64,000 bases of DNA, from contig CAIQDI010000033.1 of NCBI GenBank assembly GCA_903870545.1, forward strand, positions 62,001-126,000. The letters are read 5' to 3'. The position numbers and the translations under genes were made by a program. The DNA is from an uncultured Pseudomonadota bacterium (GTDB lineage Bacteria; Pseudomonadota; Gammaproteobacteria; Methylococcales; Methylomonadaceae). The notes under the pieces were generated by a model that was not told the origin of the DNA, made no database searches, and saw only the letters and a program-made list of their open reading frames with translations. Positions within the stretch are counted from its first letter, which is position 1; every line of letters starts with the position of its first letter. Below, in pieces: positions 1-64,000 of the stretch.

Positions 1-419
1 GATTCTAAAATGTTGACTGCAAAAATTCGCACGTCTGAATCTAAATCCGTCAGCAAATTGCTCATAATTGGCTCGACTTTATCCGGCACTTCTTTTAATA
101 CGTCAATCGCTTCATTGCGAAGTGCGGCATCTTCGCTGCGTAAACAAGAAACTAATCCTGCAATTGCCACGTTATCGCCTAAATGTGCCAAAGAATTCAA
201 AATTCCTGCACGCACGCTGATATTTTCTTCAAATCCTAATCGTGTGACTAAGAATGGACTGGATTCTGGTATTTGCATTAAATCACGCACTGCCCAACGT
301 CGAACAGTGACATCAGGCGAGTTCAATTCAAGTAGCAACCCTTGAAAATCACGTTCGTTTTCTCGCTTATCCTGCGTGATAGTTAAATCATCTGGAGCTT
401 GTCTTTTTACAAATGCCAT
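1..419 (-). CDS. HEAT-repeat protein, C-terminus cut by window edge
   Basis: This partial reading frame starts at an ATG (complement of 417-419) and runs off the left edge after about 139 codons; it is absent from the ORF track because no stop lies in the window. The visible part is almost all alpha-helical HEAT/PBS-lyase-like repeats, with segments such as DVTVRRWAVRDLMQIP, NISVRAGILNSLAHLG and DAALRNEAIDVLKEVP at about 30-residue spacing. HEAT arrays are protein-binding scaffolds. It lies 18 bp downstream of cheB on the same strand, so it is probably the last visible gene of the chemosensory operon. A role in receptor-array or response-regulator binding is inferred from position only. Confidence 0.75.
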   Translation of the reverse strand, partial: MAFVKRQAPDDLTITQDKRENERDFQGLLLELNSPDVTVRRWAVRDLMQIPESSPFLVTRLGFEENISVRAGILNSLAHLGDNVAIAGLVSCLRSEDAALRNEAIDVLKEVPDKVEPIMSNLLTDLDSDVRIFAVNILE

Positions 420-437
420 TTACATTCCCCTTGGTTT

Positions 438-1475
438 TTAATTGTTTGTCCACGTCAATATCTGACGGGTGATTTTATCGGACGACAAAACTACCGACGC
501 GCCATTTCGGGCAATCAATTCAGCGGGCATTCCAAACACGACAGAAGATTGCTCGCTTTCTGCAATGGTACGTCCACCCTGTTTTTTAATTTCAGCGAAC
601 GCCTCTGCGCCGTCATATCCCATGCCTGTTAACATGACACCAATGATTTTCGTCGCGTCGTAATGCTCCAGTGCAGAACGTCCTAATAATTCCACGGAGG
701 GATGCCACAACAGATTTTTATCTTCTGGTTTGGGAATAATGGTGAGTCTGCCAACCCGTCGCGCGATAGTAATGTCTGCACCGCCTTTGCCGATGTAAAT
801 AAATCCAGATTCAATCGACATAGGACGATTTGCCTCAACAACCTCTAATGCACACAAGTTATTCATTCGCTTGGAAAATTGCCCGGTAAAACTCGCTGGC
901 ATGTGTTGCGCGACGATAATCGGGAGAGGAAAATCTGCTGGGAACAACGGAAGAATATCCTCCAATGTGCGCGGACCACCGGTTGATACACCGATAATCA
1001 CAATGCTATTACTGAGCGAATGCGACACCGTCTTAACAATCGAATGGGCTGGCGTGAAAATCGATGAACGTGTCACTTTTGCCCGCGCTTTCACTGCCGC
1101 TCGAACTTTACTTACCAATTCACGTTGTATCACATCAAGTGACAATGAAATCGTACCATCTGGTTTAGCAATGAAATCTACCGCCCCCAACGCCAAGGCT
1201 TCAAATGTCGATAACGCCCCTTTTTCCGTTAGCGATGACACCATAATAACCGGAACAAATCGTTGCGCCATCATCATGGTGAGTGCGGTCAAACCGTCCA
1301 TTTTCGGCATGTTTATATCTAGCGTCACTACGTCTGGTTGAAAAAGTATATTTTCTTCCACGGCTTCTTTGCCATTCCGCGCCAAGCGAATTTCAAAATC
1401 GCCTTGCGCTTCAAATATCGAGCTAAGTTGTCTCCGCATCAATGCGGAATCGTCAACGATGAGTAGTTTAATCAT
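438..1475 (-). CDS. cheB: CheB protein-glutamate methylesterase/deamidase
   Basis: CheB removes methyl groups from receptor glutamates (and deamidates glutamines) to reset chemosensory signalling. The 345-residue product has the full two-domain layout. An N-terminal response-regulator receiver (about 1-120) has acidic residues in LLIVDDS and phospho-acceptor D53 in TLDINMPKMDG. The C-terminal methylesterase (about 155-342) has catalytic S164 (GVSTGGP), H191 (AQHMP) and D288 (GMGYDGA). Length is normal. It lies 16 bp downstream of the triple-CheW gene. No cheR methyltransferase or cheA kinase is visible in the window, so its partners lie beyond the left edge or elsewhere. Confidence 0.95.
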   Translation of the reverse strand: MIKLLIVDDSALMRRQLSSIFEAQGDFEIRLARNGKEAVEENILFQPDVVTLDINMPKMDGLTALTMMMAQRFVPVIMVSSLTEKGALSTFEALALGAVDFIAKPDGTISLSLDVIQRELVSKVRAAVKARAKVTRSSIFTPAHSIVKTVSHSLSNSIVIIGVSTGGPRTLEDILPLFPADFPLPIIVAQHMPASFTGQFSKRMNNLCALEVVEANRPMSIESGFIYIGKGGADITIARRVGRLTIIPKPEDKNLLWHPSVELLGRSALEHYDATKIIGVMLTGMGYDGAEAFAEIKKQGGRTIAESEQSSVVFGMPAELIARNGASVVLSSDKITRQILTWTNN

Positions 1476-1491
1476 GCCTCACCTCTCTTTT

Positions 1492-3084
1492 TTATCGTAT
1501 TGCGAATTTAGCTAAACTATCGCGATCGTCTTCTTCTAGCAATCGTGACGGATCAATAAGTAAAATCAACCGATTTTGTTTTTCTAAATTCGCAACACGA
1601 GCAATCAGTTTTGACTGATTACCCGATAAATTTGGCGCGGGTTCAATGGCAGATTTTGGCACTTTCAACACTTCGGCAACCGAATCGACAATAAAACCCG
1701 TTCGCACACCATCAAACAAAAACACCATAATTCGTTGTTGTTCACAGCGTTCCAACATGGGCAAACCTAATCGACGACGTTGATCCACTACGGGTAAAAT
1801 AGCACCGCGTAGATTGATAACGCCTTCAATAAACGCCGCCGTTTTTGGCACGCGGGTCAATTCATTCGGTACACGCACAATTTCTTGAACGCTATCGATG
1901 GGAACGCCAAATTCTTCTTTGTCCAGACGAAAAACAACCATTTGTTCATCGTCTTCGGTAACGGCTTTTTCTACATTGTTACTCATTGAATCATCCTGCA
2001 TTTTTTCAAGTGAACTTAACGCTTCACGCACGGCGTTATGGCGAAACATATTATCAGCAGAGATAATAGACACTAGACGTTTACCATTATCCAAACGACA
2101 AACTTCCGCAATTTCTGACATATCGCCATCACGCGCTAACATAGCAGGCATCGAATCCACAAAGTTTTTCGATACGCGCAATACTTCATTCACGGTGTCC
2201 ATCAAAATACCGACCGACGCGCCACCGACAGAAACCACGACAATGCGACTGTGTTCGTCCGGTGCTTTAAACGGCAAACCGAACATGCTACGCAAACTGA
2301 CCAGCGGTAATAATCGTTGCCGCAGCGTCATCACGCCTAAAACGTGTGATTCAGAATGCGGAACATGAATAATATTGTCGGGAACTTGCACAATTTCCTG
2401 CACATCTTCAATGCTAATGGCATATTCTTGTTGCGCGACGGTAAAACTAACTAATTGCAATTCGTCACTGAATTTATCAGCGTCTTCTTGCACTTGAGAT
2501 GCCAGCATTGTCGCGGTGTTATGTGTCGCCGATAATTTAGCGACTTCGGAAAATTCGGTAGCAATCAATTTAGCGAAATCTAACACCATAATCATCGCGT
2601 GTCCGCCAACATCTTTAATCAATCCGGTTAACAAATCCGTGTTGATAGTGCCGCTGATGGAAGCCACATCTTCAATTTTGCTTTCTTCCACTTCCACAAC
2701 ACTGGCAACGCGATCAACGACAAATCCCAACGGCTGCCCTAAATCAATCACAATGGCGCGGGTCGCATCGTCATATTCATTATCTGCAAAACCAAAAATA
2801 CGGCGCAAAGAAATAATCGGTAACACTTTGCCGCGTAAATTCGCCAAACCTTCCAACGTACTGGGCGCAAGTGGCACACGCACAACGGTGGGAACGCGAA
2901 TAATTTCCTGCACAGGTGCCATATCGACGGCAAACACTTCGTCACCCGCAATAAAGGTGACAAACTGCCGCATATTCGATTCTTGTACAAGTAAATCAAA
3001 ACCTAAATCTTCATCCGTTAACGAGGATTCATTTACTAAATCATCAGCATTCATTGGCTGTTCATTGGGCATTTCGTGAGTCAT
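1492..3084 (-). CDS. Protein with three tandem CheW domains
   Basis: CheW couples receptors to the CheA kinase; most CheW proteins have one domain of about 150 residues. This 530-residue protein has three, each starting with a similar beta-strand: RQFVTFIAGDEVFAVDM (about 39-180), LQLVSFTVAQQEYAISI (about 206-345) and EQMVVFRLDKEEFGVPI (about 373-520). Each repeats the V-Q-E-I-x-x-V-P and G-x-x-x-L-R features of the family. There is no kinase, receiver or HPt domain. An acidic linker of about 35 residues (1-38) leads the protein. It sits between the MCP gene and cheB with short gaps (29 and 16 bp), so co-transcription is likely. A role as an array cross-linker is inference. Confidence 0.93.
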   Translation of the reverse strand: MTHEMPNEQPMNADDLVNESSLTDEDLGFDLLVQESNMRQFVTFIAGDEVFAVDMAPVQEIIRVPTVVRVPLAPSTLEGLANLRGKVLPIISLRRIFGFADNEYDDATRAIVIDLGQPLGFVVDRVASVVEVEESKIEDVASISGTINTDLLTGLIKDVGGHAMIMVLDFAKLIATEFSEVAKLSATHNTATMLASQVQEDADKFSDELQLVSFTVAQQEYAISIEDVQEIVQVPDNIIHVPHSESHVLGVMTLRQRLLPLVSLRSMFGLPFKAPDEHSRIVVVSVGGASVGILMDTVNEVLRVSKNFVDSMPAMLARDGDMSEIAEVCRLDNGKRLVSIISADNMFRHNAVREALSSLEKMQDDSMSNNVEKAVTEDDEQMVVFRLDKEEFGVPIDSVQEIVRVPNELTRVPKTAAFIEGVINLRGAILPVVDQRRRLGLPMLERCEQQRIMVFLFDGVRTGFIVDSVAEVLKVPKSAIEPAPNLSGNQSKLIARVANLEKQNRLILLIDPSRLLEEDDRDSLAKFAIR

Positions 3085-3113
3085 AACATTGTCCTTGAAT
3101 GGGCGTGAACGAC

Positions 3114-5033
3114 TTACGCGCTTTGTAATTCATCAGCAAGCGAAGCAATTTCTTCAATCGCCGCCGCTAATTCTTCCGCACCTTGTGATTGTTGTGTGGC
3201 AGCGGCAGCGGATTCCGTAGCGGCTTTTTCAGCAATTTGGGCGACAGAAGCAATTTGATTAACGCCCACTTGAACCTGTCCAATCGCCGTGGAAATTTCA
3301 TCGGACGCAGATAAAATATCAACCGAAGCACTTTCCATGACGATAATATCGTTTTCAATGACGAGCAAACTTTCGGTGCTAGCTTTCGATTTTTCGACTT
3401 CCGATTGAGCGCGAATAACAATTTCGGTCAAATCTTTGCCGACCACTGAAATTTGATCTTGCACGGCTTTGACTAAATCTTTAATTCGATCTGCATTTTC
3501 AGCCGAATCATGCGCTAAATTACGAATATCGGTGGCAACAACGACAAAACCTTTGCCAAATTCACCTGCGCGTGCGGCTTCAATCGAACCATTCACCGCT
3601 AACATGTTAGTTTGAATGGACACAGTCGCAATGGCATCAACAATTTTATCAATTCGGCGCGACAATAATTCCAAATCAGTGACTTGCTTAATGCTACTTT
3701 GCGTACTCAACACGGATGTTGTTACACCGGTGATTAACTCGTCAATCAATTTTTTATTAGTTCCCAACAATCCTTGAACATTACGAATACCGTCTAAGCC
3801 TTCGCTACATCTACCTTGAGCAACTTCTAAACCTCGTTGAATTTGCGATAAGGCATTGGCAGATTGTTCCGCCGCCGCAGATTGTGTACTTGCGCCATCT
3901 CGAATTAAACCGATTGCCGCCATAATTTGTGCGCCAGAACGGTTAATTTCTTGTACGGCAGAAGATAATTCCTCAGCAGAAGAGGCTACTTGTTCGGCAC
4001 TTTTACCAATATCAGTTGAGACTTTTAAATCTTCGGCGATTTCCGACAAACTCTGTGCGAGTTGCTCACATTGAGAAAGAGCGCGAGCTTGCTCATCAAC
4101 TGTTTTACTGGCTTCTTCTGCCGCCGCAGATTGTTTTTCAGCCGCCGCGCCAATCGCTTCTGAACCTTGTAACGCCTCGCGTGATGCCGTGGCGGATTCT
4201 TGTGCGCCGGTAGCAACCACCTTAATTCCATTTGTGACTTCAAGACTGATTGCACGAATGTTAGCGAGGTTTTCAGTCACTAGCACGCCACTTTCAACAG
4301 ACGTTTCAATTGTTTTTGCTGACATATTTATTTCATCAGCAATTACCTTTACTTCTTTTTGAATTTGCGCGACTAATTCTTGAATTTGTTTCGCGCTTTT
4401 TTCTGATGTTTCTGCCAAAGTTCTGACTTCATCGGCGACCACCGCAAAACCTTTGCCATGTTGACCGGCGCGAGCCGCTTCAATCGCGGCATTTAACGCT
4501 AGCAAATTGGTTTGATCGGCAATTCGCGCCACGGCTTTAACTATGTCACCAATGTTCGCGGCTTGACGCTCTAATTCGTTCATCATTTCAACTGAAAGTG
4601 CTTGTCGTTTGGCAGCGAATCCGACGTTGGTTATTAAGTCGGCAATATCGCCGGCCACTTTACCGATTAAGGTATAAGCACTGTCACCTTTAGTTTGTGC
4701 GATATTAGCATTTTGCAATTGACGGGCAATTGCGCCATTGACTAATTTTAATCCAGAAGTTGATTCTTCGGCGGCACCCGACGCGATTTCTGCACTGGTA
4801 GCAATTTGATCGACAGCACGTTTTAATTCTTCTGTTGCGGCGGCGGCTTCGTTTACGCCGGATGCGAGCTGGCTGGTTGCCGCTGCAATACGTTCGGCGG
4901 CTTGTTGTTGTTTTGCGAAAGTGCGTGCTTTTTTGCGTTGAGCTTCAATCTCGTGCGCGGTAGTAGCTGAACTTGGACGACCGGTCTCTCTTGCTGAAGG
5001 TGACGAGGTTACAGATTTTTTGATAAGTGCCAT
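3114..5033 (-). CDS. Soluble methyl-accepting chemotaxis protein with two signalling tips
   Basis: The 639-residue protein is almost entirely coiled-coil of the MCP signalling type. No transmembrane segment, signal peptide or sensory domain is visible. Two hairpin-tip sequences occur: [19 protein letters not shown] (about 172-190, canonical) and [19 protein letters not shown] (about 472-490, diverged). After the second tip the usual ADEVR is ATDIR. The first 45 residues are Ser/Lys/Arg-rich and look unstructured. It is the first gene of the minus-strand MCP-CheWx3-cheB-HEAT set. It probably signals from the cytoplasm; what it senses is not evident. An internal duplication of the signalling domain is the simplest reading. 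Confidence 0.9.
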
Positions 5034-5369
5034 GATAATTACCTTTAAAGTTTAAAAGCGAAAAAACTGTTCTCAATCACGATGTCGTGCCGACCACATT
5101 GTTATCAACAGCGGTGTTGTATAGACCACAAGGGGAATTGTTAAATAATTCTTCGTTAGATGTCATTGTTTTTATGCAGCAACGCGAATTCACTGTATCC
5201 ACCCATGATGACAAAAAATCGCCATAAACGTGTTGCGTATAATTTGCTATAATTTGCACACCGTTCCATTACCCTGTAATGAAAGCACGAAACATTCCAC
5301 AATGGTCAATCAAACCATTTTTATTGAACCTTATAAATTTCCCCCAACGCCTTTTTTTAAAGAGAATTC
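5034..5369. other. Divergent intergenic region between MCP and gyrA
   Basis: This stretch of about 336 bases separates divergently transcribed genes. Near 5225-5253 it holds a good candidate promoter for gyrA (listed separately). Upstream signals for the MCP gene are not clear; no FliA-type sequence was seen. The 60-residue minus-strand ORF at 5077-5259 overlaps the promoter, has no recognisable domain and is not called. Confidence 0.6.
5225..5253 (+). promoter_or_regulatory. Candidate sigma70 extended -10 promoter for gyrA
   Basis: The sequence TGCTATAAT at 5245-5253 is a perfect extended -10 element (TG-n-TATAAT). A weak -35 (TAAACG, 5225-5230) lies 17 bp upstream. A second TATAAT lies 10 bp upstream at 5238-5243 without a good -35. 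The gyrA start is about 115 bp downstream. Confidence 0.55.
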
Positions 5370-7988
5370 ATGTCAAACTTCGCTAAAGAAATTATTCCCG
5401 TTAATCTCGAAGACGAGATGAAGCAATCCTATTTGGATTACGCTATGAGCGTGATTGTCGGTCGCGCTTTACCTGATATACGCGATGGATTGAAACCCGT
5501 GCATCGGCGTGTACTTTATGCGATGAGTGAATTGGGCAATGATTTTAATAAAGCCTATAAAAAGTCGGCGCGTGTGGTGGGAGACGTGATTGGTAAATAT
5601 CATCCACACGGTGACACCGCTGTTTATGACACGATGGTCAGAATGGCGCAACCCTTTTCAATGCGTCACATGCTGATTGATGGTCAGGGAAATTTTGGTA
5701 GCGTGGATGGTGATTCGCCTGCCGCCATGCGTTATACCGAAGTTCGAATGGCAAAAATTGCTCATGAAATGTTGACGGATTTAGACAAAGAAACTGTCGA
5801 TTTCACACCAAATTATGACGAATCCGAATCAGAACCTTCTGTGTTGCCAACGCGCATTCCAACCTTGCTAATTAACGGTTCATCCGGTATCGCCGTTGGT
5901 ATGGCAACCAACATTCCCCCGCATAATTTGAGCGAAGTCGTCAGTGCATGTCTAGCGTTAATCGACGAACCTAATTCGACGATTAGCGATTTAATGGAAC
6001 ACATCAAAGGTCCTGATTTTCCCACAGCGGCGTTTATCAACGGCGCGGCGGGAATTCGGCACGCTTACGAAACTGGACGCGGCAAAATTTATCTTCGCGC
6101 TAAAACCCATTTTGAAAACATCGGCGACAGTTCGCGTCAAGCCATTATCACTACCGAATTACCGTATCAAGTGAACAAAGCGCGATTGCTTGAAAAAATC
6201 GCGGAATTGGTTAAAGACGGAAAGCTCGAAGGCATTTCAGGTTTACGCGACGAATCCGACAAAGACGGCATGCGAATGGTGGTCGAATTAAAACGTGGCG
6301 AAGTTGCCGAAGTCGTTTTGAATAATCTTTATAAACAAACTCAATTTCAAACCGTTTTCGGCATGAATATGGTAGCGATTCTCGACGGTCGTCCGTTCTG
6401 TTTGAATTTGCTTGAAATTCTGAATGCGTTTATCAATCATCGTCGTGAAATCGTCACGCGCCGTTCTGTTTATTTGCTTCGCAAAGCGCGTGAACGCGCA
6501 CACATTTTGGAAGGTTTGGCGATTGCTTTAGCGAACATCAACGCCATGATTGATATGATTAAAGCCGCAAAAAATCCTGCCGAAGCGAAAGAACAATTAC
6601 TGGCGACACAATGGGCGGCTGGTTTGGTTTTATCACTGATTGAACGTACCAATTCCGGTGATTCACGTCCTGATAATTTGCCGGCGATTTATGGTTTAGC
6701 GGGTGATGTTTATCGACTTTCAGAAGCCCAAGCGCAAGCCATTTTAGAATTACGTTTGCACCGTTTAACCGGTTTGGAACAAGATAAAATCGTGGGCGAA
6801 TACACGCAACTACTCGAACAAATCGCCTTTTATTTGCATATTTTGGGCGACGATTTGCGTTTAATGGCAGTGATTCGTGAAGAATTAGTGGTCATTAAAG
6901 AACAATATAGTGATTCGCGTCGCACCGTCATTATGGAAAATCGGGCTGATTTGAACGACGAAGATTTGATTACCGAAGAAGATATGGTGGTCACGGTTTC
7001 GCACGAAGGTTATGTAAAAGCGCAACCGTTAAGCGATTACCAAGCGCAACATCGGGGCGGACGCGGCAAATCTGCAACGCAAACTAAAGAAGAAGATTTT
7101 GTTGATCAATTGATGATTGCCAACACGCACGACACGATTTTATGCTTCTCATCAAAAGGTAAAGTTTACGCGCTGAAAGTGTATCAATTGCCGATGGGTA
7201 GCCGAGCCGCACGGGGTAAACCGTTTGTGAATTTATTACCGTTGGAAGAAGGTGAAAAAATCAATGCGTTTTTACCAACTCGCGATTATGACGAAAACAA
7301 ATTTGTCTTTATGGCGACGGCAGCGGGAACAGTGAAAAAAACGCCATTAAGCGAATTTGCATACCAACGTGTGAGCGGCAAAATTGCGATTGATTTGCGC
7401 GAAGACGATACCTTGATTGGCGTGGCAATTACTGACGGTCAACAAAACATTATGCTATTCAGCAGCAATGGCAAAGCGATTCGCTTTAATGAATCCGATG
7501 TCCGCTCGATGGGACGTACATCGGCAGGCGTACGCGGTTTGCGTTTGACGGAAGGCGAAAATGTCATTTCGCTGATTATTGCTTCGGAAGGCGAAGTATT
7601 GACGATTAGCGAAAATGGTTTTGGTAAACGAACTTTTGTCGAAAAATTCCGTCATCAAAATCGAGGCGGAAGCGGCACGATTGCAATGAAAACATCAGAA
7701 CGTAATGGCGCGGTGGTGGGTGCGTTGTTGGTAAATGATACAGACGAATTGATGATTATCACCGACGGCGGCACATTAGTCAGAACGCGCGTGGCAGAAA
7801 TTTCTGTGGTGGGACGTGTGGCACAAGGTGTGCGCGTGATTCGTTTGGATGAAGGTGAAAAAGTGGTGGGTGTGGATCGCATCGCGGGGTTAGTGGAAGG
7901 CGATATTGAAGATGTTGAAATCATCGACGTAATAGCAGACGGTGACGAAATAATTGACAGTGAAATCGACGACGTAATCGAAGAGTAA
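5370..7988 (+). CDS. gyrA: DNA gyrase subunit A
   Basis: GyrA is the breakage-reunion subunit of the A2B2 gyrase that introduces negative supercoils. The 872-residue product starts [18 protein letters not shown]. It has the quinolone-determining segment [18 protein letters not shown] with T83 and D87 (E. coli numbering matches), and catalytic Y122 in AAMRYTE. The GyrA box appears as QHRGGRG at the start of the C-terminal beta-pinwheel, slightly off the usual QRRGGxG. The last 25 or so residues are strongly acidic ([17 protein letters not shown]). The next gene starts 4 bp after the stop, so read-through into the YeeE/YedE pair is likely. Confidence 0.97.
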
Positions 7989-7992
7989 CACG

Positions 7993-8421
7993 ATGGAAAA
8001 TTTCACACCTTATTCTGCATTTTTTGGTGGCTGCTTAATTGGATTATCAGCGGCATTATTATTGTATTTCAATGGACGTATTGCGGGTATTTCTGGCATG
8101 ATTGCCGGCGCATTCGATGTAAAAAACAACGAAAATCACTGGCGATTATTTTTTTTAGGCGGCTTGATTATCAGTGCGGCAGTATTCAGCCACTTTTTTC
8201 AAAGTTCGCCCGCGACTTATTCACGCTCAACTTTATTGCTCATCGTTTCGGGCATTTTAGTCGGCTACGGCACACGACTGGGTAATGGTTGCACGAGCGG
8301 TCACGCAGTTTGCGGTTTGGCGCGATTTTCAAAACGTTCCGCCGCTGCTACTGTAACGTTTATGGCGATAGCGATGTTGACGGTTTATATTACGCGCCAT
8401 TTATTGGGAGTTTCAATATGA
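7993..8421 (+). CDS. YeeE/YedE family membrane protein, N-terminal half
   Basis: This 142-residue, very hydrophobic protein matches the first half of YeeE/YedE (DUF395, sulfur-transport) proteins. It has about four membrane helices and the signature RLGNGCTSGHAVCGLAR, whose cysteine motif is thought to pass thiosulfate- or sulfide-type sulfur. It begins 4 bp after gyrA and overlaps the next gene by 4 bp (ATGA), a translational-coupling arrangement. Two-gene YeeE/YedE pairs (PmpA/PmpB-like) are common in proteobacteria, so this is a natural split and not a frameshift. The substrate is not certain. Confidence 0.85.
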   Translation: MENFTPYSAFFGGCLIGLSAALLLYFNGRIAGISGMIAGAFDVKNNENHWRLFFLGGLIISAAVFSHFFQSSPATYSRSTLLLIVSGILVGYGTRLGNGCTSGHAVCGLARFSKRSAAATVTFMAIAMLTVYITRHLLGVSI

Positions 8422-8837
8422 CAAAAAATTCCGCCGCGCTACTTTGTGGCACGTTATTTGGTCTAGGTTTATCGATTTCACAAATGAGTAATCCTGACAA
8501 AGTCCTGGCATTTTTGAATGTCACGGGGAATTGGGACGCGAGTTTAGTGTTGGTCATGGTCGGCGCATTGGTAACGCTGACTATCGCACAACATTTCATT
8601 CTGAAACGTCCACAACCGGTTTGCGATACCGAATTTCATTTACCCAAAACCGATAATTCGATTGATAGCCGCCTGATTTTAGGTGCCGCTATTTTCGGTA
8701 TCGGTTGGGGATTAGTTGGTTTTTGTCCTGGCGCGGTACTCGCTGCATTGGGCGACGGTAAACTCGAACCGTTTTTATTTACCCTCGCATTAGGCGCGGG
8801 CATGATGTTGTTTAGTTGGTTTCACAGTAAAAAATAA
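8418..8837 (+). CDS. YeeE/YedE family membrane protein, C-terminal half
   Basis: Partner of the preceding gene. The start is placed at ATG 8418, inside the ATGA overlap, giving 139 residues ([10 protein letters not shown]...); the ORF track extends 43 codons upstream into the previous gene, which is out-of-frame noise. It has about four membrane helices and the second family signature [17 protein letters not shown] with its conserved cysteine. The internal repeat relation to the first half is the usual YeeE/YedE architecture. It probably forms one channel with the preceding subunit for import of reduced sulfur species. This is family knowledge, not shown here. Confidence 0.85.
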
Positions 8838-8877
8838 TGCCATTTACATTACCGCGTTAAGGACAGGACAAAACAGA

Positions 8878-10722
8878 ATGAAAAAGTATTTAGTTCATAT
8901 TTTCTTTATTATTACACTCAGCATGGCGACGTTTTTCATTTTTGAGCGCGTGAATACCGAGCCACCTATTGATAACTCGTTGGCATATTCCGATTTTATT
9001 GAGCGCGTAAAAAATAAACAGGTCGATCGTGTCGAAATTTCCGGACAAGCGATTAAATTACGCACCTCTGATGGTGAAAGTTACGAAACATTTAACCCTG
9101 GCGACGGGCATTTAATTGATGATTTGCTGGCTGCCGACGTACAAATTCGCACTAAAGTTCCACAAAAACAATCCATGTTGATGCAAATTTTCATCGCGTG
9201 GTTCCCGATGTTGTTGCTGATTGTCGTTTGGATTGTTTACATGCGCCGCAATCAAGGTTTGGGCGGTAACGGTTTTGGCAAAAGCAAAGCCCGGATGCTC
9301 GAAGAAGATAAATTAACCGTCAAATTCGCCGACGTGGCAGGTTGTGAAGAAGCAAAAGAAGAAGTTTCTGAACTGGTTGATTTTCTCGCCGACCCACAAA
9401 AATTTCAAAAATTGGGTGGACAAATTCCACGCGGTATTTTAATGGTTGGGCCTCCAGGAACGGGTAAAACGTTAATCGCCAAAGCCATTGCCGGCGAAGC
9501 GGGCGTTAAATTTTTTACTATTTCCGGTTCAGATTTTGTTGAAATGTACGTTGGCGTGGGTGCGTCACGAGTGCGCGATATGTTCACCCAAGCGAAAGAA
9601 CATTCGCCATGTATTATTTTTATTGACGAAATCGACGCAGTTGGACGGCAACGCGGCGGCGCAGGAATGGGCGGTGGGAATGACGAGCGCGAACAAACAT
9701 TAAACCAATTATTGGTTGAAATGGATGGTTTTAACGGGAATGAAGGCGTGATTATTATTGCGGCGACAAACCGCGCGGACGTGCTTGATAAAGCTCTTTT
9801 GCGCCCTGGTCGTTTTGATCGTCAAGTCAATGTGGGTTTACCCGATGTGCGCGGACGTGAACAAATTTTAAATGTTCACATTAAAAAAGTTCCCGCCGCC
9901 GACGATGTGCATTTGTACGATTTGGCGCGTGGCACACCTGGTTTTTCAGGTGCGGATTTAGCAAACATTGTGAATGAAGCCGCATTACTCGCCGCGCGTT
10001 CCAATAAAAAAGAAGTGAGCATGAGCGACCTCGAACGTGCGAAAGACAAAATTTTGATGGGTGCAGAAAAACGTACGATGGTCATGTCGGAAGAAGACAA
10101 ATTGCTCACCGCGTATCACGAAGCCGGACATTGTATCGTCGGTCAATTATCACCTGAACACGATTCCGTTTACAAAGTCAGCATTATGCCGCGTGGGCGT
10201 GCGTTGGGAATCACGATGTTTTTGCCTGATCAAGATCAATACAGCGCAAGCAAACGTAAATTAGAAAGCCAAATTGCCAGTTTATTCGGTGGACGAATTG
10301 CCGAATTGATTATTTACGGCGGCGATCGCGTGACAACGGGCGCATCAAACGACATCGAACGCGCCACCGAATTAGCACGCAACATGGTGACACGCTGGGG
10401 CTTTTCAGAAAAATTAGGCACGATGGTTTATGGCGAAGAAGGCGGACAGCCGTTTATGGGTTATGCCGCAAAAGGCAGCAAAAACTCCGAACTGATTGCA
10501 CAACAAATTGACGAAGAAATTCGTGCGGTGATTGATGCGAATTACCAACGGGCGGAAAATCTTTTACAAGATAATCTGAACGTTTTGCACAACATGGCAA
10601 AGGCGTTAATGAAATGGGAAACGATTGATAAAACACAAATCGATGCGTTAATGGCAGGCAAAGAACCGTTGCCACATCCTGAATTTCCTCAGCCAAATCT
10701 TGAGAAAAATGCGGCGGCATAA
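8878..10722 (+). CDS. ftsH: ATP-dependent zinc metalloprotease FtsH
   Basis: FtsH is a membrane-anchored hexameric AAA+ protease that degrades misfolded membrane proteins and regulators. The 614-residue product has two membrane helices (about 5-23 and 102-122) around a small periplasmic domain. Walker A GPPGTGKT is at 191-198, Walker B IIFIDEID near 247-253 and the second region of homology around [20 protein letters not shown]. The zinc site HEAGH is at 414-418. Length is normal for the family. The usual neighbour rlmE (ftsJ) is not upstream; the YeeE/YedE pair is there instead. A purine-rich ribosome-binding stretch (aaggacaggac) precedes the start. Confidence 0.98.
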
Positions 10723-10725
10723 GCG

Positions 10726-11058
10726 ATGATTCTTTATCACAATCCACAATGCAGTAAATCGCGACAAGCGTTGACGTTGTTACAGGAAAACGACGTTGAC
10801 GTAACGATTATTGAATATTTGACAACACCGTTGACGATTGAAGAATTGGACATTTTGGCGCGAAAATTGGGTTTAGAGCCGCGCCAATTTATGCGTCACG
10901 GTGAACCCGAATATCAATTAGCGAGCGAGCATTTAACGCGGCAAGCGTTGTTACAAATCATCGTTAAACACCCGCGTTTGCTGGAGCGTCCGATTGCTGT
11001 CACCGAAACGAAGGCGGTAATCGGTCGTCCGCCCGAAAATGTGTTGGCGTTGTTATGA
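10726..11058 (+). CDS. ArsC-family (glutaredoxin-type) arsenate reductase
   Basis: The 110-residue protein belongs to the ArsC/Spx thioredoxin-fold family. It has the N-terminal active site YHNPQCSKSRQ (Cys9) and the C-terminal ERPIAVTETKAVIGRPPENV, a stretch typical of true ArsC where arginines bind arsenate. ArsC reduces arsenate to arsenite using glutathione/glutaredoxin. No arsR, arsB or acr3 lies nearby, so this is an orphan housekeeping copy as often seen next to DUF2069 and hda in gammaproteobacteria. It lies 3 bp after ftsH and overlaps the next gene by 4 bp. Confidence 0.88.
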   Translation: MILYHNPQCSKSRQALTLLQENDVDVTIIEYLTTPLTIEELDILARKLGLEPRQFMRHGEPEYQLASEHLTRQALLQIIVKHPRLLERPIAVTETKAVIGRPPENVLALL

Positions 11059-11420
11059 TTAAAATTAACGTCACATATTATTATTGGTTGGCGGTCGCTG
11101 CATTTTTGGGTTTGTTTAGTTTGTTAATGCTTTGGAATACAATTTTAGTACCATCCACCCGCTTTCCTGTGGCGTTTCTTTTGTTGCTGAATATTACGCC
11201 GTTATTGATTCCGTTACGCGGAATGCTTAACGGCAATAAAAAAAGTTGCTCGTGGATGGCGTACATTAGTTTGTTTTATATTCTGCACGGAGCCGTTGAA
11301 TGTTACGCCAACGCCGATGAGCGCGGCTTGGCGGCATTGGAAGTATTTTTAGGTTTACTCCTCTTTTTCGGTACGGCGTTTTACGTCCGTCCACCCGGTC
11401 AAAAAACGGCTCATGTCTGA
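11055..11420 (+). CDS. DUF2069 membrane protein
   Basis: A 121-residue inner-membrane protein with four predicted helices (about 10-30, 37-55, 68-85, 93-112). Features of the DUF2069 family are present: R-F-P-V-A-F in the first loop and a PLRGMLNG-type turn. The function of DUF2069 is unknown. It overlaps the upstream arsC-like gene by 4 bp (ATGA) and the downstream hda by 8 bp, so translation of the three is probably coupled. The arsC-DUF2069-hda order recurs in gammaproteobacteria (family knowledge). Confidence 0.85.
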   Translation: MIKINVTYYYWLAVAAFLGLFSLLMLWNTILVPSTRFPVAFLLLLNITPLLIPLRGMLNGNKKSCSWMAYISLFYILHGAVECYANADERGLAALEVFLGLLLFFGTAFYVRPPGQKTAHV

Positions 11421-12111
11421 ACAATTTCCCCTGCATTTTGAATTTCGTGCGAATCAAACTTTCGATGATTTCTTTGCGGGAGCAAACGAACCTATTATTG
11501 AAGATTTAAAACGTTGTGTTTTAGGCAACGGTGAACAGCAAATTTTCGTGTGGGGAAAATCGGGACAAGGTAAAAGTCATTTGTTGCAAGCCTGCTGTCA
11601 TTCCGCGCAACAACATCAACGGCAATCTTTTTATTTTGATTTGGCGCGTTATAGTCGTCATCAACCCGCTATTTTAATGGGGTTAGATGATTACGATGTG
11701 GTGTGTGTAGATAATATGGATTGGATTATTGGACAGGAAAACTGGGAACTTGCGCTGTGTGAATTTATGCAGCGACATTTTGAATGCGGGCATCAACTCA
11801 TCATTTCAGCGACCGGTTTACCGAATTATATGACCATTAAAACGCCAGATTTGAAAACGCACCTTAGTTGGGGACTGACATTTCAATTGAAAACATTGGT
11901 CAACACTCACAGCATTGATGCGCTAATTTTTAAAGCGGATGCGATGGGATTTGAAATTTCGCCACAAGTTGGACGGTTTTTAATGATTCAGCATCAGACT
12001 GAATTAGAAGGTTTGTGGCATTTGCTAGAAAAAATAGACCGTGCGTCATTGGCGGCAAAACGTAAATTAACCGTGCCATTTTTGAAACGCTTATTTAACG
12101 TTGATGTGTAA
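11413..12111 (+). CDS. hda: DnaA regulatory inactivator Hda
   Basis: Hda binds the DNA-loaded sliding clamp and stimulates ATP hydrolysis by DnaA, preventing re-initiation of replication. The 232-residue protein has an N-terminal clamp-binding stretch (EQFPLHFEF, compare QLSLPL in E. coli). It has a P-loop GKSGQGKS at 48-55, a Walker B-like DVVCVDNMDWI and the AAA+ lid. It is related to DnaA domain III but lacks the DNA-binding domain IV, as expected. It is the last gene before a strong terminator. Confidence 0.93.
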   Translation: MSEQFPLHFEFRANQTFDDFFAGANEPIIEDLKRCVLGNGEQQIFVWGKSGQGKSHLLQACCHSAQQHQRQSFYFDLARYSRHQPAILMGLDDYDVVCVDNMDWIIGQENWELALCEFMQRHFECGHQLIISATGLPNYMTIKTPDLKTHLSWGLTFQLKTLVNTHSIDALIFKADAMGFEISPQVGRFLMIQHQTELEGLWHLLEKIDRASLAAKRKLTVPFLKRLFNVDV

Positions 12112-12123
12112 AATTTGAACCAT

Positions 12124-12161
12124 AAAAAACCCCGCGAGGATTGAATCTTCGCGGGGTTTTT
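12124..12161. terminator. Bidirectional rho-independent terminator (hda / tal)
   Basis: CCCCGCGA pairs with TCGCGGGG across a short AT-rich loop. The hairpin is flanked by an A-run on the left and a T-run on the right, so it works on both strands. It ends the plus-strand hda transcript and the minus-strand tal transcript. Confidence 0.92.
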
Positions 12162-12172
12162 AATGCGTAAAA

Positions 12173-13186
12173 TTAGGCTTCTAAAATAGCCAAACGATCC
12201 GCTAACAAGGTTTCTAGCACCACAAGAGCTTTCGCAAAACCGTCGATGCCTTCAGCTAATTTGTCTTTAGCCATACGATTTTCTTCGTGCATTTTGTCAA
12301 AGGTCGCTTTATCAACACTGATTTTTTCAATTGCGGAAGTTGCCGCATTTTCAGGGGATAATTTGCGAATTAACGTAGCTTCCGTTGTGTGTGATTCATC
12401 AAGCAATGCAACTTCATCAAGTTCAGTCAGCAATGAAGGTGAAATTGTTAATAAATCACAACCTGCTAACTCGATAATTTCACCAAGATTACGGAAACTT
12501 GCGCCCATTACTTCGGTGTTATAGCCGAATTTTTTGTAATAGTTATAAATTTCAGTGACCGATAAAACACCTGGATCTTCAGCGGGCGCGTAATCTTCGA
12601 TGCCAGTATCTTTTTTGTACCAGTCCAAAATACGACCCACGAAAGGTGAAATCAACGTGATCCCATTTTCAGCGCAAGCAATCGCTTGGTGCAAACCGAA
12701 TAACAACGTTAAATTACAATGAATACCTTCTTTTTCTAAAACAGCGGCCGCTTGAATACCTTCCCACGTTGCCGCAATTTTGATTAAAACACGTTTGCGA
12801 TCAATGCCAGCCGCTTCGTATTGTGCAATCAATTCACGACCTTTGGTCACAGACGCTTCGGTATCAAACGATAAACGTGCATCCACTTCCGTTGAAACGC
12901 GACCTGGAATGATTTTCAAAATTTGCAAACCGAATGAAACCGCTAAACGGTCAAATGCCAAAGTAACAACTTGCGCTGCATCGGCTGCTGCACCTAACGT
13001 TGCACGCGCACCATTCAACGTATCATCAACGATACTTTGATATTGTGGCATCTGTGCTGCTGCGGTGATTAACGACGGGTTTGTCGTTGCATCACGCGGC
13101 GTGAATTTTTCAATTGCGCCAATGTCGCCAGTATCAGCAACCACTACGGTGTATTGTTTTAATTGTTCGAGTAAAGATTGGCTCAT
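12173..13186 (-). CDS. tal: Transaldolase
   Basis: Transaldolase moves a dihydroxyacetone unit between sugar phosphates. In the RuMP cycle it helps regenerate ribulose 5-phosphate, the formaldehyde acceptor. The 337-residue protein has family motifs DATTNPSLI (about 32-40), Schiff-base lysine K136 in [12 protein letters not shown], and [12 protein letters not shown]. Its length is slightly above the 316-320 typical of TalB; the extra residues are at the C-terminus. It is the last gene of the minus-strand tkt-repeat proteins-tal run, starting 31 bp after the VxxYL-repeat gene and ending at the bidirectional terminator. Confidence 0.96.
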
Positions 13187-13217
13187 TTAAATACCTACTT
13201 TAAAGTTAAAAAATGGT

Positions 13218-13832
13218 TTAGCGTTGGGCTTTCAGATATTTCTCAACGCCTGTCAGCGCAACATCGTTCACAATCGCTTCAACAACGGCAGCAACTTCTT
13301 CTTTCGTTTGCGTTGCCGCACTTGAAATATTTTTTTGCGCTAAATACTTGCTGACGCGGCTTGTTTTTGTTTCTGGAAGATTTTGCAAATAGCTTTCAAC
13401 GCGCGTTGGCTTCGCTTTAGGTGGTGCATTGCGCTCTGCAATCGCTTTTTGCAACAGATACTTCGACACTTTGCTTGCAGGGGTTTTGTCTTGATTGGCT
13501 AAATACTTTTCTACGCCCGTTCTAACAATCGGTGCGCTATCTTTATTGTTATTTAAATACTTCGCCACACCGCTCAAGACGACAACAGGTTTGTTTTTTT
13601 CAGCAATGGCTTGACGTGCTAAATACTTCGCTACGCTGCTGGGTTGATTTTGCTCTTGAGATTTTAGATATTTCGCCACACCGCTTAACGTAATGGATGG
13701 CTGTTCCTCTAAATAACGACTTACACCTGTGCTACCGGCAGACGAATTCGACTCGGAAACAATCGCGCTGCGTACTGTCGTGCTGTAAGCGTCTTCCGAT
13801 GTTTTACCAAAAAGACTTGAGAAAAAGCCCAT
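13218..13832 (-). CDS. Soluble protein with nine VxxYL repeats (unknown family)
   Basis: I do not recognise a named family. The 204-residue protein has a short N-terminal stretch (MGFFSSLFGK) and then nine copies of a motif [GSKR]-V-x-x-Y-L. The valines are at about residues 37, 52, 67, 89, 107, 122, 145, 160 and 196, for example GVAKYLKSQ, SVAKYLARQ and GVEKYLANQ. The basic spacing is 15 residues; two longer spacers carry an AIAE[KR]N insert. Linkers are rich in S, T, P, Q, N and K and look flexible. No membrane segment or catalytic motif is seen. The same motif occurs in the tail of the next upstream gene (2 bp away). A multivalent scaffold or docking protein for neighbouring RuMP enzymes or membranes is inference only. 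Confidence 0.85.
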   Translation of the reverse strand: MGFFSSLFGKTSEDAYSTTVRSAIVSESNSSAGSTGVSRYLEEQPSITLSGVAKYLKSQEQNQPSSVAKYLARQAIAEKNKPVVVLSGVAKYLNNNKDSAPIVRTGVEKYLANQDKTPASKVSKYLLQKAIAERNAPPKAKPTRVESYLQNLPETKTSRVSKYLAQKNISSAATQTKEEVAAVVEAIVNDVALTGVEKYLKAQR

Positions 13833-13834
13833 AA

Positions 13835-14488
13835 CTACCCCCGATTCGCGTCGTTTTGAGTAGCGGTTGCTTTTTGAGCTATGTTTTGTTTAGCAATATA
13901 ACGTGCAACATTAGTTGGCTTACCAGCACGTTCCAAATATTTTGTCACACCAGAAATTTTAGGAATACGCGCGTTTAAATAACGTGTTACACCCGTTTCT
14001 TTCGGAGCATCTGGTTCGTTTGAAACGTTGTTTCCACCAAACACGCCAGCAAATTTAGGACATCTTGACGCTGCAAAACCCACTGCCGCTGCGGCTAACA
14101 AACCTAAAATTAACAAGTTAGAGTTGTCGCCTTCTTTTTCAGCTTTCGCAATAGCCGCTTCTTCCATAATGACTGCGCCAGCACTGCTAGTGTATTGGGA
14201 AATAGGAGCTGATTTGCTTGGTTTGTAGTTATCGTCACTAAACAAAACTTTAGGTTCAAAATCTGCTGCTGGATATTTTGCATCTTGTACCACAGGTGCT
14301 GCTACAGCAGGAGCAGCAGCAACAGATTTTGCCGCTGGAGCAGGCACAGCCGTTGATTTAACAGACTCATCTTGATACAGCACTTTGGGTTCAAAATCAG
14401 CCGCTGGATATTGACCCGCCAATGCAGCAAGTGGACTTGCCACTAACAATGCGATGATAGCACCTTGAAGTAAATTATTTTTTTTCAC
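13835..14488 (-). CDS. Membrane protein with PAADFEPKV duplication and VxxYL tail
   Basis: Unknown family. The start is placed at GTG 14488, with AGGTG six bases upstream, giving 217 residues. The ORF-track GTG at 14530 lies inside a hairpin and would bury the signal peptide. Order of parts: signal peptide (KKNNLLQGAIIALLVASPLAALA, 2-24); an Ala/Pro-rich segment bracketed by near-identical repeats PAADFEPKVLYQDE (28-41) and PAADFEPKVLFSDD (73-86); a membrane helix (NLLILGLLAAAAVGFAAS, about 124-141); and a tail with GVTRYL, GVTKYL and NVARYI. The repeats would be periplasmic and the VxxYL tail cytoplasmic. It is paired with the soluble VxxYL protein, which it could anchor to the membrane (inference). 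Confidence 0.8.
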   Translation of the reverse strand: MKKNNLLQGAIIALLVASPLAALAGQYPAADFEPKVLYQDESVKSTAVPAPAAKSVAAAPAVAAPVVQDAKYPAADFEPKVLFSDDNYKPSKSAPISQYTSSAGAVIMEEAAIAKAEKEGDNSNLLILGLLAAAAVGFAASRCPKFAGVFGGNNVSNEPDAPKETGVTRYLNARIPKISGVTKYLERAGKPTNVARYIAKQNIAQKATATQNDANRG

Positions 14489-14518
14489 ATTGACACCTAT
14501 TTTTGTAGTTATGAAGTC

Positions 14519-14546
14519 AAAACCTCGCACGCCAAAACGTACGAGG
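14519..14546 (-). terminator. Hairpin with short U-run after tkt
   Basis: On the minus strand CCTCGTACG pairs with CGTGCGAGG (9 bp, one G-U) across a six-base loop and is followed by TTTT. It starts 22 bp after the tkt stop. It may be a leaky terminator or an mRNA-stabilising element that sets the level of the VxxYL genes relative to tkt. Confidence 0.5.
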
Positions 14547-14568
14547 ACTTGTGCTAAAAATTTAAAAA

Positions 14569-16554
14569 TTAAAGCACCGCTTTAACGTGTTTGACGACGT
14601 TTTCAGACGTAAAACCGAAGTGTTCAAATAACACGTTGCCAGGCGCAGATTCGCCGAATGTATCAATACCAACGACGCTACCTTCTAAACCAACATATTT
14701 GCGCCAAAAATCAGTGATGCCCGCTTCAATAGCGACACGTTTGACTTTCGGTAATAAAATGCTGTCTTTGTAGGCTTGATCTTGACGATCAAAAACATTG
14801 GTGGATGGCATAGAAACGACGCGAGCATGAATACCTTCTGCCGCTAAAGCCGCTTGAGATTTCATCGCTAATGTCACTTCAGAACCAGTTGCAATCAAAA
14901 TTACGGCAACATCGCCGGCGGCTTCAGAAATAACGTAAGCACCTTTACGCATTGCCGCAATTTGCGCGTCATCGTGTGCAATGGCTGGAATCGCTTGACG
15001 ACTTAGCACCAAACTAGTTGGTCCCGTTTTGCGTTCTACCGCATAAACCCACGCCACGGCAGTTTCAGTCGAATCCGCTGGTCGCCACACATCCATATTT
15101 GGAATGTAACGCAACGCTGACGTATTTTCGATAGGCTGATGCGTTGGACCATCTTCACCTTGACCGATTGAATCGTGCGTTAAGACAGCAATGGTTTGAA
15201 TTTTCATCAATGCTGCCATACGCAACGCGCTTTTCGCATAATCGGAGAACATGTGGAATGTGCCGCCGAATGGCAATAAACCGCCGTGCAACGCCATACC
15301 GTTCATGATGGCGAACATACCAAATTCGCGTACACCGTAAGAAATGTAATTGCCGACTGATTTGCCGCTAACGTGTTTGAAACTGGCACAACTGGTTAAG
15401 TTTGAACCGGTTAAATCCGCAGAACCACCTAAAAATTCAGGCAAAATTTCCGCCAATCCCGCAATCGCTTTTTGCGATGCTTGACGTGACGCTAAGTTTT
15501 CGCCTTTTTCGTTGGTGGCTTTGATGAATGCGTCAGTAACTGTTTTCCAGTTTGCGGGTAAATCACCGGCTGTACGGCGTGTGAATTCAGCCGCTAATTC
15601 AGGAAATTCTGCCGCATAAGCTGCAAATTTAGCATCCCAATCAGATTCGATTGTTGCTCCTTTCGCTTTCGCATCCCAACCTGCATAAACATTTTCTGGA
15701 ATCACAAATGGCGCGTGCGTCCAACCTAATGCTTCGCGTGTCAACGCAACTTCTGCGTCGCCTAATGCTGCGCCGTGACAATCGTGACTGCCACTTTTGT
15801 TTGGTGAACCAAAACCAATAATCGTTTTACAGCAAATCATGGATGGTTTATCGGTGACTGCTTTAGCCGCTGTGATGGCGGCATTGATTTCGTCAGCGTT
15901 ATGACCATCAACAGATTGAACGTGCCAGCCGTAGGCTTCAAAACGTTTTACGGTGTCGTCGGTGTACCAGCCATCAATATGACCGTCGATTGAAATGTTG
16001 TTATCGTCCCAGAACGCAACTAATTTACCTAAACCCCATGTTCCCGCTAACGCACATGCTTCGTGTGATACGCCTTCCATCAAACAACCATCACCTAAGA
16101 AAACATAGGTGTGATGATCAATGATTTCGTGACCCGGTTTGTTGAATTGGTCGGCTAATAATTTCTCTGCCATTGCAAAACCAACGCCGTTGGTGATGCC
16201 TTGTCCGAGTGGCCCAGTTGTAGTTTCAACGCCTGGTGCGTAGCCGTATTCGGGATGACCTGGACATTTTGAATGCAATTGACGGAATGATGACAATTCT
16301 TTCATCGGCAAATCGTAGCCAGAAAGATGCAATAACGAATAAATCAGCATTGAACCATGGCCATTCGATAATACAAAACGGTCGCGATCTGCAAAATTTG
16401 GATTGGTTGGATTGTGTTTTAAATGGTTATTCCACAACACTTCGGCGATGTCCGCCATACCCATTGGTGCGCCGGGATGTCCTGAATTTGCCTTTTGAAC
16501 TGCATCCATGCTTAACGCGCGTATGGCGTTCGCTAATTCTCTACGCGATGTCAT
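14569..16554 (-). CDS. tkt: Transketolase
   Basis: Transketolase is a thiamine-diphosphate enzyme that transfers two-carbon units. Here it serves the rearrangement part of the RuMP cycle. The 661-residue protein has the substrate/ThDP residues of the family: [11 protein letters not shown] near 24-34, the ThDP motif GDGCLMEG (154-161) continuing to the asparagine in [10 protein letters not shown], the pyrimidine domain with [17 protein letters not shown], and a C-terminal domain. Length is standard. It follows hps-phi on the same strand after a 137-bp spacer that holds two hairpins, and precedes the VxxYL pair and tal. Confidence 0.97.
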
Positions 16555-16580
16555 ATTTTTTCCCTTTGATTAAGTGGATT

Positions 16581-16616
16581 AAAAAATTGCACTATTAAAA
16601 TGATTCAATAGTGCAA
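16581..16616 (-). terminator. Terminator-like hairpin in the phi-tkt spacer
   Basis: A perfect 10-bp inverted repeat, TTGCACTATT / AATAGTGCAA (16587-16596 and 16607-16616), is followed on the minus strand by six T residues. It lies between the phi stop and the tkt start, only 27 bp before tkt. It may partly end hps-phi transcripts or act as an attenuator for tkt. Confidence 0.6.
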
Positions 16617-16650
16617 CCCGTATTTTTGACCTAAGTGACTTTAAAAATTA

Positions 16651-16678
16651 AAGTGAGTGATTTTAAAATCACTCGCTT
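16651..16678. repeat. 28-bp palindrome between phi and tkt
   Basis: GAGTGATTTTAAAATCACTC (16655-16674) is a perfect 20-bp palindrome. It extends to 28 bp with one mismatched pair. It lies 14 bp past the phi stop. It could be a hairpin stabilising the hps-phi mRNA 3' end or a protein-binding operator; there is no U-run directly after it. Confidence 0.6.
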
Positions 16679-16691
16679 CAATAGTCAGTTT

Positions 16692-17225
16692 TTATTCTAA
16701 ATTGGCATGTCTGGAACGCATGATTTCTTCTGGAATACCTTTCTCATGAATAATATGGGAAATAGTAGATTCCAAAAAGACTAATGTTGACAGCTCAAAA
16801 ACGGTTCCCATTGGCATTCCAACGACTTTGCCGTACAACTCAGATTGTCCGATTTGGAACACACCGTCTGCCATATCGCCAATTGTCGATTTTGATTGGG
16901 CAGAAATCAACATGATTTTTGCACCAATTTTTTTCGCACTTTTAGTGAAAGCAACCAGCTGTTCAGTTTCACCCGAACCTGAGATGATAATTAACAAATC
17001 GCCAGCTTGAATGCTTGGAGTCACAATCTCGCCGACAACATTGACGTTGTAACCACCATGCACCAACCGCATTGCAAAGAAATTACCGACCAGTTTTGAA
17101 CGACCGGCACCCGCAATAAAAATGCGTGATGCCGCGTCGAGCATAGCGGTTAGTTTTTCATCGTAAGATTCTTCAGTCGCTTCAAGAATACTGGTAATTT
17201 TATCTAAGATAAGTTGTTGGTGCAT
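16692..17225 (-). CDS. hxlB: 6-phospho-3-hexuloisomerase
   Basis: PHI converts D-arabino-3-hexulose 6-phosphate to fructose 6-phosphate, the second step of formaldehyde fixation. The 177-residue protein is a single SIS sugar-isomerase domain. It has FIAGAGRSKLVGNFFAMRL (about 36-54), the phosphate-binding ISGSGETEQL (81-90) and the C-terminal MPMGTVFELSTLVFLE helix carrying the likely catalytic glutamate. It starts 13 bp after the hps stop, so hps-phi form one transcription unit. The fused hps-phi form found in some methylotrophs is not present here. Confidence 0.95.
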   Translation of the reverse strand: MHQQLILDKITSILEATEESYDEKLTAMLDAASRIFIAGAGRSKLVGNFFAMRLVHGGYNVNVVGEIVTPSIQAGDLLIIISGSGETEQLVAFTKSAKKIGAKIMLISAQSKSTIGDMADGVFQIGQSELYGKVVGMPMGTVFELSTLVFLESTISHIIHEKGIPEEIMRSRHANLE

Positions 17226-17238
17226 AAGGTTTCCTTAA

Positions 17239-17880
17239 TTAAACAGCGTCAACTAATTCACGAATTTCACGCGCTGATTCAGCAGGTGATGCGGCACCGT
17301 AGATGGCTGCGCCAACTACAATAATGTTTGCGCCTGCACGAACTACGTCTTGAACAGTTTTAGCGTTAATACCGCCAGCAACTGAAATACGAACACCTAA
17401 GTTCAAACCAGCAATCAAGTTCAAATCAGCAAACGGTGTATCGCCAGCTGCTTGTGCATCTAAGCCTGTGTGAATACCGATAACTTGTGCGCCAGCGGCT
17501 ACCGTTGCACGAGCGCAAGCTGCTTTGTCATCAACATTGATTAAATCAATTTGTGCTTCAGCTGAGTGAGCGTTCGCTGCTTTGATAACGCCTTTGCAAG
17601 TCGCTAAACCAGAAACACCTAATACAGTACAAATGTCCGCGCCAGCTGCGTAGAAAGGAGTCGCTTCGTATTCGCCAGCGTCCATTGTTTTTAAATCAAC
17701 TAATAACAATTTGTCTGGGAATTCTGCACGTAACGCTGTTACTAAGTTTACGCCGTTGTGTTTGATACAAGGTGTACCAATTTCGAAAATATCAACGAAT
17801 GGCGCAACTTGTTTTGCTAATGAAATCGTTGCGTCGAAATCTAAAGAATCTAATGCCATTTGAATCAATGGTTTTGCCAT
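17239..17880 (-). CDS. hxlA: 3-hexulose-6-phosphate synthase
   Basis: HPS condenses formaldehyde with ribulose 5-phosphate to give hexulose 6-phosphate, the entry step of the RuMP pathway. The 213-residue TIM-barrel protein of the OMP-decarboxylase suprafamily carries the catalytic DLKTMD (D62, K64, D67), EIGTPCIKHNG for substrate binding and the phosphate site VAGGINAKT plus VVGAAIYGA. Methionine start MAKPLIQMALD is preceded by GGAG nine bases upstream. Its presence is the best marker that the organism uses C1 compounds. It is first in hps-phi and has its own strong -35 element. Confidence 0.97.
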   Translation of the reverse strand: MAKPLIQMALDSLDFDATISLAKQVAPFVDIFEIGTPCIKHNGVNLVTALRAEFPDKLLLVDLKTMDAGEYEATPFYAAGADICTVLGVSGLATCKGVIKAANAHSAEAQIDLINVDDKAACARATVAAGAQVIGIHTGLDAQAAGDTPFADLNLIAGLNLGVRISVAGGINAKTVQDVVRAGANIIVVGAAIYGAASPAESAREIRELVDAV

Positions 17881-17941
17881 GATGTAAACTCCAAAAAAGT
17901 TATTGTTATAGTTAATGGTTACGCTAATTTATGCGAGGCTA

Positions 17942-17971
17942 ACTTTAAATTAGAACGGGTAGGTGTGTCAA
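17942..17971 (-). promoter_or_regulatory. Candidate promoter of hps-phi
   Basis: On the minus strand a perfect -35 TTGACA (17971-17966) is followed after 18 bp by TAAAGT (17947-17942). The -35 overlaps one arm of an inverted repeat TAGGTGT / ACACCTA (17960-17966 and 17980-17986), which could be an operator. The other arm runs into the glnS stop codon. The hps start is about 60 bp downstream. Confidence 0.55.
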
Positions 17972-17983
17972 TGCAAAATACAC

Positions 17984-19645
17984 CTAATCTTTCTGTCCAT
18001 TATCACGCAGTGTCACAGTACGATTGAACACTAATTTTTCGTGCGTGCTATCACTGTCTAAACAAAAATAGCCCGTACGCTCAAATTGATAACGATTTTC
18101 TAAGGTTGCAGTTTTTAAACTAGCTTCCACGCGGCACAAGTTCAGGGTTTGTAACGAATTCGGATTGACCACGTCTAAAAAGTTTTCTTCACTATCCGGT
18201 TGCGGCACAGTAAACAATCTATCGTACAATCGAATTTCTGCCGCGTGCGATTGCGCTTCAGACACCCAATGAATTACACCTTTTGCTTTGCGCCCTTCGG
18301 GATTTTTCCCCAACGTATTTTCGTCATAACTGCACCGCAATTCGCCAATGTCACCGTCTGCATTTTTAATCACTTCGTCACACCGAATCACATACGCGCC
18401 ACGCAAACGCACTTCTTCGCCCACGCTCAAACGTTTGTATTTCGATGGTGGATTTTCAGAAAAATCGTCACGTTCAATCAAAATTGTTTTTGAAAATGGC
18501 ACAATTCGCTTGCCGAATTCTTCACGTTGCGGATGATTTGAAACCTCTAAATTTTCGATTTTATCGTCTGGATAATTGGTAATCACGACGCGCAACGGCT
18601 CTAAAACCGCCATCGCCCGAAACGCATTCACGTTTAAATCTTCACGAATGCAGTATTCCAACACACCCATTTCAATCCACGAGTTTTGTTTGGTAATGCC
18701 AATGCGCTCGCAGAAATCTTTAATCGCTTGCGGCGTAAAACCGGCGCGACGTAAACCGGCAATCGTTGGCAAACGTGGATCATCCCAACCCAAAACGTGT
18801 TTTTCAGTCACAAGTTGATTCAATTTTCGTTTGCTAACAATCGTGTATTCCAGTTGTAACCGCGCAAATTCAATTTGTTGCGGATGACATGGCGTTTGTA
18901 ATTGTTCCAAAACCCAATCATAAAGCGGACGGTGATCAGCAAATTCGAGCGTGCAAAGCGAATGCGTAATGCCTTCGATTGCATCAGAAATACAATGCGT
19001 ATAATCGTACATCGGGTAAATGCACCACGCATCGCCGGTGCGTTGATGATGCACGCGGCGAATCCGATAAATCGCCGGATCACGCAAATTCATATTCGGT
19101 GAAGCCATATCGATTTTGGCACGCAACACAAATTGTCCGTCAGCAAATTCACCGGCACGCATTCGCGCAAACAAATCTAAATTCTCTTCAATCGAACGAG
19201 TGCGATCTGGACTTTCTTTGCCCGCTTGCGTCAATGTGCCGCGATAAAGGCGAATTTCTTCCGCCGATAAACTGTCCACATACGCCAAATCTTTTTGAAT
19301 CAATTCGACTGCATAGTGATAAAGTTGCTCAAAATAATCCGACGCATGACGCAATTCTGACCATTCAAAACCCAGCCACGCCACGTCGCGTTTGATGGAT
19401 TCCATGTATTCGACGCTTTCTTTTTCAGGATTGGTATCGTCGAAACGCAAATTACAAGTCCCGTTATTTTCTAACGCTGTACCAAAATTTAAACAAATCG
19501 ATTTTGCGTGACCAATGTGTAAATAACCATTCGGCTCAGGTGGAAAACGGGTGGCAACTTTGCCATTATTTTTGTTTACGCCTAAATCATTAGCGACAAT
19601 TTGACGAATAAAATTCGCGGATAAGGTGGTTTCTGGAGTTTGCAT
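17984..19645 (-). CDS. glnS: Glutaminyl-tRNA synthetase
   Basis: GlnRS charges tRNA-Gln directly. The start is set at ATG 19645 ([17 protein letters not shown]), giving 553 residues, the family size. The 50 extra codons in the ORF track are hydrophobic, unlike any GlnRS, and cover the promoter region. Class I signatures are HIGH at 43-46 in [14 protein letters not shown] and VSKRKL as the KMSKS equivalent. [11 protein letters not shown] distinguishes GlnRS from GluRS. The C-terminal beta-barrels for anticodon binding are complete. It is a single-gene unit ending just upstream of the hps promoter. Confidence 0.96.
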
Positions 19646-19748
19646 GGTGATTTTAAATTCAAAATGAAAAAATGTTAAAGCATAGTAAAGGAATCTTAAA
19701 GCACTCACAAGGCAGAAAATATGCCATGAAAAAGAATAGAATTCCATC

Positions 19749-19777
19749 TTGCTCGCATAATTGGATTGCGTTATTAT
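19749..19777 (+). promoter_or_regulatory. Candidate promoter for the heme-binding protein gene
   Basis: TTGCTC (19749-19754), a 17-bp spacer and TATTAT (19772-19777) lie about 57 bp before the ATG at 19834. The -10 matches five of six positions and the -35 three of six. A ribosome-binding CGGAGT precedes the start. Confidence 0.4.
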
Positions 19778-19833
19778 TCTAAATCGCTGCGCCAACCGGT
19801 GTAGTTTACACAGAAAAAAACGGAGTAAATTTC

Positions 19834-20589
19834 ATGTTAAAAAAACTTTCTTTTGCGGTTGCAACCATCGCATTGTCTGCCACAGTAAGCGTTGCAGAAG
19901 CCGCAGACTGTAAAGAAGTTCCTACTTTTGCACAATTACAAAGCACATTGAAAACAGCACAATCGCAAAGTAACGGCGGTTTTGGTTTAAATATGTGGGG
20001 AACGATTGTGAATCGTGCAGGCGAAGTCTGTGCGGTGGCAAAAACAGGCGTGGCAACTGGCGATCAATGGCCAGGTAGCCGTGTGATTTCTGCACAAAAA
20101 GCCAATACGGCTAATTCTTTTAGTTTGCCAGGCTTATCTTTATCAACGGCTAATTTGTATTCAGCCGTTCAACCAGGCGGCAGTTTATTTGGCTTGCAAG
20201 AAAGTAATCCGGTTGATACCTCCGTTGCTTATGCTGGAACGACCGCTAACTTTGGCACCGCAAAAGATGCTTTGGTTGGCAAACGAATTGGTGGTGTGAA
20301 TGTTTTTGGGGGTGGCTTGGCACTTTATAACACGACGGGGAAATTGGTCGGGGCAATCGGTGTGAGTGGCGATAGTTCGTGTGCAGATCACAATATCGCT
20401 TGGCGTACGCGCCATTTATTGTCACTGGATAAAATACCTGGTGGCGTGGCAGGCGATAAATCTGACAATATCGTTTTTGACATTGGAACTGACGGAAAAA
20501 GTGTCAGCGGTTGGGGACATCCAGTTTGTAATGCTGCCAGTGCAGAAGCCAACACGACCGTGTTGAGCAACGCGCCAATAGCTAAATAA
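19834..20589 (+). CDS. Secreted GlcG/HbpS-like heme-binding family protein
   Basis: The 251-residue protein has a clear Sec signal peptide (MLKKLSFAVATIALSATVSVAEA). It then has a GlcG/HbpS (DUF336) fold: VNRAGEVCAVAKTG, PGSRVISAQKANTANSFS, YNTTGKLVGAIGVSGDSSCADHNIAWRTR. Family members bind heme or corrin-type ligands, and several are periplasmic proteins of unclear role in C1-metabolising and alcohol-oxidising bacteria. It is monocistronic by position, facing the convergent DUF3530 gene. Periplasmic location is well supported; ligand and function are not. Confidence 0.85.
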   Translation: MLKKLSFAVATIALSATVSVAEAADCKEVPTFAQLQSTLKTAQSQSNGGFGLNMWGTIVNRAGEVCAVAKTGVATGDQWPGSRVISAQKANTANSFSLPGLSLSTANLYSAVQPGGSLFGLQESNPVDTSVAYAGTTANFGTAKDALVGKRIGGVNVFGGGLALYNTTGKLVGAIGVSGDSSCADHNIAWRTRHLLSLDKIPGGVAGDKSDNIVFDIGTDGKSVSGWGHPVCNAASAEANTTVLSNAPIAK

Positions 20590-20604
20590 AATAACAGCAG
20601 CAGC

Positions 20605-20628
20605 GGGGTAAGTAGCTTTACTTGCCCT
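20605..20628. terminator. Weak hairpin between convergent genes
   Basis: GGGTAAGTA pairs with TACTTGCCC (9 bp, one G-U) around a four-base loop just after the heme-binding protein gene. It overlaps the end of the convergent DUF3530 gene. There is no clear U-run, so its terminator function is uncertain. Confidence 0.35.
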
Positions 20629-21457
20629 GTTCTTGGGATTGCAACGATTCTGTCGTGTTACGATTTGTTATTTTATCAATCCAACTGTAAATCCGCTTCA
20701 CCAACAAACCTTCGTCGTGCAAATACAAATGCCCTTCGTCGTCAATTTTAACTTGTTGATAATTTGAATTTATTTTGCCCGCCACTTGCCGTTCTCGCGC
20801 ACTATTGACCACATTCGGTAAATCTGACGCGCCATAAATATCCAACATGGGCAGTGTCAATTTTGGCATAAACCGCAATGTTTGTGCCGTCAAATCACTG
20901 GTTTCAGGCACCGGTAAACTAATCGTCACCAACGCATTCACGTCCGCTATTTTTTCACTCAACGTATAACTCGCCATCAAACCGCCTAACCCGTAACCAA
21001 TCACGACAATTTTTTCCGCCTTTTCAGTTTTGGCAAAATTGATTGCCGCCACTAATCGTGCTTTGGCTTCAGGAAAGAGCGCGTAGTAATCTTGAACTGC
21101 TGCATCTGCTTCACGCACCGGCAATTGTATCGACAAAGTTGCCCAGTGATGTTCAGGAAAAAAGGTGCGTAACGGTTTGATTATCGCTTGTTGATTCGGA
21201 TTTCCGCCGGTGTCATGCAACAGAATAACGACACCGTGACGGGAATTTTTTGCCGTATCGGTATACAAACTTAAAAATTTTTTTCCGGGCGTTTCTAACC
21301 AAACCGCATGACCAAAATTTAACGTTTTTTGAATATCCGCCGCAAATTCTGCTTCGCGTTTGTCATCGCTCGCCACACACGTTAACGCGCCACATAAGCA
21401 AAGCGTAACACCCATCCGAGTCCATTTTTTGATAAACAACTGCGAAGAATTTTTCAT
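20618..21457 (-). CDS. DUF3530 alpha/beta-hydrolase-like protein
   Basis: This 279-residue exported protein has an N-terminal hydrophobic signal ending near CGALTCVA. The body resembles DUF3530: GVVILLHDTGGNP, PLRTFFPEHHWATLSIQLPV, and IVVIGYGLGGLMASYTL where the hydrolase nucleophile elbow normally reads G-x-S-x-G. Here the serine position is glycine, so a classic serine-hydrolase mechanism is doubtful. A late histidine (DDEGHLYLHDEG) is in the right area for the fold. It is co-directional with and 2 bp after the lipoprotein gene. Function is unknown. Confidence 0.8.
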   Translation of the reverse strand: MKNSSQLFIKKWTRMGVTLCLCGALTCVASDDKREAEFAADIQKTLNFGHAVWLETPGKKFLSLYTDTAKNSRHGVVILLHDTGGNPNQQAIIKPLRTFFPEHHWATLSIQLPVREADAAVQDYYALFPEAKARLVAAINFAKTEKAEKIVVIGYGLGGLMASYTLSEKIADVNALVTISLPVPETSDLTAQTLRFMPKLTLPMLDIYGASDLPNVVNSARERQVAGKINSNYQQVKIDDEGHLYLHDEGLLVKRIYSWIDKITNRNTTESLQSQEQGK

Positions 21458-21459
21458 GA

Positions 21460-21894
21460 CTACATGCTATAAATAACGTCACGATTGCCGCTTTGCGGAT
21501 CGTTAATTTTTTCTTTAATATCTGTCTTTGACTTGCCTTGTTTGATACGGTCACGATCGTATTTTGCCATCATTTCTTCCCATGTTTTGTATTGCTGATA
21601 TTCGGCGAAACCAGCAGATTTACGTTGTGCGTAAATTTCTTTGCCCATTGCAATAATTTCGTCCGCTTTTTTGCCATCGACGGCTGACAAAAATTCAGCA
21701 TTATCTTTTTTGGCATCGCGAATCATCCAAAAAGACATTTCATATTCGACACGCTTATCTTCGGTCAAATGATTTTTAATCATTTTCACTGATTTATAAG
21801 CAGTTTTTTCACTGTGTGCGTTGATTTCTTGACCATTGCAAGCCATTAAAAGACTGCAACTGAATAGCAACAAAACAAGGGGTAATTTTTTCAT
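21460..21894 (-). CDS. Small predicted lipoprotein
   Basis: A 144-residue protein with a lipoprotein signal peptide and lipobox (LLFSCSLLMAC, Cys19). The mature part is charged and helical (KMIKNHLTEDKRVEYEMSFW, AMGKEIYAQRKSAGFAEYQQY), with no recognised catalytic motif. It probably faces the periplasm from the inner or outer membrane. It lies 2 bp upstream of the DUF3530 gene, so the two are likely co-expressed. I do not recognise the family with confidence. Confidence 0.8.
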   Translation of the reverse strand: MKKLPLVLLLFSCSLLMACNGQEINAHSEKTAYKSVKMIKNHLTEDKRVEYEMSFWMIRDAKKDNAEFLSAVDGKKADEIIAMGKEIYAQRKSAGFAEYQQYKTWEEMMAKYDRDRIKQGKSKTDIKEKINDPQSGNRDVIYSM

Positions 21895-21990
21895 GAAAGT
21901 GTCTCGAATTAAAAAATGAATCGGATAATAACGCTAACGGAACAAACAAAGTAAAATACGCGGTTATTATAAACCTAAGCCGATTTTTTT

Positions 21991-23712
21991 ATGCTGGAAT
22001 TTATTTCTCTGCTCCGACAACGCTATCACGTTGTTTTGAATTCCAACCTACACGAAGCGCGTCAATACCAACTCGTTTTTGAACAGCTCACGTTGGCGGA
22101 AGCGTTTTTTCGTAAAGGTCAATATCTCAAAACGTTGCCATTATCGTGTGCGATTATTGGCCCAACGCAAGCCGGTAAAAGCTCATTGACGAATGTTTTT
22201 TTGCAATCCGAAAAGGCGGGAGTCAGTCCATTAGCGGGTTACACCGTTCATCCGCACGGTTTTTGTCATCAAATAGCGTTATCCGATTGCCACGATTTAG
22301 CTCGTTATTTCGCGCCATTCGTCCCACTTTCACGCGAAAATTTAAGTAAAAATCGTTTTGATTGTTATACCGTGGAACAAATTATTCCTAGCTCCGCTGC
22401 AAAAAGCGAAGATTTTTTACCGCCGACGTTACTTTGGGATACGCCCGATTTCGATTCGATTGACTCAACCGATTATCGCGAAGGGGTTTTAAAAACAATC
22501 GCGCTGGCGGACGTAATTATTTTAGTGGTCAGCAAAGAAAAATACGCCGATCAAACCGTTTGGGATACGCTCAAACTCATCGAACCGTTGCGCCAACCGA
22601 CGCTCATTTGCGTCAATAAATTAAGCGAAGGTTCGGAAGCAATTATTTTAGAATCACTCAAAGAAAAATGGGCGGATTATCGGCGTGATAATTTTCCCGA
22701 AGTCATTCCGTTTTTGTATCAACAAAGGACAAAATCACCTGAAATTCCCGAATCGAAACGGCACGTTGTGTTTGAATTGGCGAAAAAAGTTCAACGCGAA
22801 AAACAGCCTCGGCGCGAACAAAAATTAGTCCAAATACATTGGGCAGAATGGACGAAACCGTTACGCGCCGAACACGAAATTTATCAAGCGTGGCAAACGC
22901 TGGTTGATGACAAGATTGAGCAGGCGTTGAACGATTATGCGCGAGATTATTTGAATCATCCGCGCCACTACGAAACCTTTCAACAAGCGATTGCCGAATT
23001 GTTATTGTTACTCGAAATTCCAAGTATGGCGAAAGTGATGGTGACCGCGCGAAAGGTTTTACTGTATCCGTTAAAATTAGTGCGGCGATTGGGTAAAAGT
23101 CGAAATCATCCGCAACGAAGCCACGAAATGATTGTTTTAACGCAGCTGATTAACCACACGTTGACCGAGTTAGCGCATGAATTATTGGCTAAAAATACGC
23201 CTTCATTGTGGCGCGAATTGAGCGAACAATTGCGTCAAAATCGCACCGACGTTTTACAAGAATTCCAGCTTTCTGCCGAGGATTATCACCAAAATTTCCA
23301 GCAAGATGTTGAACAAGCGGCGCAAGGACTTTATTCAAAATTAGCAGAACAGCCGCTGGTTTTGAATACGTTACGCGCCACTCGTGTCGCCGCAGATGCT
23401 GCCGTTATTGCGTTGACGTTGTACACGGGCGGAATTGGGCTGCATGATTTAGCGATTGCGCCGGCGATGTTAATGTTGACGAATTTACTCACGGAAAGCG
23501 CAATTGGCAATTACATGAAAAAAGTGGAAGCGGATTTGAAAACTCAACAACTTGCCGCCGTAAAAAAACAAATTTTCGCGCCACTCGCGCACCGCTTGAC
23601 CGCTTTGCCGAAACACTTAAAAACCGACACGCATTTTGCGATTTCATCCGAACAACTTGCCGTTATTGAAACCCAATTTAATGAAAAACCGCATGGCTTA
23701 CGATTACTCTGA
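21991..23712 (+). CDS. Dynamin-like / TRAFAC GTPase, first of pair
   Basis: The 573-residue protein has a G domain near the N-terminus: G1 GPTQAGKS (57-64), G3 DTPDFDS (150-156) and a G4-like CVNKLSEG. A long helical middle part follows, with a hydrophobic stretch near the C-terminus (VAADAAVIALTLYTGGIG, LAIAPAMLMLTNLL) that could insert in or lie on the membrane. This layout (G domain, helical bundle, hydrophobic paddle-like region) resembles bacterial dynamin-like proteins. It overlaps the next GTPase gene by 20 bp. Paired, adjacent genes are typical of that group. Cellular role unknown. Confidence 0.82.
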   Translation: MLEFISLLRQRYHVVLNSNLHEARQYQLVFEQLTLAEAFFRKGQYLKTLPLSCAIIGPTQAGKSSLTNVFLQSEKAGVSPLAGYTVHPHGFCHQIALSDCHDLARYFAPFVPLSRENLSKNRFDCYTVEQIIPSSAAKSEDFLPPTLLWDTPDFDSIDSTDYREGVLKTIALADVIILVVSKEKYADQTVWDTLKLIEPLRQPTLICVNKLSEGSEAIILESLKEKWADYRRDNFPEVIPFLYQQRTKSPEIPESKRHVVFELAKKVQREKQPRREQKLVQIHWAEWTKPLRAEHEIYQAWQTLVDDKIEQALNDYARDYLNHPRHYETFQQAIAELLLLLEIPSMAKVMVTARKVLLYPLKLVRRLGKSRNHPQRSHEMIVLTQLINHTLTELAHELLAKNTPSLWRELSEQLRQNRTDVLQEFQLSAEDYHQNFQQDVEQAAQGLYSKLAEQPLVLNTLRATRVAADAAVIALTLYTGGIGLHDLAIAPAMLMLTNLLTESAIGNYMKKVEADLKTQQLAAVKKQIFAPLAHRLTALPKHLKTDTHFAISSEQLAVIETQFNEKPHGLRLL

Positions 23713-25297
23713 ACTTTTACAAAGCGTCGAAGATTGGACGCAACAGGCTTCTGAATTGGGTTGGCTAAATCCCCAGCAAACCCCGTTAACGCATGTCAAA
23801 AAAGAAGATTTTTTCTCCCCTTTTGAAAATGGAGGCGGCGAGGATTTGCGTGAATCGCGTCCGTTAATCGTGGCGTTTATGGGCGGAACGGGCGTGGGCA
23901 AAAGTTCGTTACTCAATCGATTAGCCGGAAAACCGATTGCAAAAGCGGGAATGACGCGCCCGACTTCAAAAGAAGTGACGCTTTTTCACCATCGTGAAAT
24001 GTCGTTGCCCAATTTGCCGCTGACGGATATTCGCGTTGCAAATCATGACGATGCCGCGCAAAAAAATGTGGTGTGGATTGATATGCCTGATTTTGACAGC
24101 ACAAACGCGCACAACAAAGAATTGGTTTTCAACTGGTTGCCGCACATCGACGTGTTGATTTACGTTGTCAGTCCTGAACGCTATCGAGACGAAAAAGCGT
24201 GGCGATTATTACTCGCTGAAGGCGCAACGCATGCGTGGTTATTTATTTTAAATCAATGGGACAGAGGCGTTTTTGAACAAGCCGCCGATTTTGAAAAGCA
24301 GTTAACACTGGCTGGATTTAACGCGCCACTTATTTTTAAAACCTGTTGTGACATCGACTTAAATTTAAACGATGAATTCTGCCAATTAACCGAAACATTA
24401 ACATCGCTCGCCACGCAAAAAACTATCGAACAACTGGAAATACACGGCAAACACGTTCGCGTTCACCTGTTGCAAAATCAGTTACAAAATTATCTCGTAC
24501 CATTCGGCAATGAAACCGCGTTGAAAAAATTACCGCATCACTGGCATTCAAATTGGAAAGCGACCGCCGCACAATTACAACAGGGTTTTGCGTGGCGGCT
24601 TCAACCGTTAGCCGAACATTTTGCCCAACACGTTAACGATTTATTAAACACAAAAAACCTGATTTCACTTTGGGATGAGTGGGCGCAAACTCGTTTTGAC
24701 GATGCGTTAAATATGCTGATTATCGACGCGCAAAAATTGGGATTTCCGATTACGCCGCTGGAATTACAACTTTTACCGTTGCGCGAAAAAGCTCAAAAAC
24801 AATTCAATTCCTACGTTGAACTTCAAACGCGGCAAGCGTTGGCGCAACGTGGAAATATCGTGCAACGCGCGTTATTAAAATTCGTGGCAATGGCAGAAAT
24901 TGTGTTGCCGTTAGCGGCGATGAGTTGGGTCGGCTTTCAAGTGCTGAATGGTTATTATGAAAGCAATCAAACGCACGATCATTATTTGAATGTGGATTTT
25001 GCGATTCACAGCACGTTGGTTTGTGGATTGTCGTGGCTGGTGCCGTTTTTTATTTTGAAAAAATGCCAACCGTCGCTCGAAAAATGTGCGGTGCGCGGCT
25101 TGAATAAAGGCATTTCGCAAGGCTTGGCGAGTTTGACTGCCGAAGTAATTGCCGCTATTGAGCAGTTTCAACAACAACGCACCACGCAATTACAAAGTGT
25201 GCATGCGTTGCTGGCGGTGTGTGAATCGATAACTGAAAAACCGGTCGAATTTGCGCCAAATAGTCCGTTAGAGCGTATGTTGGTTGCTGAAAAATAA
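23693..25297 (+). CDS. Dynamin-like / TRAFAC GTPase, second of pair
   Basis: The start is placed at ATG 23693 ([15 protein letters not shown]), giving 534 residues. ATG 23681 is possible, and neither has a strong ribosome-binding site, which suggests coupling to the upstream gene through the 20-bp overlap. The G domain has G1 GGTGVGKS (64-71), G3 DMPDFDS (130-136) and G4 LNQWDRG, where the usual NKxD is NQWD. The helical C-terminal half has two membrane-type stretches ([21 protein letters not shown] and [15 protein letters not shown]). Sequence similarity to the first GTPase is visible in G1 and PDFDS, so the pair probably arose by duplication and may form a heteromer at the membrane. Confidence 0.82.
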
Positions 25298-25356
25298 TCG
25301 AATACAAATTTTCCGCTATAATTAGCCCTCTTTTCTCGTTTAATTTGGTCAAAATT

Positions 25357-26274
25357 GTGTCAACAATCAATCAAAAAGTAACTACTTTTCAAGGGCTAAT
25401 TTTAGCCCTACAAACTTATTGGGCAGAACAAGGTTGCGTGCTGCTGCAACCGCTAGATTTAGAAGTCGGTGCAGGAACCTTTCACCCCGCGACGTTTTTA
25501 CGCGCCATTGGCCCAGAGCCTTGGCGAGCGGCGTATGTGCAACCGTCACGTCGTCCAACGGATGGGCGTTTTGGTGATAATCCAAACCGTTTGCAGCATT
25601 ATTATCAGTTCCAAGTTATGCTTAAACCGTCGCCTGAAAACATTCAAGAGCTGTATTTAGGTTCGTTGCAAATGTTGGGTTTTGATTTGTTGGAACACGA
25701 TATTCGTTTTGTGGAAGACAATTGGGAATCGCCAACGTTGGGCGCGTGGGGCTTGGGCTGGGAAGTTTGGTTGAACGGCATGGAAGTCACGCAATTCACC
25801 TATTTTCAACAAGTCGGCGGTTTAGAATGCCGTCCTGTCACAGGTGAAATCACTTACGGTTTAGAACGTTTGGCGATGTATTTACAAGGCGTGAACAGCG
25901 TTTATGATTTGGTTTGGACAGAAACACCAAACGGCGTAGTGACTTACGGCGATGTATTTCATCAAAACGAAGTCGAAATGTCAGCGTTCAATTTTGACCA
26001 CGCCAATGTAGACTTTTTGTTCCACAGTTTTTTAATTTACGAACAAGAATGCCAAAAATTGATTTTGGAAGATTTACCGTTGCCTGCTTACGAAATGGTG
26101 TTGAAAGCGTCACACACATTTAATTTGCTCGATGCACGCCACGCGATTTCTGTGACTGAACGCCAACGTTATATTTTGCGCGTTCGCACATTGTCGAGAG
26201 CCGTTGCCGAAGTCTATTATGCCAAACGCGAAGCCTTAGGATTTCCACTGTTGAACACGCAAGGAGCCAACTAA
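25357..26274 (+). CDS. glyQ: Glycyl-tRNA synthetase alpha subunit
   Basis: GlyQ is the catalytic subunit of the alpha2beta2 bacterial GlyRS. The ORF track uses TTG 25345; GTG 25357 ([15 protein letters not shown]) gives 305 residues and fits the family N-terminus better. Motifs are very conserved: [74 protein letters not shown] at 25317-25322 lies 35 bp upstream but without a good -35. The stop codon directly abuts the glyS start. Confidence 0.96.
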
Positions 26275-28338
26275 ATGACAGCTCAACATTTATTATTTGA
26301 ATTGGGTTGCGAAGAATTGCCGCCGAAAACATTATTGAAATTAAGCAACGCTTTAACCGTTGGCATCGTGCAAGGTTTAAACGAAGCGGAACTCGATTTT
26401 TCAAACGTAAAAAGTTTCGCCGCGCCACGTCGTTTAGCGGTTTTTATTGAAAATTTACAAGGTTCACAAGCCAATAAAACCGTACAAAAACGCGGCGTAT
26501 CCATTCAAGCCGCTTTTCAACCAGACGGCACACCGAGTAAAGCAGCGTTAGCTTTCGCGCAAAGTTGCGGCGTGGAATTTGACCAACTCGAACGCTTAAA
26601 AACCGACAAAGGCGAATGGCTGGCGTGTACACAAACGATTGCTGGTCAAACGACGCAAAAATTGATTCCGGACATTATTCGCAAAAGTATTTCAAATTTG
26701 CCGATTGCTAAACGCATGCGCTGGGGAAGTTTCGCGGTTGAATTTGTTCGACCTGTGCATTGGGCGGTGTTGCTTTATGGCGAAGAAATTATTGAAACCG
26801 AAATTTTGGGTTTGCAAACAGGCAATCAAACACGCGGGCATCGTTTTCACGCGCCACAAAATCTGACGATTTCAAAACCTGAAAATTACGCCGAGATTTT
26901 ATTTTCACAAGGCAAAGTCATTGCCGATTTTGATACGCGAAAAAGTCAGATTCGTGCCGATGCCGAAAAAGCCGCTTTATCAGTGAACGGCATCGCGCAT
27001 ATTGAAGACGATTTGCTCGAAGAAATTGCGGCGTTAAATGAATTTCCAGTGCCGATTACAGGGCATTTTGATGAACGCTTTTTAGCGTTGCCTGCTGAAG
27101 TGTTGATTACCACGATGCAGGAAAATCAAAAATACTTTCCCGTGAAAAATACCGACGGTTCGTTGCGCCCTTATTTCATCACGTTTAGCAACATCGAAAG
27201 CACCAATCCTGAATCCATCAAAAATGGGAATGAGCGCGTGGTTACGCCACGTTTAGCGGATGCCGAATTTTTCTGGAAACAAGACCGCCGTTATTCACTG
27301 GCGGATTTCGCGCCACGTTTGGAAACTATCGTCTTTCAAGAAAAATTAGGAACGGTTGCGGCAAAAGTTGAACGCTTAGTCAAAATTTCTGAATACATTG
27401 CGCCAAAAATTAACGCCGATGTTGAACTCGCAAAACGTGCCGCTTTTTTAGCGAAAAACGATTTAATGACTGAAATGGTCGGCGAATTTGGTAATTTGCA
27501 AGGCACGATGGGGCGTTATTACGCGCTGGCGGATGGTGAAAATTCGGCAGTGGCGTTAGCAATTGAAGAGCATTATTTGCCAAAACAAGCCGGTGGCGCG
27601 ACTCCGACCAGCGAAATGGGTTGCGTCGTGGCGGTGGCTGAAAAACTCGACACGTTGGCGGGAATTTTCAGTGCTGGCTTAATCCCAACAGGCGATAAAG
27701 ATCCGTATGCGTTACGTCGTGCGGCTTTGGGTGTTTTAAGAATTCTGATTGAACACGATTTAAAACTCGATATTTACGCGCTGACTGAATTTGCATTGTC
27801 ATTATTTGCTCACGAATTCGACAAAACTAAAACACAAACGCTCGTGACGGATTTCATTTTTGAACGTTTGAAAGGTTACGCTTTAGACAAAGGTTTTACC
27901 GCTGATGAATTTGAAGCGGTTTTAGCCGTGAACCCAGCTGAACCGTTAGATTTCATGCAACGTTTAGAAGCCGTGAAAGCATTCCGTCAATTGCCCGAAG
28001 CCGAAAGTTTAGCGGCGGCAAATAAACGTATTTTGAACATTTTGAAAAAATCCGATTTGCCTGCTGAAACGATTGGTAAATTGGTTGAATCTGTTGAAAT
28101 TACGCTACACGAATTAGCAAAAAAATCGGCGGCGGACATTCAACCGTTGCTTGAAAAACGTGATTATCAAGCAACGTTAAATCGTTTGGCAGAATTGAAA
28201 CAACCTGTTGATGCCTTTTTTGATGGCGTAATGGTAAATTGTGACGATTTAGAATTACGCGCCAATCGCCTGGCGTTGCTGAATTTATTGTCAGCGCAAT
28301 TTTTAACTTGCGCGGATATTTCTAAGTTACAAGCGTAG
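26275..28338 (+). CDS. glyS: Glycyl-tRNA synthetase beta subunit
   Basis: GlyS carries the tRNA-recognition parts of GlyRS. The 687-residue protein starts immediately after the glyQ stop (TAAATG). It shows the N-terminal LLFELGCEELPPKTL, the HD-like core with TMQENQKYFPV and KNDLMTEMVGEFGNLQGTMGRYYA, and the C-terminal DALR-type anticodon domain ending near FFDGVMVNCDD. Size is as in E. coli. Together with glyQ it forms a classic two-gene operon. Confidence 0.96.
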   Translation: MTAQHLLFELGCEELPPKTLLKLSNALTVGIVQGLNEAELDFSNVKSFAAPRRLAVFIENLQGSQANKTVQKRGVSIQAAFQPDGTPSKAALAFAQSCGVEFDQLERLKTDKGEWLACTQTIAGQTTQKLIPDIIRKSISNLPIAKRMRWGSFAVEFVRPVHWAVLLYGEEIIETEILGLQTGNQTRGHRFHAPQNLTISKPENYAEILFSQGKVIADFDTRKSQIRADAEKAALSVNGIAHIEDDLLEEIAALNEFPVPITGHFDERFLALPAEVLITTMQENQKYFPVKNTDGSLRPYFITFSNIESTNPESIKNGNERVVTPRLADAEFFWKQDRRYSLADFAPRLETIVFQEKLGTVAAKVERLVKISEYIAPKINADVELAKRAAFLAKNDLMTEMVGEFGNLQGTMGRYYALADGENSAVALAIEEHYLPKQAGGATPTSEMGCVVAVAEKLDTLAGIFSAGLIPTGDKDPYALRRAALGVLRILIEHDLKLDIYALTEFALSLFAHEFDKTKTQTLVTDFIFERLKGYALDKGFTADEFEAVLAVNPAEPLDFMQRLEAVKAFRQLPEAESLAAANKRILNILKKSDLPAETIGKLVESVEITLHELAKKSAADIQPLLEKRDYQATLNRLAELKQPVDAFFDGVMVNCDDLELRANRLALLNLLSAQFLTCADISKLQA

Positions 28339-28344
28339 AAACCT

Positions 28345-30390
28345 ATGACTTCCCACAACCTATTAAAATTGGCATTTTACACAATAATAATTTACGGCTG
28401 TGGGAGTGTTCACGCTAAAAAAAATTTGACGTGTTCTAATTTGAAAAATGTTGATGTTGAAGATATTTCAATCGAGGAATTGATGGAAACACCGGTATTT
28501 TTGGGTGCATCGCAACAAGCCGCCTGTGCAAACGAAGCGGCGAACATTGTCAGTTCAATTAGCGGCGCAGAAATTTTAACTCGTGGCGCACGCGATTTAG
28601 TCGATGTATTGCAGCAGATTCCAGGCTTTACGTTCGGTGTAAATATGAATAACGAAATCGGCTTGGGCGTTCGCGGTATTCAAGCGGATGAAGGCAAAAT
28701 GTCGGTGTTTGTTGATGGGATTATGCTGACAGAACGACGTTTTGGAACGACAGCATTTGGCGGACGTTTTCCGATTGAACAAATTGACCGAATCGAAGTT
28801 ATTCGCGATTCAAATTCAATTATCAGCGGCAATTTTGCTGAAATGGGAATGGTGAATATCATTACCAAAAATGCCAAACAAGCCAATGGACTGGCTATCA
28901 CCACAGATTATGGACGGTTTGAACGAGGCGAAGCGCGTAAAAACATCAATGTTGCAGCGGGTAAAATCTTCGATGATTTAGAAATCAGTTTTTCTGGCAA
29001 AGCCAATGAATCACAACGTAGCGACAGGCTTTACACCGACGCGCACGGCAGTAGTTTTGATATGGCAAATAACAGTCAATTGGCTTCGTTATACGGCAAT
29101 TTGGGTTTGAAATATAAAGATTTTAAAATTCGCCTGTTGTCTGACGAATACAATGTTGAAAGTCGTGACGGTTTTGCCGACAAGATAGCGGCAAAAAATA
29201 CTTATTTGAACAACGCATTTAATACTTACGCCACAAATTTAGGGTTTGAGCATGAATTTAATGCTAATTTCAAAGTGAATTCAGCTTTTGATTTTTCGCG
29301 ACAAAGTCCGTGGGAACGTTCAAAGCATTATGAAAATGGCAAACCCACAAAATTACAAGAAAAGGTGATTGTTGATCATTATAAATTTGACACAAAAGCG
29401 ACGTGGATGACGGATTCTGGCAGTTATTTTGCGCTCGGAAATAGCTATCAAATCGAAGAATACACGCAGATTGTTTCAGGTTTTAATGGGAAATTGCCTA
29501 TTTTCACGGATTACACCGCTTATGCCGAAGGGGTTTATAAAACGGATTTTGGCGATTTATTAGCGGGTTTACGCTTTGATAATTACAGTCAATTCGGTAC
29601 CAATCTCGAGCCGCGTTTGGCATTGACCAAACAGCTCGATAAATTTCATTACAAATTACTTTATACGCACGCTTTTCAAGCACCAACGGGTGGCGATTAC
29701 CAAATGAATCTTGAATATGACCAACAAAATAAACTGGGACGACATGTGAATACTCTTGTTCCAGAATTAGCGAAAACCTACGAAATGGAATTGGGCTATG
29801 CGTTTTCAAACAATTTTGAAGTGGTTTCAAACATTTTTTACACACAAATAAAGCATATTTTTGATTATTCATTTGATGCAAATTTTGATGATTATTACGT
29901 TAATTCAAAAGCTCTCGCCACTTACGGTATTGAATCAGGTGTGAAATATAAAAATGCGACATTGGGGCATTTTGATTTAAATTATTCGTTTTACCAGTCC
30001 GCGCAAAATTCCGCTTTCAGTTATTATCAAGCGACAAATGCTGATGGAACTGTGGTGCATCCGAATATGAATTTAGGGTTTCCAACGCACAAAGTGACGC
30101 TCAATCACACGTTTAATTTCACATCAAATTTATCGTTTAATCACAATTTAATTTTCATGAGTGATCGATTAGGTTACAGCGGAAATGAATTGACGCATTA
30201 CAAACCCGAATGGCTTTATAACACCTATTTGCGCTATCAAAATATGCCGATTAAAGGCGCGGAAATTGGGTTGGGTTTATACGATGTTTTCAATGCGCGT
30301 TATCAATATGTTCAGCAATACAATGGGTTCCATCCGCCATTACCTGCTGAAGCGCGTGAATTGATGTTGCGTGTTTCTTATCAATTTTGA
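28345..30390 (+). CDS. TonB-dependent outer-membrane receptor
   Basis: A 681-residue outer-membrane beta-barrel receptor that imports a scarce ligand using TonB energy. It has a signal peptide (about 1-24, ending SVHA), a TonB-box-like region (VEDISIEELMETPV), and a plug domain (SGAEILTRGARDLVDVLQQIPGF, RGIQADEGKMSVFVDGI, IDRIEVIRDSNS). The long barrel ends in the aromatic RVSYQF. The plug has the usual GxxxMGMVNIITK motif. The substrate is not evident; no siderophore, cobalamin or metal gene is adjacent. It begins 6 bp after glyS, an unusual place for a receptor, and gmhB follows 2 bp after its stop. Confidence 0.93.
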   Translation: MTSHNLLKLAFYTIIIYGCGSVHAKKNLTCSNLKNVDVEDISIEELMETPVFLGASQQAACANEAANIVSSISGAEILTRGARDLVDVLQQIPGFTFGVNMNNEIGLGVRGIQADEGKMSVFVDGIMLTERRFGTTAFGGRFPIEQIDRIEVIRDSNSIISGNFAEMGMVNIITKNAKQANGLAITTDYGRFERGEARKNINVAAGKIFDDLEISFSGKANESQRSDRLYTDAHGSSFDMANNSQLASLYGNLGLKYKDFKIRLLSDEYNVESRDGFADKIAAKNTYLNNAFNTYATNLGFEHEFNANFKVNSAFDFSRQSPWERSKHYENGKPTKLQEKVIVDHYKFDTKATWMTDSGSYFALGNSYQIEEYTQIVSGFNGKLPIFTDYTAYAEGVYKTDFGDLLAGLRFDNYSQFGTNLEPRLALTKQLDKFHYKLLYTHAFQAPTGGDYQMNLEYDQQNKLGRHVNTLVPELAKTYEMELGYAFSNNFEVVSNIFYTQIKHIFDYSFDANFDDYYVNSKALATYGIESGVKYKNATLGHFDLNYSFYQSAQNSAFSYYQATNADGTVVHPNMNLGFPTHKVTLNHTFNFTSNLSFNHNLIFMSDRLGYSGNELTHYKPEWLYNTYLRYQNMPIKGAEIGLGLYDVFNARYQYVQQYNGFHPPLPAEARELMLRVSYQF

Positions 30391-30392
30391 CG

Positions 30393-30935
30393 ATGCAAAA
30401 ATACATTCTGCTCGACCGCGACGGTGTGATTAACCACGATTCGGACGAATTTATAAAATCGCCCGATGAATGGTTGCCAATCGAAAACAGTTTAGAAGCG
30501 ATTGCGCTATTAAATCAACACGGTTTTCGTGTTGTGGTCATCAGCAATCAATCAGGTTTGGCGCGTGGTTTGTTCGACGAAAAAACGTTAAGCAAAATTC
30601 ACGACAAAATGCGTGACGCGCTGGCTGATTTGGGCGGAAAAATTGAAGCCATTTATTTTTGTCCACATCAAACTGACGATAGTTGTGAATGCCGAAAACC
30701 CAAAGCGGGTTTATTAAAAAAATTCGCCGCAGATTACGCGGTTGATTTAAAAGATGTTTATTTTATTGGTGATTCGTTACGCGATATTCAAGCCGCGCAA
30801 ACTGCTGGCGCAATACCCATTTTAGTCAAAACAGGTAACGGCGCAAAAACGTTACAACATAATCCAGAATTTTTAACTTCCCTTTCACTTTTTGAGAATT
30901 TACATGACGCAGCAAAATCCCTCATCGGTCGATAA
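30393..30935 (+). CDS. gmhB: D-glycero-D-manno-heptose 1,7-bisphosphate 7-phosphatase
   Basis: GmhB removes the 7-phosphate in ADP-heptose synthesis for the lipopolysaccharide core. The start is set at ATG 30393 (MQKYILLDRDGVINHDS), not the track's TTG 30387. The 180-residue HAD-family protein has the nucleophile motif DRDGVIN (D8/D10), SNQSGLARG, the zinc-binding CPHQTDDSCECRKP and FIGDSLRDIQAA. It overlaps plsC by 32 bp, consistent with the frequent gmhB-plsC pairing next to glyS in gammaproteobacteria. Confidence 0.95.
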   Translation: MQKYILLDRDGVINHDSDEFIKSPDEWLPIENSLEAIALLNQHGFRVVVISNQSGLARGLFDEKTLSKIHDKMRDALADLGGKIEAIYFCPHQTDDSCECRKPKAGLLKKFAADYAVDLKDVYFIGDSLRDIQAAQTAGAIPILVKTGNGAKTLQHNPEFLTSLSLFENLHDAAKSLIGR

Positions 30936-31647
30936 TCGTCCGAAAAATTACATCGGTTCGACTTTACTTTTTTTCAGTATTTTTTTTACCGCGACGATTG
31001 AAGCGACCATTTTATTTTTGCTATTTTGGGCATCGTTTGAATTGCGTTACAAAATTGGGCGTTTGTGGTGTCGTTTAATGCTCTGGTCGATGGAAGTATG
31101 TGTCGGTTTGAAATACGAAGTAGAAGGTCTGGAAAATGTCAATCCCGAACAAGCGGCGATTATTTTCAGTAATCATCAATCCGCTTGGGAAACATTGGCG
31201 TTGCGCTATATTTTACCGACGCAATCCGCCGTGATAAAACGTGAATTGTTATATTTACCGTTGTGGGGCTGGTCGTTATTATTGTTGAAATCCATCGTAA
31301 TTGATAAACGTAACGCCCGTGGCGCGTTGAAAAGTTTGGTGAAAGACGGCACGAAATACTTGAACGAAGGTATTTGGGTGTTGATTTTCCCCGAAGGCAC
31401 CCGCGCAGGCGCACGCGAAGTATTGCCGTTCAACATGGGCGGGGCGATGTTGGCGCATAAATCGGGATTTCCCGTGATTCCGGTCGTCCATAATGCCGGC
31501 GACTTTTGGGCGCGTTACAGTTTTTTGAAATATCCTGGCACAATCAAAGTAAAAATCGGTGCGCCCATTCAAACTAAAGGACGCAAAGCCGCTGATATTA
31601 ACGCTGAAGCCGAAGCATGGATTCGACAAGCGATGTCAGAAATGTAA
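30904..31647 (+). CDS. plsC: 1-acyl-sn-glycerol-3-phosphate acyltransferase
   Basis: PlsC acylates lysophosphatidic acid to phosphatidic acid in phospholipid synthesis. The start is set at ATG 30904 (MTQQNPSSVDNR); 247 residues. It has N-terminal membrane segments (LLFFSIFFTATIEATILFLLFWASF), the catalytic block NHQSAWET (an H-x4-E form of the usual H-x4-D motif, seen in many proteobacteria), and the acceptor-binding FPEGTRAG. The gene overlaps gmhB by 32 bp and ends 2 bp before the convergent diiron-protein gene. Confidence 0.93.
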   Translation: MTQQNPSSVDNRPKNYIGSTLLFFSIFFTATIEATILFLLFWASFELRYKIGRLWCRLMLWSMEVCVGLKYEVEGLENVNPEQAAIIFSNHQSAWETLALRYILPTQSAVIKRELLYLPLWGWSLLLLKSIVIDKRNARGALKSLVKDGTKYLNEGIWVLIFPEGTRAGAREVLPFNMGGAMLAHKSGFPVIPVVHNAGDFWARYSFLKYPGTIKVKIGAPIQTKGRKAADINAEAEAWIRQAMSEM

Positions 31648-31649
31648 AT

Positions 31650-32543
31650 CTACACTTTGCAATAAGACGGAATCCAGCTTTTTGCAATCATATAATCGGG
31701 GACGGTGTTGAAATCAAAGGCTTCGCCGTCTTGAATCATTTTTTTCACGTCGAATAACTGCCCTACTTCAGGAATGTCATTGAAGAACATCGTGTAAAAC
31801 GGTTTTACTAACCATTTCGCTACTTTTATTCCAGTATCACCAATAAAATTGCGACGCTGTCCAACGTGTGCGATTTCGTCAATGGTAATTTCGTCGAGCA
31901 ACTCTTTTAATCGATCACGCACTTCGGGTTCGCCAGCAAGCACTTCATCAAATAAACGGTACAAATGAAAATAAAACGTCACGCCCATCAATTCGGTGAC
32001 AAATGCCGGTGTATCAATCAATAAACCAGGAAATTTCGGAAATTGTTCGTACATTTTTTCTTTCCACGGCGATAACGGCACCCATTCCACTTTGTCTAAA
32101 CCGCACGTTTTCAGCATTTCATCGAACAATCGAACATGACAAAATTCTTCCGCCAAATGAATGCGGCTGATTTTGTCTTCGAGATTGGTGCAATTCGCCA
32201 TACTGGGAGCCACGTCCCACGCGCCTTTAATGCCCACCCATTCATGCCGGGCGAATTTATACATTCCCGTTAACAGCAACGTAATTTTATCCAACGACGC
32301 AGGTTCATCCTGCATATCGACGTAATTGCGATAAAACGCTTCCGGATGGGCAAGCGGTGTGCGTAATTTAACGGGATGATTTTGAAAGTATTCGAGTTTG
32401 GCGCGTTTAACAACTAAATCGCGGTCTTGTTCTAAGAATTCGCCGCCGTGTTGTTGAGTGAATTCCCAATAATTGTCGAAATTTTCTTTGCGTTGTTGTG
32501 CCGTTGAAGGCGAAAAAATCGAACGATATTTAGCGGATGTCAT
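31650..32543 (-). CDS. Ferritin-like diiron protein of unknown function
   Basis: No named family recognised. The start is placed at ATG 32543 (MTSAKYRSIF), giving 297 residues; the ORF-track TTG is less likely. The ligand pattern of a four-helix diiron carboxylate protein is visible: E101 (ARHEW), E133-x2-H136 (LAEEFCHVR), E184 (VTELMG) and E223-x2-H226 (IDEIAHVGQ). This E / ExxH / E / ExxH order is that of ferritin-like oxygenases and desaturase-type enzymes. An oxidative role is plausible, but the substrate cannot be read. It is a single-gene unit, convergent with plsC; no signal peptide or membrane span is seen. Confidence 0.75.
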   Translation of the reverse strand: MTSAKYRSIFSPSTAQQRKENFDNYWEFTQQHGGEFLEQDRDLVVKRAKLEYFQNHPVKLRTPLAHPEAFYRNYVDMQDEPASLDKITLLLTGMYKFARHEWVGIKGAWDVAPSMANCTNLEDKISRIHLAEEFCHVRLFDEMLKTCGLDKVEWVPLSPWKEKMYEQFPKFPGLLIDTPAFVTELMGVTFYFHLYRLFDEVLAGEPEVRDRLKELLDEITIDEIAHVGQRRNFIGDTGIKVAKWLVKPFYTMFFNDIPEVGQLFDVKKMIQDGEAFDFNTVPDYMIAKSWIPSYCKV

Positions 32544-32730
32544 AAGTGAATAATCCAAATTTCAGGTAGAAAGTTGAAATTCTACAGGATTTTCCTACTT
32601 ATGACAGACCTTAATATTAGTGTCTGTATTCGTAGATTGGCTTATTTCCTGCGCTTTTTTGTGCCTTGTATGTTGATAACAGTGCTGTAATAATGCAACC
32701 ATCGAAAACAAAAATGAGTAATGAAAGATT

Positions 32731-33039
32731 ATGTTTGATGTCGGATTTTCAGAATTAGTAATGGTGGGTTTGGTCAGTTTGCTGGTAATTGGTCCCGAAC
32801 GGTTGCCGAAAGTGGCACGAATGGCGGGATTTTGGATGGGTAAAATTCACCAAATGATTGCCAACGTAAAAGTTGAAATCAGCCAAGAATTTCACGCGGA
32901 AGAAATTCGGCAATTATTAAAAGAAAATGAAAGTATGACGTATTTAAACGATGAAAAAACTCCGCCAATCACCTCAAAGTTAGACCCACTTTCTGAGGAA
33001 ATTTTACCCTCTCAAACGAAACCGTCCCATCATGAATAA
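32731..33039 (+). CDS. tatB: Sec-independent translocase protein TatB
   Basis: TatB with TatC recognises twin-arginine signal peptides of folded exported proteins. The 102-residue protein starts MFDVGFSELVMVGLVSLLVIGPERLP, the TatB membrane helix, the Glu and the G-P hinge. An amphipathic helix (KVARMAGFWMGKIHQMI) and a polar tail follow. M-F-D-V at the N-terminus separates TatB from TatA. It overlaps tatC by 8 bp. No tatA is present upstream in the 187 bp before it. Confidence 0.93.
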   Translation: MFDVGFSELVMVGLVSLLVIGPERLPKVARMAGFWMGKIHQMIANVKVEISQEFHAEEIRQLLKENESMTYLNDEKTPPITSKLDPLSEEILPSQTKPSHHE

Positions 33040-33823
33040 ATCATCGTCCGCTGAATTGCCATTTATCGCGCATTTAATTGAGTTGCGTAATCGGTTGCTG
33101 CACATCGTTTTGTGTATTGCGTTTCTGGCGTTGCCGTTGTCGATCTATGCGAACGATATTTATGCGTTATTGGCGCAACCGTTAATGGCACATTTGCCAC
33201 AAAATAGCACCATGATTGCCACGAATGTCACGTCGCCATTCATGACTCCGTTTAAATTGTCGTTATTGACGGCCGTTTTTTTGTCCGTGCCGTTTATTTT
33301 GTATCAATTTTGGGGATTTCTCGCGCCGGCTTTGTATAAAAATGAGCAGCGCACCATTTTTCCGCTGTTAATTGCCAGCACCTTTTTATTTTATTGTGGC
33401 GTGGCATTCGCGTATTTTGTCGTGGCTCCGTTGGCATTGGCATTTTTCACTTCCGCCGCACCTACCGGCGTAACGGTGATGACCGATATTGAAGCCTATC
33501 TCGATTTTGTGTTGGCGTTATTTTTTGCATTTGGCATCTGTTTTGAAGTGCCGATTTTTACGATTGTCGCCGTTTGGTCAGGTTTTACAACGGTGGAAAG
33601 TTTGGTCGAAAAACGTCCGTATGTCATTGTTGGCGCGTTTATCATTGGAATGTTTTTAACGCCACCGGATGTCATTTCGCAAACGTTGTTAGCGGTGCCG
33701 ATGTGGTTATTATTTGAAATCGGTTTAGTGTTGGCGCGATTGAAAATGCGTCCTGTAAAAGTAAAAGAGGTCGCCGTGGTTCCGACTAAAGTTAAAAAAC
33801 GTCGAATGAAACCTAAGCTGTAA
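33032..33823 (+). CDS. tatC: Sec-independent translocase protein TatC
   Basis: TatC is the polytopic receptor core of the twin-arginine translocase. The 263-residue protein has six membrane helices and conserved features: PFIAHLIELRNRLLH near the N-terminus, SPFMTPFKLS, and FLAPALYKNEQR on the loop after the second helix. The C-terminal tail is basic. It overlaps tatB by 8 bp. The nearby moaB is compatible with Tat export of molybdoenzymes, though no such enzyme is seen here. Confidence 0.95.
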   Translation: MNKSSSAELPFIAHLIELRNRLLHIVLCIAFLALPLSIYANDIYALLAQPLMAHLPQNSTMIATNVTSPFMTPFKLSLLTAVFLSVPFILYQFWGFLAPALYKNEQRTIFPLLIASTFLFYCGVAFAYFVVAPLALAFFTSAAPTGVTVMTDIEAYLDFVLALFFAFGICFEVPIFTIVAVWSGFTTVESLVEKRPYVIVGAFIIGMFLTPPDVISQTLLAVPMWLLFEIGLVLARLKMRPVKVKEVAVVPTKVKKRRMKPKL

Positions 33824-33841
33824 AAATTGGAGAAAACATTG

Positions 33842-34222
33842 ATGAAAAAAATAATGTGCGTCATTGGATTGTGTTTGCTGATGTTAGGTTGTGATTCTGA
33901 AAAAAACAAAATACCCGAAGAACGCATTACGGTACGCATCGAAAAAAGAGATAATCTTGCTTTTGTGCCGCAGGAAACCACGCCGTTCACCGGTGAATTT
34001 CAAGGCTATTACCGTAACGGTTATAAAAAAGCAGAGATTCATTTTAAAGACGGCAAACAACATGGAGTTGCAAAAATGTGGTACGAAAATGGGCAACAAA
34101 GTAATGAAGCGATTTTTTATAACGGCAAACTGGAAGGCATCGCAACCGAATGGTTGTCAAACGGTAAAAAAAATAAAGATCGAATTTTCAAAGATGGAAA
34201 GTTAATAGAATCGGTGGATTGA
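33842..34222 (+). CDS. MORN/YwqK-type repeat lipoprotein
   Basis: The start is placed at ATG 33842, which has GGAG eight bases upstream; 126 residues. The lipobox is LMLGC. The mature part has three repeats of the YwqK/MORN-like type: YYRNGYKKAEIHFKDGKQHG, WYENGQQSNEAIFYNGKLEG and WLSNGKKNKDRIFKDGKL. Such repeats form beta-hairpin stacks. Although often annotated as antitoxins (YwqK), there is no toxin here, and a structural envelope role is equally possible. It ends overlapping moaB by one base. Confidence 0.8.
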   Translation: MKKIMCVIGLCLLMLGCDSEKNKIPEERITVRIEKRDNLAFVPQETTPFTGEFQGYYRNGYKKAEIHFKDGKQHGVAKMWYENGQQSNEAIFYNGKLEGIATEWLSNGKKNKDRIFKDGKLIESVD

Positions 34223-34737
34223 TGATGACTCATTTCAAAAGTTTAAATATCGCCGTTCTGACGGTTTCCGATTCGCGCCACGCCACCAATGACACATCAG
34301 GCGACACGTTAGCAGAACGAATTATTAACGCGGGGCATTTTGTCGCGGACAAACAAATTGTGCCGGACAACATTTATCAAATTCGCGCCACCGTGTCGCA
34401 CTGGATTATGGACGCAAAAATTGACGTAATTATCAGCACCGGCGGCACCGGTGTGACCGGTCGCGACGGGTCGCCCGAAGCGATTACGCCGTTGCTCGAC
34501 AAAGTGTTGGACGGTTTTGGCGAAACGTTTCGCTGGTTATCGTTTGCAGATATTAAAACGTCTACAATTCAATCTCGTGCAATGGCAGGCGTGGCGAATG
34601 GTACTTATATTTTTTGTTTACCGGGTTCGACCAATGCGTGTCGAATGGCGTGGGATTCGATTATTCACGCACAACTCGATTCACGCACGAAACCGTGTAA
34701 TTTAGTTCAACTTATGCCGCGACTTTTGGAAAAATAA
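34222..34737 (+). CDS. moaB: Molybdenum cofactor biosynthesis protein MoaB
   Basis: MoaB/MogA-family protein that adenylylates molybdopterin or has a related role in Mo/W cofactor assembly. Start ATG 34222 (MMTHFKSLN) overlaps the previous stop by one base; the ORF track's TTG is three bases earlier. The 171 residues show AVLTVSDSR, SGDTLAERI, STGGTGVTGRD and LPGSTNACRMAWD, all typical. Proteobacterial MoaB is often of this size. It is followed directly by the DUF423 gene (TAATG overlap). Confidence 0.93.
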   Translation: MMTHFKSLNIAVLTVSDSRHATNDTSGDTLAERIINAGHFVADKQIVPDNIYQIRATVSHWIMDAKIDVIISTGGTGVTGRDGSPEAITPLLDKVLDGFGETFRWLSFADIKTSTIQSRAMAGVANGTYIFCLPGSTNACRMAWDSIIHAQLDSRTKPCNLVQLMPRLLEK

Positions 34738-35147
34738 TGCCTTCTGTTTTTTTATTTCTTGGCGCAATGAGCGCATTTTTAGGCGTGGTGTTTGGCGCAT
34801 TTGGCGCACACGGTTTGAAAACGATAATTAGCCCCGAATTACTCGTCGTTTACAAAACGGGCGTGGAATACCAAATGTGGCACGCTTTCGGATTGATTGC
34901 CGTGGCGTTAATGCAGCAACACAACGCGCAATCAAAATTGCTCAAATGGGCAGGGTTTTTAATGTTTTTGGGCATTGTGTTATTTTCGGGTAGTTTATAT
35001 GTGTTGGCGATTTTGAATATACCCGCGTTGGGTGCCATTACACCAATTGGCGGTGTATGTTTTTTAATGGCGTGGTCATTACTGATTATTTTCTCCGGCA
35101 AAAAATCCACACATTCACATCGAAATAAAAAATCGTCACGTTATTAA
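34737..35147 (+). CDS. DUF423 membrane protein
   Basis: A 136-residue inner-membrane protein with four helices. It shows the DUF423 (YgdD-like) signature GAFGAHGLK near the N-terminus, a conserved YQMWHAFGLI, and late LGAITPIGGVCFLMAW. Function is unknown in the whole family. Its start overlaps the moaB stop by one base, so it is translated in the same operon. The C-terminus is basic and histidine-containing. Confidence 0.9.
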   Translation: MPSVFLFLGAMSAFLGVVFGAFGAHGLKTIISPELLVVYKTGVEYQMWHAFGLIAVALMQQHNAQSKLLKWAGFLMFLGIVLFSGSLYVLAILNIPALGAITPIGGVCFLMAWSLLIIFSGKKSTHSHRNKKSSRY

Positions 35148-35166
35148 CTTTCAGGATTATTAAAAT

Positions 35167-35793
35167 ATGGAACTCGACACATTAACCAATCAAGTGATTG
35201 CGTTGGCAGGTATTGCCCAAGCCGCTGCGTTGGTGGAACAATTAGCCACCACCGGAAAAGCGGACGATTTAGCACTTGAAACCACCATCGGCAGTTTATT
35301 ACAAACCGAATCAGACAGCGTGCTAGATATTTACGGTAACGATTTAGCGAATTTGAAATTAGGTTTGGAGCGACTTAAAACGCAATTAACGGGTTATGAA
35401 ATTGCGTATCCCGATCAAGCGCGTTATGCGGCGGCAATGGTGTTTTTGGAACGGCAATTAAGCAACCAAAAACCGATGCTTAAAACTATTTCTATCGGCG
35501 TAGAACGCGCCAAAGCGCAACGCGATCATTTTGGTTTGCAGCATGAAAATGTGTTGGCAAATTTAGGTGATATTTATTTACAAACTGTCAGTAAATTGCA
35601 GCCACGCATTATGGTGAATGGCGTGCCGGATTATTTATCGCGTCCCGATGTAGCGAATAAAATTCGTGCCGGACTACTCGGCGGCATTCGTTCGGCGATG
35701 TTGTGGAAACAATGCGGCGGACGACGTTGGAAATTTTTGTTATTTCGCAAAAAAATTCAAATCGAAACCCAACGTTTACTCAACCTAATTTGA
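35167..35793 (+). CDS. hflD: High frequency lysogenization protein HflD homolog
   Basis: HflD is a mostly helical peripheral membrane protein; in E. coli it binds phage lambda CII. Its housekeeping role is unclear. The 208-residue protein matches the family from TNQVIALAGIAQAAALVEQLA to LLGGIRSAMLWKQCGGRRWKFLLFR. In many genomes it follows mnmA; here it follows the DUF423 gene and precedes prmC, with no mnmA in view. Length is normal. Confidence 0.93.
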   Translation: MELDTLTNQVIALAGIAQAAALVEQLATTGKADDLALETTIGSLLQTESDSVLDIYGNDLANLKLGLERLKTQLTGYEIAYPDQARYAAAMVFLERQLSNQKPMLKTISIGVERAKAQRDHFGLQHENVLANLGDIYLQTVSKLQPRIMVNGVPDYLSRPDVANKIRAGLLGGIRSAMLWKQCGGRRWKFLLFRKKIQIETQRLLNLI

Positions 35794-35804
35794 ACGATTC
35801 CAAC

Positions 35805-36650
35805 ATGGCTTCGATTCAAGAATTACTCGATAACGCCACCGATTATTTAACGACGGCTTCCGATTCGCCGCGCTTAGATGCTGAAGTGTTATTAGCGTTT
35901 GTGCTGGAAAAAAATCGCAGTTATTTGCGTGCGTGGAACGATAAATTTTTGGACAAGCCAACCATTTCGCGTTTTAACTTATTGATTTCAAAACGTTTAG
36001 ACGGCGTGCCAATTGCGTATTTAACCGGCACGCGCGAATTTTGGTCACGCGATTTTAACGTTTCACCCGATGTGTTGATTCCTCGCCCCGATACCGAATT
36101 ATTGATTGAGCTGTGTTTGGCGCAAATACCGACTAATTCAATCTGCAACATTTTAGATTTAGGCACCGGTTCGGGCGCAATTGCCGTCACGCTCGCCGCC
36201 GAACGTCCGAATGTAAAAATTTTTGCGGTCGATGCCAGTGCGGCGGCGTTAGAAATTGCCAAAGAAAATGCTCGCCGACACAATTGTCAAAATGTCGAAT
36301 TCATTTTGAGCGATTGGTTTGCTGCGCTGCCCAAAATTAAATTCGATTTAATTGTCAGCAATCCGCCTTACATTGCGCCTGACGACGAACATTTATCGCA
36401 AGGCGATGTGCGTTTTGAACCCAAATCTGCGTTAATTTCTGCGGAAAATGGTTTGCGTGATATAACAATCATCGCGTCAGAATCGAAAAATTATTTAACA
36501 CCGCGCGGGCAACTTTGGTTTGAACACGGTTACAACCAAGCACATGCGGTTCAAACTATTTTGACGCAGCGACAGTATTCTGACGTACAAACTTTCACCG
36601 ATTTAGCGGCTCAACCGCGTGTGACAAAAGGTAAATTTATTCCAATCTAA
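35805..36650 (+). CDS. prmC: Peptide chain release factor N5-glutamine methyltransferase
   Basis: PrmC methylates the GGQ glutamine of release factors RF1 and RF2. The start is set at ATG 35805 (MASIQELLDNATDYL), giving 281 residues; the track extends 34 codons into hflD. It has an N-terminal helical domain, SAM site ILDLGTGSGAIAVTLA, and the glutamine-methylation motif NPPY in IVSNPPYIAP. It lies 11 bp after hflD. prfA, its usual partner, is not in the window. Confidence 0.94.
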   Translation: MASIQELLDNATDYLTTASDSPRLDAEVLLAFVLEKNRSYLRAWNDKFLDKPTISRFNLLISKRLDGVPIAYLTGTREFWSRDFNVSPDVLIPRPDTELLIELCLAQIPTNSICNILDLGTGSGAIAVTLAAERPNVKIFAVDASAAALEIAKENARRHNCQNVEFILSDWFAALPKIKFDLIVSNPPYIAPDDEHLSQGDVRFEPKSALISAENGLRDITIIASESKNYLTPRGQLWFEHGYNQAHAVQTILTQRQYSDVQTFTDLAAQPRVTKGKFIPI

Positions 36651-36665
36651 TCAGCAGGTGCAGCC

Positions 36666-39347
36666 ATGAAAATTCATCAATTTGCCACCCAAGAAGCTCT
36701 CGCCAGTTTGCACAGCCGCCATGAAGGTTTGACGGCTGCCGAAGTTGAAAATCGCCTCAAAGAATACGGTAAAAATCAAATTGACGAAGTGCGTGGCGAA
36801 TCAATGGTGTTACGGTTCGTCAAAGAATTCACTCATTTTTTCGCGTTAATTTTATGGCTAGCGGCGGGACTCGCTTTTTTTGCCGAATCGCAGCAACCCA
36901 ACCAAGGCATGAAAACATTGGGTTATGCGATTTTAGGCGTAATTTTAGTGAATGGTTTATTTTCATTTTGGCAGCAATACCGCGCGGAACGCGCAATTGG
37001 CGCGTTACAAAAGTTATTACCCAGTTACGTTAAAGTCTTACGCGACAATCAAATTCAACAAATTTTAGCCGCACATTTAGTGCCAGGTGACGTGTTATTA
37101 CTGCAAGAAGGCGATAATGTGCCAGCGGATTGTCGGCTACTCGAAGCCTTTTCATTGCGCGTAAATAACGCCACGGTAACAGGTGAATCCAAAGCACAAG
37201 CACGAGATGCCCTGCCCTCAACCGAAGAAAGTTTAGAACACAGCCGCAATACTTTATTAGCCGGAACTTCCGTGGTTTCGGGCGAAGGACGAGCGTTAGT
37301 TTTTGCAACGGGAATGCACACCGAATTCGGAAAAATTGCCCATTTAACACAAACTGCCGTCAAAAGTGATTCGCCGTTGCAACGTGAAATCATGCGTTTA
37401 AGCCGAATTATCGCGGGCTTATCGGTCACGTTAGGCGTGATTTTCTTTTTCATTGGGCAAAGTGTCGGTTTGTCGTTTTGGGCGAATTTTATGTTCGCGA
37501 TTGGTATTATTGTCGCCAATGTTCCCGAAGGTTTATTGCCTACGGTGACGTTATCGTTAGCAATGGCGACGCAACGCATGGCAAAACGTAATGCGCTAAT
37601 TCGGCATTTGCCATCGGTAGAAGCCTTGGGATCCGCGACAGTGATTTGTACCGATAAAACGGGTACCCTGACTCAAAATAAAATGTCCGTTTGTGCGGTC
37701 TATTTACAAAATCAATCATTCACCACGACTGAGTTACAACGCCAATCCGATATTATCGTGGCGAATCGGCGATTTTTTGAAAACGCGCTGCATTGTCACA
37801 ATCTCAAAGAAACCATGAATAACGGGCAATCGAAAACATTGGGCGATCCGATGGAAATCGCGCTGGTTCACACCGCCAAAACCTGTTTGGGTGAAACGTT
37901 AGCGTATCCCAAAATTAACGAAGTCGCGTTTGATACCGACCGCAAACGTATTTCAACGATTCACCAAACGCCCAAAGGCGTTGTGCTGTATTGCAAAGGC
38001 GCGTTGGAAACCGTGTTGCCATTATGTACGCGCGTGCAAGAGGGCGATGCGATGGTGCCGATGACCGCCCAATTACACCAGCGTTTTGTTCAGGCGCAAG
38101 AAGCGATGGCGGATAAAGGTTTGCGCGTTTTGGCTTTTGCGTGGCGTGAAATCGATGAAGGTCATAACAGCGAAGCGCAAGAAAATGAGTTAATTTTGTG
38201 CGGGTTAGTGGGTTTGGAAGATCCGCCGCGTCCCGAAGTGTCGGAAGCAATGCGCCAATGCCATGTAGCAGGAATTAAAGTGATTATGGTCACGGGCGAT
38301 CATCCGCACACAGCGGTAGCCATTGGTAAAAAAATCGGGCAAGTAAGAACTGAAAATCCTTTGGTGATAACGGGCGACCAATTGCGTAAATTATCAGAAA
38401 TTCAATTGCGACTAGCATTAAATGCACCCGATATTATTTTTGCGCGTGTGGCGGCTGATCAAAAAATGCGAATTGTTGCCGCGCTGAAAAAGAAAAATCA
38501 TATTGTCGCGGTGACGGGCGATGGCGTGAATGATGCGCCCGCATTGAAACTCGCCGATATTGGTATTTCGATGGGCATTACCGGTACGGATGTCGCCAAA
38601 GAAGCGGCGGATATGATTTTATTGGACGATAATTTCGCCACCATTATTGCGGCGATTGAAGAAGGTCGGGCAGTTTATGACAATGTTCGCAAATTTTTCA
38701 CCTATATTTTAACGCACACGATTCCAGAATTAGTGCCGTTTTTAGCATTTGTATTGTTGCAGATTCCTTTACCATTAACGGTGTTGCAAATTCTCATTAT
38801 TGATTTAGGAACCGATACGCTACCGGCTTTGGCGTTGGGTGCAGAAAAACCTGATGCCGGAATTATGCAACGCCCGCCACGCTCCAAACAAGAACGTCTT
38901 GTCGATGGTCGACTGTTAATCCGAGCCTATTTGTTTTTGGGTATTATTGAAGCGTGTGCCGCGATGTCGGCGTATTTCTTTGTGTTGTATAGCGGCGGCT
39001 GGCATTGGGGCGAAAGTTTAGACAATCAAAATCCACTTTATATGCAAGCGACGACGGCGTGTTTGGGCGCGATTATTATCATGCAAACGATGAATGTTTT
39101 TCTGTGCAAAGTGCCTAATCGCAGTGTATTCAGTGTGAACTTGTTTAATAATCCAATGATAATTTGGAGTATTGCGCTACAAATTACGTTGATTATTGCC
39201 ATTATTTATACGCCGTGGGGGAATTTAATTTTTGGTACGGTGCCATTGACCGAGCAAACGTGGCTGATGATTTTACCGTTTGCATTGGGAATGTTGGCGA
39301 TTGAAGAGTTGCGGAAGTTTTTGTTTAAAAAACGCGGCTTAACTTAA
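36666..39347 (+). CDS. P-type cation ATPase resembling Na,K-ATPases (P2C-like)
   Basis: An 893-residue P2 ATPase with about ten membrane helices. TGES is at 172-175, the phosphorylation site DKTGTLTQ has D330, the nucleotide-binding part has KGALETVLPLC, and the hinge is VTGDGVNDAPALK. The M4 sequence VANVPEGLLPTVT and the M5-M6 IPELVPFL ... IDLGTDTLPALALG follow animal Na,K/H,K-ATPase alpha subunits more closely than SERCA-type or magnesium pumps. This suggests Na+ (or K+/H+) transport, but ion selectivity cannot be confirmed by eye. No beta subunit is seen. Its 3' end overlaps convergent ccmB by 9 bp. Confidence 0.88.
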   Translation: MKIHQFATQEALASLHSRHEGLTAAEVENRLKEYGKNQIDEVRGESMVLRFVKEFTHFFALILWLAAGLAFFAESQQPNQGMKTLGYAILGVILVNGLFSFWQQYRAERAIGALQKLLPSYVKVLRDNQIQQILAAHLVPGDVLLLQEGDNVPADCRLLEAFSLRVNNATVTGESKAQARDALPSTEESLEHSRNTLLAGTSVVSGEGRALVFATGMHTEFGKIAHLTQTAVKSDSPLQREIMRLSRIIAGLSVTLGVIFFFIGQSVGLSFWANFMFAIGIIVANVPEGLLPTVTLSLAMATQRMAKRNALIRHLPSVEALGSATVICTDKTGTLTQNKMSVCAVYLQNQSFTTTELQRQSDIIVANRRFFENALHCHNLKETMNNGQSKTLGDPMEIALVHTAKTCLGETLAYPKINEVAFDTDRKRISTIHQTPKGVVLYCKGALETVLPLCTRVQEGDAMVPMTAQLHQRFVQAQEAMADKGLRVLAFAWREIDEGHNSEAQENELILCGLVGLEDPPRPEVSEAMRQCHVAGIKVIMVTGDHPHTAVAIGKKIGQVRTENPLVITGDQLRKLSEIQLRLALNAPDIIFARVAADQKMRIVAALKKKNHIVAVTGDGVNDAPALKLADIGISMGITGTDVAKEAADMILLDDNFATIIAAIEEGRAVYDNVRKFFTYILTHTIPELVPFLAFVLLQIPLPLTVLQILIIDLGTDTLPALALGAEKPDAGIMQRPPRSKQERLVDGRLLIRAYLFLGIIEACAAMSAYFFVLYSGGWHWGESLDNQNPLYMQATTACLGAIIIMQTMNVFLCKVPNRSVFSVNLFNNPMIIWSIALQITLIIAIIYTPWGNLIFGTVPLTEQTWLMILPFALGMLAIEELRKFLFKKRGLT

Positions 39348-40013
39348 ACTCATTTTCAACGCCACTGCTGTGGGTAACGGTGTCAGCGTCAACGTAGCAA
39401 ATAAAATTGCCGACAGCATCGATAAATGTCCGCCAACCGGTAAACCCGACATGGCGGCATCTACCGCGCCGCTGGCAAAAATCAACATGGGCACATACAA
39501 CGGCAACACCAACACCGCTAATAATGCGCCGCCTTTGCCTAATCCCAACGTCAACGCCACGGCAATTGCGCCAATCAAACTCAGCACCGGCATTCCCAAT
39601 AATAACGTCGTTAACAAAATTATCATTACGTCGGTATCCATGCCCAACATCGTGGCAATAAACGGAGTCATCAATAATAATGGCACGCTCGACAATAACC
39701 AATGTGCAATCACTTTGGCTAATACCAATAACGACAACGGGTGTGGAGTCATCACCATCAATTCCAAACTGCCATCTTCAAAATCCGATTTAAACAGCGT
39801 TTCCATCGATAACAAAGACGCTAATAATGCTGCAACCCAAATAATCGCGGGGGCAATCCGTTTTAACAATAGCGGTTCCGCCCCCAACGCGAGCGGAAAT
39901 AATGTCACCACCATCACAAAAAAAGCGAGCGGGTTAATCAATTCGGAACTGTGACGATAAGCCAGCAAAACATCGCGGCGAATCACAGCGATAAAAGCAA
40001 TCAATAAAGTCAT
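39339..40013 (-). CDS. ccmB: Heme exporter protein CcmB
   Basis: CcmB is the membrane subunit of the CcmAB ABC complex that drives release of holo-CcmE in cytochrome c maturation. The 224-residue protein has six helices and matches CcmB from FIAVIRRDVLLAYRHSSELINPL through FKSDFEDGSLELMVMTP to the C-terminus. It overlaps ccmA by 4 bp. No ccmC, D, E, F, G or H follows; the convergent ATPase gene comes next, so the rest of the system must be encoded elsewhere. Confidence 0.94.
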   Translation of the reverse strand: MTLLIAFIAVIRRDVLLAYRHSSELINPLAFFVMVVTLFPLALGAEPLLLKRIAPAIIWVAALLASLLSMETLFKSDFEDGSLELMVMTPHPLSLLVLAKVIAHWLLSSVPLLLMTPFIATMLGMDTDVMIILLTTLLLGMPVLSLIGAIAVALTLGLGKGGALLAVLVLPLYVPMLIFASGAVDAAMSGLPVGGHLSMLSAILFATLTLTPLPTAVALKMSLS

Positions 40014-40630
40014 CGGCGTAACTCGATTTTTTGCACTAGCGTTTCAGGCAAATGCGTTTCGTGATGGGAAGTCATAACAACCATTCCGCCTTGTTTAACG
40101 TGTTTGATAATGAGTTGTTCGACCATTTGAATACTCGATTTATCAAGCGAAGTATACGGTTCATCCAGTATCCACAATGTTTTATGCGTACATAATAAAC
40201 GCGCCAATGCCAAACGGCGGCGTTGACCCGCAGATAAATAACGCACTGGCGTATTTTGATAACCGTTTAATTGCACTTGCTGCAAAGCCTCATCAATACT
40301 CAATGTTGGCACGGCGAGAGCTTGTGCGTATTGTAAATTTTCTTGCGCGGTAAGCGTATCTTTCAAGCCATTATTGTGACCGATGTAAGCCACATCGCGA
40401 TAAAATGCAGCGGCTAAATCTTGAATGGATTCATTATTCCAAAATAATTCGCCTTCATCAGGTTGCCGCAACCCCGTTAAAATTCGCAATAACGACGTTT
40501 TACCCGCGCCATTCACACCTTCAATCAATAAAATTTGTCCGCTGTGAAGATAAAAATTTAAACCACTGAACAACGTACGATTGTCACGCTGGCAAGCAAT
40601 TTGACGCGCTTCTAAAATAAATTCGGGCAT
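40010..40630 (-). CDS. ccmA: Cytochrome c maturation ATP-binding protein CcmA
   Basis: CcmA is the ATPase partner of CcmB. The 206-residue protein has Walker A GVNGAGKTSLLRIL, the ABC signature YLSAGQRRRLALARLL and Walker B LWILDEPYTSLD. The size (about 205) is typical for CcmA rather than general ABC ATPases. Its start overlaps the lipoprotein stop by one base (TAATG) and its stop overlaps ccmB by 4 bp, so all three are translationally coupled. Confidence 0.95.
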   Translation of the reverse strand: MPEFILEARQIACQRDNRTLFSGLNFYLHSGQILLIEGVNGAGKTSLLRILTGLRQPDEGELFWNNESIQDLAAAFYRDVAYIGHNNGLKDTLTAQENLQYAQALAVPTLSIDEALQQVQLNGYQNTPVRYLSAGQRRRLALARLLCTHKTLWILDEPYTSLDKSSIQMVEQLIIKHVKQGGMVVMTSHHETHLPETLVQKIELRR

Positions 40631-41007
40631 TATTTTGGTTTAATGGAAAGTAACATTTGCAAATTTTGAGCCGTTTTTTCACAACTGATTGCGGTTTGTT
40701 CGACGCGCTGACGTAATCCAAAACCAATGCTCAAACCGTCACTTTCACGCGCGGCGTATTCGTTCAGCGATTCACAGGCGCGTTGCATTTGCTGTTCAGC
40801 TTTCAGAATGGTTTCCGACGGTTCCGTTTCGCTAAACATCACCTCATTCGTCATGCTATTTTGCAATTGAAATACACTTTCGACCCGTTGCCGAAAAGCC
40901 TCTAACGTTTGGTTTTGTTCGCCATAAGTGCCGAGTAATGCCGTATTGCACCCCAACAATAGCGTCGCGTTCGCTAAAATAAATAATAAATTAAGTCTAG
41001 TTCGCAC
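40630..41007 (-). CDS. Small predicted lipoprotein in hem-ccm operon
   Basis: A 125-residue protein with a lipoprotein signal peptide (lipobox TLLLGC). The mature part is helical and polar, with several Gln/Glu-rich heptads (QTLEAFRQRVESVFQLQ, KAEQQMQRACESLNEYAA). No known family was recognised. It is tightly placed between hemY (2-bp gap) and ccmA (1-bp overlap). Its position suggests a part in heme or cytochrome handling at the envelope, but that is inference. Confidence 0.75.
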   Translation of the reverse strand: MRTRLNLLFILANATLLLGCNTALLGTYGEQNQTLEAFRQRVESVFQLQNSMTNEVMFSETEPSETILKAEQQMQRACESLNEYAARESDGLSIGFGLRQRVEQTAISCEKTAQNLQMLLSIKPK

Positions 41008-41009
41008 AA

Positions 41010-42242
41010 TTAAACCGAACGGGTGTCAATTTGATTCACCAACGCGCTCGCGGCAAGTTCCAAGCCTTGTTTATAAAACTGGCTGGCGGCAACGGCATCA
41101 TTTTGTGTCGATGCTAAATCACCCAGTAAACGGTAACTTTGTACATTTGGCTCAAGCACAATACTTTGTTGCAAATAACGCTGTGCTTTTGCGTAATCGG
41201 TACGTTGACCACTTAATTTTCCTAATACCATCAACAAAATCGCGTCATTCGCGTGACCGATTAGCCAACGTTCAGCCGTTTCGAGTTGCAAAACAGGATC
41301 GGTCGATTGAATGTTGCCGAATAAAACTAATAACGTGTCGCTCCAATTTGCCGACAAGTTTTTCACTAATTCTTCTTCAATACTCGCGCCAGCATCGACA
41401 TCAATCATGGCAGCAAAATAAATCGCCGCGACACCGCGCACGACTTTAATCGACAAAGGCATTTCCGCCCACAAGGTTTGTAATGCAAAACGATTTTTTT
41501 GTTCAGCGGCTTGTTTCAGTAAATTACTAAATACTTCCGTTTCAACCAATTTCAACTCTGCTTCCATTAACACTTTGTGCGTGGTGAGCGACGGAATTAA
41601 CGAACGTAACGACTGCCAATCTTCAAGTTTTTGATAGGTTAAATGCAGCAAACGCAACACATTGGCTTGTTTTGGATTGATTGAGTGCAAGCGCGTCAAG
41701 GTTTCTAAGGCTTGTTCATATTGTTCACCCGATAAATTTAATTCGGCTTGCGTCAACCCAATGGCAATTTCCGCGTCATCGCCGTGTTTAGCGGCAAATT
41801 GTAAATACTCGTCTCGTTTATCAAACGCGCCCCGAGATTGAGCAGCGCGGGCGGCAGTTAGATAATGAATTAAAGGCGCACCGCTGTGTGAAGCGTGCTT
41901 AATTAAAATCGTCTCCGCATCTTCCCAATTCCCTTCCGCTGAATCGACTAATCCTTTGATTAAGGCTTTTTGTGATAAAGCTATTTTGTTGTTAGCGACG
42001 CGCTTTTTGATTTTGGTTGGCAAGCGAACTGTCCAACCGAGTAAGCGAAAACTAAAATATAGCATGAAAAACACCGCCACCAACGCGCCCAAAAAGACAA
42101 ATAATGACGTTTCCAACGACCACTGATCAATGCCGATTAACACATAACCCGCGCTGTTCAAATGTGTCAGGAACTGGCTGCCGTAAAAAGCCGCTGCGCC
42201 TAAACCACCTAAAATAATTAAAAGAAAAAGCATTTTTTTCAT
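41010..42242 (-). CDS. hemY: HemY-type TPR membrane protein
   Basis: This is the gammaproteobacterial HemY (COG3071), not the protoporphyrinogen oxidase of Bacillus. The 410-residue protein has two N-terminal membrane helices (LFLLIILGGLGAAAFYG and LETSLFVFLGALVAVFFML) and a TPR-rich soluble part with repeats such as EDAETILIKHASHSGAPLIHYL, EQALETLTRLHSINPKQ and AKAQRYLQQSIVLEPN. Its exact function in heme synthesis is unresolved. It lies 12 bp after hemX. Confidence 0.92.
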   Translation of the reverse strand: MKKMLFLLIILGGLGAAAFYGSQFLTHLNSAGYVLIGIDQWSLETSLFVFLGALVAVFFMLYFSFRLLGWTVRLPTKIKKRVANNKIALSQKALIKGLVDSAEGNWEDAETILIKHASHSGAPLIHYLTAARAAQSRGAFDKRDEYLQFAAKHGDDAEIAIGLTQAELNLSGEQYEQALETLTRLHSINPKQANVLRLLHLTYQKLEDWQSLRSLIPSLTTHKVLMEAELKLVETEVFSNLLKQAAEQKNRFALQTLWAEMPLSIKVVRGVAAIYFAAMIDVDAGASIEEELVKNLSANWSDTLLVLFGNIQSTDPVLQLETAERWLIGHANDAILLMVLGKLSGQRTDYAKAQRYLQQSIVLEPNVQSYRLLGDLASTQNDAVAASQFYKQGLELAASALVNQIDTRSV

Positions 42243-42254
42243 GATGAATTTCTC

Positions 42255-43409
42255 TTATTGTTGCGCGGAAGGCGTGGTTTCATCTGCAACCGGCGCAGAT
42301 TTCGTGGGACTGGATAATGCTTTGTCTGTTTCAATTCGCAATTTTGTAATGTCGCGCAACATTTTCAGCGACAAGCTAATATCGGGGAATTGGCTACGAA
42401 TTCGCACGGCAGCGATTTTATCAAGCGACGCGGCGAAACGATCCGCTTCTTTTTCTTTGGCGAAGTTTTGCAGTAACCATTTTTGTGCGTCACTTAAACT
42501 CGCTTGATAAAGTACGTCGTTTTGCTGAACCAGAGCCACCGTAATAATTTCTAATTTGACCCGCAATTGCTCGCGAATAAATTGCGCTTGTTCGGGCGTT
42601 AAAATTTCGTTGACGTGTTGCTGAACGTGGCGAATCGTCACCATCGTTTCCAATTGTCCCATTAAATCTTTTGGCTCTTTTTTAACTTCTGGCGCAACGG
42701 GTTTAATTGTTTCGTCTTTTCCAGCGTAAGGCAACAGCAAAGTCAGCGAATCAATTTGAGTTTCTAACATTTGCAACGTTGAATAAATACCGACAACATC
42801 TGCGGCATTGACGCGACTAATGGCGGCAATATCTTTCGCTAATTGTTCGCGCACTTTATATGCGGCAGCATCACCACTTTCGCGCAGCCTTTGATCGGCA
42901 GCTTCGAGAGCTTCTTTTGTTGTGTTGACATCGCCCATCAAAAGTAGACGTTGGTTTGCCACACTCAACAAATATTCTGCGTCCGCCAACAACCAATCGC
43001 CGCGCGTTTTACCTAATTGGCGTTGTAATTTTTGGATTTCTTCGGATAACTCTTTGCGCGTGGTGTCTAATTTTTCGCCGTGCAATTTTGAGAATTCAGT
43101 GACGCTGTTCGTAAAATGTAATTCTTTGTTACCAACGTCAGTTTGAACGGCGGCGAGCTGTGATTGAATTGCCGCAAGTTGTGCTTGGTAATCGCTGATT
43201 TGTTGCGATACCGCGCCTTTCACTTCACCGCCTAAACCTTCTTGTTTGTCGCGCAATTGCGAAAGAAAATAATAGCCTGCGCCTGCGACAACGGCAATCA
43301 CCAATAAAATGATTAGACCAAACCAAAATCCGCTGCGAGAACGTCTGACTTCTTGCGTTGTCTCTTTGACAGTTGGTTGTTGTTCAACCGATTCAATCAA
43401 TTCAGCCAC
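42255..43409 (-). CDS. hemX: HemX-type membrane protein
   Basis: HemX (COG2959) is a single-span inner-membrane protein of unclear function encoded with hemCD. The 384-residue product has a cytoplasmic N-terminus, one membrane helix (FWFGLIILLVIAVVAGAGYYFL, about 28-49), a coiled-coil (QAQLAAIQSQLAAVQTDV) and the conserved C-terminal domain (DWLLADAEYLLSVANQRLLLMGD). The N- and C-termini are low complexity. It overlaps hemD by 13 bp. The SUMT domain sometimes annotated with this family is absent. Confidence 0.92.
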   Translation of the reverse strand: MAELIESVEQQPTVKETTQEVRRSRSGFWFGLIILLVIAVVAGAGYYFLSQLRDKQEGLGGEVKGAVSQQISDYQAQLAAIQSQLAAVQTDVGNKELHFTNSVTEFSKLHGEKLDTTRKELSEEIQKLQRQLGKTRGDWLLADAEYLLSVANQRLLLMGDVNTTKEALEAADQRLRESGDAAAYKVREQLAKDIAAISRVNAADVVGIYSTLQMLETQIDSLTLLLPYAGKDETIKPVAPEVKKEPKDLMGQLETMVTIRHVQQHVNEILTPEQAQFIREQLRVKLEIITVALVQQNDVLYQASLSDAQKWLLQNFAKEKEADRFAASLDKIAAVRIRSQFPDISLSLKMLRDITKLRIETDKALSSPTKSAPVADETTPSAQQ

Positions 43410-44182
43410 TTTTCTTCCCCATTTATTATCGTCGTTATTGTATTAAGAATTGCGTCATCTGACGGCATTTGCGCGAGTGAAATACGTTCAAAACCGAGAT
43501 TTTTTGCGATGGTTTGAATGCGCTCACCGACTACCACTAAAGGTATTTTTTTTAACAAATTCTGTTGTGATTCAGGTAACATTTTTACCAAATTCTGTAT
43601 CGCTTCGCCACTGGTTATCGTTATTAAATTTAACTGTTTTTTCGTGATTAACTGCGAAACTTCGGCGCAATCGATTTCAGGTATTTCGCGCCGATAAACG
43701 TTTTGATAACTGACCTTTGCACCGCGTTTTTCCAAGATATTCGCTAAGGTTTCACGTCCATTTTCACCCCGAATTATCACGATATTTTTCTGGGAAACAC
43801 GCTGTAATTCGGGTAAATCTAATAACGCCTCGCTATTATAACCATGCTGAGGCATTAAATCGACGTTCAAACCGACAGCTTTTAAGGCTTGCGCGGTGGC
43901 TTGACCGATTGCAAAACACGATTTTGTTTTCAAGTCGCGCATTCTAGCATCATCCAACTGTGAACAATAACAACGCACCGCATTTACGCTAGTAAAAATA
44001 ACAAAAATTGCCGATGTTAAATGCTGCTCAATTTCGTCTACACTCAAAATTATCGGAATAATTTCGAGCGTCGGCAAACGAATCGGAATGCCATTATGAG
44101 CGTGAATTAACGCGCATAAATTTTCGGCTTGATGGGCGGGGCGCGTGACTAAAATTCGCGTTTGTTTTAAATCAGCCATCAA
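43397..44182 (-). CDS. hemD: Uroporphyrinogen-III synthase
   Basis: HemD cyclises and rearranges hydroxymethylbilane to uroporphyrinogen III. The 261-residue protein is poorly conserved, as in all HemD. It has the expected N-terminal [17 protein letters not shown], a central [17 protein letters not shown] and a [15 protein letters not shown] end. It starts inside the hemC end (11-bp overlap). An alternative start at M2 makes almost no difference. Confidence 0.93.
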
Positions 44183-45101
44183 TCAACGCTTTCAAAATTT
44201 CAGCCGCACCTTGTTTCAGTAATTCATCGGCAATACTTTCGCCAATTCCACCGGAATTTTTAAAATCGCCACGTTGTTCAGCATGATAAATGACGCTGCC
44301 GTCAGGATTTCCGACCAAACCACGCATAAAAATTTCGCCATCGTTTAATTCGGCAAAACCTGCAATGGGAACTTGGCAACCACCGTTTAATTTGGCATTC
44401 ATGGCGCGTTCAGCGATAACACAAATTGCAGTCATTTCGTCGTGTAAGGATTTTAACATTTCGTTAATTTCAACATCATCAACGCGGCATTCAATGCCAA
44501 TTGCGCCTTGTCCGCACGCTGGCAAACTGGTTTCTGGTGGCAAACTTTGACGAATTCTGTCTGCCATTCCTAACCGTTTCAAACCGGCAGAAGCGAGAAT
44601 AATCGCGTCATAATCGCCCGCATCGAGTTTCGCTAAACGTGTATTTACATTGCCGCGCAACGACAAAATTTCGGCATTCGGAAAACGCGCTTTGATTTGG
44701 CATTGGCGACGCAAACTCGACGTGCCGATTTTTGCATTTTCGGGTAAATCGTCAAAGTTTTGATAATGATTCGACACAAACGCATCGGTCGGATCTTCGC
44801 GTTTCAAAATCGCCGCAAGGTGCAAACCTTCGGGGAAATCAATCGGCACGTCTTTCATCGAATGCACCGCAATATCAGCGTTTCCTTCGAGCATTCCTTG
44901 TTCGAGTTCTTTTACAAACAAACCTTTTCCGCCAATTTTCGCGAGCGGCGAGTCGAGAATTTTATCGCCGCGCGTCACCATTTTAACGAGTTCGGTTTGA
45001 ATGTTGGGGAACGCCTGTTGTAAAAGTGCGGCGACGTGTTCGGCTTGCCAAAGTGCTAACGGACTTTGACGGGTGGCAATTCGGATAATTTTAATAGTCA
45101 C
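44172..45101 (-). CDS. hemC: Porphobilinogen deaminase (hydroxymethylbilane synthase)
   Basis: HemC polymerises four porphobilinogens on a dipyrromethane cofactor. The 309-residue protein shows [54 protein letters not shown] and the cofactor-cysteine loop [13 protein letters not shown]. It is the first gene of a hemC-hemD-hemX-hemY-lipoprotein-ccmA-ccmB run. Upstream, before valS, lies a perfect 12-bp inverted repeat. Confidence 0.97.
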
Positions 45102-45130
45102 TTGGAATTAAACAGTTAGAGTTAAAAGTG

Positions 45131-45165
45131 GTAGGTCGAATTCATTTTAGTGAAATTCGACCTAC
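45131..45165. repeat. Perfect 12-bp inverted repeat between valS and hemC
   Basis: GTAGGTCGAATT (45131-45142) pairs with AATTCGACCTAC (45154-45165) around an 11-bp loop. There is no U-run. The form suggests a dispersed intergenic palindrome (REP/MITE-like) or a processing hairpin. Copy number outside the window cannot be judged. Confidence 0.7.
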
Positions 45166-45171
45166 TCGGAA

Positions 45172-47970
45172 TTACAACGCGCTAATTTTAACGTGTTGCG
45201 TTTGTAAATTTCCCAGCGTCGATTGCAATTCAGCCAAACGCGCACGTTCTTTTTCAAGTACGGCGGCAGGTGCTTTTTCAACAAACGACGGATTGCTCAA
45301 TTTCACTTCGATGCGTTCCAATTCGGTTTGGATTTTCAAAATTTCTTTATCCAAACGCGCCAATTCGGCGGTTTTATCAATCAAACCCGCAATCGGAATC
45401 AGGATTTGCATTTCACCGACAATCGCAATCGCTGATTCGGGCGCAACTTCATCCGCATTCAACCACGTCATCGTTTCCAAACGCGCCAATCGGTTCAAAT
45501 AAACACGATTTGTTTCTAAACGTTCGGCATCTTGCGGCGAACCATTTTGCAATAAAACGGGTAACGGTTTGCTTGGCGCAATGTTCATTTCACCGCGAAT
45601 TCGACGCACGCCCAAAATCACCGCCATCAACCAATCGGTATTTTGAACGGCTTCATTATCAATCTTCGATTCGTCCGAAATCGGATACGGTTGCAACATA
45701 ATCGTGTCGCCTTCGATGCCAGCAAGTGGCGCGACACGTTGCCAAATTTCTTCGGTAATGAACGGAATAATTGGATGCGCCAAACGCAAAATCGTTTCTA
45801 AAACGTGCAACAAGGTTTTGCGCGTGCCACGTTGCAAGGCTTCGTTATCCGATTGCAACGCGACTTTGGTCAATTCCAAATACCAATCGCAGTATTCGTT
45901 CCAAGTGAAATCGTAAATCGCTTGCGCCGCCAAATCGAAACGGTAGTTATCGATTGCGTGGCTGGTGGTTGAAATGACTTGATTCAAACGCGCCACAATC
46001 CAACGGTCAACGTGTGAAAATTCACATTCGCCCGTGATGCCGCAATCGTGTTCTTCGGTATTCATCAAAACGTAACGCGCGGCGTTCCACAATTTATTGC
46101 AGAAATTGCGATAACCTTCGGTGCGAGCCATATCAAAACGAATATCACGCCCCGTCGAAGCCAATGACGCAAAGGTAAAACGCAACGCATCGGTGCCGTA
46201 AGATTGAATGCCGTCAGGGAATTGTTTGCGAGTGGCTTGTTCGATTTTTTTCGCAAACTGTGGTTGCATCATGCCCGCCGTGCGTTTCGCCACCAACGTT
46301 TCTAAATCGATGCCGTCAATAATATCAATCGGGTCTAATACGTTGCCTTTTGATTTGGACATTTTTTGCCCTTCGGCATCACGCACCAAACCGTGAATGT
46401 AGACTTCTTTAAACGGCACTTCGCCACGGAATTTCAAGCCCATCATAATCATCCGCGCCACCCAGAAGAAAATGATGTCAAAACCTGTCACTAAAACGCT
46501 GGTCGGATAAAAAGTTTTCAAGGCTTCAGGTTCATTTTTGCCGTCCCAACCTAATGTTGAAAATGGCCATAACGCTGACGAAAACCAAGTATCCAAAACG
46601 TCTTCGTCTTGTTTCAAAAAGTAATCAGCGGGCAAATGATGTTTTTCACGAATTGCCGCCTCAGATTCTCCAACGTAGATATTGCCTTTGTCGTCGTACC
46701 ACGCAGGAATGCGATGTCCCCACCAAATTTGGCGCGAAATGCACCAATCGTTAATGTTTCGCATCCAATCAAAATAAGTGTTTTTCCAATTGTCTGGCAC
46801 AAATTTAATATCGCCATTTTCAACAGCGGCAATCGCAGGCGCGGCAAGTGGCGCAACTTTCACATACCATTGGTCGGTCAAAAAGGGTTCGATAACACTT
46901 TGGCTACGATCGCCGCGTGGCACCATCAATTTGTGGTCAACGATTTTTTCTAATAAACCCGCCGCTTCAAAATCTGCCACAATTTGTTTGCGAGCTTCAA
47001 AACGGTCTAAGCCACGATATTTTTCAGGAATTAGCGCGTCGTCGTCGATGCTAGCATTGGCAGTTAAAATGTTAATCAAACCGCCACGCGGCAAATCTTG
47101 AATCGCCGACGTATCGCGGTGGCGCATCCAGACTTCGTAATCGTTGAAATCGTGGGCTGGCGTGATTTTGACGCAACCCGTTCCGAATTCGGGGTCAACA
47201 TAATCGTCGGCAATAATGGGGATTCGACGACCCGTCAAAGGCAATTCGACGAATTCACCGAGCAAATGTTGATAACGTTCATCTTTTGGATTGATGGCAA
47301 CCGCCGCGTCACCGAGCATCGTTTCAGGGCGCGTCGTGGCGACGATTAAATGCCCTTGACCATTCGACAACGGATAACGCAAATGCCACATAAAACCGTT
47401 TTCTTCTTCGGACAAAACTTCCAAATCCGAAACCGCCGTGTGCAAAACAGGATCCCAATTCACCAAACGTTTGCCGCGATAAATTAAGCCTTCTTCGTGC
47501 AATTTAATGAACACTTCTTGCACCGCGCCCGACATTCCATCGTCCATCGTGAAACGTTCGCGCGACCAATCCAACGATGAACCCATTCGACGCAATTGGC
47601 GCGTAATCGTGCCGCCCGATTCTTCCTTCCATTCCCAAATCTTTTCGATGAATTTTTCGCGTCCGTAATCATGGCGCGTTTTACCTTCAGCATTACATAA
47701 ACGTTCGACCACCATTTGCGTGGCAATTCCCGCGTGATCCGTTCCCGCTTGCCATAACGTGTTGCAACCTTTCATACGATGATAACGTGTCAGCGCATCC
47801 ATAATTGTGTCTTGAAAAGCGTGTCCCATGTGCAAACTACCCGTCACATTCGGCGGCGGAATCATGATGCAATACGGTTCACCTTCGCCGCTCGGCTCGA
47901 AATACTGATTCGTTTCCCAATTTTCATACCAACGTTGTTCAATATCGTGTGGCGCGTACGTTTTTTCCAT
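45172..47970 (-). CDS. valS: Valyl-tRNA synthetase
   Basis: ValRS charges tRNA-Val and edits misactivated threonine. The 932-residue class I enzyme has the HIGH equivalent [11 protein letters not shown], the KMSKS motif [13 protein letters not shown], the CP1 editing domain ([18 protein letters not shown]) and the C-terminal coiled-coil arm ([20 protein letters not shown]). All domains are complete. It is transcribed towards hemC, separated by 70 bp holding the inverted repeat. Confidence 0.97.
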
Positions 47971-48004
47971 GAGTTTTTCCTTATGAATTTTTAAAATTAG
48001 AAAT

Positions 48005-48631
48005 TTATTTTTTTAAACGGATTGCAATTATCGCAGACAAAATCAGCGTGACAATTGAAAACATCAGCAAAATTGTCATTGGTAAACCGATATTTTGATT
48101 TTCCGCTGGAATAACGTCGGGCAACGCTTCGAGCTGATGCGCGACGGGTAAATCCAACATCACGTCTTTTGTCATCGGCGGATAACACACGCCTCGTTCC
48201 GCGCAACCTTGAAAATACGCCCGCAATTTAACGGTTTGTGCGCCGTGATCTTCGCGCCACAATGGCACATTAAAATTCAAATCTTCGGATAAAACTTCAA
48301 CATTCCCAAAGGCTTCGTCATGTTTTGGCTCACCATTTGGAATCGTGTAATCGCCGAGTTTTACGCCCTCACTGTTGACTAATTCGAGTTTGATTTTTTC
48401 GCGATACAAATAATAATTCGGCGCAATTTCCCAACTCACAAACAATGTGTTGCTATTTTTAACGCTGGCAGAAAACTCAAAGGCTTGTTCAGGCTGCAAT
48501 AATTGATCTCCAAATAAATTTAATTTCAACGCCGAGGCATTTTTAACTAATTGCTCAAGTGAATCGGCAGCAAACGTGGGCGAATTGAATAAAGTAAAAA
48601 TAATTACAAAAATTAGGCGATAACGTGACAT
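48005..48631 (-). CDS. Stand-alone DsbD-alpha-like periplasmic domain protein
   Basis: The start is set at ATG 48631 ([11 protein letters not shown]); 208 residues. It has a signal peptide (about 1-21) and an immunoglobulin-like domain matching the N-terminal (alpha) domain of DsbD. Marks of that domain are [10 protein letters not shown] and the active-site pair C143/C149 in [14 protein letters not shown]-terminal membrane helix (about 183-204) ends in RLKK. The transmembrane (beta) and thioredoxin (gamma) domains of DsbD are absent and not encoded next door. It could take electrons from a CcdA/DsbD partner, or serve a periplasmic substrate. Confidence 0.82.
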
Positions 48632-48748
48632 AAGCGCATCCAAGTAAATAATCAGTCAAGGTTTAGCAACATTATCGTAGAAAATAAGCGAGTTTGCCTT
48701 TATATTGTTGGCAATTGACCTTTTACATTTCACATTGAAGCTAATTTT

Positions 48749-49168
48749 ATGAACATTTTTCGTCTATTTTTTATTGCGATTGTCGTTATTTCTTTTGCAG
48801 AACTTTATGTTTTGATTGCTGTTGGTAGCGTTTTGGGCGCATTACCAACCATTTTTTTGATTCTGGCGAGCGCGGCGTTGGGTTCGTTTTTACTGAAACA
48901 ACAAGGGCTGGTGACGTGGCAACGTTTTCAAAATTCGATAGCGCGACAAGAAATGCCAGCTTATGAATTAGCAGAAGGTTTTTTAATTTTGCTCGGCGGC
49001 GCATTATTATTAACACCAGGTTTTATAACGGATGCCGTGGGGTTGATTTGTTTATTGCCTTCGTTACGCCGCAAAATAATCAATTATGCGATGCAGCATT
49101 TTTTTGTCGTGCCGCCCCAGCAAAATGACAATGTGTTGGAAGGCGAATTTCGCAAAGACGTTGAATAA
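48749..49168 (+). CDS. fxsA: FxsA family membrane protein
   Basis: FxsA is a small inner-membrane protein known in E. coli for relieving phage T7 exclusion by F plasmid; its normal role is unknown. The 139-residue protein has three to four helices, with SFAELYVLIAVGSVLGALPTI near the N-terminus and GALLLTPGFITDAVGLICLLP in the middle, both family signatures. The stop codon directly abuts the start of the next gene. Confidence 0.93.
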   Translation: MNIFRLFFIAIVVISFAELYVLIAVGSVLGALPTIFLILASAALGSFLLKQQGLVTWQRFQNSIARQEMPAYELAEGFLILLGGALLLTPGFITDAVGLICLLPSLRRKIINYAMQHFFVVPPQQNDNVLEGEFRKDVE

Positions 49169-49900
49169 ATGACGCTTTTACGCGCTTTTTTCTGCCAAAT
49201 TTTCGGGCTTTTGCTGACGTTCGGTTTGGCTTATTGGCTGCCAATTTTCCATCATCCGATTGTGTTTTTATTTACGCAAAGCGGCTTGGCGGTTGGCAAC
49301 GCATTTTTACTGCGTCAACCGTCGTGGTGGCTTCTGATACATCTGTTATTTTTACCCAGCGTGTTTGTTTTTTTCACACTAGCGTTGCCGTCGTGGTTTT
49401 ATCTGATGGCGGTGGTGATATTAACGCTGATTTTTTGGGGAACTGTTCGCGGCGATGTGCCGTTATTTTTGTCATCATCGGAAGTCGCCGAAGCGGTTGC
49501 CGTGTTGTTGAAAAAAGAAAATGCTCAAACGTTTGTTGATTTGGGCGCGGGCGTGGGTTCCGTCGCGATTCCTATCGCAAAACAATTACTCGCGGTGCAA
49601 GTCGAAGCGTGCGAACGTGCGCCGTTACCCTGGGTAATCAGCGCATTTCGCGGTCGAAACTTATCGAATTTTACGGCATCGCGACGCAATTTTTTCACTG
49701 CCGATTTTTCAAAATACGACGTAATTTTTGCCTTTTTATCGCCGAGAGTTATGCCCGAAATCAGCGAAAAATTGAAAGGCGAAATGCGAGCGGGAACGTT
49801 GTTTATTTCGTCATCGTTCCCCTCGCCAAACTGGCAACCCGAAAGCATTCTCCACCTTAACGACCGTCGCAAAACCGTGTTGTTTTGTTACCGCATTTAA
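49169..49900 (+). CDS. Membrane-anchored class I SAM methyltransferase
   Basis: The 243-residue protein has three N-terminal membrane helices (residues 5-90). A small Rossmann-type methyltransferase domain follows, with motif I FVDLGAGVGSVAIPIAKQ (about 122-140), an acidic residue in VEACERAPLP and a late DVIFAFLSPRVMPEI. Substrate unknown; the membrane anchor suggests a lipid or membrane-protein target. It starts at the fxsA stop and overlaps convergent uvrD by 4 bp. Confidence 0.82.
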   Translation: MTLLRAFFCQIFGLLLTFGLAYWLPIFHHPIVFLFTQSGLAVGNAFLLRQPSWWLLIHLLFLPSVFVFFTLALPSWFYLMAVVILTLIFWGTVRGDVPLFLSSSEVAEAVAVLLKKENAQTFVDLGAGVGSVAIPIAKQLLAVQVEACERAPLPWVISAFRGRNLSNFTASRRNFFTADFSKYDVIFAFLSPRVMPEISEKLKGEMRAGTLFISSSFPSPNWQPESILHLNDRRKTVLFCYRI

Positions 49901-52062
49901 AGATAAATAGTCATCAACCAACGCGAATCGCCACGAAATTTAATCAACGCCCGTTCCTTTTCGCCCTCACCTTCAATGTTCATAATGGTTCCTTTACCGA
50001 ACGTTGCATGATGTATGTGCTGACCTATTTGATAATGGCTGTCGGTTTTAATTTCGGGCGGTAATGTTGTCGTAGAAAAAATGGGCGTTTTCGCTGTAAT
50101 GGGGCGCGATACCTCACTTTTTGGACGCACCTCATCAAGAAAATCAACGGGAAGCTCTCGTAAAAAGCGTGATTTACTCGGTGACGTTTCACGCCCGTAC
50201 AAACGCCGACTTTCAGCGTGTGTGATATGCAATTTTTTCATGGCTCGCGTAATGCCAACGTAACATAATCGCCGCTCTTCTTCTAAACGCCCGACATCGT
50301 AAATCGATTGTTGCGACGGAAATAAACCTTCTTCTACGCCGACTAAAAAAACCAACGGAAATTCCAAGCCTTTCGCGGTGTGAAGCGTCATTAACTGCAC
50401 ACAATCCTCAAATTCGTCCGCCTGTGGTTCGCTAGATTCTAAAACCGCATAACTTAAAAATGCCGCTAATTCGGACAAATTTTCTTCTTCATCGGGTTTA
50501 TATTTAAACGCGGCAGCGGCATTCACCAACTCTTTCAAGTTTTCGACTTTTTCCGCACTTTTTTCGACTTTGTCTTGGGAATAAAACGCCATCAAACCAC
50601 TTTGCTCAATTACAAATTGAACCTTTTCACCCAGCGATAATCCCATCGTTCGATTTTCAAATTGCATGATTAAATCTAAAAAATTAGACAAAGCCGTTGC
50701 CGCGCGTGCGCTTAATTGCTGATTGTCCGACAATAAAATTGCCGCCATCCAAAGTGAAACCTGTTGTTCATTTGCTAATTGGCGAAGCGCATCAATCGTT
50801 TTTGAACCCATGCCGCGCGTCGGTGTATTCACAATGCGATCAAACGCCGCATCGTCATCCGGATTCGCCAATAATCGTAAATACGCAAGCGCATTTTTAA
50901 TTTCAGCACGATCAAAAAATCGTAAACCACCGTAAACACGATATGGCGTTTTTGTTAACATCAATTGTTCTTCAAACTGCCGCGATTGCGCGTTGGAACG
51001 GTATAAAATTGCGGCTTCAGTGCGTTTATTACCCGCTGCAACCCAATGACGAATTCTTTCCACCACATATTTTGCTTCGTCAAATTCGTTGTATGCCGCA
51101 TAAACCGCAATTTTTTCGCCGTCCGCCGTGTCCGTCCACAAGTCTTTGCCCATGCGCCCTTTATTATTGGCGATAATGGCGTTCGCGGTTTTGAGAATCG
51201 CTCCCGTTGAACGATAATTTTGTTCTAATTTAACGATTTGATGCTGCGGATACTCACGTTGGAATTTGTAAATATTTTCGATTTTCGCGCCACGCCAACC
51301 GTAAATCGCTTGATCATCGTCACCTACTACAAACATGTTGTCCCTAGCGGGACTTAACAGCGTGAGCCACAGATATTGAATGCGATTGGTGTCCTGAAAT
51401 TCATCGACGTGAATTTGACTGAAGCGATTTTGATATTGAGTCCGTAACAACTCATCATCACGCAATAACTCGTAAACGCGCAACAATAATTCTGAAAAAT
51501 CGACCACACCTGAACGTTCGCACAAAACTTCATATTCGCCGTAAATTCGCGAAAAGCGAATGGCATTTTTGTCCTCGCTACGCACTAAATCTTTGCTTCG
51601 CAAACCTTCGTCTTTTTGAGCATTGATAAACCATTGAATTTCTTTCGCGGGCAACTCTTTTGGGTCAACTTTCAAATCCTCCAATAACCGTTTAATCAAA
51701 CGTTGCTGGTCATTCGAATCGAGAACTTGAAAATCCTTCGGCAAACGAGCTTGTTCGGCATGACGACGTAAAAGACGATGTGCGATGCCGTGAAACGTAC
51801 CAATCCACATATTGGGCGCATTATTTTCTAATAAATTTTCAATACGCCCACGCATTTCGTTGGCGGCTTTATTGGTAAACGTGACCGCAAGAATGCTTTG
51901 CGGTGACACCCCATTGACTTGAATTTGCCACACAATACGGTGTACTAAGACGCGCGTTTTACCACTTCCTGCGCCTGCTAAAACTAGCATAGCTCTCGAT
52001 GGTGCGGTAACGGCGGCACGTTGTGCGTCATTAAGTGGCGCGATAATTGAAGTTATATCCAT
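49897..52062 (-). CDS. uvrD: DNA helicase II (UvrD)
   Basis: UvrD is a 3'-5' superfamily-1 helicase acting in nucleotide excision and mismatch repair. The start is set at ATG 52062 (MDITSIIAPLNDAQRAAV), giving 721 residues, close to E. coli UvrD (720); the track adds 14 upstream codons. The motifs are complete: GAGSGKT (30-36), VDEFQDTN, GDDDQAIYGWRGA, LEQNYRST and LMTLHTAKGLEF. The C-terminal Tudor-like stretch ATFGKGTIMNIEGEG is present. A clear LexA box was not seen upstream. Confidence 0.94.
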   Translation of the reverse strand: MDITSIIAPLNDAQRAAVTAPSRAMLVLAGAGSGKTRVLVHRIVWQIQVNGVSPQSILAVTFTNKAANEMRGRIENLLENNAPNMWIGTFHGIAHRLLRRHAEQARLPKDFQVLDSNDQQRLIKRLLEDLKVDPKELPAKEIQWFINAQKDEGLRSKDLVRSEDKNAIRFSRIYGEYEVLCERSGVVDFSELLLRVYELLRDDELLRTQYQNRFSQIHVDEFQDTNRIQYLWLTLLSPARDNMFVVGDDDQAIYGWRGAKIENIYKFQREYPQHQIVKLEQNYRSTGAILKTANAIIANNKGRMGKDLWTDTADGEKIAVYAAYNEFDEAKYVVERIRHWVAAGNKRTEAAILYRSNAQSRQFEEQLMLTKTPYRVYGGLRFFDRAEIKNALAYLRLLANPDDDAAFDRIVNTPTRGMGSKTIDALRQLANEQQVSLWMAAILLSDNQQLSARAATALSNFLDLIMQFENRTMGLSLGEKVQFVIEQSGLMAFYSQDKVEKSAEKVENLKELVNAAAAFKYKPDEEENLSELAAFLSYAVLESSEPQADEFEDCVQLMTLHTAKGLEFPLVFLVGVEEGLFPSQQSIYDVGRLEEERRLCYVGITRAMKKLHITHAESRRLYGRETSPSKSRFLRELPVDFLDEVRPKSEVSRPITAKTPIFSTTTLPPEIKTDSHYQIGQHIHHATFGKGTIMNIEGEGEKERALIKFRGDSRWLMTIYL

Positions 52063-52166
52063 AATTTTTGATTGCAGATTTTGAGCAGCTGTGTATAGTT
52101 TCAACGTAGACGAAGCCAGTTATTCGGCTTGTTTTTCGACAATAATTACACAAAGAAGGTTTTAAA

Positions 52167-52367
52167 ATGAGTTTTGATTATAAACGTTTGTTTAAATTTG
52201 AATTGAACTTAGACGATAAACAGAAAAAATATCGTTTATACGGTGGCGTGGTCGCATTATTAGTTTCTGTCTTCGCTGCTAGTATTCCACTGCTATTAGT
52301 TGGTTTGGCGATGACAGCGATGGGCTATTCTGGATGGTGTCCACTTTGCTCTGCGATTCAAAAATAA
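52167..52367 (+). CDS. Small DUF2892-like membrane protein
   Basis: A 66-residue protein preceded by AAGAAGG. After a polar start (MSFDYKRLFKFELNLDDKQKKYR) it has one or two membrane helices (LYGGVVALLVSVFAASIPLLLVGLAMTAMG) and a terminal SGWCPLCSAIQK. The CPLCS end matches the DUF2892 group of small membrane proteins. The CxxC pair could bind metal or be redox-active. Function unknown; it stands alone between uvrD and DUF3422. Confidence 0.75.
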   Translation: MSFDYKRLFKFELNLDDKQKKYRLYGGVVALLVSVFAASIPLLLVGLAMTAMGYSGWCPLCSAIQK

Positions 52368-52453
52368 TTGCATATTTTGCGAAACCTCCACGCATTATTA
52401 CAGGGACGTAATAATACAATTTCCGCGACTTTCACTTACTTGCACTTCTTTCT

Positions 52454-53749
52454 GTGACCACTATTTATCCCATTCCTGAAAATCATGCACAACGTTTTGT
52501 GTTACACAATGAAGTTCATGCGCGTTCTTCGATAATTCGAGGCTTGCCTGGTCGTGCTAGTCATTTAGCATTATCACGTTCTAGCGAAGAAAAAATCCAA
52601 GAGCGTCAGCATTTGAACCAACTTTGCGAACGTTTTGGCATGGCGGCACCCGCAGAAGATGCCGATCATTTCAGTGCAACATTTGATTCTTTTCAAATTC
52701 GTTGGGAGCAACATGGCGAATTCAGCACTTACACTTTTTATGTGCAAGGCGCAGAAGAAAAACCGTTTGCAGATCCTGCGTTGAAAAAAGTGCCAGTAGA
52801 TTGGCTTTCAGATATGCCAGGTAAGATTTTGGTCGCCTCACACGCAACGATTTTACCCGAAAGTGAAAATCCTGATTTAGCTGAAATCGCCCCCTATTTT
52901 GCCAATAATCCATTGGTTGGTTCAACGGTAACAGGTGGAGCCGCTTGTGTATTTACCGATTTTCGCATTCACGTTGATGGTTTTAGCCGTTTTTTAATAG
53001 TGAATCAAAACTTACGGGTCGAGCAAGGTGCGCGATTATTACACAGATTATTTGAAATTGAAGTTTATCGTGTCCTTGCTTTACTCGCATTTCCAATCGC
53101 TCGCAAACTTTATCCTGAACTCAAAAAAGCCGATCAACAGCTGTACACTATCACGAATGCCATGACAAAATCTGCTGGCAATGATGCTAAATTGCTGGAT
53201 GAATTAACGATGCTTGCTGCTGAAATTGAAAATCACGTTTCAAGTAATCACCTGCGTTTTGCGGCAGCGAGCGCGTATTACAATTTGGTAGAACAGCGAC
53301 TGATTGATTTACGCGAAGTGCGAATTCAAGGTATTCAAACTGTCGGCGAGTTTATTAAACGCCGACTTGAACCCGCAATAAATACCTGTCGTTCAACAGC
53401 AAATCGATTTACGTCACTTTCAGAGCGCGTTGGCAACACGAGCCAATTATTGCGAACTCGCGTGAACATTATTATAGAGCGACAAAATCAAGCCTTACTC
53501 ACCTCGATGGATTTACGCGCAAAAATGCAATTGCGAATGCAGCAAATGGTCGAGGGGATTTCCATTGTTGCCATTACTTATTATGCAGCAAGTTTGATTC
53601 GTGTAATGACTGAAACCTTACACGCATTCGGTTTTTCAGTTAATCCCGATATTGTTGAAGGGACAGCTGTACCGTTTATTTTGATAGGTATAGGTTTCGG
53701 ATTTAAACGAATCCACCACATTATTAAAAATACGACGGAAGTTTCATAA
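52454..53749 (+). CDS. DUF3422 membrane protein
   Basis: The 431-residue protein starts at GTG (MTTIYPIPENHAQRFVLHNEVHARSS); the NEVHAR motif is the hallmark of DUF3422. It has a large soluble part and two C-terminal membrane helices (GISIVAITYYAASLIRVM, AVPFILIGIGFGFKRI). Family members are predicted inner-membrane-anchored proteins of unknown function. No strong ribosome-binding site precedes the GTG. Its stop is 78 bp upstream of dnaJ, where a TATAAT (53776-53781) may start the dnaJ transcript. Confidence 0.88.
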   Translation: MTTIYPIPENHAQRFVLHNEVHARSSIIRGLPGRASHLALSRSSEEKIQERQHLNQLCERFGMAAPAEDADHFSATFDSFQIRWEQHGEFSTYTFYVQGAEEKPFADPALKKVPVDWLSDMPGKILVASHATILPESENPDLAEIAPYFANNPLVGSTVTGGAACVFTDFRIHVDGFSRFLIVNQNLRVEQGARLLHRLFEIEVYRVLALLAFPIARKLYPELKKADQQLYTITNAMTKSAGNDAKLLDELTMLAAEIENHVSSNHLRFAAASAYYNLVEQRLIDLREVRIQGIQTVGEFIKRRLEPAINTCRSTANRFTSLSERVGNTSQLLRTRVNIIIERQNQALLTSMDLRAKMQLRMQQMVEGISIVAITYYAASLIRVMTETLHAFGFSVNPDIVEGTAVPFILIGIGFGFKRIHHIIKNTTEVS

Positions 53750-53827
53750 CCCATTTTTTTCTCAAATATTGCCCTTATAATACAAGGTTCAATCTTTCTA
53801 ACTATTTCACTTTTTCATATTCAAGCA

Positions 53828-54958
53828 ATGGCAACTAAAGAAGATTTTTATAAAATACTCAACGTCGATCGCAATGCAAGCGATGCCGAAATTAAAAAAA
53901 GTTATCGCAGTTTGGCGATGAAACATCATCCCGATCGCAACGCCGATAATCCCGCAGCAGCAGAAGAGAAATTTAAACAAATTAAAGAAGCGTACGAAAT
54001 TTTATCGGATTCAAAAAAACGCGCCGCTTACGATCAATTTGGTCATGCAGGTGTGGATCCGTCAATGGGCGGTGGACGCGGCGCCGGTGCTAGTGATTTT
54101 GGTGATGCGTTCAGTGATATTTTCGGCGATATGTTTGGCAAGCGTGGCGGTGGGGGACAACAAAGCGCGGGACAACGTGGTTCTGATTTACGTTACAACC
54201 TTGAAATTAGTTTAGAAGAAGCCGTTGCCGGCACAGAACAAAAAATTCGGATTCCAGTTTTGGTAACTTGCGGCGATTGCTCTGGTTCTGGCGCAAAAAA
54301 AGGCTCCGCACCTGTTACTTGTTCAATGTGTCATGGACACGGACAAGTTCGAATGCAACAAGGATTTTTCACCGTGCAACAAACTTGCCCAACGTGTCGA
54401 GGTGTCGGAAAACAAATTAAAGATCCATGTGGCAAATGTTACGGTCAAGGGCGCGTTAAAGATGAAAAAACGTTGTCGGCAAAAATACCAGCGGGTGTGG
54501 ATACCGGCGATAGAATTCGCTTATCCGGCGAAGGTGAAGCAGGACAATTAGGCGCACCTTCTGGTGATTTATATATTGAAATTCAGGTTAGTCGCCACTC
54601 CATTTTCAATCGAGACGGCGCAAATTTATCGTGTGAAATGCCTATTAGTTTCGTCACAGCATGTTTAGGCGGCGAAATTGAAGTTCCAACTTTAGGTGGC
54701 AAAGCCTTATTAAAAATTCCTGCCGAAACACAAAGTGGACAATCGTTTCGTCTTCGTGGCAAAGGTGTAAAACAAGTGCGTGGGGGCGCGGTCGGTGATT
54801 TAATTTGTAAAGTTCAAATCGAAACACCCGTTAATTTAACTGTCGAACAAAAATCGTTGGTAGAAAAATTAGGTGAATCACTGTCAAGCAGCGGCAAACA
54901 CCACAGCCCACAAGAATCCTCGTGGCTCGATGGTCTGAAAAACTTTTTTACAAACTAA
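53828..54958 (+). CDS. dnaJ: Chaperone protein DnaJ
   Basis: DnaJ delivers unfolded proteins to DnaK and stimulates its ATPase. The 376-residue protein has the J domain (5-70, HPD at 34-36), a Gly/Phe region with [17 protein letters not shown], and four CxxCxGxG-type zinc motifs starting [24 protein letters not shown] and CGKCYGQG. The C-terminal substrate domain follows. dnaK and grpE, the usual upstream genes, are not here. dapB follows after 12 bp, a common gammaproteobacterial dnaJ-dapB order. Confidence 0.97.
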
Positions 54959-54967
54959 AACGAGTAA

Positions 54968-55774
<807 letters not shown>

Positions 55775-55784
55775 AAATTTAGGC

Positions 55785-55814
55785 AAAAAAAACGCCTGTT
55801 CATCAGGCGTTTTT
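55785..55814. terminator. Bidirectional terminator (dapB / rplQ)
   Basis: AACGCCTG (55791-55798) pairs with CAGGCGTT (55804-55811) around TTCAT, with A-run before and T-run after. It can end plus-strand dapB and minus-strand alpha-operon transcripts. Confidence 0.9.
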
Positions 55815-55838
55815 AAAAAAACGTGTTCTTGACAGAAC

Positions 55839-56201
55839 TTATACTTCTCTATCTACAAGTTCAACATACGCCATGGGCGCGTTGTCACCTGATCTGAAGC
55901 CGCATTTTATGATTCGCAAATAGCCACCCGCTCTGTTTTGGTAGCGAGGTCCTAATTCATTGAACAACTTGGTCACCATATCACGGTCACGCAAGCGTGC
56001 AAATGCTAAACGTCTTTTAGCAACACTATCTTCTTTAGACAGGGTTATTAGCGGTTCAGCGAAACCTCTAAGTTCTTTTGCCTTAGGTAAAGTAGTTTTA
56101 ATCAACTCGTGATTGAATAATGAGTTTGCCATATTACTGAACAAAGCCTTACGATGGCTGCTGTTCATGTTGAGCTGTCTACCAGATTTACGATGTCTCA
56201 T
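55839..56201 (-). CDS. rplQ: 50S ribosomal protein L17
   Basis: L17 lies near the peptide exit region of the large subunit. The 120-residue protein has [28 protein letters not shown] and [19 protein letters not shown], standard for the family. Compared with E. coli L17 (127 residues) it ends a little early, after [10 protein letters not shown]. It is the last gene of the alpha operon and ends just before the terminator. Confidence 0.97.
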
Positions 56202-56219
56202 ATTTGAGTAACCTAAAAT

Positions 56220-57242
56220 TTAATGTGATGTGGATTGGTTATGTTCGGCGAGACTGTCGGGTGGCCAATTTTCTAGGCGCATTCCCAAAGACAACCCTTT
56301 TAATGCCAAAATGTCTTTAATTTCAGTTAACGACTTTCTGCCAAGATTAGGTGTTTTCAACAATTCAACTTCGGTGCGTTGAATTAAGTCGCCTATATAA
56401 AAAATATTTTCAGCCTTCAAGCAGTTTGCTGAACGCACCGTCAACTCTAAGTCATCTACAGGACGTAAAAGGACTGGATCTATCGATTCATCTGGTGATG
56501 AATACTCTACTCTTGGCTGTTCGCTCACTTTTTCGAAATCTACAAACACAGAAAGTTGATCGTGAATAATAGTCGCTGCAAGTTTAATGGTTCGCTCTGG
56601 ATCAACAGTACCGTTCGTTTCTAAATCAATGATGAGCTTATCTAAATTGGTACGCTGCTCAACCCTTGTACTTTCCACTTGGTAGGACACACGCATTACT
56701 GGGCTAAATGAAGCGTCTAAATGTAAGGTACCTATAGGGTAGTTTGAATCTACATTCGACTTACGAACACTTGCAGGTTCATAACCGCGACCACGACCTA
56801 CTCTGATTCTCATGTTCAAGTTGCCAGTTTGTGTTAGATTCGCAATAATCAAGTCTGGATTTAAAATTTTTACATAATCCGGTAGAGAAATATCGCCAGC
56901 CGTAACTATTGTAGGCTGCCCAACGCCTTTTTTAGAAAGGGTTAATTCCGCACTATCTTTACCATCAACTAAAATTGCTAACTTTTTCAAATTTAGCAGA
57001 ATATCAATCACGTCTTCATGCACACCCTCTATGGTTGTGTACTCATGTAAAACGCCATCAATTTCAACTGAAGTAACAGCACAACCTGGAATAGTCGATA
57101 AAAGAACACGCCTCAACGCATTTCCCAACGAGTGTCCAAATCCACGCTCTAAAGGCTCTATAATGATTCTTGAGTGATTTGGCGAATCGCTTACAACCTC
57201 AACTAACTTAGGTTTAAGCAAACTAGGGATAGAACTAAGCAT
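56220..57242 (-). CDS. rpoA: RNA polymerase alpha subunit
   Basis: RpoA nucleates polymerase assembly and contacts UP elements and activators. The 340-residue protein has the N-terminal domain ([19 protein letters not shown]) and C-terminal domain ([47 protein letters not shown]) joined by a linker. Length is about ten residues above E. coli (329), mainly in the N-terminal start and the His/Ser tail. Confidence 0.98.
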
Positions 57243-57263
57243 TTGTATTCCTCGGAACTCTAA

Positions 57264-57884
57264 TTATTTAGAGTAAAGTTCCACAACAAGTTGTTCATTA
57301 ATGTCACTACCTAAATCAATTCTGTCTGGAAGACTAGTAAACGTTCCCGTCATCTCTTTAGACGAAACATTAACCCAAGACGGAAAACCATACTGCTCCA
57401 TAATCACTAGAGCTTCGATAATGCGTTGCTGTTTTTTAGCTTTTTCTCTAATTGACAGCACATCACCTGGTAAGACTTGGTATGAAGGAACGTTAATCAG
57501 AGAGCCGTTTACTTGAATAGACTTGTGTGAAACAAGTTGACGAGCTTCAGCACGTGTACTGGAAAAGCCCATTCTGTAAACTACGTTATCTAGCCTTGAC
57601 TCTAAAAGATTTAACAAGTTTTCACCAGTAGCACCTTTTTTCATATCGGCTGATTTGTAGTAGTTTCTAAATTGTTTTTCTAGTACGCCATAGATTCGGC
57701 GTAAACGTTGCTTAGCGCGTAACTGTGTCGCGTAATCTGAATTTCTAGCACGTTTTGTACCATGTTGACCTGGTTTCTGATCTAATTTACATTTATTTTC
57801 CAGCGATTTGCCCCTGCCTTTCAAAAATAAATCAGTGCCTTCTCTACGGCTTAATTTACAAGTTGGTCCTAGGTATCTTGCCAT
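57264..57884 (-). CDS. rpsD: 30S ribosomal protein S4
   Basis: S4 initiates small-subunit assembly and, in E. coli, represses the alpha operon by binding its leader. The 206-residue protein shows [42 protein letters not shown] and the S4 RNA-binding domain [24 protein letters not shown]. Length equals E. coli S4. It lies between rpsK and rpoA as expected. Confidence 0.98.
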
Positions 57885-57904
57885 GTTTTAATACTCCAGT
57901 TTCT

Positions 57905-58291
57905 CTACACGCGACGCTTTTTGGGAGGGCGACAACCATTATGTGGAATGGGAGTCACGTCAGTAATATTGTTAATTTTAAAGCCTAGGTTATTCAGGGA
58001 GCGTACTGCCGATTCTCGACCTGGACCCGGCCCCTTAATTAACACATCAAGGTTTTTCATTCCATATTCTTGAGCAACAGCCCCAGCTTTTTCAGCTGCC
58101 ACCTGAGCAGCGAATGGGGTGCTTTTGCGTGAACCTCGGAATCCTGATCCACCTGATGTAGCCCAAGACAGTGCGTTGCCTTTTCTATCAGTAATTGTAA
58201 TTATTGTGTTGTTAAAAGATGCGTGAACGTGTGCTATGCCATCGGCAACTTCTTTTTTAATACGTTTTCTTGAACGATTTTGACTAGCCAT
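57905..58291 (-). CDS. rpsK: 30S ribosomal protein S11
   Basis: S11 forms part of the small-subunit platform near the mRNA exit. The 128-residue protein contains [31 protein letters not shown] and the C-terminal [18 protein letters not shown]. Typical length. It is placed between rpsM and rpsD in the standard alpha-operon order. Confidence 0.98.
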
Positions 58292-58315
58292 TAGCTGATA
58301 CTCTTAAAATTGTGC

Positions 58316-58672
58316 TTATTTTTTAATTGGTTTACGAGGTCCTTTACGAGTGCGTGCATTCGTTCTAGTACGCTGCCCCCTTAATGGCAATCCTCTACGA
58401 TGTCTTATCCCACGATAACAACCTAAATCCATTAGGCGCTTGATGTTCATTGACACTTCACGACGAAGATCACCTTCGACAGTCATCTTCGCTATAACGC
58501 CACGAATAGCTTCTATCTTATCTTCAGTTAAATCCTTGATTTTTACCGAAGTTAACACACCTACTTCGCCGCAAATTTCACTTGCAGTTTGACGACCTAT
58601 GCCATAAATCGCTGTTAAAGCGATAACTGCGTGTTTGTGATCTGGTACATTTATCCCAGCAATACGTGCCAT
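58316..58672 (-). CDS. rpsM: 30S ribosomal protein S13
   Basis: S13 is in the head of the small subunit and contacts the P-site tRNA. The 118-residue protein starts [26 protein letters not shown] and ends in the basic [16 protein letters not shown]. It is the first gene of the alpha operon. A candidate promoter and palindrome precede it (58716-58747). Confidence 0.98.
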
Positions 58673-58715
58673 TTAATACTCTCCTGAGTACATATTCTAA
58701 TTCTAAGATTGGTTC

Positions 58716-58747
58716 CCCAATTATAACATATTGTAATAATTGGGCAA
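58716..58747 (-). promoter_or_regulatory. Candidate alpha-operon promoter embedded in a palindrome
   Basis: On the minus strand TTGCCC (58747-58742), a 16-bp spacer and TATAAT (58725-58720) form a likely sigma70 promoter about 48 bp before rpsM. The same bases form a palindrome CCCAATTAT...ATAATTGGG (58716-58744; nine pairs, then three more after one mismatch). The RNA hairpin lacks a U-run. It could combine a promoter with a regulatory or processing site. Confidence 0.55.
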
Positions 58748-58755
58748 TTATAAAC

Positions 58756-58869
58756 TTAACCTTGACGCTGTTTGTGTCTACCATCTTCACAAATAACCCT
58801 TACAACGCCATTTCTTTTTACAATTTTGCATTTTCTGCAAATTGTTTTCACAGAAGCGCGAACTTTCAT
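58756..58869 (-). CDS. rpmJ: 50S ribosomal protein L36
   Basis: This short gene is missing from the ORF track. From ATG 58869, preceded by a strong GGAGG-type site, it encodes 37 residues: [20 protein letters not shown] then [17 protein letters not shown]. The zinc ligands are present (CRKC, a third Cys and a His), so it is the C+ form. Position between secY and rpsM matches E. coli. It is one residue shorter than E. coli L36. Confidence 0.97.
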
Positions 58870-58910
58870 AGAACCTCCAATACTTCACAATGTTATAAAG
58901 TTGCTGACCG

Positions 58911-60233
58911 TTATTTTTTTAGGTTAGCTTTTTTCATTAAACCTTCATACTGCTGTGACATAACATGGGTTTGCATCTGGGAAATAAAATCCATGACGAC
59001 GACAACAATAATTAACAACGAAGTCCCACCAAAGTAGAATGGAACATTCCAATAAACAATTAAAAACTCTGGTAACAGGCAGACCAACGTAATGTAAAAA
59101 GCACCAATCAATGTAAGCCTAGTCATTACCTTATCGATATAAGCACTGGTCTGGATACCAGGTCTGATACCTGGTAAGAATGCACCTGACTTTTTCAAAT
59201 TATCAGCTGTTTCCTTAGAATTAAACACTAAAGCAGTATAAAAAAAACAAAAGAAAACAATCGCTAATGCATAAAAAATAACATAAACGGGCTGTCCTGG
59301 TGAAAGCAGTGTTGCAAAGTCTTGCAACCATCCAAATCCTTCGCTTTTGCCAAACCATCCGGCAATCGTTGCAGGAAAAAGAATTATACTAGATGCAAAA
59401 ATAGGAGGGATGACACCAGCCATGTTTAACTTCAATGGTAAAAAGCTACTTTGACCTGCGTATGATTTACGCCCCTGTTGTCTTTTTGGATAGTTAATAA
59501 CAATACGCCGCTGACCGCGCTCTACAAAAACCACTAGCATTGTTACGGAAATTGAAATCAAAAAAAGCAACACAATAAACGCACTACTCATCTCACCTGT
59601 TCTAACAAGTTCAAAAGTACTACCAATTGCCTTCGGTAAACCTGATACAATCCCTGCAAAAATAATCATCGATATACCATTTCCAATGCCTCGCTCTGTA
59701 ACCTGCTCTCCTAGCCACATTAAGAAAATAGTCCCAGTAACCAGTGTGATTGTTGTAATTACAACAAAATCAAAACCTGGACTAAGCACAACTGACAAAC
59801 CACCTGCTGTTTGATTCTGTAATGCTAAAGAAATACCAATTCCCTGGAAAGTAGCTAAAACAACAGTTCCATAACGGGTAAACTGGGCAATTTTACGCCT
59901 TCCCAGTTCGCCATCTTTCTTCATTTGCTCCATTGAAGGCACAACAACCGTCATAAGTTGCATAATGATAGAGGCTGATATGTAGGGCATAATCCCTAGC
60001 GCAAACAAGCTCAACCGCATCAAAGCTCCACCTGAAAACATATTAAACATGTCCAGAATGGAACTACCTTGCTGTTGAAACATTGTAGCTAAAGCTTTAG
60101 GATCTATTCCTGGAACAGGAATGTGCGCCCCAACACGATAAACGATAAAAGCACCCAAAACAAAAAGCAGACGTGCTTTTAATTCTGAAAAATCACCGGT
60201 TTTATTTGCCATTTGCGCTCTTGATACACTCAC
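58911..60233 (-). CDS. secY: Protein translocase subunit SecY
   Basis: SecY forms the protein-conducting channel with SecE and SecG. The 440-residue protein has ten membrane helices. Typical sites are [23 protein letters not shown]-like near the N-terminus, the [28 protein letters not shown] loop, and [22 protein letters not shown] in the large C-terminal loop. It begins immediately after rplO (no gap), as in the spc operon. Confidence 0.98.
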
Positions 60234-60668
60234 TTACGCCTCTACTTTTCCACCAGCAGCTTCAATAGACTCTTTTGCACCTACTGTTACCTTTACACCT
60301 TTTACAGTTATCGGTTTAGTCAGCTCGCCTGATTTAATAATACGAGCAACCTTTGTAAAAATTGGCACGATGTTAGCGTCAATCAAGACTTTTAAGTCAA
60401 TCACATCCACGGTCAAGTCATTTAGTTCGCTAAGTCGTACTTCAGAGGAAAACCTTGCTTTATGAGAAGTAAAACCTACCTTTGGCAAGCGGCGTTGCAA
60501 CGGCATTTGACCGCCTTCAAAGCCTACTTTGTGAAATCCCCCACTACGAGCTTTTTGACCTTTATGACCACGACCACAAGTTTTTCCCATAGTACAGCCG
60601 ATACCACGACCTACACGCCTAGACTTTTTACGCGCACCATCTGCAGCTTTAATTGTATTTAGAAACAT
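60234..60668 (-). CDS. rplO: 50S ribosomal protein L15
   Basis: L15 is a large-subunit protein with a basic extended N-terminus. The 144-residue sequence has [36 protein letters not shown] and [20 protein letters not shown], both conserved. Start overlaps the rpmD stop by one base. Confidence 0.98.
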
Positions 60669-60850
60669 TAAACCTCCTCAACTTTGAGCATGTAAGCTAC
60701 TTTGTTGATCATCCCTCTGTTTTCTGGGGTATTCACTACTTTAACCGTCTGGTTAATTTTACGCAAACCTAAACCTTTCAAACAAGCTCTATGATTAGGT
60801 AAACGTCCAAACCGACTTTTCGTCATTGTGACACTCAGCATATTATTCAT
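60668..60850 (-). CDS. rpmD: 50S ribosomal protein L30
   Basis: The start is placed at ATG 60850, four bases after the rpsE stop. It gives 60 residues ([20 protein letters not shown]...), the family size, whereas the ORF track adds 16 codons that overlap rps[38 protein letters not shown] is typical of bacterial L30. Confidence 0.96.
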
Positions 60851-60854
60851 ATCA

Positions 60855-61361
60855 TTAACCACTGATTTTATCAACAGATAAACCACGTTTTGCGGCAATT
60901 TGGTGAGCGTTGTGCATTCCAGTTAAACCGTTAATCGTAGCACGAACTACGTTGATTGGATTATTCGTTCCAATACACTTTGCTAAAACGTTATGTACGC
61001 CAACAACTTCAAAAACTGCACGCATCACGCCACCTGCGATAATTCCAGTACCTTCTGAAGCAGGCTGCATATAAATTTTCGCGGCACCTGTCGTATTAGT
61101 AATAGCATACTGAAGGGTATCGCCTTTCAATTCAACTTTACGCATATTTTTACGCGCTTGTTCTAACGACTTTTGAATAGCAATTGGTACTTCACGAGCT
61201 TTACTAACGCCGTAACCAACGCGCCCTTCACCATCACCAACAACAGTCAAAGCAGTAAAACCAAAAACACGACCGCCTTTTACCACTTTTGCGACCCGTC
61301 TAACATTAACCAATTTTTCTTGTAAGCCGTCAGTGGAACCTTGAGTAGGTGCTGTAGCCAT
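60855..61361 (-). CDS. rpsE: 30S ribosomal protein S5
   Basis: S5 helps decoding fidelity and mRNA helicase activity of the small subunit. The 168-residue protein has [35 protein letters not shown] and the C-terminal [27 protein letters not shown]. Typical length; in spc-operon position between rplR and rpmD. Confidence 0.98.
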
Positions 61362-61370
61362 TGTATTCTC

Positions 61371-61724
61371 CTAAAATTTCAAGCCAGCTTCACGAGCTGC
61401 ATCTGCCAATGCTTTGACGCGACCATGGTATTTAAATCCTGAACGATCAAATGCAACCTCAGTAACACCTGCTGCAAGAGCCTTCTCAGCTATACGCTTA
61501 CCTACCGCTATCGCAGCTGTGATATTGCTCGTTCCTTTCAAATCGGCTTTTATTTCAGACTGATTAGTGGAAACGCTCGCCAGAGTCACGGTGCCATCGC
61601 CACTAATAATTTGTGCATAGATATGCTGGGATGTCTTGTGAATTGACAACCGGGACGCACTCAACTTTTTAATTTGACTGCGTAGTTTTAATGCACGTTT
61701 CATACGAGTTTGTTTCTTATCCAT
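61371..61724 (-). CDS. rplR: 50S ribosomal protein L18
   Basis: L18 binds 5S rRNA. The start is placed at ATG 61724 ([15 protein letters not shown]), giving 117 residues as in E. coli; the track's 51 extra codons lie in rplF. The sequence [16 protein letters not shown] and the C-terminal [26 protein letters not shown] are conserved. Confidence 0.97.
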
Positions 61725-61734
61725 AACGCTACCC

Positions 61735-62268
61735 TTATTTTTTCTTAGCTTCTTTTCTAGCGACATGCTCGTCTGAATAACGCACACCTTTACCTTTGTA
61801 AGGCTCGGGTGGTCGATAAGCGCGAATTTTTGCTGCAACCTGTCCAACAAGTTGCTTATCACTGCCTTTAAGGACAATCTCGGTTTGGTTTGGTGTTTCT
61901 ACGGAAACCCCTACAGGGACTTCAAACTCAACTGGGTGCGAAAAACCAAGCGACAAACTAAGAGTATTTTCTTTCGCTTGTGCTCTATAACCAACACCAA
62001 CCAGAGTCAATTTTTTCTCAAAACCGACAGATACACCGATCACCATGTTATTTACAATCGCTCTAGCTGTACCAGCTTGAGCAGTCGCATTTTTATCGTC
62101 CCTATCCCACAGCATAGAAATCAAACTATCTGTAATTTCTATACCAACTAATGAATTAAAATCAAACGACAACAAACCTTTACTACCTTTAATAGTCAGA
62201 CTGCTCCCTTTAATTTCAACATCTACGCCGCTTGGAATAGTAACGGGAGCTTTAGCAATTCTTGACAT
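61735..62268 (-). CDS. rplF: 50S ribosomal protein L6
   Basis: L6 lies near the sarcin-ricin loop of the large subunit. The start is placed at ATG 62268 ([19 protein letters not shown]), giving 177 residues, equal to E. coli; 17 track codons upstream are in rpsH. The motif [26 protein letters not shown] closes the protein as expected. Confidence 0.97.
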
Positions 62269-62281
62269 AACTACGCCTCTG

Positions 62282-62677
62282 TTAGCAAACGGTACAAATA
62301 ACTTCGCCGCCATGTCCAATCGCGCGAGCGGCTCTATCGGTCATTACCCCATTTGAGGTTGATACGATAGCCACACCCAATCCGCCGAGAACTTTAGGCA
62401 ACTCATCTTTTGATTTATAAATGCGTAAACCTGGTCTACTGATTCTTTTAATATTTTCAATAACCGGTGTACCTTTGTAATACTTTAACTCAACAGTCAT
62501 TTCTGTGTGACTGCCATTGGTTTCGGTACCAAAATCTGTAATATAACCTTCTTCTTTAAGTACTTTTGCAATAGATACTTTAAGTTTAGACGAAGGTTGT
62601 TTTATAAATTTTTTACCAGCAGACTGACCGTTTCTAATGCGTGTCAGCATATCCGCTACTGGATCTGTCATACTCAT
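62282..62677 (-). CDS. rpsH: 30S ribosomal protein S8
   Basis: S8 binds helix 21 of 16S rRNA and, in E. coli, represses the spc operon translationally. The 131-residue protein shows [18 protein letters not shown] and the C-terminal [26 protein letters not shown]. Standard length and position. Confidence 0.98.
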
Positions 62678-62709
62678 CGCTTAATTCTCCAAAATTGATC
62701 CAACAGAAG

Positions 62710-63015
62710 TTACCAACTTGCCTTAACAACACCTGGTACGTCGCCGCGCATTGTAGCTTCACGTAATTTATTACGACTCAAGCCGAACTTGCGGTAATAA
62801 CCATGTGGGCGACCAGTTAAATTACAACGGTTACGCACCCTTGATGCACTGGAGTCTCTGGGTAATTTTTGAAGCTGCAAATGAGCAGATTCCTTATCTT
62901 CAAAAGTGGCATTAGGGTTTCTAATAGTTTCCTTTAAAGATTTACGTTTAACGTTATACTTTTTAACTAACTGCTTGCGCTTTTCTTCACGTGCAATCAT
63001 TGATTTTTTTGCCAT
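62710..63015 (-). CDS. rpsN: 30S ribosomal protein S14
   Basis: S14 of the long, zinc-free type (101 residues): [19 protein letters not shown] and the C-terminal [24 protein letters not shown] with only one cysteine, so no CxxC zinc site. Position between rplE and rpsH is standard. Confidence 0.97.
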
Positions 63016-63029
63016 AATCTATCGCCCTT

Positions 63030-63569
63030 CTACTGCTTAAACGGAAAATTAAACAACTTCAACAACGCTAAACCTTCTTCGTTCGTTTGGGCTGTTGTCG
63101 TGATAGTGATGTCCATACCGCGCAACATGTCGATTTTGTCGTAATCAATTTCAGGAAAAATAATTTGTTCTTTTACACCCATCGAATAATTACCGCGCCC
63201 ATCAAAACTTTTTGGATTTAATCCCCTAAAGTCACGAACTCGTGGAATTGAAATGCTAATCAAGCGATCCAAAAATTCGTACATTTTGTCACTACGCAAG
63301 GTAACTTTACATCCAATAGGCATGTCGTCACGAATTTTAAAGCCTGCTATGGACTTCCGTGCTAGTGTTATTACAGGTTTTTGACCTGAAATTTTTTCCA
63401 TATCACTAATTGCAAACTGCAGTACCTTTTTGTCTGCTACAGCTCCACTCACACCCATATTAAGGGTGATTTTAGTGATGCGTGGTGCCTGCATTACAGA
63501 CTTGTAACCAAACTGCTCAATAAGAGCAGGGCGAACAGATTCTTTGTATACCGATTCTAATCTAGCCAT
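63030..63569 (-). CDS. rplE: 50S ribosomal protein L5
   Basis: L5 binds 5S rRNA and contacts the P-site tRNA. The 179-residue protein contains [41 protein letters not shown] and the C-terminal [25 protein letters not shown], all conserved. Length equals E. coli L5. Confidence 0.98.
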
Positions 63570-63578
63570 GATTCACCT

Positions 63579-63896
63579 TTAAGAGTCTACAACTTCATTA
63601 GTTGATTTGAAGTATCTGACTTTTTTTCCATCTTCTAAGAATCTAAAGCCTACCCGATCTGCCTTTTTTGTTACAGGGTTGTACAAACCTACGTTGGAGA
63701 TTTCAATCGGCATATCTTTCACCACAAAGCCACCCTGAACGCCTGCGTTAGGATTTGGCTTTTGGCTTTTTTTCACCTGATTAATACCTTCAACGAGAAT
63801 TTTGTTATTTTTGAGGATTTGTGTAACCAGACCGCTTTTGCCTCGATCCCTGCCTATGCGAACGATAACCTCGTCGCCTTTTTTAATTTTTTGCAT
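63579..63896 (-). CDS. rplX: 50S ribosomal protein L24
   Basis: L24 is an early-assembly protein with a KOW motif ([24 protein letters not shown]). The 105-residue length equals the family norm. The [22 protein letters not shown] stretch is conserved. It lies 10 bp before rplE. Confidence 0.98.
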
Positions 63897-63912
63897 AATT
63901 TTTGCCTCGACC

Positions 63913-64000
63913 TTATAACACTTCAGGTGCTAATGAAATAATCTTCATAAACTTGTCACCTCTGAGTTCACGCGTCACAGGACCAAAAATTCGCGTTCCC
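63913..64000 (-). CDS. rplN: 50S ribosomal protein L14, C-terminus only
   Basis: The right window edge cuts this gene. The last 28 residues plus stop are visible on the minus strand: [20 protein letters not shown] followed by ISLAPEVL. This end is characteristic of L14. It is the first visible gene of the spc operon, 16 bp upstream of rplX. Missing from the ORF track because it is partial. Confidence 0.95.

Follow-up and report, generated by a model that had tools for sequence, protein, structure and literature searches.

Two adjacent genes in the window (the whole 64,000-nucleotide stretch of DNA analysed here) encode proteins, A and B, that carry repeated copies of the same short motif, VxxY[LI], and lie within a cassette of RuMP genes, which serve methane- and methanol-using bacteria to turn formaldehyde into sugar. 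In our estimate, there is about an even chance that A and B act as membrane-attached scaffolds with multiple docking sites, bringing RuMP enzymes (most likely Hps) together through putative binding of the motif. Formaldehyde is toxic and, in methylotrophs that use methanol dehydrogenase, it is made outside the cytoplasm; capturing it fast enough is a practical question for both methane removal and synthetic methylotrophy. With a conserved and previously undescribed pair in the core RuMP cassette that type I methanotrophs carry, a natural RuMP assembly becomes testable by knockout and localisation in a tractable strain; if the motif binds Hps, it would also provide a ready-made engineering tag.

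Two motif-bearing proteins in the RuMP cassette

The cassette lies on the minus strand in the order hps, phi, tkt, A, B, tal. The genes for 3-hexulose-6-phosphate synthase (hps, 17239..17880; TIGR03128, 238.8 bits), whose product is our preferred client, 6-phospho-3-hexuloisomerase (phi, 16692..17225; named from sequence and position) and transketolase (tkt, 14569..16554; named from sequence) are followed by those for A (13835..14488; 217 aa, with a GTG start at 14488), B (13218..13832; 204 aa) and transaldolase (tal, 12173..13186; named from sequence). Counted from these coordinates, the successive intergenic gaps are 13, 137, 80, 2 and 31 bases. The first-pass annotation had described the pair as inserted between tkt and tal on one strand, downstream of hps-phi, and the reading frames fall exactly where it placed them. 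A terminator-like hairpin of 10 pairs (14523..14546, minus strand), identified by consensus match only, occupies the interval between tkt and A, suggesting that expression of A-B-tal may be partly uncoupled from that of hps-phi-tkt. The window genome has a single A and a single B.

B has a pI of 9.7, lacks tryptophan and cysteine, and contains nine V-x-x-Y-L motifs, the valines being preceded by G, G, S, G, G, K, R, R and G, as expected from the [GSKR]-V-x-x-Y-L pattern reported initially. All are encoded on the minus strand: GVSRYL (13710..13727), GVAKYL (13665..13682), SVAKYL (13620..13637), GVAKYL (13554..13571), GVEKYL (13500..13517), KVSKYL (13455..13472), RVESYL (13386..13403), RVSKYL (13341..13358) and, at the C-terminal end, GVEKYL (13233..13250). 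The distances from valine to valine are 15, 15, 22, 18, 15, 23, 15 and 36 residues; thus, the 15-residue base spacing proposed earlier is the commonest step (4 of 8) but not the sole one. When B was shuffled 200,000 times, the motif count never exceeded three. Together with the conservation described below, this ruled out a chance or low-complexity origin of the repeats.

We used AlphaFold, with 22 aligned sequences, to predict the structure of B. The model (mean pLDDT 63.9, pTM 0.20) contains ten helices, nine of which start at the nine motifs, motif 1 marking the start of helix 36-42; a pTM of 0.20 implies no global fold. The predicted anatomy of B is therefore that of a flexible chain bearing short docking helices. 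Near its N terminus, in a region of low model confidence, B carries a hydrophobic or amphipathic stretch, GFFSSLFGK (13803..13829, minus strand), with counterparts in Methylophaga-like B (GFFASICGFFKGLFSS) and in other methanotroph B (GLFFPAVAGLFFFMKR). The N terminus is thus short and hydrophobic in both lineages, and its composition points to possible membrane attachment.

A opens with a signal-peptide-like segment, continues with two YPAADFEPKVL[YF] repeats and a single hydrophobic helix, and ends in a three-motif tail, all encoded on the minus strand. By inspection, residues ~1-24 form a predicted Sec signal peptide (14417..14488), which is followed by repeat 1, YPAADFEPKVLYQD (14369..14410), repeat 2, YPAADFEPKVLFSD (14234..14275), and a transmembrane helix at residues 123-142 (14063..14122), also helical in the AlphaFold model. 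We infer that the repeats would be periplasmic and the tail, beyond a single membrane crossing, cytoplasmic. The tail motifs GVTRYL (13976..13993), GVTKYL (13934..13951) and NVARYI (13895..13912), which the first-pass annotation had listed, are present in the sequence and coincide with predicted helices; three motifs were attained in just 4 of 200,000 shuffles of A. The model of A, with helices at its three motifs and at the membrane segment, has a mean pLDDT of 53.7, below that of B. The [AN]IA[EQ][KR] stretch said to be common to both proteins also recurs, as SVAKYLARQAIAEK and KVSKYLLQKAIAER in B and as NVARYIAKQNIAQK in A.

Searches of A, B and their relatives against Pfam, NCBIfam and the PDB returned nothing above cut-off, the best subthreshold matches having unrelated names, which agrees with the earlier statement that the pair belongs to no known family. 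Profiles of CsoS2 were absent from the Pfam and NCBIfam matches of the window's A and B (E ≤ 10) and of their relatives (E ≤ 0.1). The open-access literature, to which our search was confined, yielded no description of the motif, the pair or a natural RuMP scaffold; the word 'metabolon' in a paper on strain 20Z proved to be a company name rather than an assembly.

Conservation, linkage to hps and phylogenetic range

Among 18 same-genus orthologues of B, the motif is conserved above the linkers: V and Y are 100% conserved at all nine sites (1.00), L averages 90% (0.90) and residues outside the motif 71% (0.71). Across ~1,200 distinct units, the consensus is [ST]-[GS]-V-[AE]-[KR]-Y-[LI]-x-x-Q; Y is conserved at 93-100%, V itself being part of the search pattern. 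The number of copies ranges from 3 to 22 and linker lengths between motifs are not conserved. Each lineage has its own form, methanotroph A and B favouring A-K-Y-L, and Methylophaga-like B together with a ChpA-like kinase favouring E-R-Y-I. We also considered whether RuMP enzymes or other proteins are themselves tagged with the motif, and a strict scan of ~595,000 ORF residues found no cassette enzyme with it.

Matches to the pair were found in all 17 sampled congeners and in most other genera of the window genome's family. The order hps-phi-tkt-A-B-tal-fba recurs in many genera, with B ranging from 134 to 544 aa and carrying up to 22 motifs. Other arrangements include hps-phi-B (L034) and B immediately upstream of hps (L225, L227), while M. 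capsulatus-type Methylococcaceae, including M. capsulatus Texas (L075) and Methylocaldum (L083), yielded A alone, directly upstream of hps. In M. buryatense 5G (L036), two tandem hps-phi-tkt-B cassettes precede hps-phi-tkt-A-tal, and in L224 hps-phi-tkt-B precedes hps-phi-tkt-A-B-tal. In both cases the hps-phi-tkt-B unit is amplified in tandem, the L036 copies being near-identical, and A and tal follow the final copy alone. B thus accompanies hps in duplicated cassettes (L034, L036, L224, L227).

For a linkage test, an Hps alignment was scanned against 85,462 species genomes, the best 80 matches giving 79 named loci, all from Methylococcales. Among these best 80 matches, A and/or B was present at 46 of 46 unfused hps loci for which 5.5 kb or more of downstream sequence was available, and at none of the 10 hps-phi fusion loci, bearing out the suggested linkage of the pair to RuMP genes. 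The genomes with fusion loci are not devoid of the system: A or B was found elsewhere in 18 of the 18 checked. The separate hps-phi fusion genes, of 389-397 aa (L081, L084, L108, L121, L128, L145), were never linked to A or B. Starting instead from loci chosen without using hps, we collected 131 distinct A/B proteins, 119 of which have RuMP genes within 7 kb. The remaining 12 lie mostly at contig or fetched-region ends, and the clear exceptions are L040 and L219. The sole enzyme gene common to all arrangements not running off a contig is hps, with linkage to tal nearly as general.

The range of B within the wider class is narrow. Of 321 sampled Gammaproteobacteria, five have hps, and a B profile matched four of these and none of the 316 without it (Fisher 1e-8, a value that phylogenetically represents just two or three independent lineages); the fifth hps genome (G063) has A-type frames beside hps. 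The repeat is therefore not widespread in non-methylotrophs; a wide distribution there would have told against the original proposal. In a 349-genome sample of the phylum, the window genome was the sole match, and a search of a plasmid collection for signs of plasmid-borne spread returned no match.

Two of the four B-positive genomes in the class sample appear to belong to a Methylophagaceae-like family. Here B is short (80-204 aa, with 3-8 copies of T[GS]VERYI[RQ]N) and the gene order is hps-B-tal-hps-phi. Of 48 Methylophaga-like genomes with hps, 46 contain short B, compared with none of the nine without hps (Fisher 6e-9), several of these nine being incomplete assemblies. In both hps-positive genomes without B, the hps match is near a contig end or cut, and one Methylophaga-like genome listed as 100% complete (G754) is without hps, B and the kinase motif alike. 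A Methylophaga-like MAG with 5% contamination (G762) contains a methanotroph-type A-B-tal contig (L184), which is probably stray.

As a control, we examined a family that looks Methylophilaceae-like from its order tal-hps-phi, in which hps was found in 78 of 80 genomes and B in 0 of 80. This rules out a universal RuMP component and indicates that the system belongs to two RuMP lineages, not to the pathway as such.

Candidate functions of the pair

If A and B are docking scaffolds, each would display several short helical motifs on an otherwise unfolded chain. A would be anchored by its one transmembrane helix, with the motifs toward the cytoplasm and the YPAADF repeats toward the periplasm, and B would probably be held at the membrane by its hydrophobic N-terminal helix. 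One and the same site on a multimeric RuMP enzyme, of which Hps is the likeliest, would bind every motif helix. With many motifs meeting many subunits, the enzyme would become cross-linked and would cluster beneath the inner or intracytoplasmic membrane, at the point of entry of formaldehyde produced in the periplasm. Our preference for Hps as client has two grounds: among the enzyme genes, hps alone is shared by the arrangements seen, and linkage holds where hps is a gene of its own; since tal linkage is nearly as general, the client could instead be Tal or another enzyme. In older biochemistry, the Hps of Methylococcus capsulatus is reported to have been particulate, which we take as a lead rather than as evidence.

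A fuller version of this picture, which we hold only tentatively and consider rather doubtful, is a natural membrane-tethered RuMP metabolon in type I methanotrophs and Methylophaga-like bacteria. Here A (in methanotrophs) and peripheral B would cross-link Hps, and perhaps Phi, Tkt and Tal, via VxxY[LI], while the YPAADF repeats of A would face the methanol-oxidising periplasm and formaldehyde would be captured while crossing the membrane. If true, a RuMP metabolon would be an example of scaffolded carbon fixation beyond Rubisco-based systems.

In anatomy, A and B may be compared with CsoS2, the carboxysome scaffold, and EPYC1, the pyrenoid linker, which are likewise disordered chains in which a short, conserved helical or linear motif recurs many times; they too are encoded or expressed alongside the enzyme to be gathered and have a species-dependent copy number. 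A and B differ in showing no sequence relation (hmmscan of B), in belonging to the RuMP pathway rather than to Rubisco, and in being apparently split into transmembrane and soluble partners whose client binding is putative; as no homology was found, we do not file them with either protein. By-eye inspection of the cassette neighbours recognised no BMC shell proteins. Mdh-Hps-Phi assemblies engineered for use in synthetic methylotrophy (Price et al. 2016, as cited in PMC8879981) are described there as having a similar aim, that of placing Hps and Phi near the formaldehyde source, although they are artificial and the natural A and B are unrelated to them.

The multivalent-scaffold reading was put forward in the first-pass annotation, and its grounds (the motif common to A and B, the RuMP linkage, the absence of a known family and the anatomy) stand, but not as a property general to RuMP bacteria, since the Methylophilaceae-like family is without the pair. 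The tethering it suggested needs a similar qualification: Methylophaga-like bacteria have a short B without being methanotrophs, so a role of B specific to the intracytoplasmic membrane is weakened and that membrane cannot be the whole story. Also weighing against docking scaffolds are the two B-like proteins away from RuMP genes (L040, L219) and the modest structure confidence (mean pLDDT 63.9 for B and 53.7 for A).

The strongest objection to docking scaffolds comes from ChpA/PilL-like kinases of Methylophaga-like bacteria (L059:1-2549(-), L062:8745-14852(-), L195, L212, L241-L260), whose linkers carry up to seven T[GS]V[ED][RK]Y[IL] repeats. These are the motif of Methylophaga-like B, set in large multidomain proteins of ~1,800-2,050 aa encoded outside the RuMP cassette; the motif itself is thus not exclusive to RuMP proteins, and a RuMP-only receptor leaves the kinase unexplained. 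Either the kinase linker binds the same receptor as A and B, or the receptor is a general hub. In the latter case, the motif would dock on, say, an organiser of the cell pole or membrane that has a helix-binding domain, A and B would place something there, and the kinases would share the dock. The repeats occur in the kinase linker of many Methylophaga-like genomes, and kinase and B of this family have nearly the same form (E at +1, R at +2, I at +4), where methanotroph A and B prefer A, K and L; a form specific to the lineage and common to B and kinase fits one shared receptor per lineage. Within Methylophaga-like genomes, a by-eye check of whether Ser and Gly covary between the motifs of B and those of ChpA revealed no clear pattern. 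We nevertheless regard a general hub as unlikely, as it leaves unexplained why A and B stay with separate hps and are absent at hps-phi fusions, and why short B is absent from hps-negative Methylophaga-like genomes.

Other readings concern what the motif helices do rather than what they dock on. They might bind each other or stack, B and the A tail polymerising into a membrane-bound meshwork to which enzymes are recruited by other parts or merely by co-translation. That the motif is identical in A and B, that copy number varies from 3 to 22 without loss of the pattern, and that the chain is highly repetitive and basic would suit such homotypic assembly, but the single-chain model (pTM 0.20) predicts no partner surface and linker lengths are not conserved, making it quite improbable. 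The genetics would be the same if A and B regulated RuMP enzyme activity instead of clustering the enzymes, whether by CP12-like stoichiometric binding or by formaldehyde-responsive release. CP12-like regulators are typically small, unfolded and encoded next to their target, as A and B would be; yet up to 22 motifs and two membrane-linked forms exceed the needs of a simple inhibitor, and the window's B has no cysteine for redox control, so we give regulation a distinctly small probability. Least probable would be generic amphipathic lipid binding, in which the helices coat the cytoplasmic or intracytoplasmic membrane and RuMP linkage is a mere regulatory convenience. Basic, short amphipathic helices with V, Y and L on one face and a hydrophobic N terminus of B are consistent with it, whereas the invariance of V and Y at nine sites in 18 orthologues and the rare replacement of Y over two families are unlike lipid-binding helices, and the tight association with hps also argues against it.

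Other proteins bearing the repeats

L040:8942-9772(+) and L219:304-1038(+) encode the B-like proteins found away from RuMP genes, in which VxxYL repeats are joined to a Cys-rich C-terminal domain (C-x4-GKGTxC...C-x2-H). A match of L040 to 'Diatom pyrenoid component 2' scored 17.7 bits against a cut-off of 70; being subthreshold, it is not evidence.

The repeats in the predicted periplasmic part of A also have counterparts elsewhere. Small secreted methanotroph proteins (L157-L159, L161, L162, L166, L167, L169, L172) contain two to four YPAADFxPKVxY repeats and end in KVIYP. Unlike A, they are ~76-138 aa long, with no transmembrane helix past the signal peptide and no VxxYL tail. Their genes mostly adjoin ABC transporter genes, often tauB/ssuB-like. 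A therefore joins a module shared with these proteins to a VxxYL tail.
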